A DNA stretch of 50,989 nucleotides from Deltaproteobacteria bacterium (lineage in GTDB: Bacteria > Desulfobacterota > Desulfobaccia > Desulfobaccales > 0-14-0-80-60-11): NCBI GenBank assembly GCA_016874915.1, contig VGSW01000004.1, positions 1 to 50,989 of the forward strand, given 5' to 3'. Positions within the stretch are counted from its first letter, which is position 1, and every line of letters starts with the position of its first letter. Below the pieces are notes generated by a model. The model made no database searches. It was given only the letters and a program-made list of their open reading frames with translations, and was not told where the DNA came from. Below are positions 1 to 50,989 of this stretch, piece by piece. The position numbers and the translations under genes were made by a program.

Positions 1-804
1 GCGCCGGCGCATGGCCGCTTTCACCTGGTCCCGGGTGAGGAGGTATTCCGGGGCGCCGGTGGAGCTGATGAGGATGTCCACCGCCAAAAGCTGGGTATCC
101 AGCTCCTCCAACGACACGGCTTCCCCCCGGAAGCGCTCCGCCAGGCGCACGCCCCGGTCCAGAGTGCGGTTGGCGATGACGATCTGAGCCACTCCCTGGC
201 CCCGGAGGTGCTCCAAGGCCAGTTCCGCCATCTCCCCGGCCCCTAACAGCAGCACGTTTTTCCCCGCCAGGCTGCCGAAGATTTTCTTTCCCAGGCTTAC
301 CGCGGCGTAGCTGACGCTCACCGCGGCGTCGCCGATGCCCGTTTCCCGGCGCACCCGCTTGGCCACGGAAAAGGACTTGTGCAGCAACCGGTTCATAATA
401 GGCCCGGTGGCGTTTTGGGAAGTGGCCTGGCGATAGGCTTCTTTAATCTGCCCTAAAACCTGGGGTTCCCCCACCACCATGGAATCGAGGCTGGCGGCCA
501 CCCTGAATAGGTGCTGCACCGCGTCCTGGTCCCGGCGAACATACAGCGACTCTTCCAGGGCGCTGGCGATCTCCGGGTCCCGGGCGAAGAAGGCCTTGAG
601 CCGGGATTCCGCCTCCGGAACGGCCTCGGTGACGCACAGCATTTCCACCCGGTTGCAGGTGGTGTAGAGGATGAGTTCGGACAGCTCCGGATATGCCTTG
701 AGAACGCGGTAGGCTTCCTCCGGGTCGGGGATGAAAGCAGCCAGCTTTTCCCGCAGGGCCACGGGCGCGGTTTTATGATTGACGCCCATCAGTAGAAGGT
801 TCAT
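1..804 (-). CDS. hemA: Glutamyl-tRNA reductase, 3' end beyond window (partial)
   Basis: Minus-strand reading from cat at 802-804 gives MNLLLMGVNHKTAPVALREKLAAFIPDPEEAYRVLKAYPELSELILYTTCNRVEML, the classic GluTR N-terminus. The frame runs off the left edge. Confidence 0.93.
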   Translation of the reverse strand, partial: MNLLLMGVNHKTAPVALREKLAAFIPDPEEAYRVLKAYPELSELILYTTCNRVEMLCVTEAVPEAESRLKAFFARDPEIASALEESLYVRRDQDAVQHLFRVAASLDSMVVGEPQVLGQIKEAYRQATSQNATGPIMNRLLHKSFSVAKRVRRETGIGDAAVSVSYAAVSLGKKIFGSLAGKNVLLLGAGEMAELALEHLRGQGVAQIVIANRTLDRGVRLAERFRGEAVSLEELDTQLLAVDILISSTGAPEYLLTRDQVKAAMRRR

Positions 805-1637
805 GGCTGCCGGATGAAGCTTTCAAAGCTGTGGTAACTACTGAACCACAGGTTGGCGCCCACAAAAGCGACCACCAGGACGAGGAAGCCGCAGATGGAC
901 AGGAGCGCGGCCCGGCGGCCCCGCCATCCCGCCACCAGGCGCTCATGGAGGAGCACCGCGTAGAACAACCAGGCGATGAGGGTGAGGACTTCCTTGGGAT
1001 CCCAACTCCAGAGCCGTCCCAGGGCGTGCTGGGCATACAGGGACCCGGCGATGATCCCCAGGGTGAATAAGGGGAAACCGATGGTGAGGCACCAGTAGTT
1101 GAGGGCGTCCAACTGCTCCAGGGACGGCAGGCGGCGATAAAAGAAGGAGCCGAACTTTTTCCCTTTGAGCTGGCGCTCCTGCACCAGATAAAAGATGCCT
1201 CCCAGGAAGGCCAGGGTGAGGGCGGCGTAGCCCAGCAGGGCCAGGACAATGTGGACCGCCAGCCAGACGCTGTTGAGGAGGGGCGACGCCGGCCCTTGGC
1301 CCGCCGGCAGAATCAAGGCCCCGCATACCATGAGGGCGGCCAACGGCGCGGCCAAAGCCCCCAGGACCTTGATGGGATGGCGCCAGTTGAGGAAGAGAAA
1401 TGCGGCCACCAGGGCCCAGTCCAGCACCAGGAGGGTGTCCCCCAGGGTGGCCGCGGGGAAGTGCCCGTAAGCGCCGGCGCGCAGGATCAGCGCCAAGCTG
1501 TGGGGCGCCAGTCCCAGCCCCATGGCCCATGCCCCCCAGCGGCATAAACTCTCCCGCTGGGCCACAAAGAAGCCCAGCCATAGGGCCGTGGCCCCGAAAT
1601 ACGCGATGAGGCTCAGGTAAAGAAGGGGGTCCGCCAT
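801..1637 (-). CDS. ccsA: Cytochrome c assembly protein, CcsA/HemX family
   Basis: Polytopic membrane protein with the WSWDPKE motif; overlaps the hemA start. Confidence 0.88.
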   Translation of the reverse strand: MADPLLYLSLIAYFGATALWLGFFVAQRESLCRWGAWAMGLGLAPHSLALILRAGAYGHFPAATLGDTLLVLDWALVAAFLFLNWRHPIKVLGALAAPLAALMVCGALILPAGQGPASPLLNSVWLAVHIVLALLGYAALTLAFLGGIFYLVQERQLKGKKFGSFFYRRLPSLEQLDALNYWCLTIGFPLFTLGIIAGSLYAQHALGRLWSWDPKEVLTLIAWLFYAVLLHERLVAGWRGRRAALLSICGFLVLVVAFVGANLWFSSYHSFESFIRQP

Positions 1638-1772
1638 GAATGATGGGGCATCAACTTTTAACTGAATTTAAACACAAGATAATTGTCCCTTACCTGAAGG
1701 CCAGGGTCAAGAGATTAGGTTGTGGGGTGGGTTGTTGGGATTAGAGCCCAGGGGTTAATTATTAATCTGGGT

Positions 1773-3995
1773 TTATCGGCGTGGATCGCTTGAAAAAAAA
1801 GAATGCCATTTAAAAACTGCCAGGATGTTGGAGAAGTCGTCGGTCCACAAGACGTTGGCGGAGTTGTCCAGGGGCCGCCAGCGGCTGTCCGCGGCCAGGA
1901 GCGCCAGGTCCGCCGGCTGGCGGGCCAGCACCGCCCATAAGGAAGGGGACTTTCGGGGACTATTCTCGATGAGAGGAAAATCCTGCCGGACAATACCGGC
2001 CAGGCCCGCGTCTCGGGCCAGGCTGCCGAATACCGGGATGAGGTCCAGATACCGGTTGGTAATATGGCACGCCAGAATACCCCCGTCTTGGAGCTTGGAA
2101 AGATAGACCCTCAGGGCCTCCCGGGTGATTAGGTGCACCGGGATGGCGTCGGAACTGAAGGCGTCCAGGATGATCAGGTCATAGGAAGCGTCCGAATGCT
2201 GCAGGGCCAGGCGGCCGTCTCCCAATATGACTTCCACTTCGGCGGGGCAGTCCTCTAAAAAAGTGAAGTAGCGGGAATCCCGGGCAATCTTTACCACCCC
2301 CGGGTCGATTTCGTAGAAAGTGAAATGCTGCCCCGGCCTGCCGTAGCCGGCGATGGAGCCGGTGCCCAGGCCGATGACGGCAATGCGCCCCTGGGCCAGC
2401 TTGGGGGAGAAAGCCGCGAACACCTGCCCCAAAGGCCCGGTGGGATGATAGTAGGTGAGGGGTTCCCGGTAGAGGGCCGGGTCCAAACTCTGGGCCCCGT
2501 GGAGAGTGGTGCCGTGGGTGAGCAAATAGTAGGAGCCGTTCTCGTCCAGCTTGACCTGAAGAACCCCGAAGAAGTTGCGGCTGGCGTACAGGATGGAACC
2601 CGAGTTCAGGCTCATGGCGCTGGCCAGCAGCAAAGCTCCCATGCCCAGGCCGAAACCCAGGGGGCGGTCCCGAAAGCGGTGGCTGAACCAGGCAATCAGG
2701 CCGGCGAGCAGGGCGATTATCCCGGCTCGCAGGAGGGAGGAATCCATGACCACAGGCGCCCTGAGGGCCCCCGCGACCAGGGCCCCCTGGGCCAAAACCA
2801 GAAGGAAATCCAACAGCCTGACAGGTTGCTTCCCACCCCAGGATCCGGGCCGCAGAAAGCAAGCCGCCGCGACCATCAGGGGATACTCCGCCAGGGACCG
2901 GAAGAGTAGGGGCGCGGCCAAAGCGTTGAACATCCCGCCCAGAACCCCGCCTACGGAGATCCAGAGGTAGAATTCGGTGAGATGCGAAGCCGCCGGGCGC
3001 AGCTGCATCAATTCCCCGTGGCAGACCATGGCGATGAGAAAGAAGGCCATCAGGTGGAGAAAGATGAGGGGCCAGGTCCCGGTTTCCATCTGGAGGAGAA
3101 AGAGCAGGACCAGGGTCGCAAGCCCCAGGGGTTCCAGGCGCACCATGAAATCATGGGACAGCGGCGGCTTCCGGGCGCACACCAGAACAAAAGTCAGGAG
3201 ATACAGGGCCAGGGGAATGACCCAGAGCAGCGGCGCCGCGGCGATATCCGTGCTGATATAGGTGGTCACCCCCAGCAGCAGGCTGGAAGGCACCAGACTT
3301 AACAGCACCCACCGGGCTTTTCGGCCCCAGGTAAGGGGGCCGGAGCCGGCATCCCCATGCGGGTTCAAGTTCACCCTCGCGGCGGCCGGGGGAATTTCCG
3401 TCGGAAACCGCCACAACATCACCGCACATCCCCCGATGAATACTGTCAGCGCCAAGTACCCCCCGCCCCAGGCCCAGGCCTGCTGGCGCAGGGATAGAAA
3501 CGGCTCCACCACCAGGGGGTAGCATAAGAGGGCCAGCATGCTGCCCAAGTTGGAGGCGCCATACAGGAAATAGGGGTCCGGGGCCGCCGCGTGGCTGGTG
3601 TGGGCGAACCATTTTTGGAGCAGGGGCGCGGTAGCGGAGACTACGAAAAAGGGGAAGCCCACTGACACCAGCAATAGCAGCAAGAGCCAGGGTACGGGGT
3701 TCGCCCCGGTCGGCGGGGTCCACCCCGGAGCTACGCCGATGGGTAGAGCCAGGGTCGCGGCCAGGGACAGCAGGCCCAGGTGGAGTACGGCCTGGCGGCG
3801 CACTCCCAGTCGGCTGGGTGCTCCGTGGGCATAGGCATACCCGGCCAGCAGCGCCCCCTGGTAAAATACCATGCAGGTGTTCCATACCGCGGGAGTTCCC
3901 CCCAACAGAGGGAGCACCATCTTGGCAAACATGGGCTGCACCAGGAACAGCAGGAAGGCGCTGACCAGTAGGGTAAGGGCGTAGGTTACCAGCAA
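1773..3995 (-). CDS. Fused MFS-type membrane domain / spermidine synthase-like methyltransferase domain
   Basis: 740 aa; hydrophobic N-terminal half, then IAVIGLGTGSIAGYGRPGQHFTFYEIDP and YDLIILDAFSSDAIPVHLIT typical of spermidine synthase folds. Confidence 0.85.
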   Translation of the reverse strand: MLVTYALTLLVSAFLLFLVQPMFAKMVLPLLGGTPAVWNTCMVFYQGALLAGYAYAHGAPSRLGVRRQAVLHLGLLSLAATLALPIGVAPGWTPPTGANPVPWLLLLLLVSVGFPFFVVSATAPLLQKWFAHTSHAAAPDPYFLYGASNLGSMLALLCYPLVVEPFLSLRQQAWAWGGGYLALTVFIGGCAVMLWRFPTEIPPAAARVNLNPHGDAGSGPLTWGRKARWVLLSLVPSSLLLGVTTYISTDIAAAPLLWVIPLALYLLTFVLVCARKPPLSHDFMVRLEPLGLATLVLLFLLQMETGTWPLIFLHLMAFFLIAMVCHGELMQLRPAASHLTEFYLWISVGGVLGGMFNALAAPLLFRSLAEYPLMVAAACFLRPGSWGGKQPVRLLDFLLVLAQGALVAGALRAPVVMDSSLLRAGIIALLAGLIAWFSHRFRDRPLGFGLGMGALLLASAMSLNSGSILYASRNFFGVLQVKLDENGSYYLLTHGTTLHGAQSLDPALYREPLTYYHPTGPLGQVFAAFSPKLAQGRIAVIGLGTGSIAGYGRPGQHFTFYEIDPGVVKIARDSRYFTFLEDCPAEVEVILGDGRLALQHSDASYDLIILDAFSSDAIPVHLITREALRVYLSKLQDGGILACHITNRYLDLIPVFGSLARDAGLAGIVRQDFPLIENSPRKSPSLWAVLARQPADLALLAADSRWRPLDNSANVLWTDDFSNILAVFKWHSFFSSDPRR

Positions 3996-4111
3996 GGCGA
4001 TTTCACTTAAGAAATTTTCTAACCGGGCTTTCTGAGAGATGTATTATTTATCGGCAGATTACAGGAGAGATTGAAGGATTTCAAAAGTTCTTCCACCTCA
4101 AATTACCCCAA

Positions 4112-4136
4112 TGCTCATTGCTCACTGCTCACTGCC
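4112..4136. repeat. Heptad tandem array (tgctcat/tgctcac x3)
   Basis: tgctcat tgctcac tgctcac tgcc; supplies the C-terminus AVSSEQ* of the minus-strand CDS. Confidence 0.85.
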
Positions 4137-4801
4137 TTATCCGCCAATTCCGCCAAAACCGCATAAGGCAGAACTTCCTCTAAAATCTCCACCAGGATGC
4201 GGCTCACTTCTTCCCGGTCATGGCGGGCCAGGGCTTCCTGCAAGGGGCTGTCCACCAGGCGGAGAAACAGGGCGGCATTGTCCGGATGGCCCCGGCGGGC
4301 GGCCAGGACCCGCTCCCGCACCTCCTTCAGCAGGGCCAGGTAGGGGCCGTATTCCGGGCCGAAGCGCCGCTCCAGGTCTTCCCGCAGCCGCCGGGCCAAC
4401 GCCGGGGACGCCCCGCCGGTGCTGATGGCCACGGTGAGGTCCCCCCGGCGCACCTGGGCGGGGACGATAAAGGTGCACAACTCCGGGGCGTCCGCAATGT
4501 TGACCCAGATGCCCCGGGCCTGGGCTTCGGCGCTAACCCGGGCGTTGACCCGGGGGTCGTCGGTGGCCCCGATGACCAGAACCATGCCTTCCAGATGTTT
4601 CGGGGTGAAGCCGCCTTCCAGGTAGCGGATTTGACCCTGGCTGGCCAGCTTCGCCAAGGTGGGCGTGAGGGCTTGGCTCACCACCGTTACCTTAGCCCCG
4701 GCGGTCAGCAAGTCCTGGACTTTTCTTTCCCCCACGGCGCCGCCCCCCACCACCAGGCAGGGCTTGCCGTCAATGAGGACGAAGATGGGGTAGGTTTTCA
4801 T
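4115..4801 (-). CDS. Precorrin-2 dehydrogenase / sirohydrochlorin ferrochelatase (CysG N-terminal / Met8p-like)
   Basis: MKTYPIFVLIDGKPCLVVGGGAVGERKVQDLLTAGAKVTVVS...GATDDPRVNARVSAEA...WVNIADAPELCTFIVPA...ISTGGASPALARRLRE. Confidence 0.92.
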   Translation of the reverse strand: MKTYPIFVLIDGKPCLVVGGGAVGERKVQDLLTAGAKVTVVSQALTPTLAKLASQGQIRYLEGGFTPKHLEGMVLVIGATDDPRVNARVSAEAQARGIWVNIADAPELCTFIVPAQVRRGDLTVAISTGGASPALARRLREDLERRFGPEYGPYLALLKEVRERVLAARRGHPDNAALFLRLVDSPLQEALARHDREEVSRILVEILEEVLPYAVLAELADKAVSSEQ

Positions 4802-4831
4802 TATACGGTTTTCTGTCCTGAAAATTTGTTG

Positions 4832-4874
4832 TTGGGGGAGGGCAGGGAGCGTTGCTCCCTGGTCCTCCCCCCAA
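4832..4874. repeat. Large G/C palindrome family, copy 1
   Basis: ttgggggagggcagggagcgttgctccctggtcctccccccaa; related palindromes at 35757 and 47716. Confidence 0.7.
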
Positions 4875-4918
4875 AAATATCCTTCGGCTCATGAGCGACT
4901 GCTCCGAAATGTTCTAGA

Positions 4919-4960
4919 TGCACAGGCCGGAAGCCGGCGCCACCAGAAAGCCGGTGCTAC
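4919..4960 (-). repeat. REP-like palindromic pair with GTAG/GTGG feet
   Basis: Reverse complement GTAGCACCGGCTTTCTGGTGGCGCCGGCTTCCGGCCTGTGCA. Confidence 0.7.
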
Positions 4961-6072
4961 TTCACCCGCCTGATGGGCAGCGGGTTCCAGGCGCCCTCCA
5001 GGACTTCTTTTTTGGGCCAGTATAGGCGCAGGGTGACATTGAACTCATCCGCCGGCGCGGGGAGCCAGTTGGCTTCCTTATCCGGCCCCGGGGACTGATT
5101 TTGCAGGTAAAGGTCCAAAGACCCATCGGGGTTGTATTTGAGGGAGTCGCGATCTCCCAAGGCATACCGCCCGAGGGGGTTGGGGGCCAGAAAACTGTTC
5201 TCCCCGTACATGGTCAGGGACCAGAAGGCATTGACCGGCGGCAGCTTGTCCTTGTCGAAGTGCAGCACGTAGCGCTGCTTACCGGTGAGGGTTTGGCCTT
5301 CCTGGTCCTTAAAAGAGCTAGGATAAACGGCGTCTTCCATCAGGTTAGCCCCCAGCCCGAAATAGGCGATAGCCGCCCTAATGTCATAGTTAGCGCCGTA
5401 AGTTCCGATAGGGGAGCGCATTATTTGCCACCCGTTTTTAACCTCGCCGATTTTCTCGGCCTGGCCTAATATGCGCATCTGGCCGAGCTGCACCCCGGCT
5501 TCCAACGCCTGGGCCGTAGCCGGAGGGAGTTTTTTCAGATTAAAATCCTTGCCGGGGATAATCCCCAGGGCGGCAAATTTTTTTAGGGCCGGGGCGTCGG
5601 CCGAGGCCGGAGGATTAGCCTTCATGGCCGCGGCCAGGTTTTGGAAAAATACCCCAGCCTTCATATCAGCCACCTGATGCATGGGGGGCGCTTTCATATC
5701 AACCTGGGGATCCACCGGGGGGGCAGGCCGGGAGGGCGATTTTTTCTCCCAAACGCTCAAGGGCGTCAAGGTGCATTGATCCTGGATGGCGTGCACCGCC
5801 TTATAGTCAGCTTTACCCCGGGTCAGGATACGCCCGATAATCCACACGGTGTTGGTGGGCGCCTGGATTTTCTTAAGCCCCGCCGGCAGCTTTCCTTGCC
5901 ACTTGGGCCCCACGATGGCGAAATTGCCTCCCTTTTCTCCCAGGGTGCGGGTGCCCGCCCCGGAGGTGACGGTGTAGCGGGCGGTGTCTCCCCAATTGTA
6001 AACAAAGGTGGGCTTGCCGTTCTGGACGAAGAGGGCGTAGCCCCCGAACTTGCCGCCATAGGTCACCAGCAC
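4957..6072 (-). pseudogene. Chimeric ORF: arylsulfatase C-terminal fragment joined in frame to a DUF1254/DUF1214 protein lacking its N-terminus
   Basis: N-term VLVTYGGKFGGYALFVQNGKPTFVYNW resembles sulfatase C-termini. GTRTLGEKGGNFAIVGPKWQGKLPAGLKKIQAPTNTVWIIGRI onward resembles DUF1254, followed by a DUF1214-like C-terminus. Starts at an internal GTG. Confidence 0.65.
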
Positions 6073-6268
6073 CCCTTGGGCCTTGCCGTCGGCTCCTTCT
6101 TTCCGGAAAGGACCCTTTCGAGTGGGGTCAATATATCATTTAAGGGTAGGGGAGATAGAAAAAATAATGCAAATCGATTATTGCTTTTACTCCGGAAAGG
6201 CAATCCCAGGAGACATCTTTGAAAAAAATCCCTATTTCGAGAGAGACCACCAACCAGAAAAAATATTA

Positions 6269-6297
6269 GTGGCACATCGCGGCCTAAGGCCGCAACC
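6269..6297 (+). repeat. REP-like palindrome (GTGG foot, GCGGCCtaaGGCCGC stem)
   Basis: gtggcacatcgcggcctaaggccgcaacc. Confidence 0.6.
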
Positions 6298-6381
6298 AAA
6301 CTCAAAAATTGAACTGATTACTTAATCAGATCAATGGGATACATGCAAAATCTTTGTCAAAAAACAAGAAATTGAAGATTA

Positions 6382-6404
6382 GTAGCACAGGCCTCTGGCC
6401 TGTG
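6382..6404 (+). repeat. REP-like palindrome (GTAG foot, CACAGGC stem)
   Basis: gtagcacaggcctctggcctgtg. Confidence 0.75.
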
Positions 6405-6518
6405 GGCGCCGTCTGTTCTGCCAAGAAACCCCCGCCCTTTGCCATTGACAGGCGCGGCGAATCCTGGTTATATGAACCAGGTTAAAGGAATTCTGGCCCC
6501 GGCTAATCCGGGGGATTC

Positions 6519-7202
6519 ATGATGCGCCTTCGCCGTCTGCTTCTGACATTCTGCTTGCTCCTGGGAACCGGGGTCTTATTCATCCCCCTTGCCCTGCTGG
6601 CCGGGGAGGTACCAAAAGCCATGAGGTATAGCGACTCTGATAAGAAAATGCTGCTCGGGCTGGCCCGGACCGGCATTGAGGCCCGTCTGAAAGGGGAAAC
6701 GCCCCAGGTTCCCAAAGACCTGCCGCCTTATATGTGCGAGCCTCGGGGGGTATTCGTCTCTCTCCACCGCGGGGGGCGTCTTCGGGGCTGCATCGGCTAT
6801 CTGGAGGCGGTGAAGCCCTTGACGGAGGCCATACTGGAGATGGCCGCGGCGGCCGCGTTCCAGGACCCCCGGTTCCGTCCCTTGCAGGCTCAGGAACTGG
6901 CGGACCTGGAAGTGGAGATCTCCATCCTCACCCCCATGCGCCCCATTAATAACCTGGAGGAAATTCAGGTGGGAACCCACGGTCTTTATCTGGAGCGGGG
7001 TTTTTCCCGGGGCCTGCTGCTGCCCCAGGTGGCGGTGCAGTGCGGCTGGAACCGCACCACTTTCCTGGAGCAGACCTGCTGTAAGGCCGGGCTGCCCCCG
7101 GACGCCTGGAAAGAAAAGGATACCAAGATTTATACCTTCACCGCGGAAATCTTTGGCGAACATTCCAAGCCTGCCGCTTGCGCCCCGCAGGAGTCCAAAT
7201 AG
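6519..7202 (+). CDS. AMMECR1 domain protein with N-terminal signal/anchor sequence
   Basis: CEPRGVFVSLHRGGRLRGCIGYLEAVKPLTEAILEMAAAAAFQDPRFRPL and LPQVAVQCGWNRTTFLEQTCCKAGLPPDAW motifs; hydrophobic N-term. Confidence 0.9.
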   Translation: MMRLRRLLLTFCLLLGTGVLFIPLALLAGEVPKAMRYSDSDKKMLLGLARTGIEARLKGETPQVPKDLPPYMCEPRGVFVSLHRGGRLRGCIGYLEAVKPLTEAILEMAAAAAFQDPRFRPLQAQELADLEVEISILTPMRPINNLEEIQVGTHGLYLERGFSRGLLLPQVAVQCGWNRTTFLEQTCCKAGLPPDAWKEKDTKIYTFTAEIFGEHSKPAACAPQESK

Positions 7203-7204
7203 CT

Positions 7205-8308
7205 ATGACCCCAAGACGTCTCCCTGTGCCCGTAGCCCCCGAGCCGAAGCCCCCGGAGAGTACCCTGAAGCGCTTGCTGCGCCAGCGGTTCATCCTGGTG
7301 GCCCTGGTGATCATCGCGTTTTTCGCCATGCTCTTTGTCTGGGATACCTGGCAGAAGATTCATACTCCCGAATTGACCCCCCCTCCCAAAGCCAAGGCGC
7401 TGGAAGCTAAAAAGCCTCCGGAAGCCCATAAAGAGGCGGCGCTCCCTCAAGAACCGGCTCCGGCCAAAGAAACCCCAAGCCCGGCCCCTCTGCCGGCCGC
7501 ACCTGCGGTCAAGGCGCCACCTCCTCCGCCTCCCCGGCAACCGGTGAAAGGTGAGGTGTTCACCCGGGCCTTGATCAAAATCATGGATGACCAGGTGAAC
7601 AAGACCTGGTTCGGCTGGCGCCCCAATACCATCCTCTTTGGCAAAATGGGGTTGACGGACAACGTCAACCACGTCCAGATGGGGGTCCTGGAAGTGGCCC
7701 GGCGCACCATTATCGTCCTCAATGAGCACCTCACCCGGTTTGCCATCACCGAGGCTTACAACCCTAACATCAATGAGGCTATGAATTTTTTCATGGTCAG
7801 CGCCGATAAATACTGGTTCCCCTCGGCCTCGGGCAAGTACCGGGAGGCCATCCGGGACCTGGAAAGCTACGTGGAGGCCCTGTCCCGGGGACGAAGCAGG
7901 TTCTACTCCCGGGTGGACAACCTCATGGTCCTGATGAGCAATTACAAAGACCTGCTGGGCAGCAGTTTCCACAACCTGACCAAGGACAAAGAGGCCGACG
8001 GCTCGGCCATTTCCTGGTTTGTGGTGGATGATTACTTCTACTTTTCTCAAGGCATCGCCCTGGGCATGGCCCAGATGCTCCAGGCCGTGGAAGTGGACTT
8101 CCACGCCGAAATCCAGAAAAAAAACCTGCACAAGCTGCTGGAGGACGCCATTCATGCCCTCCGCGAGGCCTCCCATCTCCGGCCCTGGGTGGTGACCAAT
8201 GGCTCCAAGGATGGCATCCTGGCTAATCACCGGGCCAACATGTCCACCTACGTAGGGGAAGCGGAGCACGTCATCTCCACCCTGCAGATGGCCCTGGGGA
8301 CGAATTAG
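7205..8308 (+). CDS. DUF2333-like membrane-anchored protein
   Basis: Single N-terminal TM, Pro/Ala-rich linker, then WFGWRPNTILFGKMGLTDNVNHVQMGVLEVARRT. Confidence 0.7.
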   Translation: MTPRRLPVPVAPEPKPPESTLKRLLRQRFILVALVIIAFFAMLFVWDTWQKIHTPELTPPPKAKALEAKKPPEAHKEAALPQEPAPAKETPSPAPLPAAPAVKAPPPPPPRQPVKGEVFTRALIKIMDDQVNKTWFGWRPNTILFGKMGLTDNVNHVQMGVLEVARRTIIVLNEHLTRFAITEAYNPNINEAMNFFMVSADKYWFPSASGKYREAIRDLESYVEALSRGRSRFYSRVDNLMVLMSNYKDLLGSSFHNLTKDKEADGSAISWFVVDDYFYFSQGIALGMAQMLQAVEVDFHAEIQKKNLHKLLEDAIHALREASHLRPWVVTNGSKDGILANHRANMSTYVGEAEHVISTLQMALGTN

Positions 8309-8339
8309 GGGAGCATAATTACCCGAGTATCATTTGGCA

Positions 8340-8459
8340 ATGGAGAGTGCCGTGTTTATTAATTTCACCGCCAAATATTTGGGCCAGTTGGTGGAATGGC
8401 CTGAAGTGGTGACCGAAGGGAAAGACTTGGAGGATTGCCGGGTCAAAACCATCCGGTAA
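8340..8459 (+). pseudogene. Truncated HicB-like antitoxin remnant
   Basis: ORF MESAVFINFTAKYLGQLVEWPEVVTEGKDLEDCRVKTIR*; the EWPEVVTEGxxLEDC segment is HicB-like. Confidence 0.55.
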
Positions 8460-8482
8460 AACGACACAAAATATTTGATCGA

Positions 8483-8545
8483 ATGACCGCTAACGAAATC
8501 TGTAAGCAAGCTGGGCTCAACCCTAAAATTTTAGCCCAGAATTAG
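8483..8545 (+). pseudogene. Possible HicA toxin C-terminal remnant
   Basis: MTANEICKQAGLNPKILAQN*; weak resemblance to the HicA C-terminal helix, placed just after the HicB remnant. Confidence 0.3.
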
Positions 8546-8653
8546 TCTTCCTCCCAAGCCTTCAAGCCGTTTCCCAGGAATTCCCTTGAAATTTCCGGCC
8601 CTTTATTTTATGGTGGTCCCCAAGGTAGGCAAATTCACACCAGGAGAAGGCCC

Positions 8654-9256
8654 ATGCGGGTCAGTCAGATCATGAGCCGGGACATCGTCGTCATCTCCCC
8701 CGACAAGCGGGTGGGACAGGCCCTGAACCTGATGCAGAAGCACAACATCCGCCACCTCCCGGTGATGCAGAACGACCGCATGGTGGGCTGGATTACCTCC
8801 CGGGACCTGCGGGAAGTCCTGCTGGCCTCCATGCTGGAGAAGATCACCGTGGGGGACATGATGATCAAAAATCCCATCAGCGTCAACCCGGATACCCACA
8901 TCGAAGTAGCGGCCCGCTTGCTCCTGGAACACAAAATCGGGGGCATGCCGGTGATGGAAGGCGAGCGCCTGGCCGGGATCATCACCATGCTGGATTTGCT
9001 CTCCGCGTTTCTCACCATGCTGGAACTGCTGCGCAGCAGCTCAAGGATAGATTTGCTCTTGGAGGATAAGACCGAGGCCCTGGAAGCGGCCACGGGAATC
9101 ATCAAGGCAGTGGGGGGGAAGATTATCAACGTGGCCCTGGGGCCCCTAAAGGACGGCAAACGGGCCTATTATTTCCGCCTGGACCGGTGCAATCTGGCAC
9201 CCATCATTGACGCCCTGAACAAAGAGGGGTGTGAGGTGGTGGATTTTATTCCTTAA
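8654..9256 (+). CDS. CBS-domain pair protein with C-terminal ACT-like region
   Basis: MRVSQIMSRDIVVISPDKRVGQALNLMQKHNIRHLPVMQNDRMVGWITSRDLRE...IKNPISVNPDTHIEVAARLLLEHKIGGMPVMEGERLAGIIT. Confidence 0.92.
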   Translation: MRVSQIMSRDIVVISPDKRVGQALNLMQKHNIRHLPVMQNDRMVGWITSRDLREVLLASMLEKITVGDMMIKNPISVNPDTHIEVAARLLLEHKIGGMPVMEGERLAGIITMLDLLSAFLTMLELLRSSSRIDLLLEDKTEALEAATGIIKAVGGKIINVALGPLKDGKRAYYFRLDRCNLAPIIDALNKEGCEVVDFIP

Positions 9257-9360
9257 AAAGGGGCGCGGTACGCACCATTCTTTATCTGCGGATTAATACC
9301 AAGTTCAGTTTCAGATGCAACAAATTATATGGCTAACTTATTGATAATCCAATCTATTTT

Positions 9361-9386
9361 AACTGAAAACCGAAAACCGAAAACGG
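9361..9386. repeat. Heptad array (GAAAACC)n
   Basis: aactgaaaaccgaaaaccgaaaacgg; preceded by taacttattgataatcc, also found before the array at 42411. Confidence 0.85.
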
Positions 9387-9392
9387 TATAAA

Positions 9393-10781
9393 TCAATCCG
9401 CTCCGCACACCCGGTTCTTCCCCGTCTCTTTGGCCTGGTAGAGGGCTTTGTCCGCGGCCCTCACCAGGCCTTCGCTGTTCATGCCCGGCTTCAGTCCCGC
9501 CACTCCGATGCTCACGGTGAAGTGCATCTCGCCCTGGGGCAGGGGCACCGCAAGTTGGGAAATCCCCTGGTGCAACCGTTCCGCCAGGGCCAGGGCCTGG
9601 TTTTGGGGAGTCTGGGGCAACAGCGTCACGAACTCCTCCCCGCCATAGCGGCAAACAACGTCGGCCTGTCGCACCGCGCCCTCCAGGTAAGCCGCCAGGG
9701 TTTTGAGCACCATGTCCCCCATGGGGTGGCCCAGGGTGTCGTTGATGGTCTTGAAGTCGTCGATGTCCATGAAAAGCAGGGACAGCGGAGTGCCGTAGCG
9801 CCGGCTCAGGCGGATTTCATGGGGTAAGACGTCCCAGAAGTAGCGGTAGTTGAAGAGCCCGGTGAGGTGGTCCCGGATGGCCAGGTTGCGCACTTGCTCA
9901 TAGAGCACCAAATTGCGCAGGGCCGATTCCCCCTGGAGGGTGAAAATCCGGAAGAGTTCGGTCTCTTCCGGGGTAAAGGGGGTCTCCCGGGCGGCCCCGA
10001 TGAGCCCCAGGGTTTCTCCGGCCTTAACCATGGCCCATAGCACCCCGGGCAGGACTGCCTGGCATTGGGCCGCCCGGGCCGCATCCGGATAGACCCGGCC
10101 CTGTCCCAGGCTCTCCTGCAGAAAGGATTTAAAGGTCTGGATGGCCTCTTCGGCCACCCCCGGCTGGCACCGGTAGGCCTGGAGGGGCAGGTTTTCCCCT
10201 TCGCCGCGGAGTTCCAGACCCAGGAAGGCCAGGGGAATGCTCTCCCAAATGAGGTTGAGCAGTCCTTCGATGATCTGCTCCCAGGAAAGGGGGCAGGAAA
10301 GGGACTCGCCGATGCGCCGGATCTGCACCAGCTCCGCGGCTCGCCGCCGGGCCAGTTCATCTCTGGCTTCTTCAATCTCCACTAAAAGTTCCCGGTTGCG
10401 CAACGCCAGGTGGCGATGTTCCAGACCTCGGGCCACCACGGCCTGAAGATCGGGCAGGCGCAGGTTCTGCTTTACCAGGTAATCATAGGCCCCCCGGTGC
10501 ATGGCCTGGAGGACCGTATCCAGGTCGGCGTAGCCGGTGCAGAGAATGACCTCGGTATCCGGGGATTTGGCCTTAATGTGGGACAGTAGGTCCAGCCCCG
10601 AAACCTCCGGAAGCCTCAGGTCAACGAGCGCCAGGTGGAATCCTTCCCGGCCCACGGCGTCCAGGGCTTGACGGCTGTCCGGAGCAGTGACCACCGCATA
10701 CCCCTGCTCCTCCAGAAATTCCTGCACCAGCCCCAAAAACTGGGGGTCATCGTCCACCAGGAGAATTTTCTCCCCCGGCAT
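9393..10781 (-). CDS. Response regulator receiver, GAF-like region and GGDEF diguanylate cyclase
   Basis: Receiver motifs LLVDDDPQF / LALVDLRLPE / VILCTGYADLDT; C-terminal RYGGEEFVTLLPQT. Confidence 0.93.
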   Translation of the reverse strand: MPGEKILLVDDDPQFLGLVQEFLEEQGYAVVTAPDSRQALDAVGREGFHLALVDLRLPEVSGLDLLSHIKAKSPDTEVILCTGYADLDTVLQAMHRGAYDYLVKQNLRLPDLQAVVARGLEHRHLALRNRELLVEIEEARDELARRRAAELVQIRRIGESLSCPLSWEQIIEGLLNLIWESIPLAFLGLELRGEGENLPLQAYRCQPGVAEEAIQTFKSFLQESLGQGRVYPDAARAAQCQAVLPGVLWAMVKAGETLGLIGAARETPFTPEETELFRIFTLQGESALRNLVLYEQVRNLAIRDHLTGLFNYRYFWDVLPHEIRLSRRYGTPLSLLFMDIDDFKTINDTLGHPMGDMVLKTLAAYLEGAVRQADVVCRYGGEEFVTLLPQTPQNQALALAERLHQGISQLAVPLPQGEMHFTVSIGVAGLKPGMNSEGLVRAADKALYQAKETGKNRVCGAD

Positions 10782-12400
10782 TAATGCCAGCCCTCTATGG
10801 AAATCAGAGTGTCCCGATGAAAGTTGACGTCATCGGCTTGAGGGTAGTCCAGATTGTAGTGCAGCCCCCGGCTTTCTTTGCGCCACAGGGCCATGCGGAT
10901 GATGAGGTCGGCCACGTACGCGATGTTGCGCAACTCCAGAAGATCGCTGGTGATGAGGAACTTCCAGTAATACTCGTTGATCTCCTTCAGGATGGGGCCG
11001 ATGCGGGCCTGGGCGCGGAGCAGGCGGGTGTTGGAGCGCACGATGCCCACGTAGTTCCACATGAAACGGCGGATTTCGTCCCAACTGTGGGACACCACCA
11101 CCGCTTCCTCGCTGTCCGTGGCGCCGTAAGTTTCCCAGGCCGCCACCGGAACCGGGGGCTTGGACTGCAACTGGGGCAAAATTTCCCGGGCGGACTGGGC
11201 CGCCTGGTGGGAAAAAACCAGGGCCTCCAACAGCGAGTTGCTGGCCAGCCGGTTGGCCCCGTGCAGACCGGTCATGGACACCTCCCCCACCGCGTAGAGG
11301 TGGGAGATGGTGGTGCGGCCCCAGGCGTCCACCACCACGCCGCCGCACATATAATGGGCCGCGGGCACCACCGGGATAGGCTCCCTGGTCATGTCGATGC
11401 CCAACTCCAGACACCGCTGGTGGATGTTGGGAAACCGGCTTTCAATAAAATCGGCCGGTTTGTGGCTGATGTTTAAATAAACGCAGTCGTCGCCGCTCTT
11501 TTTCAGTTCACTGTCAATGGCCCGGGCCACCGTGTCCCGGGGGGCCAGGTCTTTCAAGGGGTGGTACTTCTCCATAAAGGGCCGGCCCCGGCGGTCGATG
11601 AGCACCGCGCCCTCCCCCCGCAGGGCCTCGGAGATGAGAAAATTCTTGGCCTGGGGATGATACAGGCAGGTGGGGTGGAACTGGACGAATTCCATGTTGC
11701 CGATCAACGCCCCGGCCCGGTAGGCCATGGCCACCCCGTCGCCGGTGGCGATGTCCGGGTTGCTGGTATAGACATAGACCTTGCCGACTCCCCCGGTGGC
11801 CAGCAAAGTGATGCGGGCCAGGAAGGTTTCCACGTGGCCGGTTTCGGTATTGAGGACGTAGGCCCCCAGGCAGGATCGCTCCGACTCGGCCACTACCCGC
11901 CCGGTGCGCACCACCCGCTCCAGGGTGATGAGGTTCACCCCCATGTGGTTTTCATAAACCCGGATGTTGGGATGGGCCAGGACTTTCTCCGCCAGGATGC
12001 GCTCCACTTCGGCGCCGGTCATGTCGTGGGCGTGGATGATGCGCCGCCGGGAGTGGCCTCCCTCCCGGGCCAGGTCGAAGCCGTTGCCCTTCCCCTCATC
12101 GAAGTGGGCTCCAAGTTCCACCAGCTCTTTAATGCGGTCCGGGCCTTGGCGCACCACCAGGCCCACAATGTCCGGGTGGCACAGGCCCTCACCCACGGTG
12201 AGGGTGTCCTGGATGTGATACTCGAAGCGGTCGTCGGGGCCCAGGACCGCGGCAATGCCTCCCTGGGCCAGGCGGGTGGAGGTCTCCGTCAGCTCCCGCT
12301 TGGTGATGATGTTCACCGTGGCCCCGTCGGCCAGCTTCAGGGCGTAGCTCAACCCCGCCAGCCCCGAGCCCATTACCAATACGTCAGAGTTGTATTCCAA
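10781..12400 (-). CDS. nadB: L-aspartate oxidase
   Basis: VLVMGSGLAGLSYAL...ETSTRLAQGGIAAVL...HGANRLASNSLLEALVFSHQAA. Confidence 0.95.
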   Translation of the reverse strand: MEYNSDVLVMGSGLAGLSYALKLADGATVNIITKRELTETSTRLAQGGIAAVLGPDDRFEYHIQDTLTVGEGLCHPDIVGLVVRQGPDRIKELVELGAHFDEGKGNGFDLAREGGHSRRRIIHAHDMTGAEVERILAEKVLAHPNIRVYENHMGVNLITLERVVRTGRVVAESERSCLGAYVLNTETGHVETFLARITLLATGGVGKVYVYTSNPDIATGDGVAMAYRAGALIGNMEFVQFHPTCLYHPQAKNFLISEALRGEGAVLIDRRGRPFMEKYHPLKDLAPRDTVARAIDSELKKSGDDCVYLNISHKPADFIESRFPNIHQRCLELGIDMTREPIPVVPAAHYMCGGVVVDAWGRTTISHLYAVGEVSMTGLHGANRLASNSLLEALVFSHQAAQSAREILPQLQSKPPVPVAAWETYGATDSEEAVVVSHSWDEIRRFMWNYVGIVRSNTRLLRAQARIGPILKEINEYYWKFLITSDLLELRNIAYVADLIIRMALWRKESRGLHYNLDYPQADDVNFHRDTLISIEGWH

Positions 12401-12420
12401 AATGGGTTCCTTTGTTTTTT

Positions 12421-12450
12421 AGCTTTCAGCTTTCAGAGATCAGCTTTCAG
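12421..12450. repeat. Heptad array (AGCTTTC), left arm
   Basis: agctttcagctttcagagatcagctttcag. Confidence 0.8.
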
Positions 12451-12488
12451 TAACCAGCGCCCCCTGCTCGTTGCCAACCTCTTGGTTG

Positions 12489-12620
12489 GGTGGGGCGGGC
12501 CTCCGTGCCCGCCAAACCTTGCTATGGCCATTGAATTCCATGGAAAGCCATGGGCCTTAACTCGCAATCGCCACTTCCTGTATTATGCTACCTCCGGCGG
12601 GCACGGAGGCCCGCCCCACC
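12489..12620. repeat. IR-bounded element with perfect 25-bp inverted repeats (12489-12513 / 12596-12620)
   Basis: ggtggggcgggcctccgtgcccgcc ... ggcgggcacggaggcccgccccacc; each arm is itself a GTGG + GGCGGGC-ctccgt-GCCCGCC hairpin. Confidence 0.9.
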
Positions 12621-12669
12621 AATTTTTTATAGAGATCATCCATCGCTTAGCGTATGATGCCGTGTTAAA

Positions 12670-12702
12670 CAGCTGAAAACTGAAAGCTGACGGCTAATGG
12701 CT
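12670..12702. repeat. Heptad array, right arm (inverted relative to 12421)
   Basis: cagctgaaaactgaaagctgacggctaatggct. Confidence 0.8.
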
Positions 12703-13546
12703 ATCCTTCCCAATTCATCAATTTCGCCAGGTTTTTCCCCAAAATCATTTCCTTCCAATCCTCCGGCAGGTTGGCTTCAGCCATGTCATCCAGGTAGCGC
12801 TTGAGGCCCAGGAGGGGGTAGTCGCTGCCGAAAAGAATTTTTTCCGGACCTACCATCTCTGCCACCACCCGGTAGATCACCGGGCGGTAGATAAAGGGCG
12901 AGGCCGCGGTGTCGTAATAGACGTTTCGCAGGATTTCCGGGGCCTCTTTTTTCAGCAGCCCGTAGAAAGGGAGGCGGCCGCCCCAGTGGGCCAGAATCCA
13001 GATGGTTTCGGGGAAGGCCTTGATGGCCTTATAGACCGCGGCCAGGGGCGTCAGCATGCGGCCCGGATACTCCGGCCCGGCTCTATCGGTGGCATGGAGC
13101 AGCAGCGGCGCCTGGTAATGATGGCAGAGCTCGGCGATGGGGGCCAATAGGGCGGTGAGGTCTTCGCTCCTATCGGTCATATAAAAGGCCAACTCCCCCA
13201 CCCCCCGGGCGCCCGCGGCCAGGCAGCGCTCCACCTCCCGCACCGCGCCGGGAAACCGGGGATTCACCGCGCAAAAGCCCATGAGGCGCCGGGGCCAGCG
13301 GCGCATGGCCTCCAGGATCACTTCGTTGTGGCGGCGCCAGTTCTGCTCCCGGCGCCAGGGAAATCCCAGGACCACCGCGCCGTCCATGCCTTCTTCGTCC
13401 AGGCCCCGGACCAACTCCTCCGGGCCCACCATTTTGGACTTGGGGGAGTCATACAAGAGCCGAAAGCCCGGCTCGTCGGCGAAAAAATCCTCCCGCCGGC
13501 TGCAGAATTCCGGGGGGAAAACGTGGGTGTGCGCGTCCAGGATCAT
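12701..13546 (-). CDS. Amidohydrolase-2 family metal-dependent hydrolase
   Basis: MILDAHTHVFPPEF...LLLHATDRAGPEYPG...WILAHWGGRLPF...KILFGSDYPLL. Confidence 0.9.
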   Translation of the reverse strand: MILDAHTHVFPPEFCSRREDFFADEPGFRLLYDSPKSKMVGPEELVRGLDEEGMDGAVVLGFPWRREQNWRRHNEVILEAMRRWPRRLMGFCAVNPRFPGAVREVERCLAAGARGVGELAFYMTDRSEDLTALLAPIAELCHHYQAPLLLHATDRAGPEYPGRMLTPLAAVYKAIKAFPETIWILAHWGGRLPFYGLLKKEAPEILRNVYYDTAASPFIYRPVIYRVVAEMVGPEKILFGSDYPLLGLKRYLDDMAEANLPEDWKEMILGKNLAKLMNWEG

Positions 13547-13606
13547 GGTGAAATGCTCTCGGGGCGTTATTTTGAGCCTGTTGCAATTACTTGAATAATC
13601 CCGAAT

Positions 13607-13687
13607 TGTCACCCTGAGCGAAGCGAAGGTCTCTTTACTTACTGCAAAGAGGAGATTCTTCGCCGCCTGCGGCGGCTCAGAATGACA
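13607..13687. repeat. TGTCAcCCTGAGCGAAGCGAAGG / GCTCAGAATGACA inverted-repeat element
   Basis: Left arm tgtcaccctgagcgaagcgaaggtctcttt pairs with aaagaggagattcttcgcc...ggctcagaatgaca. Confidence 0.8.
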
Positions 13688-13691
13688 AGAA

Positions 13692-13798
13692 TTATTACTC
13701 GGAGCATTAAAGAAGTTCCTTCCTTTTGCCCCCTCCCCCTTGAGGGGGGAGGGCTGGGGTGGGGGTGAAGGTAATCCATTTTCCGCTCCGAGTAATAA
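13692..13798. repeat. MITE-like element with perfect 14-bp TIRs (TTATTACTCGGAGC / GCTCCGAGTAATAA)
   Basis: TIRs at 13692-13705 and 13785-13798; interior carries a CCCCTCCCCCTTGAGGGGGGAGGG palindrome. Confidence 0.75.
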
Positions 13799-13834
13799 CC
13801 AGCCATTCCTACTTTGCGCGCTTGTTAAACAGCC

Positions 13835-14023
13835 TTATTTTATCTTTGATTTCCGATAAACAGCAATCTCCGCAGTAATTTCTTCGTCGGAAAGCTTGTC
13901 CAGCCCCGCCTTTTTGGCGCTAAGCCGGATCTTGGTCAAAAGCTCCCGCTGCTTTGTGACGCTTTTCAAATAATCTCGCGCGCTTAAATTCTCCGTTTTG
14001 GCTTTACCCCTCGATGAACCCAT
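13835..14023 (-). CDS. Small hypothetical protein (62 aa)
   Basis: Charged small ORF MGSSRGKAKTENLSARDYLKSVTKQRELLTKIRLSAKKAGLDKLSDEEITAEIAVYRKSKIK with no larger competing ORF; antitoxin-like composition. Confidence 0.45.
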   Translation of the reverse strand: MGSSRGKAKTENLSARDYLKSVTKQRELLTKIRLSAKKAGLDKLSDEEITAEIAVYRKSKIK

Positions 14024-14155
14024 TAGTCAAATTTAGCAGGCTGACCACCTTTGTCAATCAAAGTTATATCCGAAGCAGATTTCTCCGGTTGCCAGTGGCG
14101 GAAACATGATTTTCTTTCCCGTAAAGACTACTTTCTCTTTGTTTTTTCATATAAA

Positions 14156-15067
14156 ATGGCGCGCATGTCAACGCTTCGGAAACTCCTGGGATTTTTCTGC
14201 CTGGGATTATGTTTGGGGCAAGTCCCGGCCTGGGGCGCGGGGCCGTTCCATTACCGGCTCCCCCAAGGCTCAGGCGTTGATCCCCAGGCGGTGACGGTGG
14301 TGGGGGAATTTCAGTCCCATCACATCGTGCGCTATGAAAGCCTGTACAAGATCGCCCGCCAGTATGACCTGGGCTTCTGGGAGCTGGCCCGCTTCCACCG
14401 CGGCCTGGACCATTTTTACCTCCCCTGGGACACGGACATCGTCATTCCCACCCGCTGGATCATCCCGGATAGGAGCAGTTATCCCGGCTACCTCATCAAC
14501 GTGGCGGAGCTCCGGGGCTACCGCTTTTTTCCGGAGAAACACGAGGTGCGCACCTTTCCCATCGGCATCGGAGTGCTGGACTACAAGACTCCTTTCGGCC
14601 GCTTCCGGGTGCAGATGAAGGCGGAAAACCCCGGCTGGCGCATCCCCGCCAGTCTGCGGTGGAAATATGAGAAATCCTACATGCCCCCGGGGGAAGAAAA
14701 TCCCCTGGGCACCCACTGGCTGGGCCTGTCCCACTACGGCCTCCACGGCACCCACGCGCCCATGGGGGTGGGCCGCCTGGTGAGCCACGGCTGCATCCGC
14801 CATTATCCGGAAGACATCAAGGAGCTCTTTGGCATCACCCCCGTGGGCACGCCGGTGGAGATCATTTACGAACCGGTGAAATTCGGCTACCTGAACGGCC
14901 GCGTCTTTGTGGAAGTCCACGAAGATATTTACTTCAAGATTCCCGATATGCTCCAGTATGCCGTCAAACGCCTCAAGGACAAGGGCCTGGCCGACAAGAT
15001 CAACTGGACCCGCTTTCTTCAGGCGGTGGAGGAGCAAAACGGCGCGCCGGTGGATATTACCCGATGA
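14156..15067 (+). CDS. L,D-transpeptidase (YkuD) with signal peptide and LysM-like segment
   Basis: HYGLHGTHAPMGVGRLVSHGCIRHYPEDIKELF catalytic HxxxSHGCIR-type motif. Confidence 0.93.
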   Translation: MARMSTLRKLLGFFCLGLCLGQVPAWGAGPFHYRLPQGSGVDPQAVTVVGEFQSHHIVRYESLYKIARQYDLGFWELARFHRGLDHFYLPWDTDIVIPTRWIIPDRSSYPGYLINVAELRGYRFFPEKHEVRTFPIGIGVLDYKTPFGRFRVQMKAENPGWRIPASLRWKYEKSYMPPGEENPLGTHWLGLSHYGLHGTHAPMGVGRLVSHGCIRHYPEDIKELFGITPVGTPVEIIYEPVKFGYLNGRVFVEVHEDIYFKIPDMLQYAVKRLKDKGLADKINWTRFLQAVEEQNGAPVDITR

Positions 15068-15101
15068 CGGTTTGAGCTTTTGCAAAATTTATGGAATTTA
15101 T

Positions 15102-15152
15102 GTAGCCGCAGGCTTTAGCCGGCGCCGGCACAGGCTGGAAAGCCTGTGCACC
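15102..15152 (+). repeat. REP-like double palindrome (GTAG foot)
   Basis: gtagccgcaggctttagccggcgccggcacaggctggaaagcctgtgcacc. Confidence 0.7.
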
Positions 15153-15166
15153 TCAAGAGGTGGCCC

Positions 15167-16411
15167 ATGCAATTCCAAAATGACCTGGACACCTTAAGCC
15201 GCATCATGACCACCATCGAGGAGTCCAATCAGCTCAAGGACCTGGACGCCCTTCTGGACCGGGTCTTGCTGGACGCCCGCCGTCTGACCCAGGCCGACGC
15301 CGGCTCCATTTTCCTGGTGGAAAACAACGTCCTCAAGTTCAGCTATATTCACAACGATACCCTGTTCACCACCCCCAGCAATAAATACATCTATTCCAGT
15401 CAGACCCTGGAGATCAACAACGAGTCCCTGGCGGGCTACGCGGCCAGCACCGGCGAGACCGTGATTCTCGACGACGCCTACCAGATTCCGGCCCACATGC
15501 CCTTTTCCTTCAATCCGTCATTCGATGAAGCCTCGGGCTACCGCACCCGGTCCATGATGGTGGTGCCCTTGAAAAGCAGCCGGGAAAAAATCATCGGAGT
15601 GCTGGAAATAATCAACGCCCTGGATGGACAAAAAAAAGTCATTCCTTTTAGCCATCGGGACACCCTGGTCTTAAATTATTTCGCCCAACACGCCGCGGGG
15701 GGCATCGAACGGGCCATGATGACCCGGGAGATCATCCTCCGGATGATCAAAATGTGCGAACTTCGGGACCCCCATGAAACCGGAGCCCACGCCCACCGGG
15801 TGGCGGCCTATGCCGCGGAAATCTACCAGCAATGGGCTCTAAACCGCGGCATTGCCCCGGAAGAGATAAAACGGATGCGGGACCTCTTGCGGCTGGCGGC
15901 CATGCTCCACGACCTGGGCAAGATTGCCATCTCCGACTTGATCCTGAAGAAACCCGGAAAACTGGACCCCGAAGAATATCAAATCATGAAATACCACACC
16001 ATTCACGGGGCCCGTCTCTTTGAAAACGCCACTTCGGACCTGGACGCGCTCTCCGCGGAAATCGCTCTCAATCACCACGAAAGGTGGGACGGCCAGGGCT
16101 ACCCGGGCAAGATTGGCAACATTTACGCCGATCACCCCCCCATGGGCGAAGGCAAGAAGGGGGAGGAAATCCCCCTGGCCGGGCGCATCGTCGCGCTGGC
16201 GGACATTTATGACGCCTTGGTTTCCCGGCGGGCCTATAAGGAGCCTTTCACCGAAGAGCAGGCCCTGACTTTCCTTCGGGAACAATCGGGGCAGGCTTTC
16301 GACCCGGAAGTGGTGGCGGCCTTTTTTGCCATTTATGACATCATCGGGGCCATTCGGGAGAAGTACCTGGAAAATTCGGTGAGCAGTGAGCTATTAGCTG
16401 AGAGCAGTTAG
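15167..16411 (+). CDS. GAF + HD-GYP cyclic-di-GMP phosphodiesterase
   Basis: GAF-like N-term; MLHDLGKIAISDLIL...NHHERWDGQGYPG...VALADIYDALVSRRAYK. Confidence 0.93.
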   Translation: MQFQNDLDTLSRIMTTIEESNQLKDLDALLDRVLLDARRLTQADAGSIFLVENNVLKFSYIHNDTLFTTPSNKYIYSSQTLEINNESLAGYAASTGETVILDDAYQIPAHMPFSFNPSFDEASGYRTRSMMVVPLKSSREKIIGVLEIINALDGQKKVIPFSHRDTLVLNYFAQHAAGGIERAMMTREIILRMIKMCELRDPHETGAHAHRVAAYAAEIYQQWALNRGIAPEEIKRMRDLLRLAAMLHDLGKIAISDLILKKPGKLDPEEYQIMKYHTIHGARLFENATSDLDALSAEIALNHHERWDGQGYPGKIGNIYADHPPMGEGKKGEEIPLAGRIVALADIYDALVSRRAYKEPFTEEQALTFLREQSGQAFDPEVVAAFFAIYDIIGAIREKYLENSVSSELLAESS

Positions 16412-16437
16412 TGGTTGGCAGTTAGCGGTTAGCGGTC
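16379..16437. repeat. Heptad array (gagcagt/ttagcgg), left arm
   Basis: gtgagcagtgagctattagctgagagcagttagtggttggcagttagcggttagcggtc; encodes the C-terminus SVSSELLAESS* of the HD-GYP CDS. Confidence 0.85.
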
Positions 16438-16571
16438 TGGGTCTTAGGCAAAATGAAAGTGCACCGCTTTTTTTTCAGCTTCATTCGAGTTTAGAGTAGG
16501 TAAATTCTGATCAGAAATTGAAAACCAAGCATCCCTTAGCTAGAGTCCCAGAGGCCATCCCTTCGCCGTCA

Positions 16572-16676
16572 GCCTGCTTCCTCCACAGCATGCCCCAGAA
16601 GGAGGTGTCAAGGTCGCAAAGCGCCCAAGGGAAATCTTGACACCTCCTCTGCGGGCATGCTAACAGCGGAGCAGGC
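16572..16676. repeat. Long imperfect hairpin with about 41-nt arms
   Basis: Left gcctgcttcctccacagcatgccccagaaggaggtgtcaag (16572-16612); right cttgacacctcctctgcgggcatgctaacagcggagcaggc (16636-16676). Confidence 0.85.
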
Positions 16677-16710
16677 CAAGGTGGGAGGGGGGTGCACATT
16701 CATTTTGCCA

Positions 16711-16747
16711 TCAACCGCAACCGCTAACTGCCAACCGCCAATTGCTA
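16711..16747. repeat. Heptad array, right arm (inverted relative to 16379)
   Basis: tcaaccgcaaccgctaactgccaaccgccaattgcta. Confidence 0.85.
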
Positions 16748-18079
16748 ATGATCGACATCCTAATCCATAACGCCCTGGTGCTGACCCTGGAGCCGGGCGC
16801 GCCGCCCCTTATGCCGGGGTACGTGGCGGTCCAGGGGAGCCGCATCGCGGCGGTGGGCCAGGCGGGCCCGGACGCCCTACCTGCGGCCCGGGAGAGCCTG
16901 GACGCCCGGGGCGGCCTGGTCCTGCCCGGCCTGGTCAACACCCATTGCCATGCGCCCATGACCTGGTTCCGGGGCCTGGCCGACGACCTGCCCCTTCAGA
17001 GGTGGCTCCATGATTTCATCTTCCCCCTGGAACGCGACTGGCTCAATCCGGACCGGGCGTATTGGGGGGCGCTGCTGGCCGCCGCGGAGCTCATCCGGGG
17101 AGGCGTCACCACCGTGGCCGACGGGTATTTTTACGAGTCCGAGGTCCGGAGGGCCTTCCACCACGCAGGGCTGCGGGCGGTGGCGGCCCAGGGCGTGGTG
17201 GACTTCCCGGCGCCGGGAGTGCCCAACCCCCGGGACAATCTCAAAGTGGCCGGGGAGTTCGTGGAATCAGGGAAGGATTTTGAGGGCCGCATCACCTCCA
17301 CGGTCTTTTGTCACTCGCTGTACACCTGCGGCGCAGAGACCTTGAAGGCCGCCAAGTCCCTTACCCGCACCCGGGGCCTGCCGCTGTTCCTGCACCTTTC
17401 CGAAACCCGCCAGGAAGTGGAGGACATCCGCCGCCAGACCGGCCTCAGCCCGGTGGCTTATCTGGACCGCCTGGGAATTCTGGATGAACTGACGGTGGCG
17501 GTCCATGCCGTGTGGCTTACCCAAGAAGAGCAAGACCTGCTGGCCCTTCGGGGGGTGAAGGTGAGCCATTGCCCCGAAAGCAACCTGAAGCTGGCTGCCG
17601 GGGCGGCTCCCATCCCGGATTTACTGGCTCGGGGCGTAACCGTGGGATTAGGTTCCGATGGGGCCGCATCCAACAACAACCTGGACCTGTGGGGGGAAAT
17701 GAGCCTGGCCGCCCGGCTGCACAAGGTCTGGCGCCATGACCCCACGGTTATGTCCGCCCCCCAGGTGCTGGCCCTGGCCACCCGGGAGGGGGCCCGGGTC
17801 CTGGGGCTGGAAGGCCGAACCGGCACCCTGGCCCCCGGCAAAGAGGCCGACCTCATTGTGCTGGACTTGCGCCAGCCCCACCTCACGCCCCTTTTTGACC
17901 CTTACTCCCACCTGGTCTATGCCGCCCGGGCCCGGGACGTGCGGGACGTCATGGTGGGAGGGCGCTGGCTTTTGCAAAATGGCGAGCTAACCACTCTAGA
18001 CTGGCCGGAAATCGCCGGGCAGATCCGCGCCGGCAGCCGGGACCTGGCCGCGTTCTGCCGCGGTCTGCGCCGCCCTTGA
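16748..18079 (+). CDS. mtaD: TRZ/ATZ-family amidohydrolase (5-methylthioadenosine / S-adenosylhomocysteine deaminase-like)
   Basis: GGLVLPGLVNTHCHAPMTWFRGLADDLPLQRWL...HLSETRQEV...VSHCPESNLKLAAG...VGLGSDGAASNNNLDLWGEM. Confidence 0.88.
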   Translation: MIDILIHNALVLTLEPGAPPLMPGYVAVQGSRIAAVGQAGPDALPAARESLDARGGLVLPGLVNTHCHAPMTWFRGLADDLPLQRWLHDFIFPLERDWLNPDRAYWGALLAAAELIRGGVTTVADGYFYESEVRRAFHHAGLRAVAAQGVVDFPAPGVPNPRDNLKVAGEFVESGKDFEGRITSTVFCHSLYTCGAETLKAAKSLTRTRGLPLFLHLSETRQEVEDIRRQTGLSPVAYLDRLGILDELTVAVHAVWLTQEEQDLLALRGVKVSHCPESNLKLAAGAAPIPDLLARGVTVGLGSDGAASNNNLDLWGEMSLAARLHKVWRHDPTVMSAPQVLALATREGARVLGLEGRTGTLAPGKEADLIVLDLRQPHLTPLFDPYSHLVYAARARDVRDVMVGGRWLLQNGELTTLDWPEIAGQIRAGSRDLAAFCRGLRRP

Positions 18080-18107
18080 CCTGGGCCGCAGCAATTGCCA
18101 CAATATA

Positions 18108-18195
18108 AGCAGTTAGCTGTTAGCAGTTTGCAGTTAGCGATCTTTCAATGCCAACCGCTAACCGCCAGCCGCCAACTGCCAACTGCCAACTGCCA
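18108..18195. repeat. Inverted pair of heptad arrays (18108-18139 / 18151-18195)
   Basis: agcagttagctgttagcagtttgcagttagcg ... ccaaccgctaaccgccagccgccaactgccaactgccaactgcca. Confidence 0.9.
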
Positions 18196-18208
18196 ATGCC
18201 AAAAGACT

Positions 18209-19753
18209 ATGCCCAAAACCCGACTCCAGTACCAGGAATCTCTGGCCGAGCTGCTGCAAATCTCCCTCACCACCACGGAGGTGCAGCGCCTCATCCATGA
18301 CGTCACCACCTGTACGGTGGAATGGGAGGAGCGGCCGGCCACTACGGTGGCGCCGCACGCCCGGGGGCTGGAGTTTTTCCCCTGCTATGCTCTCTATTTT
18401 CAGCGCCACCCTCTGGAAATCAAAGGCACCATCTACCCCAACCTGGCCACCGGCGACGGCGAAGGTCTGTCCCACCTGGTGCGGTTGCAGCTTCCCGACG
18501 TGCTCCTGGACATGCGGCTCCACACTTCCCAATCTACCTTTCTGTTGTCGCCTTTTCACATTCGGTTTCTGAGCATCCTCTTCGGCCGCCTGGTGCTGCA
18601 CCATTTGTCGCAAACTCCCGAAGGCCAAGCCATCCTGCCGTCCTTTACTCCTTATTCCCTGGAGGAGCAGGTGGTGGCCGGGTATCTCCAAAGTCTGGAG
18701 TGGGCGCCTTGCGCCACCATCAAGCTGGACGCCCAGGACAACCCTTACATCGGCTCCCTGCTGCACAGCGCCGCGGCCCTGAAGCGCTGCGAGATGCCCG
18801 GCAGCCCCGGGGAAGAGGCGGTGATCCGGGCCTGGCGGCTCTTCAAGCGCCTGCTCTATTACTCGGTGGAAGGGGAGCGGCTGCTCACCGGCTTTGCCAT
18901 CATGTCCGCCATCCGGCCTCTGGAGTATTACCGGAAAAACTGGCCCCAGTTGCTGCTCTACCATCCCGCCAACCACACCTCCCTGGACGAGGGGCTCCAA
19001 TCCATCAAGCAATTTTTGCTGAACGCCGACGGCCGCAACACCTTCCTGGCCCTTTATGGCGGCAAAATTATCGGTCTGCTCCAGGTGGATCAGGGCACTC
19101 ACCGCCAGCTTACCACGGTGAAACCCTGGCGGGAGGTGCTACCCCTGGCCACTATATCCTACCGGGGCCGGGTCAACTTCTGGATCGCCCTCAAGGGCCG
19201 TCACAGCCCCCGCATCCCTTTGTCGCTGCTGGAGTACCGCCACGGCCACCTCCACATTCCCCTGTTTCAGGACACCTTCTGGCAGGAGCTGGAGCGCCAG
19301 TTAAAGGAAGTCTGCCCCGGGGTGCGCTCTGATGCCGTTCCCCGCCTAAAAAATCTGCTCCAATTGATCCGCCGGGTGGGCCACGGCGCCATTATTCTCC
19401 TGGGCTTGAATGATACGCAATTGGACTCCGCGGATTTTCCGGTGGAGAACCAGGTGCGCCTGGCCCAATCCGTGCCCCTGGCCGAGAAATGGCAGCGCCA
19501 CCTCCTGGGCCTGTCCCGCTCCGACGGGGCCTTGATTTTCAACGACCGCCTGGAGGCCTGCCAGTTCCGGGCCCGGCTCAAGGCCACGGTGCTGCGCCTG
19601 CCGTCGGAGCCGGGGGACCTGGGGAGCGGCATCCGCCACCAGGTGACCCGGGAATTCACCGCTTTCTGTCCGTCGGTCCTGGGTATTTGCGTCTCCCAGG
19701 ACGCCCATATTTCCCTGTACCGCCATGGCAAGCTGGTGAGCCGGTTGTTTTAA
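18209..19753 (+). CDS. Protein with N-terminal sensor-like region and divergent C-terminal DisA_N/DAC-like domain (candidate diadenylate cyclase family)
   Basis: C-term GHGAIILLGLND...LLGLSRSDGALIFNDRLEACQFRARL...GSGIRHQVTREFTAFCPSVLGICVSQDAHISLYRHGKLV. This aligns by eye with the DAC DGA(L/V)(V/I)I and G(T)RHR...SE..A...VS...G.IS...G motifs. Confidence 0.65.
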   Translation: MPKTRLQYQESLAELLQISLTTTEVQRLIHDVTTCTVEWEERPATTVAPHARGLEFFPCYALYFQRHPLEIKGTIYPNLATGDGEGLSHLVRLQLPDVLLDMRLHTSQSTFLLSPFHIRFLSILFGRLVLHHLSQTPEGQAILPSFTPYSLEEQVVAGYLQSLEWAPCATIKLDAQDNPYIGSLLHSAAALKRCEMPGSPGEEAVIRAWRLFKRLLYYSVEGERLLTGFAIMSAIRPLEYYRKNWPQLLLYHPANHTSLDEGLQSIKQFLLNADGRNTFLALYGGKIIGLLQVDQGTHRQLTTVKPWREVLPLATISYRGRVNFWIALKGRHSPRIPLSLLEYRHGHLHIPLFQDTFWQELERQLKEVCPGVRSDAVPRLKNLLQLIRRVGHGAIILLGLNDTQLDSADFPVENQVRLAQSVPLAEKWQRHLLGLSRSDGALIFNDRLEACQFRARLKATVLRLPSEPGDLGSGIRHQVTREFTAFCPSVLGICVSQDAHISLYRHGKLVSRLF

Positions 19754-19756
19754 AGG

Positions 19757-19775
19757 CGGTCTTCGGTCTTCGGTT
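19757..19775. repeat. Heptad array (cttcggt), left arm
   Basis: cggtcttcggtcttcggtt. Confidence 0.75.
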
Positions 19776-19807
19776 AATAAACCTCATTAATAAATCCCAA
19801 AATTTAA

Positions 19808-19833
19808 GGGGCGCGGTCTCACTGCGCCCCTTT
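19808..19833. terminator. Hairpin between convergent genes, possible terminator
   Basis: GGGGCGCggtctcactGCGCCCCttt between a plus-strand gene end and a minus-strand gene end. Confidence 0.55.
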
Positions 19834-19858
19834 CCCATTTCCTAATCATATTCTTTTT

Positions 19859-19890
19859 GCCGAAAACCGAAGACCGAAAACCGAAAACCG
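19859..19890. repeat. Heptad array (GAAAACC), right arm
   Basis: gccgaaaaccgaagaccgaaaaccgaaaaccg. Confidence 0.85.
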
Positions 19891-19893
19891 TCT

Positions 19894-20697
19894 CTATAGC
19901 CCCCACACTGCGATTTTGGCCCGGTGGGCCGCGGCCAGCATCTCGTCCCGGTCGAAGATGAGGGTCTTGCCGGCTTCCACCGCCAGGACCGCGGCCTTGA
20001 CCTCGGCCATCACCCGGATGGTCTCGAGGCCCACCGCGGGCACGTCGAAACGCAGGTCCTGTTGGGGCTTGCTCATCTTGACCACCACGGTTCCCGGCCC
20101 GGCCAGGGCGCCGGCCCGGCGGATGGTGTCGTCGGTGCCCTCGATGGCTTCGAGAGCCACCACCACACCCCGGCGCACCACCACGCACTGGCCCAGGTCC
20201 AGGCGGCCCAGCTCTTGGGCCACCTCATGGCCCAGTTGCACGTCTTGCATCTCTTCCGGGGTGGGGCGGCGGCGGCTGAGCTGGCCCGGCCCGGCCAGGA
20301 GGTCGTTCATGAACAGGGTGGAGGGCGCAATGGTAATGCCTTCCTGGGCCATTTCATCAGCCACGGCCCGGAGCAGGCGGTCGTCCCTGCCGGTCCCGGC
20401 CCGGCGCAGGAGACTTAAGGCTCGCAGGTCGGGGCGGAAGTCGCGGAAAAGGCGGCCCCGGGTGATGCCCCCGGCCATCACCGCCCGGCGCACTCCCGCG
20501 GCCTGGAAGATGCGGATGAGTTTGTTCAGTTGGCCCACGTAAATCCAGTGGATTTCATCCACCAGGTCCTTGAGGGCCGGCTCGGTTTCACCCCGGTGGG
20601 CCACGGCCGTCACGGAAAAGCCTTGGCTTCGGGCGGCCAGGGCGAAGAGGAGGGGAAACTGCCCCTTACCCGCGATTAAACCGATTTTCTCGGACAT
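19894..20697 (-). CDS. lpxI: UDP-2,3-diacylglucosamine pyrophosphatase LpxI (DUF1009)
   Basis: MSEKIGLIAGKGQFPLLFALAARSQGF...LIRIFQAAGVRRAVMAGGITR...RRGVVVALEAIEGTDDTIRRAG. Confidence 0.93.
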   Translation of the reverse strand: MSEKIGLIAGKGQFPLLFALAARSQGFSVTAVAHRGETEPALKDLVDEIHWIYVGQLNKLIRIFQAAGVRRAVMAGGITRGRLFRDFRPDLRALSLLRRAGTGRDDRLLRAVADEMAQEGITIAPSTLFMNDLLAGPGQLSRRRPTPEEMQDVQLGHEVAQELGRLDLGQCVVVRRGVVVALEAIEGTDDTIRRAGALAGPGTVVVKMSKPQQDLRFDVPAVGLETIRVMAEVKAAVLAVEAGKTLIFDRDEMLAAAHRAKIAVWGL

Positions 20698-21475
20698 CCG
20701 CGGCCAGGAGGCCCCGCTCCGAGGTCTCAATAAACCGGAGCAGGTGGTTAATCTCAGGAATGTCGGGAGATTCCTGGCGAATCCGGTCCATGGCTTCTTT
20801 CAGGTTTATCTCCGACAGGAAAAGGAGTTCATAGGCCCGTTTCAGGGCTTGAAGCGCGCCTTCGGTAAAACCGCGCCTTTTCAAGCCCACCAGGTTCAGG
20901 CCCACCAGCTTGGCCCGGTTGCCCACGGCCATGGCGTAAGGCGGCACGTCCCGGTGCACCGCAGAGCAGCCGCCGATGAAGGCGTGGCGGCCGATGTGGC
21001 AGAACTGGTGCACCGCGGAGAGGCCCCCCAGGATGGCGTGGTCCTCCACCAGGATGTGACCCCCCAGGGTGGCGGCGTTGGACATGATGACCCCGTTGCC
21101 CACCTGGCAGTCGTGGGCCACGTGGGTATAGGCCATGAACAGGTTGCCGTTGCCTATCCGGGTGATTCCGCCCCCGCCGGCAGTGCCTCGGTGCATGGTG
21201 GCGAATTCCCGGATGGTGTTGTTATCCCCGATTATCAGAGAGGATTCTTCGCCCCGAAATTTCAGGTCCTGGGGGATTTCTCCCAAGACCGCGAATTGAA
21301 AAATACGGCATCCGGCCCCGATGGTGGTGAATTCTTTGATAATCACATGAGGGCCTATCCGGGTATCGGTCCCGATGACCACCCGCCCCTCGATGATGCT
21401 GTAAGGGCCTACCGTGACCCCGGAAGCCAGTTCCGCGCCAGGGTCCACGATGGCCGTGGGATGAATCTGGGCCAC
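20666..21475 (-). CDS. lpxA: UDP-N-acetylglucosamine acyltransferase
   Basis: Left-handed beta-helix hexapeptides; IHPTAIVDPGAELASGVTVGPYSIIEGRVVIG...MAYTHVAHDCQVGNGVIMSNAATLGGH. Confidence 0.96.
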   Translation of the reverse strand: MAQIHPTAIVDPGAELASGVTVGPYSIIEGRVVIGTDTRIGPHVIIKEFTTIGAGCRIFQFAVLGEIPQDLKFRGEESSLIIGDNNTIREFATMHRGTAGGGGITRIGNGNLFMAYTHVAHDCQVGNGVIMSNAATLGGHILVEDHAILGGLSAVHQFCHIGRHAFIGGCSAVHRDVPPYAMAVGNRAKLVGLNLVGLKRRGFTEGALQALKRAYELLFLSEINLKEAMDRIRQESPDIPEINHLLRFIETSERGLLAADVRENRFNRG

Positions 21476-21936
21476 TATTGTTCTCCCTCCTGGTTGCCCA
21501 CGGCGGCTAACACTTCCCCTTCACACACCACCGCCTGGTTCACCAGGGCCTTGGCCTGCATTTTCCAGAATTTCTTGCCGCTGCGCAGGGTTTCCACCTC
21601 CACCAGCAATTGGTCCCCCGGCACCACGGGCTTGCGGAACCGCACCTTGTCCATGCCCATGAGCAGCACGTAAGGGTTCCCCAGGTTCTCCGGGGTGGAC
21701 AACAAGGCCAGGATGCCTCCCACCTGGGCCATGGCCTCCACGATGAGCACCCCGGGCATGATGGGCCGGCCGGGAAAGTGGCCCTGAAAAAAAGGCTCGT
21801 TGACGGTGACGTTTTTCAGGCCTACGATGCGTTTCCCCACCTCCAGGCTGAGAATGCGGTCCACCAGGAGGAAAGGAAAGCGGTGGGGCAGGATCCGCTG
21901 AATCTCTTCCGTGGTCAGAGACTGCGGCTGGCTCAT
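21475..21936 (-). CDS. fabZ: 3-hydroxyacyl-ACP dehydratase FabZ
   Basis: [19 protein letters not shown]...[25 protein letters not shown]. Confidence 0.96.
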
Positions 21937-22976
21937 GAGGAGGGCTCCTTCTCCAGTCTGTCTTCCAGCTCTTTAATTTTCTGCTCCGCCTGCTTCAGGC
22001 GCTGATGGATCTCCGGCAGCCTTGCCAGCATCGTATAGGCTCTGACGGCTTCCCGATAAGGCAGGGCGGGGGAGCCGCCGACAATCTGCCCGGGTTTGAT
22101 GGAGCTGGTCACCCCGGCCTGGGCCGTGATCTGGACGCCGTCACCCACCTCGATGTGCCCCACCAGGCCCGCCTGGCCGCCGATGACCACGCCTTTCCCC
22201 AGTTTTACCGAACCGGAGATGCCCACCTGGGCCACCAGGATGGAGTTCTCCCCCACGATGACATTGTGGGCTACATGCACCAGGTTGTCCATCTTGGTGC
22301 CCCGGCCGATGCGGGTCTCCCCCAGGGCGCCCCGGTCGATGGTGCAGTTGGCCCCGATTTCCACGTCGTCCTCAATAACCGCGACGCCCAGTTGGGGAAT
22401 CTTGAAATGCCCCTCTTTTCCGGGAACAAAGCCGAAACCGTCGGAGCCGACGACCGTACCGCTGTGGATGATGACTCTCTCTCCCAGGGTGCATCGCTCC
22501 AGGACGGTGACCTGGGGGTACAACACCGAGTCGGCCCCGATCCGGACGTCATCCCCCACCACGCAGCCCGGCATGAGGGTGACCCGGTCTCCCAGGTGCA
22601 CCCGGTCGCCGATGAACACCAGGGGCGCGATGGAGACTTCCTGGCCCAGTTCCACTTCCCGGCCCAGGCAGGCCAGGTTGCTGACCCCGGGCCACCGGCG
22701 GCGGGGCGGGGCGAACACCGCGGCTATCTGGGCATAAGCCAGGTATGGGTTGGGGACAACGATCCGGGGCCGGTTAAGGTCCGCCTGCTCCGGGGAAACA
22801 ATGAAGGCCGCCGCCTGGCTCTGGGCCGCCAGGCGGGCGTACTTACTTCGGGCGATGAAGGTGATGTCCCGGGGAGTGGCCCGGTCAATGGGCGCGATGC
22901 CCTCAAGCACCAGGTCTGCCGGGCCCCGGAGCTCGCCTTGAATTACCTCCGCCAGCTCTCCCAGGGTGCGTTTCAT
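21933..22976 (-). CDS. lpxD: UDP-3-O-acylglucosamine N-acyltransferase
   Basis: [63 protein letters not shown]. Confidence 0.96.
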
Positions 22977-22981
22977 GGAAC

Positions 22982-23488
22982 TTATCTGCCGAACTTGCTG
23001 CGCACCTTATCCGTTATGTCGAATTTAGGGTCAAAATACAGCAGCCCGGAGCTGCGCTTGTCCAGGACGATGTCCAGCCGGCTCTCCGAGGCCACATCTT
23101 TCACGGCTGTCTCCAGCTTTTTATAGAGCGGAGCCTTTTCCCTTTCCTCGTACTGAGCGAACTGCTTCTGGGCATCCGCTTCCTGTTTTCTCAGTTCCTC
23201 CATCTTTTTGGACAGCTCCTGTTCCTTGCGCTTCCGCGCTTCTTCTTTCATCACCGCGGCCTGCTTTTCCGCATCCGCCAGTTCCTTGGCAAAAGATTGC
23301 TGTTTTTGCTGCAAGGGGCGCCCCAACTCTTCGTACTTCTTTTTCAGGTTCTCCTGGAGGCGCTTGCCCTCCGAAGAATTGAAGATGATGTCGAAGCCGT
23401 CGGCAATGCCGATTTTCGCCTGGGCCGCAGCCACCATAGGGGTTAAAGCCACGCCTACAGCCACCAATAAGGCAACCACTTTGACCAT
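22982..23488 (-). CDS. OmpH/Skp family periplasmic chaperone
   Basis: Signal peptide, charged coiled-coil, [25 protein letters not shown]; between bamA and lpxD. Confidence 0.9.
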
Positions 23489-23637
23489 TTAAACCTCCTG
23501 AGAACCTTCCTGGAATTATCTAAGGTGCGCATGGCGCCGCCGAACAGGTGGGGCGGCGCACCCTCTAGATTTTATCAGATTGTTATTCTTAGCGAAAAAT
23601 CTTTCAAGATTTTGACCACCGGCCCTTCGCCGCCGAT

Positions 23638-26286
23638 CTAAAACTGCCCGCCCATGGTGAATTCCCAGGCGCTGTGCTTCTCAAAGGGCTTGGGGGCGAG
23701 GTTGTAGCCCCATTCCACTCGGAGCGGCCCCATGGGGGAAAACCAGCGAATGCCGGTGCCCACGCTGGTACGCAGGGCCGGATTGACCATATCGGCCCCA
23801 TACACGTTGCCGGCATCGAAAAATATGGTGCCCATCAGTCCCAACTTTTTATAAATGGGAAACCGGATTTCCGTGTTGAGCTGGGTGAACTTGTCGCCGC
23901 CGATGCGCTCCCCGGTTACGGGGTCCCGGGGACTGATGTCCGCGAATTTAAAGCCCCGGATGGAATCGATGCCGCCCAGGTAGAATTTTTCATAAGCCGG
24001 CAGCTTGCCCCAGGTGCGATTGATTATACCCGCCCGCGCGTGAATCACTCCCACCAGGTTCCACCGGAAGGGAAAGTACCAGCCTGACTCCGCCACGTAC
24101 CGCAGGTAGGCCACCTGTCCCCCAATCCCCGCCATTTCTACGGAGATGCTATGATCGGTGCCCCGGGTGGGAGCGAACAACGAATCCCGGGTATCCCGCC
24201 GGAGGGTGAGGCTGGTGGCGCTGGTATTGTGAATGGTGGCCGCCTCCCGGAGGACCGGGGACGCGTTGGGCTGGAGGTTGCTCAGGTTGACGTGCTCAAA
24301 GCGGTACATCCAGAAAACCCGGGTGAACTTCCAGCGTAAGGGGTGGCTCAAACGGACGTCCCCGCCGGTGCTCTTGCGGGTGTATTCCGGATAATCCCGG
24401 GCCCAGTTGAAAACGTCGGCGCCGGCGCCCAAGGGGCGGTCAAAAAGGTAGGGTTCGGTGAAACTGGCCCGGAAACGATGAGAGATCTTGCCCAGGATGC
24501 CTTGGAGCCGAAGCTGCTGACCCCGGCCGAAGAGATTATTTTGACTGATGTCCACCATGCCCACAATCCGGTCCTGGGTGCTGTAACCCGCGCCCACCCC
24601 AAAGGTGCCGGTAGGCCGTTCCTTTATGGAAATCTTGACATTCATCCGGTTGGGAGCGCTCCCCGGGCTGGTGCTGAAATTCACGTCTTCAAAATACTCC
24701 AGGCGCCGAAGATTCTTGATGCTTTCTTTGATGCGGGTGGCGGAGAACAGGTCTTGCTCATAAATGCGCAGCTCTCGACGGATCACCTTATCCCGGGTTT
24801 TGACGTTGCCGGCGATTTCGATGCGATCAAAATAAACCTTTTCTCCCTTGTGGATATCCAACATAACGTTCACCACCAGTTTCTGCTCGTCTTCCCGGAT
24901 GAGCGGAGTGATGTCGGCGTTGGCAAAGCCATGATCGGCGTAAAAGTCGGACAGGGTGGTGATATCTTTCTGCATGGTCTCCCGGCTGTACACTTTCTCT
25001 TTGGGAATTTCCAGTTTGGCCAGGAGCTTTTCCTTGTCTTCCAGAAGGTCTCCCTGAATGTCCAGTTTACCAATTTTGAATTGGGGACCTTCCTCTATGG
25101 GAATGGTGATATAAATATCCTTGCCTTTAACGGTGACCTTGGGTTCTCCTACCTTGGCCTTGATATAACCGTGGTTGTAGTAATAGGCCGCGACCTTCTC
25201 CAGGTCCCGCTCCAGGGTGTCCTTGCTCAACCGCCCCGAGCCGGTGATCCAGGAGATGAGCAGGGTCTTTTCCTTGGTCTCCATCACCTTGCGAAGTTCC
25301 TTGTCTTTGAAGGCTTTGTTGCCTTCAAAATCGATTTCCTTAATGGACATCACGTCGCCTTCGTCGATTTGGAGCACCAGGTTTGCTTCGGTCTTGGTGA
25401 TGGGTTCCAGGCGGTAGTTAACCCTGGCCTCGTAGTAACCCTTTTCCCGGTAGAGGTTGAGGATTTTTTTGATGTTCTCATTGATGGCGGTTTCCGAGGC
25501 CACTACAAAGGGTTTGAGGTCCGTGACCTCCAGAAGTTTTTCCTTTTTTATCTTACGGTTGCCCTGGGTGATGATCTCCTTGATGGCCGGTTTCTCTTCC
25601 ACCATGACCGTGAGGATTCGGCCCTCCGGGGTGTCGCTGACGTCCAGCTTCACATCGGTGAAATAGCCCATCTTAAAGATGGACTTCAAGTCGTCCCGCA
25701 GCCGGGGCGGTGAGAGGATCTCCCCCTCCCGGGTCTGCATGACTCCTAGGATGGCGTCTCTTTCAATGCGGCGGTTGCCCTTGACGTTGATTTTGACAAT
25801 GCGTTCTTTGCCCAGGATTTTGAGGCTCACCTCCTGGGCCAATTGGCGACTGAGGGCCGGCAGGGTTTTAAGCCCGGTGCCCTGAACCTTCATGGTGGTG
25901 GCGGGGAGGCGGCCCGTGAGGTCCAGCAGCCGCGCTTCCAAAGACAGGGCTTCCCCGACTTTAATGAGCTGACCGTAAATAACCACGTCAGCCTGAACTT
26001 TCCGCCCTATCTCCTGGGCCCGGGCGTCGGTTATTTCCTCATCCTTAAGCGCGGTCAACTCCCGGTGCAGGTCTCCTTCCGGAATCATGGTAAAGCCTTC
26101 GGCTTTGAGGCGCTCCATGAATTCCTGGCGGCACTTTTCTCCCAGGGGGGCCAGAGGTTCCTTGGCGGCCACGGAAAAAGGCAAGACCGCTACTTTCTTG
26201 AAGACCAGCTCATGTTCCTGGGCTGGAGCCGGCCCCGCCATTCCCACCAGAAACAAAAAAATGAGAGCAATAAGGCTGGGTCCCAA
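23638..26286 (-). CDS. bamA: Outer membrane assembly factor BamA with extra N-terminal domain
   Basis: POTRA repeats and C-terminal surface antigen barrel; N-terminal VAVLPFSV...LGEKCRQEFMERLKAEGFTMI...ADVVIYGQLIKVGEALSLEARLLDLTG segment before POTRA1. Confidence 0.94.
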   Translation of the reverse strand: MGPSLIALIFLFLVGMAGPAPAQEHELVFKKVAVLPFSVAAKEPLAPLGEKCRQEFMERLKAEGFTMIPEGDLHRELTALKDEEITDARAQEIGRKVQADVVIYGQLIKVGEALSLEARLLDLTGRLPATTMKVQGTGLKTLPALSRQLAQEVSLKILGKERIVKINVKGNRRIERDAILGVMQTREGEILSPPRLRDDLKSIFKMGYFTDVKLDVSDTPEGRILTVMVEEKPAIKEIITQGNRKIKKEKLLEVTDLKPFVVASETAINENIKKILNLYREKGYYEARVNYRLEPITKTEANLVLQIDEGDVMSIKEIDFEGNKAFKDKELRKVMETKEKTLLISWITGSGRLSKDTLERDLEKVAAYYYNHGYIKAKVGEPKVTVKGKDIYITIPIEEGPQFKIGKLDIQGDLLEDKEKLLAKLEIPKEKVYSRETMQKDITTLSDFYADHGFANADITPLIREDEQKLVVNVMLDIHKGEKVYFDRIEIAGNVKTRDKVIRRELRIYEQDLFSATRIKESIKNLRRLEYFEDVNFSTSPGSAPNRMNVKISIKERPTGTFGVGAGYSTQDRIVGMVDISQNNLFGRGQQLRLQGILGKISHRFRASFTEPYLFDRPLGAGADVFNWARDYPEYTRKSTGGDVRLSHPLRWKFTRVFWMYRFEHVNLSNLQPNASPVLREAATIHNTSATSLTLRRDTRDSLFAPTRGTDHSISVEMAGIGGQVAYLRYVAESGWYFPFRWNLVGVIHARAGIINRTWGKLPAYEKFYLGGIDSIRGFKFADISPRDPVTGERIGGDKFTQLNTEIRFPIYKKLGLMGTIFFDAGNVYGADMVNPALRTSVGTGIRWFSPMGPLRVEWGYNLAPKPFEKHSAWEFTMGGQF

Positions 26287-26287
26287 T

Positions 26288-27001
26288 TTACACTCCCTGC
26301 AGGATAACCGCTTTGCCGTCGATAAGGGTAATCTGGCGATCCAAAGCCTGGGCCAGGTCCCGGTTATGGGTGACGATAATCGAAGTCAGGCCCCGTTCCC
26401 GGTTGAGTTCCAGGATCATTTCCTGCACTCGGGCGCCGCTTCTGGGGTCCAGGTTGCCCGTGGGTTCGTCCGCTAAGAGCACTTCCGGCTCCAACACCAG
26501 GGCCCGGGCCACCGCCACCCGCTGCTGCTCGCCCCCCGACAGGGTGGAGACCCGGTGACGGAGGCGCTCCTTCAGCCCCACCCGCACCAGGATGGCCTCG
26601 GCCCGCTCCTGCGCCTGAGGCCGGGGCAGGCGGGCGATGAGGGCCGGCATCATCACGTTTTCCAACGAATTGAACTCGGGCAGCAGATGGTGAAACTGGA
26701 AGACAAAGCCGATCTTGCGGTTGCGAAAAGCCGCCAGCTTTTGGTCGTCCAGGGTGAAGACGTCATGGCCCTCCCATAAAAGCTGTCCCCCGGTGGGACG
26801 CTCCAGAGTGCCCAAAATATGGAGCAGGGTGGACTTGCCCACTCCCGAGGCGCCCACCACCGCCAGGTTTTCGCCGCTGAAGATGTCCAGGTCCACCCCA
26901 TTGAGCACCTCCACCGGGTTGCCGTTGCTCCAGAAGGTCTTGACCAGCCCCCGGAGCTGGATTTTCACTTTTTCCGAAGGCGCTGTCGCGGCTGCTACCA
27001 T
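26288..27001 (-). CDS. lolD: Lipoprotein-releasing ABC transporter ATPase
   Basis: [25 protein letters not shown]...[33 protein letters not shown]. Confidence 0.93.
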
Positions 27002-27075
27002 GCTTCTCCCATACCGGGCGTTCCCACCTTATCACTTTCTTTTTTGAGCGTCAATGGCAGGGGCCAGGGTAATTC

Positions 27076-27118
27076 ATCTGTGTCTATCTGCGTTAATCTG
27101 CGGTTAAAATCTGGGTTA
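27076..27118. repeat. Approx. 11-nt-period AATCTGCG / CACAGATT repeat
   Basis: tgtgtctatctgcgttaatctgcggttaaaatctgggttatt; reverse complement relates to 34862-34906. Confidence 0.6.
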
Positions 27119-28393
27119 TTCGTACCTGATCGCTTCCACCGGATCCAACCGGGACGCCTGCCAGGAGGGATAAAGCGTCGCCACGAAGCTGATGACCAGG
27201 GCCGCGGCCACGATGGCCAGCAAGTCCAGGCTCTGGATCTGCACCGGCAGAGTGGTGATGGGATAGACCTCCCGGGGCAATTTGATGAACTCATAGCGCT
27301 TGAGAAGGCCGCAAAGGCCCAGACCCAGGCCCAGCCCCAACATGGTTCCCACCCCCCCGATGGCCAGGCCCTTGAAGATGAAAATCTGCATGATGCTCTG
27401 CCGGGTGGCCCCCATGGACATGAGGATGGCGATGTCCTTGGTCTTCTCCATCACCGTCATGAACAGGGTGCTGGCAATGCCCAAAGCCGCCACCAGGATG
27501 ATCAGGGTGAGGATGATGAACATGGCGATCTTCTCCAGCTTGAGGGCGGCAAAGAGGCTGCGGTTCATCTGCATCCAGCTCCGGACAATATAGCCCGTGC
27601 CCAGCTTTTGCTGAATGGCTTCGGCAACGCGGTCCGCTTCATAGATATCCACGACCGCCGCTTCCAGCCCGGTGACCCGGTCGCCCAGGCCCAGGAACTC
27701 CTGGAGCTGGGGGATGCTGGTGTAAACCAGGGTGTTATCAAATTCGAACAACCCCGAATGAAAGATGGCGCTCACCCGGAAGGGCTTCATCCGGGGCAGC
27801 CGTCCCATGGGAGTCAAGGCCCCCAGAGGGGAGATGATGTTCAGGTATTCCCCCCGGCTCAGATTGAGGTTCCGGGCCATTTCATTGCCGATGGCGATGC
27901 GGGGCGGTTCGTCTTTGGCGGCTTCGGCCAGGTCGGCGAACTCCCCTTGCTGCACCTGCAAGGCCTGGGGACCCCCCTGCTCAATGGTCTCCAGGTCCAG
28001 CCCCCGGATCACCCCACCGGAAACGTTCCCCGGCGCGGAAAACATCACCTGGGTGTAAATAAAGGGCGTGGCCTTGACCACCCCGGGCACGGTCTGCACC
28101 TGGGCCGCCACCTGGCGGTAGTCCATCAGCGACCCCCCGTGTTTCAGCACCACCACGTGGGCGTTGACACTAAGGATCTTCTTCCTCAGGTCTTGGGTAA
28201 ACCCGGTCATCACCCCGATGACCACGATGAGGGCCATGACTCCCACCGCCACTCCGGCGGTGGAGATAAAGGTGCTCAAGGACAGGAAGCCTTTGGCGCG
28301 CCGGGCCCGGAGGTAACGGAGAGCGACGAAAGTCTCGAAGAAACCCAAAATGCTACCTCTCCGAAGGCCGGAGCTGGGGGAAGAGAATGACAT
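27116..28393 (-). CDS. Lipoprotein-releasing ABC transporter permease (LolC/LolE family)
   Basis: [44 protein letters not shown]-terminal FtsX region. The N-terminal start is uncertain because of lysS overlap. Confidence 0.92.
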
Positions 28394-29837
28394 CCCGGAT
28401 GGACGGCGAATCGGTGAGGAGCATCACCAGCCGGTCAATGCCAATGCCCTCCCCCGCGGTGGGCGGCATGCCGTGCTCCAGGGCGATAATAAAGTCTTCG
28501 TCCAGGGCGTGGGCTTCCTCATCTCCGGCCTCCCGGGCGGCCATCTGCTTCTCAAAACGCTCCCGCTGGTCGTCGGGGTCGTTGAGCTCGGAAAAGGCGT
28601 TGGCCATCTCCCGCCCGGTGATGAACAACTCGAAACGGTCCACCAACTCCGGGTCAGTGTCGCTCTTCCGGGATAAAGGAGAGGTCTCCAGGGGATAACC
28701 CAGGATAAAAGTGGGCTGCTGCAATTCCGCCTCCACGGTGAGGTCGAAGAGCTTGGTCAAGGCCCGGCCGTAGCCCTCGCCGGGGCGCAGGGCCACTCCT
28801 GCCTGGAGGGCATGGGCCACCAGGGCTTCCCAGTCATAAACCACCTCCCGGGGGATGCCCCCCGTGGCGGTGAGGGACTCCCGGAGGTCCAAACGGCGCC
28901 AGGGGGGAGTGAGGTCGATCTCCGTCCCCTGATAGGTCAAGCGCAGGGTCCCCAGCAGGTTTTGGGCCACATGGCAGATGAGCTCTTCCGTCAGGGTCAT
29001 CAGGTCTTCGTAAGTGGCATAAGCCTGGTAAAACTCCAGCATGGTGAATTCCGGGTTGTGCTGGATGGACAGGCCTTCGTTGCGAAAATTGCGGTTAATC
29101 TCGTACACCCGGTCAAAACCCCCCACCACCAGGCGCTTCAGGTACAGCTCCGGGGCGATGCGCAGGTACAGGTCCATGTCCAGGGCCCCGTGGTGGGTAA
29201 TGAAGGGCCGGGCCGTGGCGCCCCCGGGAATGGGCTGCATCATGGGGGTTTCCACCTCCAGGAAGCCCCGGGCGTCCAAAAACTGGCGGATCAGGCTGAT
29301 GATCATGGCCCGCTTGACAAAGACCTCCCGCACCGAGGGGTTGACGATGAGGTCCAGGTAGCGCTGGCGGTAGCGGCGCTCCACGTCGGTGAGGCCGTGG
29401 TATTTTTCCGGCAGGGGTCTCAAGGACTTGGTAAGGAGTAGGAAATCTTGGGCCGCCAGGGTCAATTCGTTGGTCTTGGTGCGGAACAGGGTCCCTTCAA
29501 ACCCCACAGTGTCCCCCAGGTCCAGCTTCTTGAAGAGCTTGAAAGCCTCGCCCCCCACCACCTGGCGCTGGACATAGACCTGGAGCCGGGTGGAGCCGTC
29601 CTGGATGTGGCAGAAAGTGGCCTTGCCGAACTCCCGGACCAGGATGAGGCGGCCGGCCAACTTGAAGATCTGGCCCAGGGCCTCTAATTCGGGGCCGCTG
29701 AGGGAGCCGTATTGCTCGACTATTTGGGCCAGGGTGTGACTTGGTTTGAAGCGGTTGGAAAAAGGGTCAATGCCCTGGCTCCTCAATTCGGCCAGTTTGT
29801 CTCGGCGCTGGCGGCTTATGTAGTCGGAAATGGTCAT
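28353..29837 (-). CDS. lysS: Lysyl-tRNA synthetase, class II
   Basis: [23 protein letters not shown]...[21 protein letters not shown]...[23 protein letters not shown]...[20 protein letters not shown]. Confidence 0.96.
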
Positions 29838-29848
29838 TTTTAAAAGCC

Positions 29849-29879
29849 GGTTTTCTGTTTTCCGTTTTCTGTTTTCTGG
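29849..29879. repeat. Heptad array (GTTTTCT)
   Basis: ggttttctgttttccgttttctgttttctgg just upstream of lysS. Confidence 0.85.
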
Positions 29880-30007
29880 AGTAAGACAGTCTATGATGAC
29901 TCTTTCCCTTTGTTTAGAGAAAGGGGCTGAAAAAGTTGGCGGCGATATCAGCTTTTTTCACAAACTTAAATTTTATAGATTATTCCCCGCCCAGAATCAA
30001 GTCTTAT

Positions 30008-30041
30008 GCGGTTTTGGGTTTTGGGTTTTCCATTTTCGGTT
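30008..30041. repeat. Heptad array (GTTTTGG)
   Basis: gcggttttgggttttgggttttccattttcggtt. Confidence 0.8.
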
Positions 30042-30098
30042 AAAAGGGGAAGGATAACCAATAGGTTAACAGGTTGCCCGGCCTGGGGGAAAGGCATT

Positions 30099-30524
30099 TC
30101 AATCCAAATTAACCTCGCTCAAAAGACAAATCGGTCCACATTCTTTCATCCTTTGCGCGAATTTCCCGTCCGCGGTCACCAGGGAGCCGCCGGTTTCCAC
30201 TGCCGCCGCCAGGTAGGCGGCGTCAAAAAAGGTGACGGCCCGCTCCCTCATCCAGGTGAGGCATAAGCGGCACATGGCCGGGGTAAGATGGAGGCTTTTG
30301 ATCCCCAGATTCAACAGCATGGTGAGTTTTTCCTCCGCCGCCTGGGATAAATGACGCCCCAGAAAGTTGCCCGCCTCATAAAGCCAGAGAGTGGGGGCCA
30401 TAAGTTCCAGTTCACCCCTCATCCAGGCCTGGAGCAGCATCATGGCCTGCTCCTGGTCCGCTTCCACCGGGTCCCCCGCCACCCATTTAATCATGACGGA
30501 GGCATCGACTATCATTTTTTTCAT
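30099..30524 (-). CDS. PIN-domain toxin (VapC family)
   Basis: MIVDASVMIKWV...YEAGNFLGR...TFFDAAYLAAAVETGGSLVTADGKFAQRM. Confidence 0.88.
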   Translation of the reverse strand: MKKMIVDASVMIKWVAGDPVEADQEQAMMLLQAWMRGELELMAPTLWLYEAGNFLGRHLSQAAEEKLTMLLNLGIKSLHLTPAMCRLCLTWMRERAVTFFDAAYLAAAVETGGSLVTADGKFAQRMKECGPICLLSEVNLD

Positions 30525-30818
30525 TCAATGATTCCCCCGGTCGGCCGCCAGGGCATCCACGATTTCCTGGGTGGCGATCTTTTCCCCCCTGGCTTCTTGG
30601 TCCAAAATACTTTGGACAGCCTTTCGCCGGCGGATCAACTCCAATTCCCGGCGCAGCGCCGCGTTGACTACCTGGCTTCTTTTACCGGAAGGAATCAGCT
30701 TTTCCAATTCCTGGTAAACATCTTCATCGATGACAAAATTTAACTTCCTTATTTGTCTCCCCAAATTATCCCTCCTATTTATAAATAATATTTTTATATA
30801 AAAAATAGCCATAGTCAA
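30525..30818 (-). CDS. VapB-like antitoxin (ribbon-helix-helix type)
   Basis: RKLNFVIDEDVYQELEKLIPSGKRSQVVNAALRRELELIRRRKAV; immediately upstream of the PIN toxin. The true start is probably an internal codon. Confidence 0.78.
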   Translation of the reverse strand: MTMAIFYIKILFINRRDNLGRQIRKLNFVIDEDVYQELEKLIPSGKRSQVVNAALRRELELIRRRKAVQSILDQEARGEKIATQEIVDALAADRGNH

Positions 30819-30977
30819 TCAAGATTTATTTTTCCCCTTAATTTATTGAGGAGGGTATGGGTTGTGGTAAAATAGCAGCCGGAATCTTGGCCAAATTTCG
30901 GTTACTTTGCCGCCGGCCATGATGGAATTTGGAAATTTCCCAACAATATCTTAGACAGATGGAGAAAGGGGTCAAGG

Positions 30978-31301
30978 ATGCGACGCTGGCCTATTATACT
31001 GATTATAGTTTCATTATTGACATCCTGCGCCTTGGTGCAAGGAGAGAGAATAGGTGAAATCAAAAGTGGATTAACCTGCCTTGAGTTCAAGGAAGGCATG
31101 AACTGGCAGATGGTCAGCCAAAAGCTTGGCGACCCGGACCTCGTGCCTTTGCCCGAACCCGGCACGGACTTAAGCGAGAACGCCAGAGGGTATAAAGGGT
31201 GCATCATCATTTTCTATACCAAAAGGCAGCCGGTAAAGCAGGGAGACAAACTGAGGTTCGAGGAAGTGGTTTATAAGGTGGAACTGTGCAAGAGGAAGTG
31301 A
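30978..31301 (+). CDS. Small predicted lipoprotein
   Basis: MRRWPIILIIVSLLTSC lipobox. Confidence 0.6.
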   Translation: MRRWPIILIIVSLLTSCALVQGERIGEIKSGLTCLEFKEGMNWQMVSQKLGDPDLVPLPEPGTDLSENARGYKGCIIIFYTKRQPVKQGDKLRFEEVVYKVELCKRK

Positions 31302-31309
31302 GGGGGGAG

Positions 31310-32239
31310 ATGATGCTGAGCATTGACGAGTTTATCAATAAGAGCGACCAGCTAACGGTCTACCGGGATTTCAGGGCGGAGGCCATTAACAATCTCGCGG
31401 ACCGGCTCACCGTGTGCATTCCCGATCTGCACCTCCTGGAAAAGGACGAGAAAGACGATTTTTGGAATGGCCAGGATGCCAATGTTGAGCGGTTTCTGGG
31501 GTTTATGGATTTTCTTTACAAATTGAAAGACTCTGAGAAGATCGACCTGGAAGTCATTCAGGTGGGCGACCTTTACGATCTATGGCAGGCCAAGGGGTTC
31601 ACCAATCTCATCGAAAGCAAATACACGGACATTCTGGGGCTGCTGAAAGAGTTGGGGACGGTCTACGTGATAGGCAATCATGACTTTGGTCTCATCGAGG
31701 TTTATAAGGAGTTGGGGGAAACCTTCAACCGCAAGCTGCGCCACTACTCCAAGGTGGACAAATCCCTGCGAGTCATGTATGAACACGGCTACCAGGCGGA
31801 CTTCTGGAACAACAAGGAGGAATGGTCCGGTATCCTCGGAGAGGGAATAACCAAGATCATCGGCGCGGCTGAGTTTCTCTACCCCGATATCGACGTGGAC
31901 CTGGGCAATTTATGGGAATCCGTCAAACGCCCCTTTAGCATTTACAATGGCGGACTCACTCCCCAGAAAAATCCCGGATTCAGCGTTCATGAATACACTG
32001 ATTACTACATTGGGAGAATGGAAAAATATAATTCCGGCGACACCACTGATCCCTATGGCCCCGCAGAACTCATCCTGGCTGTGGTAGGCCATACTCACAA
32101 CGCCAGGTTAGTGAGAAAAGAGAAGAACGAACCCAAAAGATGGATCTACTACCTGATGGACTGCGGCTCCTGGGTGAATGGAGGGCATGAATTCGGGGTG
32201 ATTTCCGGGAGAGAACTGGCCATCTGTAAGTGGGGGTGA
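31310..32239 (+). CDS. Calcineurin-like metallophosphoesterase
   Basis: CIPDLHLLE...VGDLYDLW...VIGNHDFG...VVGHTHNARL. Confidence 0.88.
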   Translation: MMLSIDEFINKSDQLTVYRDFRAEAINNLADRLTVCIPDLHLLEKDEKDDFWNGQDANVERFLGFMDFLYKLKDSEKIDLEVIQVGDLYDLWQAKGFTNLIESKYTDILGLLKELGTVYVIGNHDFGLIEVYKELGETFNRKLRHYSKVDKSLRVMYEHGYQADFWNNKEEWSGILGEGITKIIGAAEFLYPDIDVDLGNLWESVKRPFSIYNGGLTPQKNPGFSVHEYTDYYIGRMEKYNSGDTTDPYGPAELILAVVGHTHNARLVRKEKNEPKRWIYYLMDCGSWVNGGHEFGVISGRELAICKWG

Positions 32240-32395
32240 TTCAATTTGCCGGTCTATATTTAATCACGGTTCCCCGCAAATGTGAGGCATTATTCAAGTA
32301 TAGAGGGCGAAGCCGGGGGCTTCCCCTTCCTCAGGCTATTAAATTACCTTATTGGGTTGGGGGGAGGGGCCGGTGCCTCCGGTTTTCCCCTCAAA

Positions 32396-33274
32396 TCATT
32401 TTTTCCCCAGCTTCTCCAGAACCTGATAAATCGCCGCGAAGTCCTCATCCCCCAGGCCCTGGCTCAACCCCAGGCGGTAAAGGTGCAAGAGCAGGTGGGC
32501 CACCGGGGCCGGCGCGCCGGTCTGGTACGCGGTATCCACCACGAATTTGAAGTCCTTGGTCATATGTTTTAGGGGAAACTGGGGCGGGAATTGGCCATCC
32601 CGGAACATCCCGGCCTTCAACTGAAAGAGGCCGCAGTTCAACGGCCCGGAAAAGATAACGTCCAGCATGGCTTCCAGGTCCAGCCCCCCCTGTTTCCCGA
32701 AATTCAAGGCCTCGGACAACCCCTCCATCATCAGGCCCAGGAGCAGGTTGATCATCATTTTCATCATGGAGCCTTGGGGCGCTGGGCCGCAATAGACCAC
32801 CTTTTTCCCCATGGTTAAAAGAAGCGGCGTCACCTGGTCAACCTGTTCCCGCAGGCCTCCTGCCAGGATGATGAGCGTTGCTTCTTCCGCCGGCTTCTTA
32901 CTGCCGGACACGGGCGCGTCAATAAAAGCGGCCCCCGTGGGAACCAGCCGGTCTGCCATTTCCCGGGTGAACTGGGGGGAGACCGAACTCATGTTGATAA
33001 AGATTTTGTGGGGGTTGAACTCCGCCGCGGCCCCTCCCGGCCCCCAGAGCAAGTCTTGTAAGGCTTCCGGGCCGGTGACCATGGCGATGGTGACGTCCGC
33101 GGCGTGGGCCAGGGCCTTGGGGCTGGAGGCCACCCCGGCGCCTGCCTGGGCCAGGGGCTGGGCTTTTCCCGGGGTGCGGTTATAAACCATGAGGGGATAA
33201 CCGGCCTTCAAAATGTTGGCCGCCATGGGCCCGCCCATAATCCCCAAGCCCATAAATCCGATTTTAGGTTTCAT
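32396..33274 (-). CDS. 3-hydroxyisobutyrate dehydrogenase-family NAD(P)-dependent oxidoreductase
   Basis: MKPKIGFMGLGIMGGPMAANILKAGYPLMVYNRTPGKAQPL...FIDAPVSGSKKPAEEATLIILAGG. Confidence 0.92.
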   Translation of the reverse strand: MKPKIGFMGLGIMGGPMAANILKAGYPLMVYNRTPGKAQPLAQAGAGVASSPKALAHAADVTIAMVTGPEALQDLLWGPGGAAAEFNPHKIFINMSSVSPQFTREMADRLVPTGAAFIDAPVSGSKKPAEEATLIILAGGLREQVDQVTPLLLTMGKKVVYCGPAPQGSMMKMMINLLLGLMMEGLSEALNFGKQGGLDLEAMLDVIFSGPLNCGLFQLKAGMFRDGQFPPQFPLKHMTKDFKFVVDTAYQTGAPAPVAHLLLHLYRLGLSQGLGDEDFAAIYQVLEKLGKK

Positions 33275-33347
33275 GTTTGTCTCCGGTTTTATGGCATAAT
33301 GCCGGTGCATGTGATGCGGGTGATGCAACCTTTTATGGTTTTTAAGC

Positions 33348-33496
33348 GGTGGGGCGGGCCTCCGTGCCCGCCGAACCTAGCTTTCCGAATTGGGTCCGGT
33401 TTAGAGAAAATTATATGCAGCTGCAGGCTTCGACCTTCGCTTATGCGGCCATTCTGCGGTTTGAAGGGTTTGGCGGGCACGGAGGCCCGCCCCACC
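33348..33496. repeat. IR-bounded element, second copy, perfect 25-bp inverted repeats (33348-33372 / 33472-33496)
   Basis: Same 25-mer ggtggggcgggcctccgtgcccgcc and its reverse complement as 12489-12620, with a different interior. Confidence 0.9.
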
Positions 33497-33666
33497 AATT
33501 ATAGGGATGGGGAGCACATGCCCGGCGCAGCTTTAGCCCTGTTCAGGGTATAAGAAAGTGGCAACTCCAACCGACGCCGAATAGTTCAATGGCCCGACTT
33601 GCAGAAATTGAATCAACGGTTCATATTACCAAAGAAAAGTTGATTATGCCAATGAGAGGTTACCTA

Positions 33667-34131
33667 ATGTCAAAGCTCAATCCCGGCGACCCGGCCCCGG
33701 ATTTTCAGCTTCAGGATCAAAACGGCAATTTGGTGAACCTGGCGGATTTCAAAGGGAAAAAGCTCCTGGTTTATTTTTACCCCAAGGCCGACACTCCGGG
33801 CTGCACCCGCCAGGCTTGCAGCGTCCGGGACGCCCGGCAAGATCTGGCGGATTTGGGACTGGCGGTGGTGGGCATCAGCCCCGACCTCCCGGAGAAGCAG
33901 ATGAAGTTTGACGCCAAATACGGGCTAACCTTTCCCCTGCTTTCCGACCCTGACCACCGGGTGGCGGAGGCCTACGGGGTCTGGGCCGAGAAGTCCTTGT
34001 ACGGCAAAAAGACCTTTGGCATTGTCCGGTCGTCTTTTTTGATCGGCGAGGGAGGCAAAATCGTCCAGGCCTGGTATAAAGTGAGCCCGGAGGACACGGT
34101 CCCCAAGGCCCGGGAGGCCCTGGGTAGGTAA
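33667..34131 (+). CDS. Peroxiredoxin (BCP/AhpC-TSA family)
   Basis: LNPGDPAPDFQLQDQNGNLVNLADFKGKKLLVYFYPKADTPGCTRQACSVRD. Confidence 0.93.
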   Translation: MSKLNPGDPAPDFQLQDQNGNLVNLADFKGKKLLVYFYPKADTPGCTRQACSVRDARQDLADLGLAVVGISPDLPEKQMKFDAKYGLTFPLLSDPDHRVAEAYGVWAEKSLYGKKTFGIVRSSFLIGEGGKIVQAWYKVSPEDTVPKAREALGR

Positions 34132-34183
34132 GGACATTCATTCTTCTGGTTCACAAGCTACTGGTCTGAAAAGTCATAGACTG

Positions 34184-34208
34184 CACAGGCTGGAAAGCCT
34201 GTGCCACC
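34184..34208 (-). repeat. REP-like palindrome (GTGG foot on minus strand)
   Basis: cacaggctggaaagcctgtgccacc. Confidence 0.8.
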
Positions 34209-34249
34209 AATACTTTTCATTATGTTTAACTGCTTGGGGAGCGGCTTTG

Positions 34250-34269
34250 GTAGCAAAGCTCTGCTTTGC
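34250..34269 (+). repeat. REP-like palindrome (GTAG foot, GCAAAGC stem)
   Basis: gtagcaaagctctgctttgc. Confidence 0.55.
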
Positions 34270-34300
34270 AAAAACCCGCGAATTATTTATGAGAACTTAC

Positions 34301-34324
34301 GTTCCCAAGCAGGAGCTTGGGAAC
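34301..34324. repeat. Palindrome GTTCCCAAGC-AGGA-GCTTGGGAAC
   Basis: Near-identical copy at 49782-49804. Confidence 0.8.
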
Positions 34325-34358
34325 AAGGGTAAGGGGACCCTAGAGGTTTGATTCAACC

Positions 34359-34856
34359 ATGCCAGACTTATTCGACAAATCAGTGGTTATCTTCGGCTGC
34401 GGCAACATCCTTTTCGGCGACGACGGCTTCGGGCCGGCGGTGGTCGAGCACCTTAAGTCACATTATATTCTCCCGGATGATGTCCTGGCCCTGGACGTGG
34501 GCACCAGCATCCGGGATATTTTGTTTGACATCCTGCTAAGCGAGAAGAAACCCAGGCGGCTCATCATCGTGGACGCGGTGGACCGTCCGGGCAAGGAGCC
34601 GGGGGAACTGTTTGAGTTGCCGGTGGAGGAGATTCCCCCCCAAAAGACCGCGGACTTTTCCCTGCACCAGTTTCCCACGGTGAACATGCTCCAGGAGCTC
34701 AAGGATCAGACCGGGGTGGAGGTCACTGTTTTGGCGGCCCAGGTCCAGGAGATCCCCGAGGAAGTGCAACCGGGGCTTTCCCAGCGGCTGCAGTGGGCGG
34801 TAAAGGAAGCCGCAGCCCGCCTGGCGGCCACGGTGAATGCGGGAAAGAAGGATTAA
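34359..34856 (+). CDS. Hydrogenase maturation protease
   Basis: VVIFGCGNILFGDDGFGPAVVEHL...ALDVGTSIRDILFD...RLIIVDAVDRP. Confidence 0.85.
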   Translation: MPDLFDKSVVIFGCGNILFGDDGFGPAVVEHLKSHYILPDDVLALDVGTSIRDILFDILLSEKKPRRLIIVDAVDRPGKEPGELFELPVEEIPPQKTADFSLHQFPTVNMLQELKDQTGVEVTVLAAQVQEIPEEVQPGLSQRLQWAVKEAAARLAATVNAGKKD

Positions 34857-34861
34857 ATATT

Positions 34862-34906
34862 CATCCACAGATGTCACAGATTGACACAGATTAACCCGGA
34901 TTTAGG
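34862..34906. repeat. Approx. 11-nt-period CACAGATT repeat
   Basis: atccacagatgtcacagattgacacagattaacccggatttagga. Confidence 0.65.
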
Positions 34907-34914
34907 AGAAAGCC

Positions 34915-35748
34915 ATGACCATGCCGGAAATTTTGCCGGAACTCCCCGGCCTCCTGGAGGTTTTGGGGCTGGAGGAAGAGCCCCTGGGAATCTACTACGC
35001 TTCGGAAGCCCCGGCTGAAGCCCTGACTCCCAAGGCTGCGGTCCTGCCCACCGCGGCCCAGGAGGCCCGGGGGGAAGTTGACTGGGAAGAGGTATTCAGC
35101 AATTTCGCCTGCATCATGGGGGTTATCTGGCGGGCAAGGAAATCGGGGAAGGCGGCCTGCTTCGACCGGGACCACGTGGGCTGCCTGGGAGGCGCCTTTT
35201 ACCTGGGGTTCCTCAAACCCCAACTGGAGACCATCATTCACTACGTCTCCACCGGCATTCCTGGGGTCATGGAAGGGGAGCACTACCTGGCCTCGCCGGA
35301 GGCCATGCGCCGCTTCTTAGCCTTAGTCGATCCCCGGCCGGCGCCGGCCCGGTTCTGCATCTTCAAGCCCTTGAGCCAGTTCGCCCCGGGAGAGACACCG
35401 GAAACGGTATCTTTCTTCGCCCGGCCCGAGTCCATCTCCGGGCTCCACTTCTTGGCCTCCTTCGTCACCGACGATCCGGAGGCGGTGGCCGCGCCCTTCG
35501 GCGCCGATTGCTCCTACGTGCTGACCTGGCCCCTTACCTATCTGGCCCGGGGCCAGCTCAAAGCGGTGCTGGGCGGCTGGGACCCCTCGGCCCGCAAATT
35601 CCACAAGCCCGATGAACTTTCCTTTTCCGTCCCCTGGGAACTGTTCACCCGTATGGCCACGCGCTGGCGGGAGTCCTTCCTGACCAAGCATACCTGGGCC
35701 ACGGTGCAAAAAAAGATCGCCTTAAGCCGCAGGGCCTGGAAGGAGTAG
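34915..35748 (+). CDS. DUF169-like protein
   Basis: LGLEEEPLGIYYASEAPA...CFDRDHVGCLGGAFYLGF...YVLTWPLTYLARGQLKAVLGGWDPSARKF. Confidence 0.75.
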   Translation: MTMPEILPELPGLLEVLGLEEEPLGIYYASEAPAEALTPKAAVLPTAAQEARGEVDWEEVFSNFACIMGVIWRARKSGKAACFDRDHVGCLGGAFYLGFLKPQLETIIHYVSTGIPGVMEGEHYLASPEAMRRFLALVDPRPAPARFCIFKPLSQFAPGETPETVSFFARPESISGLHFLASFVTDDPEAVAAPFGADCSYVLTWPLTYLARGQLKAVLGGWDPSARKFHKPDELSFSVPWELFTRMATRWRESFLTKHTWATVQKKIALSRRAWKE

Positions 35749-35756
35749 CAGAAGAA

Positions 35757-35795
35757 TTGGGGGGCCAGGGGCGCATGGCCCCTGCCCTCCCCCAA
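35757..35795. repeat. Large G/C palindrome family, copy 2
   Basis: ttggggggccaggggcgcatggcccctgccctcccccaa. Confidence 0.75.
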
Positions 35796-35814
35796 ACCAC
35801 CACCCCCAACCCTT

Positions 35815-35840
35815 GTAGGGGCGGTTCGCGAACCGCCCCT
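35815..35840 (+). repeat. GTAG + GGGGCGGTTCGCGAACCGCCCC palindrome
   Basis: gtaggggcggttcgcgaaccgcccct. Confidence 0.8.
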
Positions 35841-35971
35841 AAAGAGGGCCAGGAAAGGGAGCTTGAGGGTAGGGCGAGGAAGTTGTTCTCCCCCACCCTT
35901 TCCCTTAAAATTAAGACCTCTGCAAAATTAGCCACCTTTTGTCAAAATGCCCCCAAAAAGCAATTACCTGA

Positions 35972-36047
35972 GTGGCACAGGCTTCCAGCCTGTGTGAAAA
36001 GTTCATGATTTATGCAGAGTTAACCACAGGCCAGAGGCCTGTGCCAC
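35972..36047. repeat. Inverted pair of REP-like palindromes (BIME-like)
   Basis: gtggcacaggcttccagcctgtg (35972-35994) and cacaggccagaggcctgtgccac (36025-36047). Confidence 0.85.
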
Positions 36048-36214
36048 TAGGTTTTTTCTGGTTGTCTGGCATTTTGATATTTTTGTAGAGTTCTCAACTT
36101 GGTATTTCCACCTTGCCAACTCCCCTTCGGCATAATAAGTTTTAAAAGGTGGGGATTATATCCCGCCATTTTCTTGCCACTGCCATAAACCGATACAAGG
36201 AGGAGTCTTCTCCC

Positions 36215-37435
36215 ATGGAAAAATGCCCATCCGGCGCGGACCCCGCCACTTGCGGGGTGGACCCCAAGTCCTGCCAGGGCTGTGATCCCCAGGCCCATGC
36301 CGAAGAAAAGCAAAAAGAAGAAATCACCCTCACCCGAGCCTTAAAGCAGATTCGCCACAAAATCCTGGTGATGAGCGGCAAAGGCGGGGTGGGGAAGTCC
36401 AGCGTGGCCGTAAGCCTGGCCTTGAGCCTGGCTCGCCGGGGCTACAAGGTGGGCCTCATGGACGTGGACCTCCACGGCCCCAACGTACTGAGGATGCTGG
36501 GCCTGAAACAACCCTTCGACCTGGTGCACGCCCAGTTCCACCTGCCCCCGGACCTTTTCGATAACCTGAAGGTCATCTCCATCGAAGTCCTGATGCGCGA
36601 CCGGGAGATGGCGGTCATCTGGCGGGGGCCCCTGAAGCACCAGATGATCCGCCAGTTCATCACCGAGGTGCAGTGGGGCGGTCTCGATTACCTGGTCATC
36701 GACGCGCCCCCGGGCACCGGCGACGAACCCATGAGCGTGGGTCAGACCATCCCCGACGCCCAGGCCGTCATCGTCACCACCCCCCAGGAAATCTCCCTGG
36801 CCGACGTGCGCAAATCCATCAACTTCTGCCGGAAGATCAACCTGTCCATCCTGGGCATCGTGGAGAACATGAGCGGCTATTTCTGCCCCCACTGCAGCAA
36901 GGAACTGCCTTTATTCCGCAAGGGCGGCGGCGAAAAGACGGCCCAGGCCGCCAAGGTCCCCTTCCTGGGGAGCCTTCCCTTCGACCCCCAGGTGGTGGAG
37001 GCCGCGGACCAGGGCCAGCTCATGGACCTGAAAGAATCCGATAGCCCCTTCTTCCAGGCCCTGGCCCCCATCGTGGAATATATCGCGGAGGTCCTTCCTC
37101 CAGATGCCAAGAAAGAGCGGGCACCGGGAGTGATGAAGTTCGCCGTTCCTATGGATGGCGGCAAAATGGCGGCCAAAATCGCCGACGCCCAGTATTTCGC
37201 CATCTTCACGGTAAAAGACGGGACCATCACGGACCAGCAGATAATGCCCCGGCCGGCCCATGGCTTCGGGGGCTTCCCCGAATGGCTGGACGACCTGCAA
37301 GTCACCCACCTCATCGCCGCGGACCTGAGCGACAAGGCCCAAGAACTGCTGAAACGCAAAGACATCCAGGTGCTTCCCGGCGAACCCCAGAAGCCGCCGG
37401 AAGTACTGGTGGCAAAGTATGCGGGAGTGAAATAG
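36215..37435 (+). CDS. Mrp/ApbC P-loop ATPase fused to C-terminal NifX / dinitrogenase iron-molybdenum cofactor biosynthesis domain
   Basis: KILVMSGKGGVGKSSVAVSLALSLA...GYFCPHC; C-terminal MKFAVPMDGGKMAAKIADAQYFAIFTVKDGTITDQQ...THLIAADLSDKAQELLKRKDIQVL. Confidence 0.92.
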   Translation: MEKCPSGADPATCGVDPKSCQGCDPQAHAEEKQKEEITLTRALKQIRHKILVMSGKGGVGKSSVAVSLALSLARRGYKVGLMDVDLHGPNVLRMLGLKQPFDLVHAQFHLPPDLFDNLKVISIEVLMRDREMAVIWRGPLKHQMIRQFITEVQWGGLDYLVIDAPPGTGDEPMSVGQTIPDAQAVIVTTPQEISLADVRKSINFCRKINLSILGIVENMSGYFCPHCSKELPLFRKGGGEKTAQAAKVPFLGSLPFDPQVVEAADQGQLMDLKESDSPFFQALAPIVEYIAEVLPPDAKKERAPGVMKFAVPMDGGKMAAKIADAQYFAIFTVKDGTITDQQIMPRPAHGFGGFPEWLDDLQVTHLIAADLSDKAQELLKRKDIQVLPGEPQKPPEVLVAKYAGVK

Positions 37436-37438
37436 AGG

Positions 37439-37508
37439 CGGTTTGGCGGGTTAGCGGGTTAGCAGTTGGTGCAATACTTCAGCTGAACCGCTGAACCGCC
37501 GAACCGCT
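37439..37508. repeat. Inverted pair of heptad arrays (37439-37470 / 37480-37508) between convergent genes
   Basis: cggtttggcgggttagcgggttagcagttggt ... cagctgaaccgctgaaccgccgaaccgct. Confidence 0.9.
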
Positions 37509-37509
37509 A

Positions 37510-40020
37510 CTACGAGCTTTTCACTTTCAGGATTTCCAGATCCTGCGCTTGCCCTTGATCTAACCCGAAAATGGCAGCCAGGGCGTCGGCGGGCTTGAGG
37601 TTGTCTTTTTCCGCCAAGAGCATTTCCAGTTGGACTTCATGGGGGTCCAGGAATTCCAGGCGGGCCACCTGGGGCCGCAAGTCCACGGTGCGTTCTTCTT
37701 TGGGGCGCTTGCGGGTCACCGGAAATTCTTCCTGACTTAAGAAACGCAGGGCGGCCTCTGGGGAAAACACCGGCTCCGGGCTTTCCACCTGGTAGGTGGC
37801 GCTCTTCACCCGGGGCGGCGGCAGGCGTTTGGGGAGGCGGGCCGCGCTGAGAATTTTTAGCCCCGGAGGCATGGCCCGGTTCAGAACCTCCACCAGGCCG
37901 CAGGCCCCCATGGCCGCAGCAAGTTCCACGTCCATGGTTTCCCCCAGGCTTTGCATCCCCACGGGCAGCGCCCTGTGGAAGGAGACCCGGGGCAGGGGGT
38001 GGAAACCCGCGGTGAAGACCAGGGGCAGCCCGGTGCGGCGCAATGCCCGGTACACCGCGGCCACCAGCTCCAGGTGACTGAGCCATTTGGCTTCATCCAG
38101 CTTGCAGTAGGTGAGGCGGTACCAGACAGTCGGGGCCGGGGCTGGAGCAACTGTCTCTAACCGGGTCTTCAAGGTCGTTTGGGAATCATGGAGCTTCAGG
38201 GCCACCCGGCCCCCATCGCACACCCCGCAGTCCTGGCAGCCCTCCTGGCGGCAGTCGGGGGTTTCCAGCCCCTGGTAGGCCCGGTCCCGTTCCGTGACCA
38301 AAAACTCCCGGCTCACCCTGCAGTTTAGGTGATCCCAGGGAAGAGGCTCGTCCAGGCGGCGCTCCCGCAGATAGAAATCCGGGTCCACCCCGGAATCCTG
38401 AAATGCCTGGCGCCACATGTCCAGGCGCAACTCTTCGCTCCAGGCGTCCAGGCGGCAGCCCCGGAGGTGCGCCGCCATAAGCACTTCCGCCAGCCGCCGG
38501 TCCCCCCGGGAGAAGACCCCCTCTAGCCAACTCTGGGCCGCGGAATTCCATTTGGCCTGCACCTGGGGCCGCCGCAGCCGATCTTTTACCTCATAGAGGC
38601 GGGCCCGGCTGGCCTCCAGGCCCTCCTGCCGCTCCCACTGAAACGGGGTGTGGGACTTGGGGATGAAGGTGGACAGGCTGACATTGAGTTTCGCCCGCCC
38701 CCGGGGTCCCGCCTGAAGAATCTTATTGGTGAGGCCGGCGATGGCCTCCAGGTCTTCTCCGGTCTCCCGGGGGAGGCCGATCATAAAGTAGAGTTTGAGC
38801 AGATTCCAGCCGGCCCCGAAGGCCCGGGCCGCGGCAGCCATGATCTCGTCTTCGGTAAGGTTCTTGTTGATTACCTTTCTGAGACGCGGGCTGCCGGCTT
38901 CCGGGGCCAAGGTCAGGCCGGTGCGCCGCACCCTCTTGATCTGGGCCATCATTTCCGGAGTCAGGGTGTCGGCCCGGAGCGACGGCAAGGACATGGCCAC
39001 CCGCTCCTGGGAGAGGCGGTTCATCAGTTCTTCCAGCAGCGGGGCGAGAGGCCCGTAATCCCCCACGCTGAGGCTCAAAAGCGATGCCTCTTCGTAGCCG
39101 GTGGCGGCCAGGGCTTCTTCCACATGGGCCAGGACGGCCTGGGGGTCGCGCTCCCTTACCGGCCGGTAGAGCATACCCGCCTGACAGTAGCGGCAGCCCC
39201 GGGTGCAACCCCGGGATACTTCCACGCTGAGGCGGTCATGAATGATCTGGCAAAAGGGCACCAGGGCATGGGGAGATGGGCCGAAACGGTTCAGATCGTC
39301 CAGGACCCGCTTATGGATGACCCCCCGGCGGCCCGTGGGGAGGATTTCTCGCAGGAACCCGGATTCATCAAATTCCATCCGGAAGAATCCGGGCACGTAA
39401 ACCCCTTCCACTTCTTCCAGGGCTTGCCACAACTCCCCGCGGGTTCCCCGGGCGGCCCGCCAGGCCTGAACCACCCGAGCCACTTCCAGAACCGCTTCTT
39501 CGCCGTCCCCCAGGACCGCGGCGTCCAGGAAGGGAGATAACGGCTCGGGATTGAAGCAAGCCGGGCCGCCGCCGATGACCACGGGGTCTTCCGAAGTGCG
39601 TTCGGCGGCCAGGAGCGGCACCCCCCCCAACTCCAGCATATTGAGGAAATTGGTATAGCCCAGCTCGTACTGGAAACTCACCCCCAGGAGGTCGAATCTG
39701 CTCAAAGGAGTCCCGGACTCCAGGCTGGTGAGGGGTTGCCTTCGGACCCGCAGCTCCGCCTCCAGGTCCGGGGCCGGGGCATAGGCCCGCTCCGCCCAGA
39801 TGTCCTCTTCCCGGTTGAGGATGGCGTAGAGCAGACTCAGACCCAGGTGGGACATGCCCACTTCATAAAGGTCGGGGAAAAGCAGGGCCGCCCTTAAGGT
39901 AACGTCCCCGGGAGATTTGAAGACCGCGTTGATTTCCCGGCCCAGGTAACGGGTGGGGCGCTGGATGCGCGAGAGAAGGTTTTCGATTTTCGATTTTCGG
40001 TTTTCGGTAAAAGAATTCAT
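37510..40020 (-). CDS. B12-binding-type radical SAM protein fused to DUF2344 (TIGR03960-like)
   Basis: VEVSRGCTRGCRYCQAGMLYRPVRER radical SAM Cys motif; C-terminal WYRLTYCKLDEAKWLSHLELVAAVYRALRRTGLPLVFTAGFHPLPRVSF. Confidence 0.92.
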   Translation of the reverse strand: MNSFTENRKSKIENLLSRIQRPTRYLGREINAVFKSPGDVTLRAALLFPDLYEVGMSHLGLSLLYAILNREEDIWAERAYAPAPDLEAELRVRRQPLTSLESGTPLSRFDLLGVSFQYELGYTNFLNMLELGGVPLLAAERTSEDPVVIGGGPACFNPEPLSPFLDAAVLGDGEEAVLEVARVVQAWRAARGTRGELWQALEEVEGVYVPGFFRMEFDESGFLREILPTGRRGVIHKRVLDDLNRFGPSPHALVPFCQIIHDRLSVEVSRGCTRGCRYCQAGMLYRPVRERDPQAVLAHVEEALAATGYEEASLLSLSVGDYGPLAPLLEELMNRLSQERVAMSLPSLRADTLTPEMMAQIKRVRRTGLTLAPEAGSPRLRKVINKNLTEDEIMAAAARAFGAGWNLLKLYFMIGLPRETGEDLEAIAGLTNKILQAGPRGRAKLNVSLSTFIPKSHTPFQWERQEGLEASRARLYEVKDRLRRPQVQAKWNSAAQSWLEGVFSRGDRRLAEVLMAAHLRGCRLDAWSEELRLDMWRQAFQDSGVDPDFYLRERRLDEPLPWDHLNCRVSREFLVTERDRAYQGLETPDCRQEGCQDCGVCDGGRVALKLHDSQTTLKTRLETVAPAPAPTVWYRLTYCKLDEAKWLSHLELVAAVYRALRRTGLPLVFTAGFHPLPRVSFHRALPVGMQSLGETMDVELAAAMGACGLVEVLNRAMPPGLKILSAARLPKRLPPPRVKSATYQVESPEPVFSPEAALRFLSQEEFPVTRKRPKEERTVDLRPQVARLEFLDPHEVQLEMLLAEKDNLKPADALAAIFGLDQGQAQDLEILKVKSS
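39978..40013. repeat. Heptad array (TTTTCGA/TTTTCGG) translated in the radical SAM N-terminus
   Basis: ggttttcgattttcgattttcggttttcggtaaaag; reads TENRKSKIEN on the minus strand. Confidence 0.85.
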
Positions 40021-40083
40021 CGGATACGGAGAATGATTTCTGGAAAAAAAGAAGGCATCAAGAGAAATATTCTAAAAGAAGGG

Positions 40084-40812
40084 TCAGTAACCCGCGGCCA
40101 CCCCGATGGCCTCGGGCAGGCTGAAGTTGCCGTCATACAAGGCCCGGCCGACGATCACCCCCATGACCCCCAGGGGTTCCAGGGGCAACAGGGCCCGGAT
40201 ATCATCCAAAGAACTGACCCCGCCGGAGGCGATGACCGGCAAGGCTACCGCCTGGGCCAAGGCCCTGGTGGCCTCTATGTTGACCCCCCGCTGCACCCCG
40301 TCCCGAGCGATGTCGGTGTAAATGAAGGCCGCGGGCTTCAACGGCTCTAGGGTTTTAGCCGCGTCCAGGACTTTCAACGTGCTGGTCTCGGTCCAGCCTT
40401 CCACCGCCAACAGGCCGTCCCGAGCGTCCAGACCCACCGCGATGCGGCCCGGATAGTCGGCGCAGGCCCGGGCCACCAGGTCCGGGGCCTTCCAGACCAC
40501 GGTGCCCAGGATGACCCGGTCGATGCCTAAGTCCAGGTAGGCCCGGATGGTGTCCAGGGTGCGGATGCCGCCCCCCAGTTGCATGGGGATGGTCAGAGCC
40601 TGGCGCAGGCTGCGGATTACCTCCAGGTTCTGGGGCCGGGAGGAAAAGGCCCCGTCCAGATCCACCACGTGGAGCCAGGCCGCGCCCAGGTCCTGCCATT
40701 GGCGGCCCATGGCCGGGGGATCGTCGCTGAAGACCGTTTCGTCCTCTTTCCGTCCCTGCTTAAGGCGCACACACTTGCCGCCTTTGATATCCACCGCGGG
40801 AAAGATGAGCAT
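40084..40812 (-). CDS. hisA: Phosphoribosylformimino-5-aminoimidazole carboxamide ribotide isomerase
   Basis: MLIFPAVDIKGGKCVRLKQGRKEDETVFSDDP...QLGGGIRTLDTIRAYLDLGIDRVILGT...VIASGGVSSLDDI. Confidence 0.95.
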   Translation of the reverse strand: MLIFPAVDIKGGKCVRLKQGRKEDETVFSDDPPAMGRQWQDLGAAWLHVVDLDGAFSSRPQNLEVIRSLRQALTIPMQLGGGIRTLDTIRAYLDLGIDRVILGTVVWKAPDLVARACADYPGRIAVGLDARDGLLAVEGWTETSTLKVLDAAKTLEPLKPAAFIYTDIARDGVQRGVNIEATRALAQAVALPVIASGGVSSLDDIRALLPLEPLGVMGVIVGRALYDGNFSLPEAIGVAAGY

Positions 40813-40872
40813 AATAAAAGATTAACCAAACTTCATAACAATAACAACCCTTATCCCCAGCCGCGTTGCCGA

Positions 40873-40901
40873 AACAAAAAGGGACCGCCAGGGGTCCCTT
40901 T
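40873..40901 (-). terminator. Rho-independent terminator downstream of mucR
   Basis: Minus strand AAAGGGACCcctggcGGTCCCTTTTTGTTTC. Confidence 0.85.
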
Positions 40902-40957
40902 GGTTTCATTGGGCAAACTTGTCCTGTAAGGATCAGATTGCCGCGAATAAGTCTTTT

Positions 40958-41401
40958 CTAAGAAGAAGCCTTGCGGCGGAAGCCCCGTTCGCCCAGGCCC
41001 TTTTCTTTGGCCAGCTTGCGGCGCTGTTCCGAATACTCTTTGCACACCAGGGGATATTTCTTGGGATCCAGGCTGTATCTCTTGAAATAGTCCGCCGGCG
41101 CCAAATGGTGGGCCTTGCGCAGATGAGCCTTCAGGGTCCGCATTTTCTTGCCGCATTCCAGACAGACCACGTACTTCTCTTTAACGATCTCATCCAGCGG
41201 CACCGAGGGCTTCCTTACTACTTCCTCTTTGACTTTTTCCGGGGCGGCCACGGCTACGGGGGCCGCCATGCCCTCTTCCAAAGATGACAGAAGATTATAA
41301 ACTTCTTTAATCTCCTCCACTAATTCTTTAGGAGCGAGTTCAGTCATAGAGGCATGAGAAATTACTATCTGGGCCGTTAATTTTAAAATTTCGCTGGCCA
41401 T
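40958..41401 (-). CDS. MucR/Ros family transcriptional regulator
   Basis: VCLECGKKMRTLKAHLRKAHHLAPADYFKRYSLDPKKYPLVCKEYSEQRRKLAKEKGLG. Confidence 0.94.
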   Translation of the reverse strand: MASEILKLTAQIVISHASMTELAPKELVEEIKEVYNLLSSLEEGMAAPVAVAAPEKVKEEVVRKPSVPLDEIVKEKYVVCLECGKKMRTLKAHLRKAHHLAPADYFKRYSLDPKKYPLVCKEYSEQRRKLAKEKGLGERGFRRKASS

Positions 41402-41580
41402 AAGCTTCGATCCTCTCATTTATTTTATTTTACAAATGTAATTCCGAAAGTTTTATTGTTTTATAATAACACTCCTTTTGCCTTGTCAAGATATTTTTTT
41501 GCCCCACTTTATTTTTTCAACGGTCAAGTTATCTTTCTTGTCTGTGAGAATGTATAAAAGGGTTAGTGCAAAGCTAAGAT

Positions 41581-42282
41581 TTATTTACCGCCTCGTGCTA
41601 TGTCCTGCAATGCCGCCGGATCGGTGATGGTTATCTTTCCCTTGTCCACTTCAATCATGCCTAAGCTTTTAAATCTAGCTAAAGTGCGGGACAGCGTCTC
41701 ACTGATGGTGCCCAGGTATGCCGCCAGGTGGGTTTTGGTGGTGGGTAATTCCACCGCCAATCCCGGAGCAATTCTTCCATGGGTCTCTTTACACCTTTCC
41801 AAAACATAGCGGGCCAGACGGGCGGATACTTCTTTTAACGACAGGTCCTCCAACTGACGGGTCAGGTGATACATCAGCTTGCTCAAAGTGGCCAGCATGT
41901 TGCGGGCCAAAGCCGGGGAGGCTGCCAGATATTGGAGGAAGGGGGCCTTGGGGAAAAATAAGGTCTGACTGTCCTCCAGGGCCACGGCCGTGGCCGGATA
42001 GGCGATTTCCGCAAAAACCGCGGCCTCCCCGAAGGTTTCCCCCGGCATCACCAGGCGCAGGATAAATTCCTTACCGTCGGGAGAGCTTTTCACCAGCTTA
42101 ACCAGCCCCTTAACCAGGATGTGAAACCCCTGGGCCTCTTTGCCTTCCCAGAAGATGACCCCCTGGCGGGGGAAATTGCGGCTCACTGCCATCTGGGCCA
42201 AGGCTTGCAAGTCCGTTTCCCTTATCCCGGTGAATAGATAGATCCCCTGGAGGATTTTTCCTTTGTCAATGGACGGCTCCAT
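41581..42282 (-). CDS. Crp/Fnr family transcriptional regulator
   Basis: cNMP-binding fold FWEGKEAQGFHILVKGLVKLVKSSPDGKEFILRLVMPGETFGE and HTH TKTHLAAYLGTISETLSRTLARFKSLGMIEV. Confidence 0.93.
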   Translation of the reverse strand: MEPSIDKGKILQGIYLFTGIRETDLQALAQMAVSRNFPRQGVIFWEGKEAQGFHILVKGLVKLVKSSPDGKEFILRLVMPGETFGEAAVFAEIAYPATAVALEDSQTLFFPKAPFLQYLAASPALARNMLATLSKLMYHLTRQLEDLSLKEVSARLARYVLERCKETHGRIAPGLAVELPTTKTHLAAYLGTISETLSRTLARFKSLGMIEVDKGKITITDPAALQDIARGGK

Positions 42283-42300
42283 GGTTGGCCTCTTAAAAGA

Positions 42301-42437
42301 GAGTTTTCTATTTTCCGTTTTCTGTTTTAAAGCACCTAGCGGGGCTTTTTCTCCGGTTTATACCATCTTTACAGTCTTAATGCATAACTTATTGATATCC
42401 TTTATTCTTTTAACAGAGAACCGAAAACCGAAAACGG
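42301..42437. repeat. Inverted pair of heptad arrays (42301-42332 / 42411-42437)
   Basis: gagttttctattttccgttttctgttttaaag ... taacagagaaccgaaaaccgaaaacgg. Confidence 0.85.
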
Positions 42438-42485
42438 TATTAAAAAAGGCAGGACCCCCTGCCCCCATTAAAGACCAAACAAAAA

Positions 42486-42512
42486 CCTCGAAACTTGAAA
42501 CTCGAAACTACT
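42486..42512. repeat. Heptad array (CGAAACT)
   Basis: cctcgaaacttgaaactcgaaactact, abutting the stop of the MlaC-like CDS. Confidence 0.75.
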
Positions 42513-43170
42513 GAATCGCTTTCCGTTGGACTCTCATCCGATTCAGGAGGTAGTCAAAGGAATGGCTGCGGATAACCTGGCCGAATTGGGTCTTGTAGTT
42601 CTCCAGGATGCTCACCCCGTCCACGATGACGTCGTAAAGGACCCAGCCCTGCCCCGTGCTCCGCAGCAGATAATCCACCGGGATGGTTTCATTGGCCCGG
42701 ATGAGGGAGGTATTCACCCGGGCTTCATTGCCGGTGATGCGTTCCTGGGTGTATTTGACGGTTTCCTGTTTGAGGTAGTTTAGGACCAGGCGGGTATAGG
42801 AATCCTGGAAGAGGTAGGAGAAGGTATCGGTGAATTCCCGGCGGGGCCCGGCCCCGAGGCGGCCGTACACCGGCCCCAGGGAGGTCTGGGCCATGCGGTC
42901 AAAGTCGAAGCTCTGGCGGATGATCTCCCGGATGGCTCTGGCCCGCTCCGCCTTGTGGGCCTCTCCGGCCAGGGCGGGGTTATTTTGAATGGCCAGCACC
43001 TTATCCATTATGCCCCGTACGGACGCGGTGGGGCTTTCCGCAAAGCTGGCCGTTGCGATAAGGAGACCGGCCAGGACTGCAATCCCTGCCATAAGCGTTA
43101 TGCCGGTCCATTTATAGGTTTTTCTTTTAACTGAAAACTGAAAACTAAAAACTAAAAACTGCCTTTTCAT
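42508..43170 (-). CDS. MlaC/Ttg2D-family phospholipid-binding protein, possibly HpnM
   Basis: VRGIMDKVLAIQNNPALAGEAHKAERARAIREIIRQSFDFDRMAQTSLGPVYGRLGAGPRREFTDTFSYLFQDSYTRLVLNY; adjacent to an HpnN-like RND. Confidence 0.85.
   Translation of the reverse strand: MKRQFLVFSFQFSVKRKTYKWTGITLMAGIAVLAGLLIATASFAESPTASVRGIMDKVLAIQNNPALAGEAHKAERARAIREIIRQSFDFDRMAQTSLGPVYGRLGAGPRREFTDTFSYLFQDSYTRLVLNYLKQETVKYTQERITGNEARVNTSLIRANETIPVDYLLRSTGQGWVLYDVIVDGVSILENYKTQFGQVIRSHSFDYLLNRMRVQRKAIQ
43129..43163. repeat. Heptad array (AACTGAA/AACTAAA) translated in the MlaC-like N-terminus
   Basis: aactgaaaactgaaaactaaaaactaaaaactgcc; minus strand reads QFLVFSFQFSV. Confidence 0.85.
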
Positions 43171-45953
43171 GGCGCCTCTTTTCGCAGGTGTTGCCAGAGC
43201 CAGCGCTTCAACCCCAGGATGGGATTCATTTCCGCCTGGGGCGCCGCGGTCCGCCTAGCCAACAGCCGCAAGAACGCGGGGAAAATGCTCAAGGAGGCCA
43301 GCAGCACGCTCAAGGCTCCCACGGCGGACAGCAGCCCCAGGCTGAAGGTGCCCCGGTGTCCCGAAAGCATGAGGCTGCCGAAGCCCACCGCGGTGGTCAG
43401 GGCCGCCACCGCCACTCCCTTGGCGGTTGAAGCCGGCAAGGTGATGGCCCGGGCCGACTCCTCCAACTGCCACCGCACGATGATAATTATACCATACTCA
43501 ATCCCTTCCCCCAGGATCAAGGGTAAAAACAGGACATTGGCCTGGTTGAAGGGAATATCCAGGAGCCACATGAGGCTCAACGTCAAGGAGGTGCCTACCA
43601 ACAGCGGGACCAGGGACAGCAGGGTGAGCTTCAAGCTGCGCAGCAGGAGCCACAGCATCAGGGTAATGCCCAGGAGGGCCACTCCCGCGGCCCACAGGCA
43701 GGCGTAGCGGAAAGCCAAGGTGAAGACATACAGGAGCACCGGGTCGCCCACCACGCTGGGGTCAACCTGCCTGAGGTTCTCCACAAATTTCGCCAGGTTT
43801 TCCGTGTCCCAGATATTCTTGGAGGGAAAGACCCGGATGAGGTAGAAGCCATTGGGGCTGATGAATCTTACCCGCACGTCCTCGGGCAGATCTTCCACCT
43901 GGGGCGGGTTGCCGGCATTTTTCAGGTTTTTCTGGATCAGGTCCCACTTGTCCTTAAGATCGGCAAAAAACTTCTGCTCAAACCCGGATAGCCGGGAGGC
44001 CGCCGTAGGATGGGATTGGGGGTCCAGAAGGGGAATCAGCTGGGACAAACCGGCATGAGCCTCCGTAAGTTGCTTTTTGGTGGATTTCCCATCCTCCCAC
44101 TCTTCTTCCAAGGCCTGGGAAACTTTGTAGCGCAGGCGGCCCAAAATGATAGCCAGCTCTTGGGGGTTGGATAGGACCGGCTGGAGAGGAAAATTCACTC
44201 CGGCGACAATGGGGCGCAATTCTTCGATGGCCTGTTGTTTAGCAGCCAGATGGCTGGGCAGGAAAGACAGGATGGATTCCACGTTGGAGACGGTGTCCAG
44301 CTTCTTCAGGGCCTCCGTCTTTTCCGGCAGGTCTTCCAGGCGGGAGGCGATCATGGTGCCGTAGGTGGTGGAGTAGAAGGAATCCCGGATGAGCTTCAGC
44401 TCCCAGACCACGGATTCCGTATTCTGGTTCTGGAGGTGGAGAGGATTCAAATCAAAGGGCACTCGCATCAGGCTTACCACGCCCAATGCGGTGACCACCA
44501 ACCCTAAGACCACCAGGGCCCCGGGACGCTGCCAGTGGAGGGAAAGGAAAGGTTGGGGTTGCGGGGCCTTTTCTTCCTGGGTTGCCGCGGCTTCCAAATG
44601 GCATCTTTCGGTGACTACCGCCAGGGCGGGGAGCAACACCAGAGAGGCGAAGATGTGGAAGATAATGCCCAGGGTGATGATGAGGCCCAGTTCCGCCAGA
44701 CCCTTGAATCCGGTAAAAATCAGGGGAGCGACGGATACCGCGGCGGCCAAAGCGGCGTATAAAACCCCCGGAGTGGCCCCCTTGACGGTGCGGCTGAAGT
44801 TGACGGCAGTGCAGCGGGGACTTTCCCCTTCCTCCTCTTCCAGGCGGCAGTACCAGTGGATGCCGAAATCCACCGCAATTCCCAGCATCAAGGGGCCGAA
44901 GACGATGGACAGGAGGTTGAGGTGGCCCACCATCAGGGTAGCCAGCCCAAAGGTCCAGCACAAACCGATGACCAGCACTATCCCTTGCACCAGGGTCCGC
45001 TTAATGCTGCGGAAAAACAAGACCATGATGAGCATTTGGCCGAAGAGGGATACCCAGGAGGCCAGGTTGATGTCCGCCATGGCCCGGTCCATTTCATCGT
45101 CTTCCAGGGCCTCGGGCCCGGTCACCCCCACCTTCAGGTCGGGATACCGGGCCTTGGCCCGGCTCACCAGTTCCCGGAGCAGTTGCAGTTCCCGGGTGGA
45201 AGTGAGATAGCCGTCTTTGGCGGTGGTCACCAGAAAGAGCAGGTATTTGTTGTTTTCAGTATAGAAGTAGCCTTCCTGGCTGAGGTCGGAAATTTCTCCC
45301 GGGAACAGACTTTTCAAGGGGGAGTGATAAGGCCGGCCTTCCTGAATATAAAGGTAAAGCTCCTTTAAAGTGCTGTTCAGCAGGCCCAGGTCGGGGAGCT
45401 CCTCCTCCTTTTTTTCTTCCAGGAAGGAGGTGAAAACTTCCTTAATCAAGGCCCGGGTAATCTCTTCGCTGACTACCTGAAAGAACCGGGTAAGGCTAGG
45501 GTCCGCGGCCAGGGCGTCCAACTCCCGCCGGTGCTCCTGGAGACTGGCCTTGAGCTTGCTCAAGTCCGCCGGCTCCATGTAGAGCAAGGCCCAATGCTTC
45601 AGGGGTTCCGGGTCCACCCGGTAAAAGATTTCCGGGAATTCTCGGGGATGCTTCCGAAGTTCCCGGGCCAGGTCTTCGGCAAAAGCCGTGGCCTGGGGCC
45701 GACTGTTTTCCACCACCACCACGAAATTGTCCCGGGAGCCGAATTCCCGATCAATAGCTTCGCTCTGGCGGATAAGGCTCAAGTCACTGGCCACCAGCTC
45801 GCTGCGGCTGGTGTGCATGGCCAGGTTGTTCACGGTGTAAACCACCGACCAGGCCGCGGTGAGGACGCTGATGATGATGATGGGCCAGGCAAAACGCCGC
45901 AGCCAGTTATATATGGCCTGGTTGGTGATAATGCCTTTGTCTCGGTTAAACAA
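43167..45953 (-). CDS. RND/MMPL-superfamily exporter, hopanoid-associated HpnN-like
   Basis: 928 aa, two blocks of TM helices; GPLMLGIAVDFGIHWYCRLEEE and LPLILGEGIEYGIIIIVRWQLEE motifs; four-base ATGA overlap with the MlaC-like gene. Confidence 0.85.
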   Translation of the reverse strand: MFNRDKGIITNQAIYNWLRRFAWPIIIISVLTAAWSVVYTVNNLAMHTSRSELVASDLSLIRQSEAIDREFGSRDNFVVVVENSRPQATAFAEDLARELRKHPREFPEIFYRVDPEPLKHWALLYMEPADLSKLKASLQEHRRELDALAADPSLTRFFQVVSEEITRALIKEVFTSFLEEKKEEELPDLGLLNSTLKELYLYIQEGRPYHSPLKSLFPGEISDLSQEGYFYTENNKYLLFLVTTAKDGYLTSTRELQLLRELVSRAKARYPDLKVGVTGPEALEDDEMDRAMADINLASWVSLFGQMLIMVLFFRSIKRTLVQGIVLVIGLCWTFGLATLMVGHLNLLSIVFGPLMLGIAVDFGIHWYCRLEEEEGESPRCTAVNFSRTVKGATPGVLYAALAAAVSVAPLIFTGFKGLAELGLIITLGIIFHIFASLVLLPALAVVTERCHLEAAATQEEKAPQPQPFLSLHWQRPGALVVLGLVVTALGVVSLMRVPFDLNPLHLQNQNTESVVWELKLIRDSFYSTTYGTMIASRLEDLPEKTEALKKLDTVSNVESILSFLPSHLAAKQQAIEELRPIVAGVNFPLQPVLSNPQELAIILGRLRYKVSQALEEEWEDGKSTKKQLTEAHAGLSQLIPLLDPQSHPTAASRLSGFEQKFFADLKDKWDLIQKNLKNAGNPPQVEDLPEDVRVRFISPNGFYLIRVFPSKNIWDTENLAKFVENLRQVDPSVVGDPVLLYVFTLAFRYACLWAAGVALLGITLMLWLLLRSLKLTLLSLVPLLVGTSLTLSLMWLLDIPFNQANVLFLPLILGEGIEYGIIIIVRWQLEESARAITLPASTAKGVAVAALTTAVGFGSLMLSGHRGTFSLGLLSAVGALSVLLASLSIFPAFLRLLARRTAAPQAEMNPILGLKRWLWQHLRKEAP

Positions 45954-46220
45954 TGCCGGTCCCCGGTGGATGAATGGAGATGAGGCAGGACAGGAGGGTT
46001 ACTTCAAAAATAGCTGTTTCCCTGGCTTCTCCTAGCAACAGCCAGAGCGCGCTTTCCCCCCATGGCCCCCGCCGGTGGACATCCCCCTTATTTAGCCTAA
46101 AAAGTTATATTTAAAAATCATATCAAGTCAAGTAATTTTCTGACAACTTGGGCCATCTTGGATCCTCCCAAAAATATTTTGGGGCTCAATAAAGAAACGA
46201 TCTTATACTTCAATATTGTT

Positions 46221-46392
46221 TTATTACTCAGGTCACTTAATTGTTCTCATTTCAAATCAGTTACTTGATATTTTAGTAATGAGGACTGAGGACTGAGTCT
46301 TCGCCATCTCTATCTTAAATTACTCAGTCCTCATTCCTCATCACTCAGTCCTGCCTTGGATAATGGGAACAATTAATCGCTTCGAGTAATAG
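46221..46392. repeat. Nested inverted-repeat element with heptad arms inside
   Basis: Outer ttattactcagg...aattgttctcatt / aatgggaacaatt...cgagtaatag; inner gtaatgaggactgaggactgagt (46276-46298) / tactcagtcctcattcctcatcactcagtcctg (46321-46353). Confidence 0.75.
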
Positions 46393-46947
46393 GTAATTGT
46401 TAAAAGATGATCGGGGTCAATTTAGGGCATTCTTTCATGGTAATGAATTTGTCAAGCATCCAGGTTCAATCTCCCTTAAATCTCTTACTAAAAATTCCCC
46501 GGATTATAAAATGGGGATTATTCCGTACCAGGATGGCTGGAAAAAATGTGAAAAAATAATCGTTCAATACTTTGTTGTTTAATTTTAACTAATCAGGGGA
46601 CGACCGGAACCGAAGTTGCTTATTGTTATTTTGACCCGGGGGCAGGCGCTAATACCAAGATGAGACCTCTACAAAATGTGGCGGGCTTGCAAAAATCAAA
46701 AATTCACATTCGCTTAAGGTTGGGAGTTACCACTATTTTTTATATGTCATTTTTTTGCCTCAATTAATCCCTTCTCCTCTTGGGGGAGAGGGTCAGGGAG
46801 GGATAAGCGGGGTCCTCTTCCGCCAAACCCGGGGAACCTGCTCAAATGAGGTTCCTGACCGGGGAAAATTTGACAACCTGTTGTTCTAATGCTAAGGTAT
46901 TCTTCCAAATAAATATTTTTGCCAAGCGGGCATCACAGGGGGGGAGC

Positions 46948-47514
46948 ATGATGCAGAGAGCTTGTGGCAAATGGATAGTGGTTCTGGCGCTGGCGGTTGC
47001 CCTGATTCTGCCGGCAGGGGCCTGGGGGGAAGGCTTCTCGCAGGAACTGGGGCTGCGCCTGGCCTATGGTCAAAGCGCCTCCAAATCCACGGTGCGGTTA
47101 TACAGCCTGTTGCCCCGGTGGGGAATTGCGCTGGTTCGCCCCGGTAATATCATGGGACCTGTGGGAGTTTCCTTTGTCCTGGAAGGGATTTTAAGTTTGG
47201 CGGAAGCTGAGGGCAACGGCGCCGAATTCGGCTTCACGCCCCTGATCAAAGTCAGCGCCCGTCTGTTTCCCCATGTTACGGTCTTTGCAGAGGGGGGCGC
47301 GGGGATAATCTCGGAAAGTTTTGACAGCCCGGCCGTCCCCCATGCCTTCAATTTCACGCCCCAGATCGGAGCAGGAATCGACATCCACCTGCAGCAGCGC
47401 CTGGCCTGGACGGTGGCCTACCGGTTCCGCCATTCCTCCAACGCTGGCATTTACAAAGAAAACCCTGCCTTTAACGTTCATTTTGTCCAGACCGGCCTGA
47501 CTTATTATTATTAA
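46948..47514 (+). CDS. Acyloxyacyl hydrolase / PagL-like lipid A deacylase
   Basis: Signal peptide, outer membrane beta-barrel; C-terminal YRFRHSSNAGIYKENPAFNVHFVQTGLTYYY with a PagL-type FxHxSN motif. Confidence 0.78.
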   Translation: MMQRACGKWIVVLALAVALILPAGAWGEGFSQELGLRLAYGQSASKSTVRLYSLLPRWGIALVRPGNIMGPVGVSFVLEGILSLAEAEGNGAEFGFTPLIKVSARLFPHVTVFAEGGAGIISESFDSPAVPHAFNFTPQIGAGIDIHLQQRLAWTVAYRFRHSSNAGIYKENPAFNVHFVQTGLTYYY

Positions 47515-47715
47515 AGTTAAAGGGTCAGGGGCCAGATTTCAGGGGTCCGAGATAACTTGGTTCCCTGGTTTCCTGGCCCCCGACTTTTGCTGGCGCTTTT
47601 ATTCTCTTCCCTCCAGACTGGTGCAAAACCGCCGGGGCCGCCGGTCTTTCAGTCATACCGGCAACCCCCACAACAGGCGGGCGCCTGACACCCATAAAGC
47701 CTGAAAAGTTATTTT

Positions 47716-47760
47716 TTGGGGGAGGGGGCCAGGGCTGGCGTCCTTGGCCCCCTCCCCCAA
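47716..47760. repeat. Large G/C palindrome family, copy 3
   Basis: ttgggggagggggccagggctggcgtccttggccccctcccccaa, extended by outer gcctgaaaagtt / aacttttcaaggc. Confidence 0.8.
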
Positions 47761-48063
47761 GAACAACTTTTCAAGGCAATTCTTTGGCCTTCAGCGCCAA
47801 TTTGTCCAGAAAAATCCTTTCTCCGAGACTAAAGGGAGCAATTCCATGTATAATAAAATGTGCATCCCGGCCCCTGCCGGTCTGGTCTTTTTTCCGAAAC
47901 CATTCCGGGCAGAGCCGGGGCTCTTCTCACCCAATTTCCCCGGTTTTGGGATGAATAAATTGTGCCTACAATGAATTGGGGGAGGGATAAGGGAGAGGGG
48001 TAAGGGCGGGCGCCCTTAGCACCCTTCCTTGCAACCAAGCCCCAATAAAAGGAGGACACAGGC

Positions 48064-48780
48064 GTGCCGAAGTTGGAAGTGAATGTGGATCACGTGGCCA
48101 CGGTGCGCCAGGCCCGTCTCATAGACGAACCGGACCCGGTGACCGCCGCGGCCCTGGCGGAGCTGGCCGGGGCCGACGGCATCATCGTGCACTTGCGGGA
48201 AGACCGGCGCCATATTCAAGATCGGGATTTGATTCTGCTGCGCCGCACCGTGAAGAGCCGTCTCAACCTGGAGATGGCGGCCACTGAGGAAATGCTGAAC
48301 ATCGCCCGGGAGGTGAAACCCGACCTGGTGACTCTGGTGCCGGAGAAGCGGGAAGAACTCACCACCGAAGGAGGCTTGGAGGTGGCGGGCAACCTAATGT
48401 TTCTCCGGGATTATATCCACAAGCTGAAAGAGGGCGACCTGGAGGTGAGCCTCTTTGTGGACCCGGTGGCCCGGCAGATTGACGCGGCCAAGGACGCGGG
48501 GGCCGGGTGGGTGGAGTTGCACACCGGCACCTATGCTGAGGCCCAGAGTGAGGACGAAGCCCAGAAATTGTTTGAAGAGCTGCTGTTGTCCGCCCGCCAC
48601 GCCCGGAGCCTGGGCTTAAGGGTCAAGTGCGGCCACGGTTTGAATTATCGAAATATCAAGCGCTTCCAGGGCCACCCGGAGTTCGAGGAATTCTCCATCG
48701 GCCACGCCATCATCGCCCGGGCGGTGCTGGTGGGATTGGAGCGGGCGGTGCGGGAAATGGTGGAGTTGATAGGGGGATGA
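48064..48780 (+). CDS. pdxJ: Pyridoxine 5'-phosphate synthase
   Basis: [55 protein letters not shown] start with upstream aaaaggagg. Confidence 0.96.
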
Positions 48781-49008
48781 AGGAAAATTAAATACTATAA
48801 TACCCAGCTGCAAATCGATTGGCATGATAGGTTCCTTCTTCTACCCCAATAGGAGCTGGAGAACGGGAAGGAACTGGAAAGATGATCATTGCGGGAAATC
48901 ACCATGAGAATTTCCATGGACCTTTCAGAAGAACAAGGCGCAGTCCTTAAGCAGGCTGCTTCTCGGCCGAGTAACTGAAAGCTCCAGTTTAACGAGGCAG
49001 AGCCAGGG

Positions 49009-49505
49009 ATGGCAAAGAAGCCAGGTGGCACAGGCGTCCCGCCTGTGCGATCTTTTAAAGTTACCCAAAGATACTTACCCCACTGGCAGGAGCCCGGGAG
49101 TGTTTATTTTATTACTTGGCGTTGTATAAAAGGAAATATTCTGTCTTCCGAAGATCGGACTATAACTCTGGAAGCTATCCGCCATTGGGATGCCCGAAAA
49201 TGAAGGTGTATGCCGCGGTGGTCATGCCGGATCATGTGCATGTTTTAGCTCAGCCCTTGAAACAAGAGGAGGGGGGAGTGTTTGATCTGGGTGAGATCCT
49301 CCATTCCATTAAAAGCTTTACTTCCCATAAAATCCAGAAGCAAAGGGGCCAAAAGGGAAGTGTCTGGCAGGATGAAAGATATGACCGGATTGTCCGGGAT
49401 GAAGTGGAATTTGGGGGAAAATGGGAATATATCAGGCACAACCCGGTGAAAAAGGAATTAGCGCCGGATCCGAAGGAATATCCCTGGTTATATGAGAGCA
49501 CTTGA
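49009..49505 (+). pseudogene. REP-associated tyrosine transposase (RAYT / Y1_Tnp), split by a -1 frame change near 49195-49203
   Basis: Frame 1: RYLPHWQEPGSVYFITWRCIKGNILSSEDRTITLEAIRHWDARK*. Frame 3: MKVYAAVVMPDHVHVLAQPLKQEEGG...ILHSIKSFTSHKIQKQRGQKGSVWQDERYDRIVRDEVEFGGKWEYIRHNPVKKELAPDPKEYPWLYEST. Confidence 0.88.
49025..49047 (+). repeat. REP-like palindrome inside the RAYT 5' end
   Basis: gtggcacaggcgtcccgcctgtg; translated as GGTGVPPV. Confidence 0.88.
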
Positions 49506-49524
49506 GAGGATATTTAATTTTAGG

Positions 49525-49547
49525 CACAGGCGAGACGCCTGTGCCAC
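49525..49547 (-). repeat. REP-like palindrome, inverted
   Basis: cacaggcgagacgcctgtgccac. Confidence 0.88.
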
Positions 49548-49645
49548 CAATATGCTTTAGGTAATAAAAAATTAAATCTTTGTGGCGAGCTTCATAAAGG
49601 AAGTCAAATAAAATCGAAGTAGCTAATAATCAGAACAAGCTCTTG

Positions 49646-49668
49646 GTGGCACAGGCGTCTCGCCTGTG
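49646..49668 (+). repeat. REP-like palindrome
   Basis: gtggcacaggcgtctcgcctgtg. Confidence 0.88.
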
Positions 49669-49781
49669 CATTAAGGAAAAATGGCTCTATTCCAGCGCCG
49701 GGAATTATGCCGGCTGGCGGGGCCTTTGGAGGTGGACATCTTGGAGATTTAGGGCGAAGCAGGAGCTTCCCCCCAATGGCA

Positions 49782-49804
49782 TTCCCAAGCGGTAGCTTGG
49801 GAAC
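49782..49804. repeat. Palindrome TTCCCAAGC-GGTA-GCTTGGGAA
   Basis: Second copy of the 34301 palindrome. Confidence 0.8.
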
Positions 49805-49852
49805 GAGAGTAGAGTGTCGTCTAATATTCCATCGGCCAAGAAAGGAAAGTTG

Positions 49853-50752
49853 ATGAAATTTACCTTTAAATATAGTACTTGGGAATCTCCCAAAAATCAA
49901 TGCCCTTATTGTGCCGAAGAAACTAATAATAACCAGGTTAGATGCGATTCTTGCGGAGAAAGATTAATAAAAAGCGAACCTCTGAATAAATACAAAGAAA
50001 ATAATTCCAAATTAGAATTGATAGATATTACTAATGGTAAAATAATTATTTATTCATTGATTATCTCGCTATCTGTCATCTTGTTAAACTATCAACTTTT
50101 AAAATATTATCATAAAATAGCCAATGAGGACCACTTTTTTATAAATTTAATGATTTACTATTTATATTATTCATCTATGGCAATATTAATTGGATATGAA
50201 ATATATAAATATAGAAGGGCTAAGATGATATTAATTATATCTTTTTGCTTTTATTTGTTTCCAATTATTTTAATGGCTTTATCTAAGCCGTATGATATCG
50301 TATATGCAATAATAGACCGTATAGATGGGTTCGTTATTGTGTTTGCTTTTCCATTATTTTTTATTAATGTATTTAGAAGAAGATGGGTAAGAAATGACTA
50401 TGAAATAATAACAGATAATAAAGATTACAGTATAGGGATTTGTAGATATTGCAATGAAACAACAAAGGTTGGGGATAAAAGATTTTATGGCTTTATAGGA
50501 AAGAAACAAAGGTATTTTTGTGATAATTGTGGAAAATTCATAATGGGGGATCCGTTTGCAAATATTTTAGTAGGGTTAAGCGGAATTATAATATTTTGTA
50601 TGATAGCAATAGGATACACATTATCTTATATCGGACATCAAAAAATAAATATTACCGATAATTTAATATTGTTTTTAATGCTTATTATTGCTTATGATTT
50701 CCTAAGACGATTAATCTATTCAATAATTGCTATTATGAAAATAAATAGATAG
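49853..50752 (+). CDS. AT-rich membrane protein with two zinc-ribbon-like motifs
   Basis: CPYCAEETNNNQVRCDSCGE at N-term, several TM segments, CRYCNETTKVGDKRFYGFIGKKQRYFCDNCGK; markedly AT-rich relative to neighbours. Confidence 0.7.
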   Translation: MKFTFKYSTWESPKNQCPYCAEETNNNQVRCDSCGERLIKSEPLNKYKENNSKLELIDITNGKIIIYSLIISLSVILLNYQLLKYYHKIANEDHFFINLMIYYLYYSSMAILIGYEIYKYRRAKMILIISFCFYLFPIILMALSKPYDIVYAIIDRIDGFVIVFAFPLFFINVFRRRWVRNDYEIITDNKDYSIGICRYCNETTKVGDKRFYGFIGKKQRYFCDNCGKFIMGDPFANILVGLSGIIIFCMIAIGYTLSYIGHQKINITDNLILFLMLIIAYDFLRRLIYSIIAIMKINR

Positions 50753-50757
50753 AAGAA

Positions 50758-50989
50758 ATGAACCTCATCGACCTGCACACCCACTCCACTGCCTCCGACG
50801 GCTCTTATAGGCCCGCGGAAGTGGTGCAGCTCGCCAAGGAGGGCGGCCTTAAGGCCATCGCGCTGACGGACCACGACACCATTGACGGCATCCCCGAGGC
50901 CATGGCCGCGGGGGCCAGGTGGGGGGTGGAAATCATTCCCGGGGTGGAGATCAGCGCCCACTTCCCCGGCGGCACCATGCACGTCCTGG
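50758..50989 (+). CDS. PHP-domain phosphoesterase, partial at right edge
   Basis: MNLIDLHTHSTASDGSYRPAEVVQLAKEGGLKAIALTDHDTIDGIPEAMAAGARWGVEIIPGVEISAHFPGGTMHVL. Confidence 0.93.
   Translation, partial: MNLIDLHTHSTASDGSYRPAEVVQLAKEGGLKAIALTDHDTIDGIPEAMAAGARWGVEIIPGVEISAHFPGGTMHVL

Follow-up and report, generated by a model that had tools for sequence, protein, structure and literature searches.

Cyclic di-AMP (c-di-AMP) signalling is known mainly from Gram-positive bacteria, where the synthases are CdaA, DisA and CdaS. CdaA (DacA) has N-terminal membrane helices and a diadenylate cyclase (DAC) domain with the canonical GTRHR motif, and its gene adjoins that of CdaR. DisA is soluble, and its DAC domain is N-terminal and followed by DNA-binding domains. 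Two other architectures are encoded in the phylum studied here and have a C-terminal DAC domain. The DACND-DACNH-DAC proteins (PF21749, PF21750 and PF02457) occur in other families of the phylum; they are soluble, with around 480 residues and a long front part. The DACNV-DAC proteins (PF21751 and PF02457) associate a sensor with the DAC domain and are found in three genomes of the same class.

Here, we describe a gene on the forward strand at positions 18209 to 19753 of the window (the whole stretch of 50,989 nucleotides that was analysed), which belongs to a fragmented assembly (302 contigs). It encodes a protein of 514 residues from an ATG start. A longer alternative frame starts with a TTG at 18095; in most orthologues the alignment begins at the ATG at 18209. 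A sequence-only reading of this gene had proposed a DAC-like enzyme that is divergent and preceded by a long sensor-like region, and this is now supported by sequence, profile and structure evidence. The DAC domain corresponds approximately to residues 391–514 (positions 19379 to 19750; all features of the gene are on the forward strand). The four DAC-type motifs that had been pointed out were all located, and in the proposed order. HGAIILLG (residues 392–399, 19382 to 19405) is equivalent to the GALI motif, and its I395 is invariant. DGALIF (residues 439–444) includes the DGA motif (residues 439–441, 19523 to 19531) with the ribose-binding Asp439, invariant in all 21 full-length orthologues. 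GSGIRHQ (residues 472–478) includes GIRHQ, the equivalent of GxRHR (residues 474–478, 19628 to 19642), where G474, R476, H477 and Q478 are invariant. Finally, LGICVSQDAHISLYRHGKLV (residues 491–510) contains VSQD, the equivalent of (V/I)SEE (residues 495–498, 19691 to 19702), with S496 and the acidic D498 invariant in 21/21 orthologues.

The only Pfam family matched by the 514-residue protein was DAC (residues 391–509), with a score below the cut-off of the model (E = 0.15, 12.1 bits for a cut-off of 27 bits). DAC was matched at E ≤ 1 by 18 of the 21 full-length orthologues (best E = 4.5e-5), and any other family by at most one of them. Genome searches with the DAC model pointed to one and the same C-terminal location in almost every orthologue across the class, and one orthologue reached the 27-bit cut-off when neighbouring in-frame matches were summed. 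We then compared a profile of residues 376–514 with those of three independent DAC groups using HHalign, with 60 column-shuffled controls as a null. The best match was the DAC part of DACND-DACNH-DAC proteins (score 54.5, null maximum 24.6), followed by DACNV-DAC proteins (44.0, null maximum 19.6) and canonical CdaA (34.9, null maximum 24.4); a small soluble DAC with GSRHM scored 36.5, a value given without a shuffled null. The structure prediction that the sequence-only reading had called for also gave a DAC fold. The AlphaFold model had a pLDDT of mostly 81–93 in the DAC part, lower in the loop of the RHQ motif (64–71, residues 461–480) and in the last four residues. Foldseek matched it to 40 PDB structures at E ≤ 0.001 (E from 1.5e-6 to 1.2e-4), all of which were DAC structures: DisA, CdaA, DacA, CdaM and 2fb5, a DAC protein of B. 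cereus. A large gap separated these from the next match (E = 0.35). Searches of PDB sequences with phmmer and hmmsearch, the latter including the profile, gave no match, and the fold evidence therefore rests on the model. The 514-residue protein had no match in PADLOC and NCBIfam. We regard the assignment of residues ~391–514 to a diverged DAC domain as firm, as a prediction from profiles and predicted fold.

The front part of the protein could be divided in three regions using AlphaFold models and the orthologue alignment. The first (residues ~1–145, 18209 to 18643) is modelled as two helices, an antiparallel beta-sheet and two helices, and carries the conserved LLSPFHxRFLSxLFG. The second (residues ~146–292, 18644 to 19084) is mixed alpha/beta, with the conserved blocks PYSLEEQVVAGYLQSL, PCATIKLDAQDNPYIGS, WRLFKRLLYYSxEGERLFTGFA and LLNADGRTTFLA. 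The third is a linker (residues ~293–390, 19085 to 19378; boundaries inferred from the model) made of strands and then of helices 355–368 and 376–390 leading into the DAC domain, with the conserved block IPLFQDIFWQELE. No stretch of the protein is as hydrophobic as the membrane helices of CdaA (hydropathy peak of 1.5 versus 2.4 for the CdaA of the same genome), and there was no match to the Pfam profile CdaA_N.

The resemblance of this front part to the DACN* sensors, which had also been suggested, extends to the layout of the protein and not to any detectable domain. We found no Pfam domain in residues ~1–375 of this protein and of 20 orthologues, including DACNV, DACND and DACNH (PF21751, PF21749, PF21750). 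The absence of these three is informative because the same models matched the relatives scanned alongside. HHalign comparisons of the N-terminal and middle parts with the front parts of DACNV, DACND and DACNH proteins remained within the shuffled null. A DACNH-like middle region, suspected from the full-length HHalign, was not retained since this region alone scored 18.2 against the DACNH-linker region, for a null maximum of 20.0. By these searches, the front part does not belong recognisably to any of the three sensor families. A separate AlphaFold model of residues 1–374 (pLDDT 76.5, pTM 0.82) had no fold match at E ≤ 0.001 in PDB and BFVD, the two libraries to which the term unmatched applies. 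Residues 1–375 contain long invariant blocks, and the constraint on them is no weaker than that on the DAC domain (dN/dS of 0.08–0.22 versus 0.08–0.23).

We identified orthologues in 24 of the 29 genomes of the class, which is Desulfobaccia according to its named members. A profile search of 395 genomes across the phylum returned a single match outside the class, a stretch of 67 columns of the DAC domain (E = 3.8e-4). Both halves of the gene had a dN/dS of 0.08–0.23 in five orthologue pairs. We rejected a mobile or phage origin; plasmids, phages and viral contigs gave no match.

Among the 124 columns of the DAC domain 31 are invariant, and these include all eight motif positions that we checked (hypergeometric, 7e-6). 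The replacement of RHR by RHQ had prompted the question of a changed product or a loss of activity. The change is indeed present (Q478), but it is not a recent loss of function, since RHQ is shared by 21/21 full-length orthologues. Gln478 is, as judged from these orthologues, a family hallmark under purifying selection and not a sign of decay. When compared with GxRHRxA, the family retains G-x-R-H, whereas the third R is replaced by Q and the A by T in 21/21 orthologues. This departure, with the ATP-contacting Arg and His kept, identifies the predicted protein as a diverged member of the DAC superfamily and not as a canonical DAC. Position 475, that of the Thr, is M, I or T, with Ile or Met in 18 of the 21 orthologues; the canonical Thr (GTRHQ) is kept in three, all from the second family of the order. 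At the (V/I)SEE position the Glu is replaced by the invariant Asp498 (SQD). Such conservation of an acidic residue at the metal site argues for a retained nucleotide and metal site.

These positions can be compared with the ATP-bound structure of Listeria CdaA, for which 10 active-site residues were listed, including Thr102, Arg103 and His104 (review PMC7288161). ATP is contacted by the Leu of GALI, the Asp of DGA, Thr-Arg-His of GxRHR and both Ser and Glu of SEE, in addition to main-chain contacts at three places; this list does not contain the Arg at the third position of RHR (PMC7288161). The Thr of GTRHR contacts phosphate in CdaA. Mutants of DacA, CdaS and CdaM in which RHR was changed to AAA as a block are inactive (PMC3328451, PMC4568413, PMC13022847). 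In the literature that we found, RHR was mutated only as a whole motif, with no mutant of the third Arg alone, which we infer to be dispensable. This position differs among DAC subfamilies: GTRHR or GARHR in CdaA and DACNV proteins, GSRHM in small soluble DACs, and GAR[YF]N in DACND proteins.

The family shares with CdaA the DAC fold, the DGA motif and the RH motif, but differs in its front part, its RHQ motif and its neighbourhood. It is soluble like DisA, the best Foldseek match (3c1y, E = 1.5e-6), but its DAC domain is C-terminal with nothing DisA-like before it; no Pfam domain other than DAC, including the DNA-binding type of DisA, was found in the protein. The S-x-D arrangement is common to this family and to its DACND-DAC and DACNV-DAC relatives, whereas CdaA has S-E-E. 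DACND-DACNH-DAC proteins also depart from RHR, with GAR[YF]N instead of RHQ, but their DACND and DACNH domains are undetectable in our family, and DACNH was absent from the class at the cut-off. The segment PxALGxVISxD of DACNV-DAC proteins resembles PSVLGICVSQD of the protein described here, although the former keep GxRHR and the DACNV domain and the latter has neither. We made three side observations on these relatives. Soluble DACs of ~195 residues with GSRHM instead of GTRHR are encoded in several genomes of the class (four loci). GAR[YF]N replaces GxRHR in 10 out of 10 fetched DACND-DACNH-DAC proteins, which may be non-canonical or inactive. Most fetched copies of CdaA in the class (L038:1171-1974 and other loci) have S-E-T at the S-E-E of the metal site.

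We think it probable, from the sequence and the model, that the product of this gene is a diadenylate cyclase of the cytoplasm, soluble and under sensor control, which makes c-di-AMP. That the motifs match by chance in a protein that is not a DAC might be argued from the sub-threshold Pfam match of the single sequence and from the failure of even a profile to match PDB sequences. Yet, this is contradicted by Foldseek, by the profile-profile comparisons and by the family-wide Pfam matches; it is extremely improbable and, as far as fold prediction goes, has already been refuted. A more serious competitor is a catalytically silent DAC, i.e., a module binding ATP or c-di-AMP and either informing the N-terminal region of nucleotide levels or acting as a regulator of CdaA. 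Such a receptor would also conserve its binding pocket, the genome already encodes CdaA, and the motif has Gln for the third Arg and, in 18 of 21 orthologues, Ile or Met for the preceding Thr. But there is no variation at D439, R476, H477, S496 or the metal-site acid D498 among the orthologues, the metal acid is not obviously needed by a receptor, and three second-family orthologues retain GTRHQ. An active synthase is favoured over a dead one because the third Arg is outside the list of ATP contacts and this position is R, M or N in related DAC groups; we consider the silent DAC possible but rather unlikely.

The RHQ site could also have another chemistry, making a linear or mixed dinucleotide or using ADP, GTP or NAD. 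The substitution is invariant, lies beside residues that bind phosphate in a family that shows purifying selection, and has counterparts in the fixed departures of other DAC groups (GARYN, GSRHM). However, base recognition in CdaA involves the leucine of the GALI motif and a main-chain contact, not RHR (PMC7288161), the hydrophobic I395 is kept, and our analysis gave no sign of another base. We hold a change of chemistry to be distinctly unlikely.

The same genome encodes separately a CdaA operon of the ordinary type, where we read the second ORF after CdaA as CdaR. A 7TMR-HDED protein (PgpH-type, a candidate hydrolase) was found in 31 of the 31 genomes searched, including this one. A c-di-AMP cycle is plausible in this genome because it encodes both, and for the same reason the sensor-DAC protein would add a second synthase under separate control. 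A search of the genome for c-di-AMP riboswitches (RF00379) found none. In the first family of genomes, the most frequent co-directional neighbour is an amidohydrolase (Amidohydro_1), here just upstream (16742 to 18079, forward strand). It precedes the gene in many first-family genomes and is not adjacent to it in the order's second family; it is context and not a proven partner. Second-family neighbours include Hsp20-Lon downstream in two genomes, and a divergent histidine kinase adjoins the gene in one genome. A PgpH-like neighbour suspected in one genome turned out to be a Cache-PAS histidine kinase. None of the neighbours was constant across the genomes examined.

We made other observations in the window. 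The interval that separates the amidohydrolase gene from the DAC gene contains two arrays of 7-base repeats that face each other (18108–18138 and 18150–18196; AGCAGTT and the near complement GCCAACC); together they make up a long hairpin with imperfect pairing (z = −2.5). Further 7-base arrays are found at 4112, 9361, 12417, 16403, 19860, 29850, 30010, 39978 and 43129. A GAF and HD-domain (HD_5) protein, which may be a c-di-GMP hydrolase, is encoded two genes upstream of the DAC gene (15146–16411); such a protein also adjoins the amidohydrolase and DAC genes in another genome (G009).

In the mechanism that we propose for the sensor-regulated cyclase, the N-terminal region of ~375 residues would bind a ligand or a partner and control the face-to-face encounter of two DAC domains. 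Each half-site would hold one ATP and a metal ion bound by Asp498, and the pair would produce c-di-AMP and two pyrophosphates. Gln478, replacing an Arg outside the published list of ATP contacts, would probably be tolerated, perhaps altering the rate or the strictness of sensor control. The product would join the c-di-AMP pool of the constitutive CdaA and be cleared by the PgpH-type candidate hydrolase of the same genome.

With its large unmatched front part, the protein probably represents a stress sensor of a new type, whose signal would be written as c-di-AMP. We would give less credit, and regard as unlikely, the broader proposal of a class-specific, signal-gated cyclic-dinucleotide synthase where an undescribed sensor fold of ~370 residues is joined to a fixed-RHQ DAC with different regulation or product. 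The family provides a natural test of the need for the third Arg in RHR, a residue long counted as belonging to an essential motif and, in the literature found, mutated only together with its neighbours. The class-wide conservation of an additional DAC with a large unmatched sensor suggests that sulfate reducers and their relatives may have stimulus-gated c-di-AMP synthesis.
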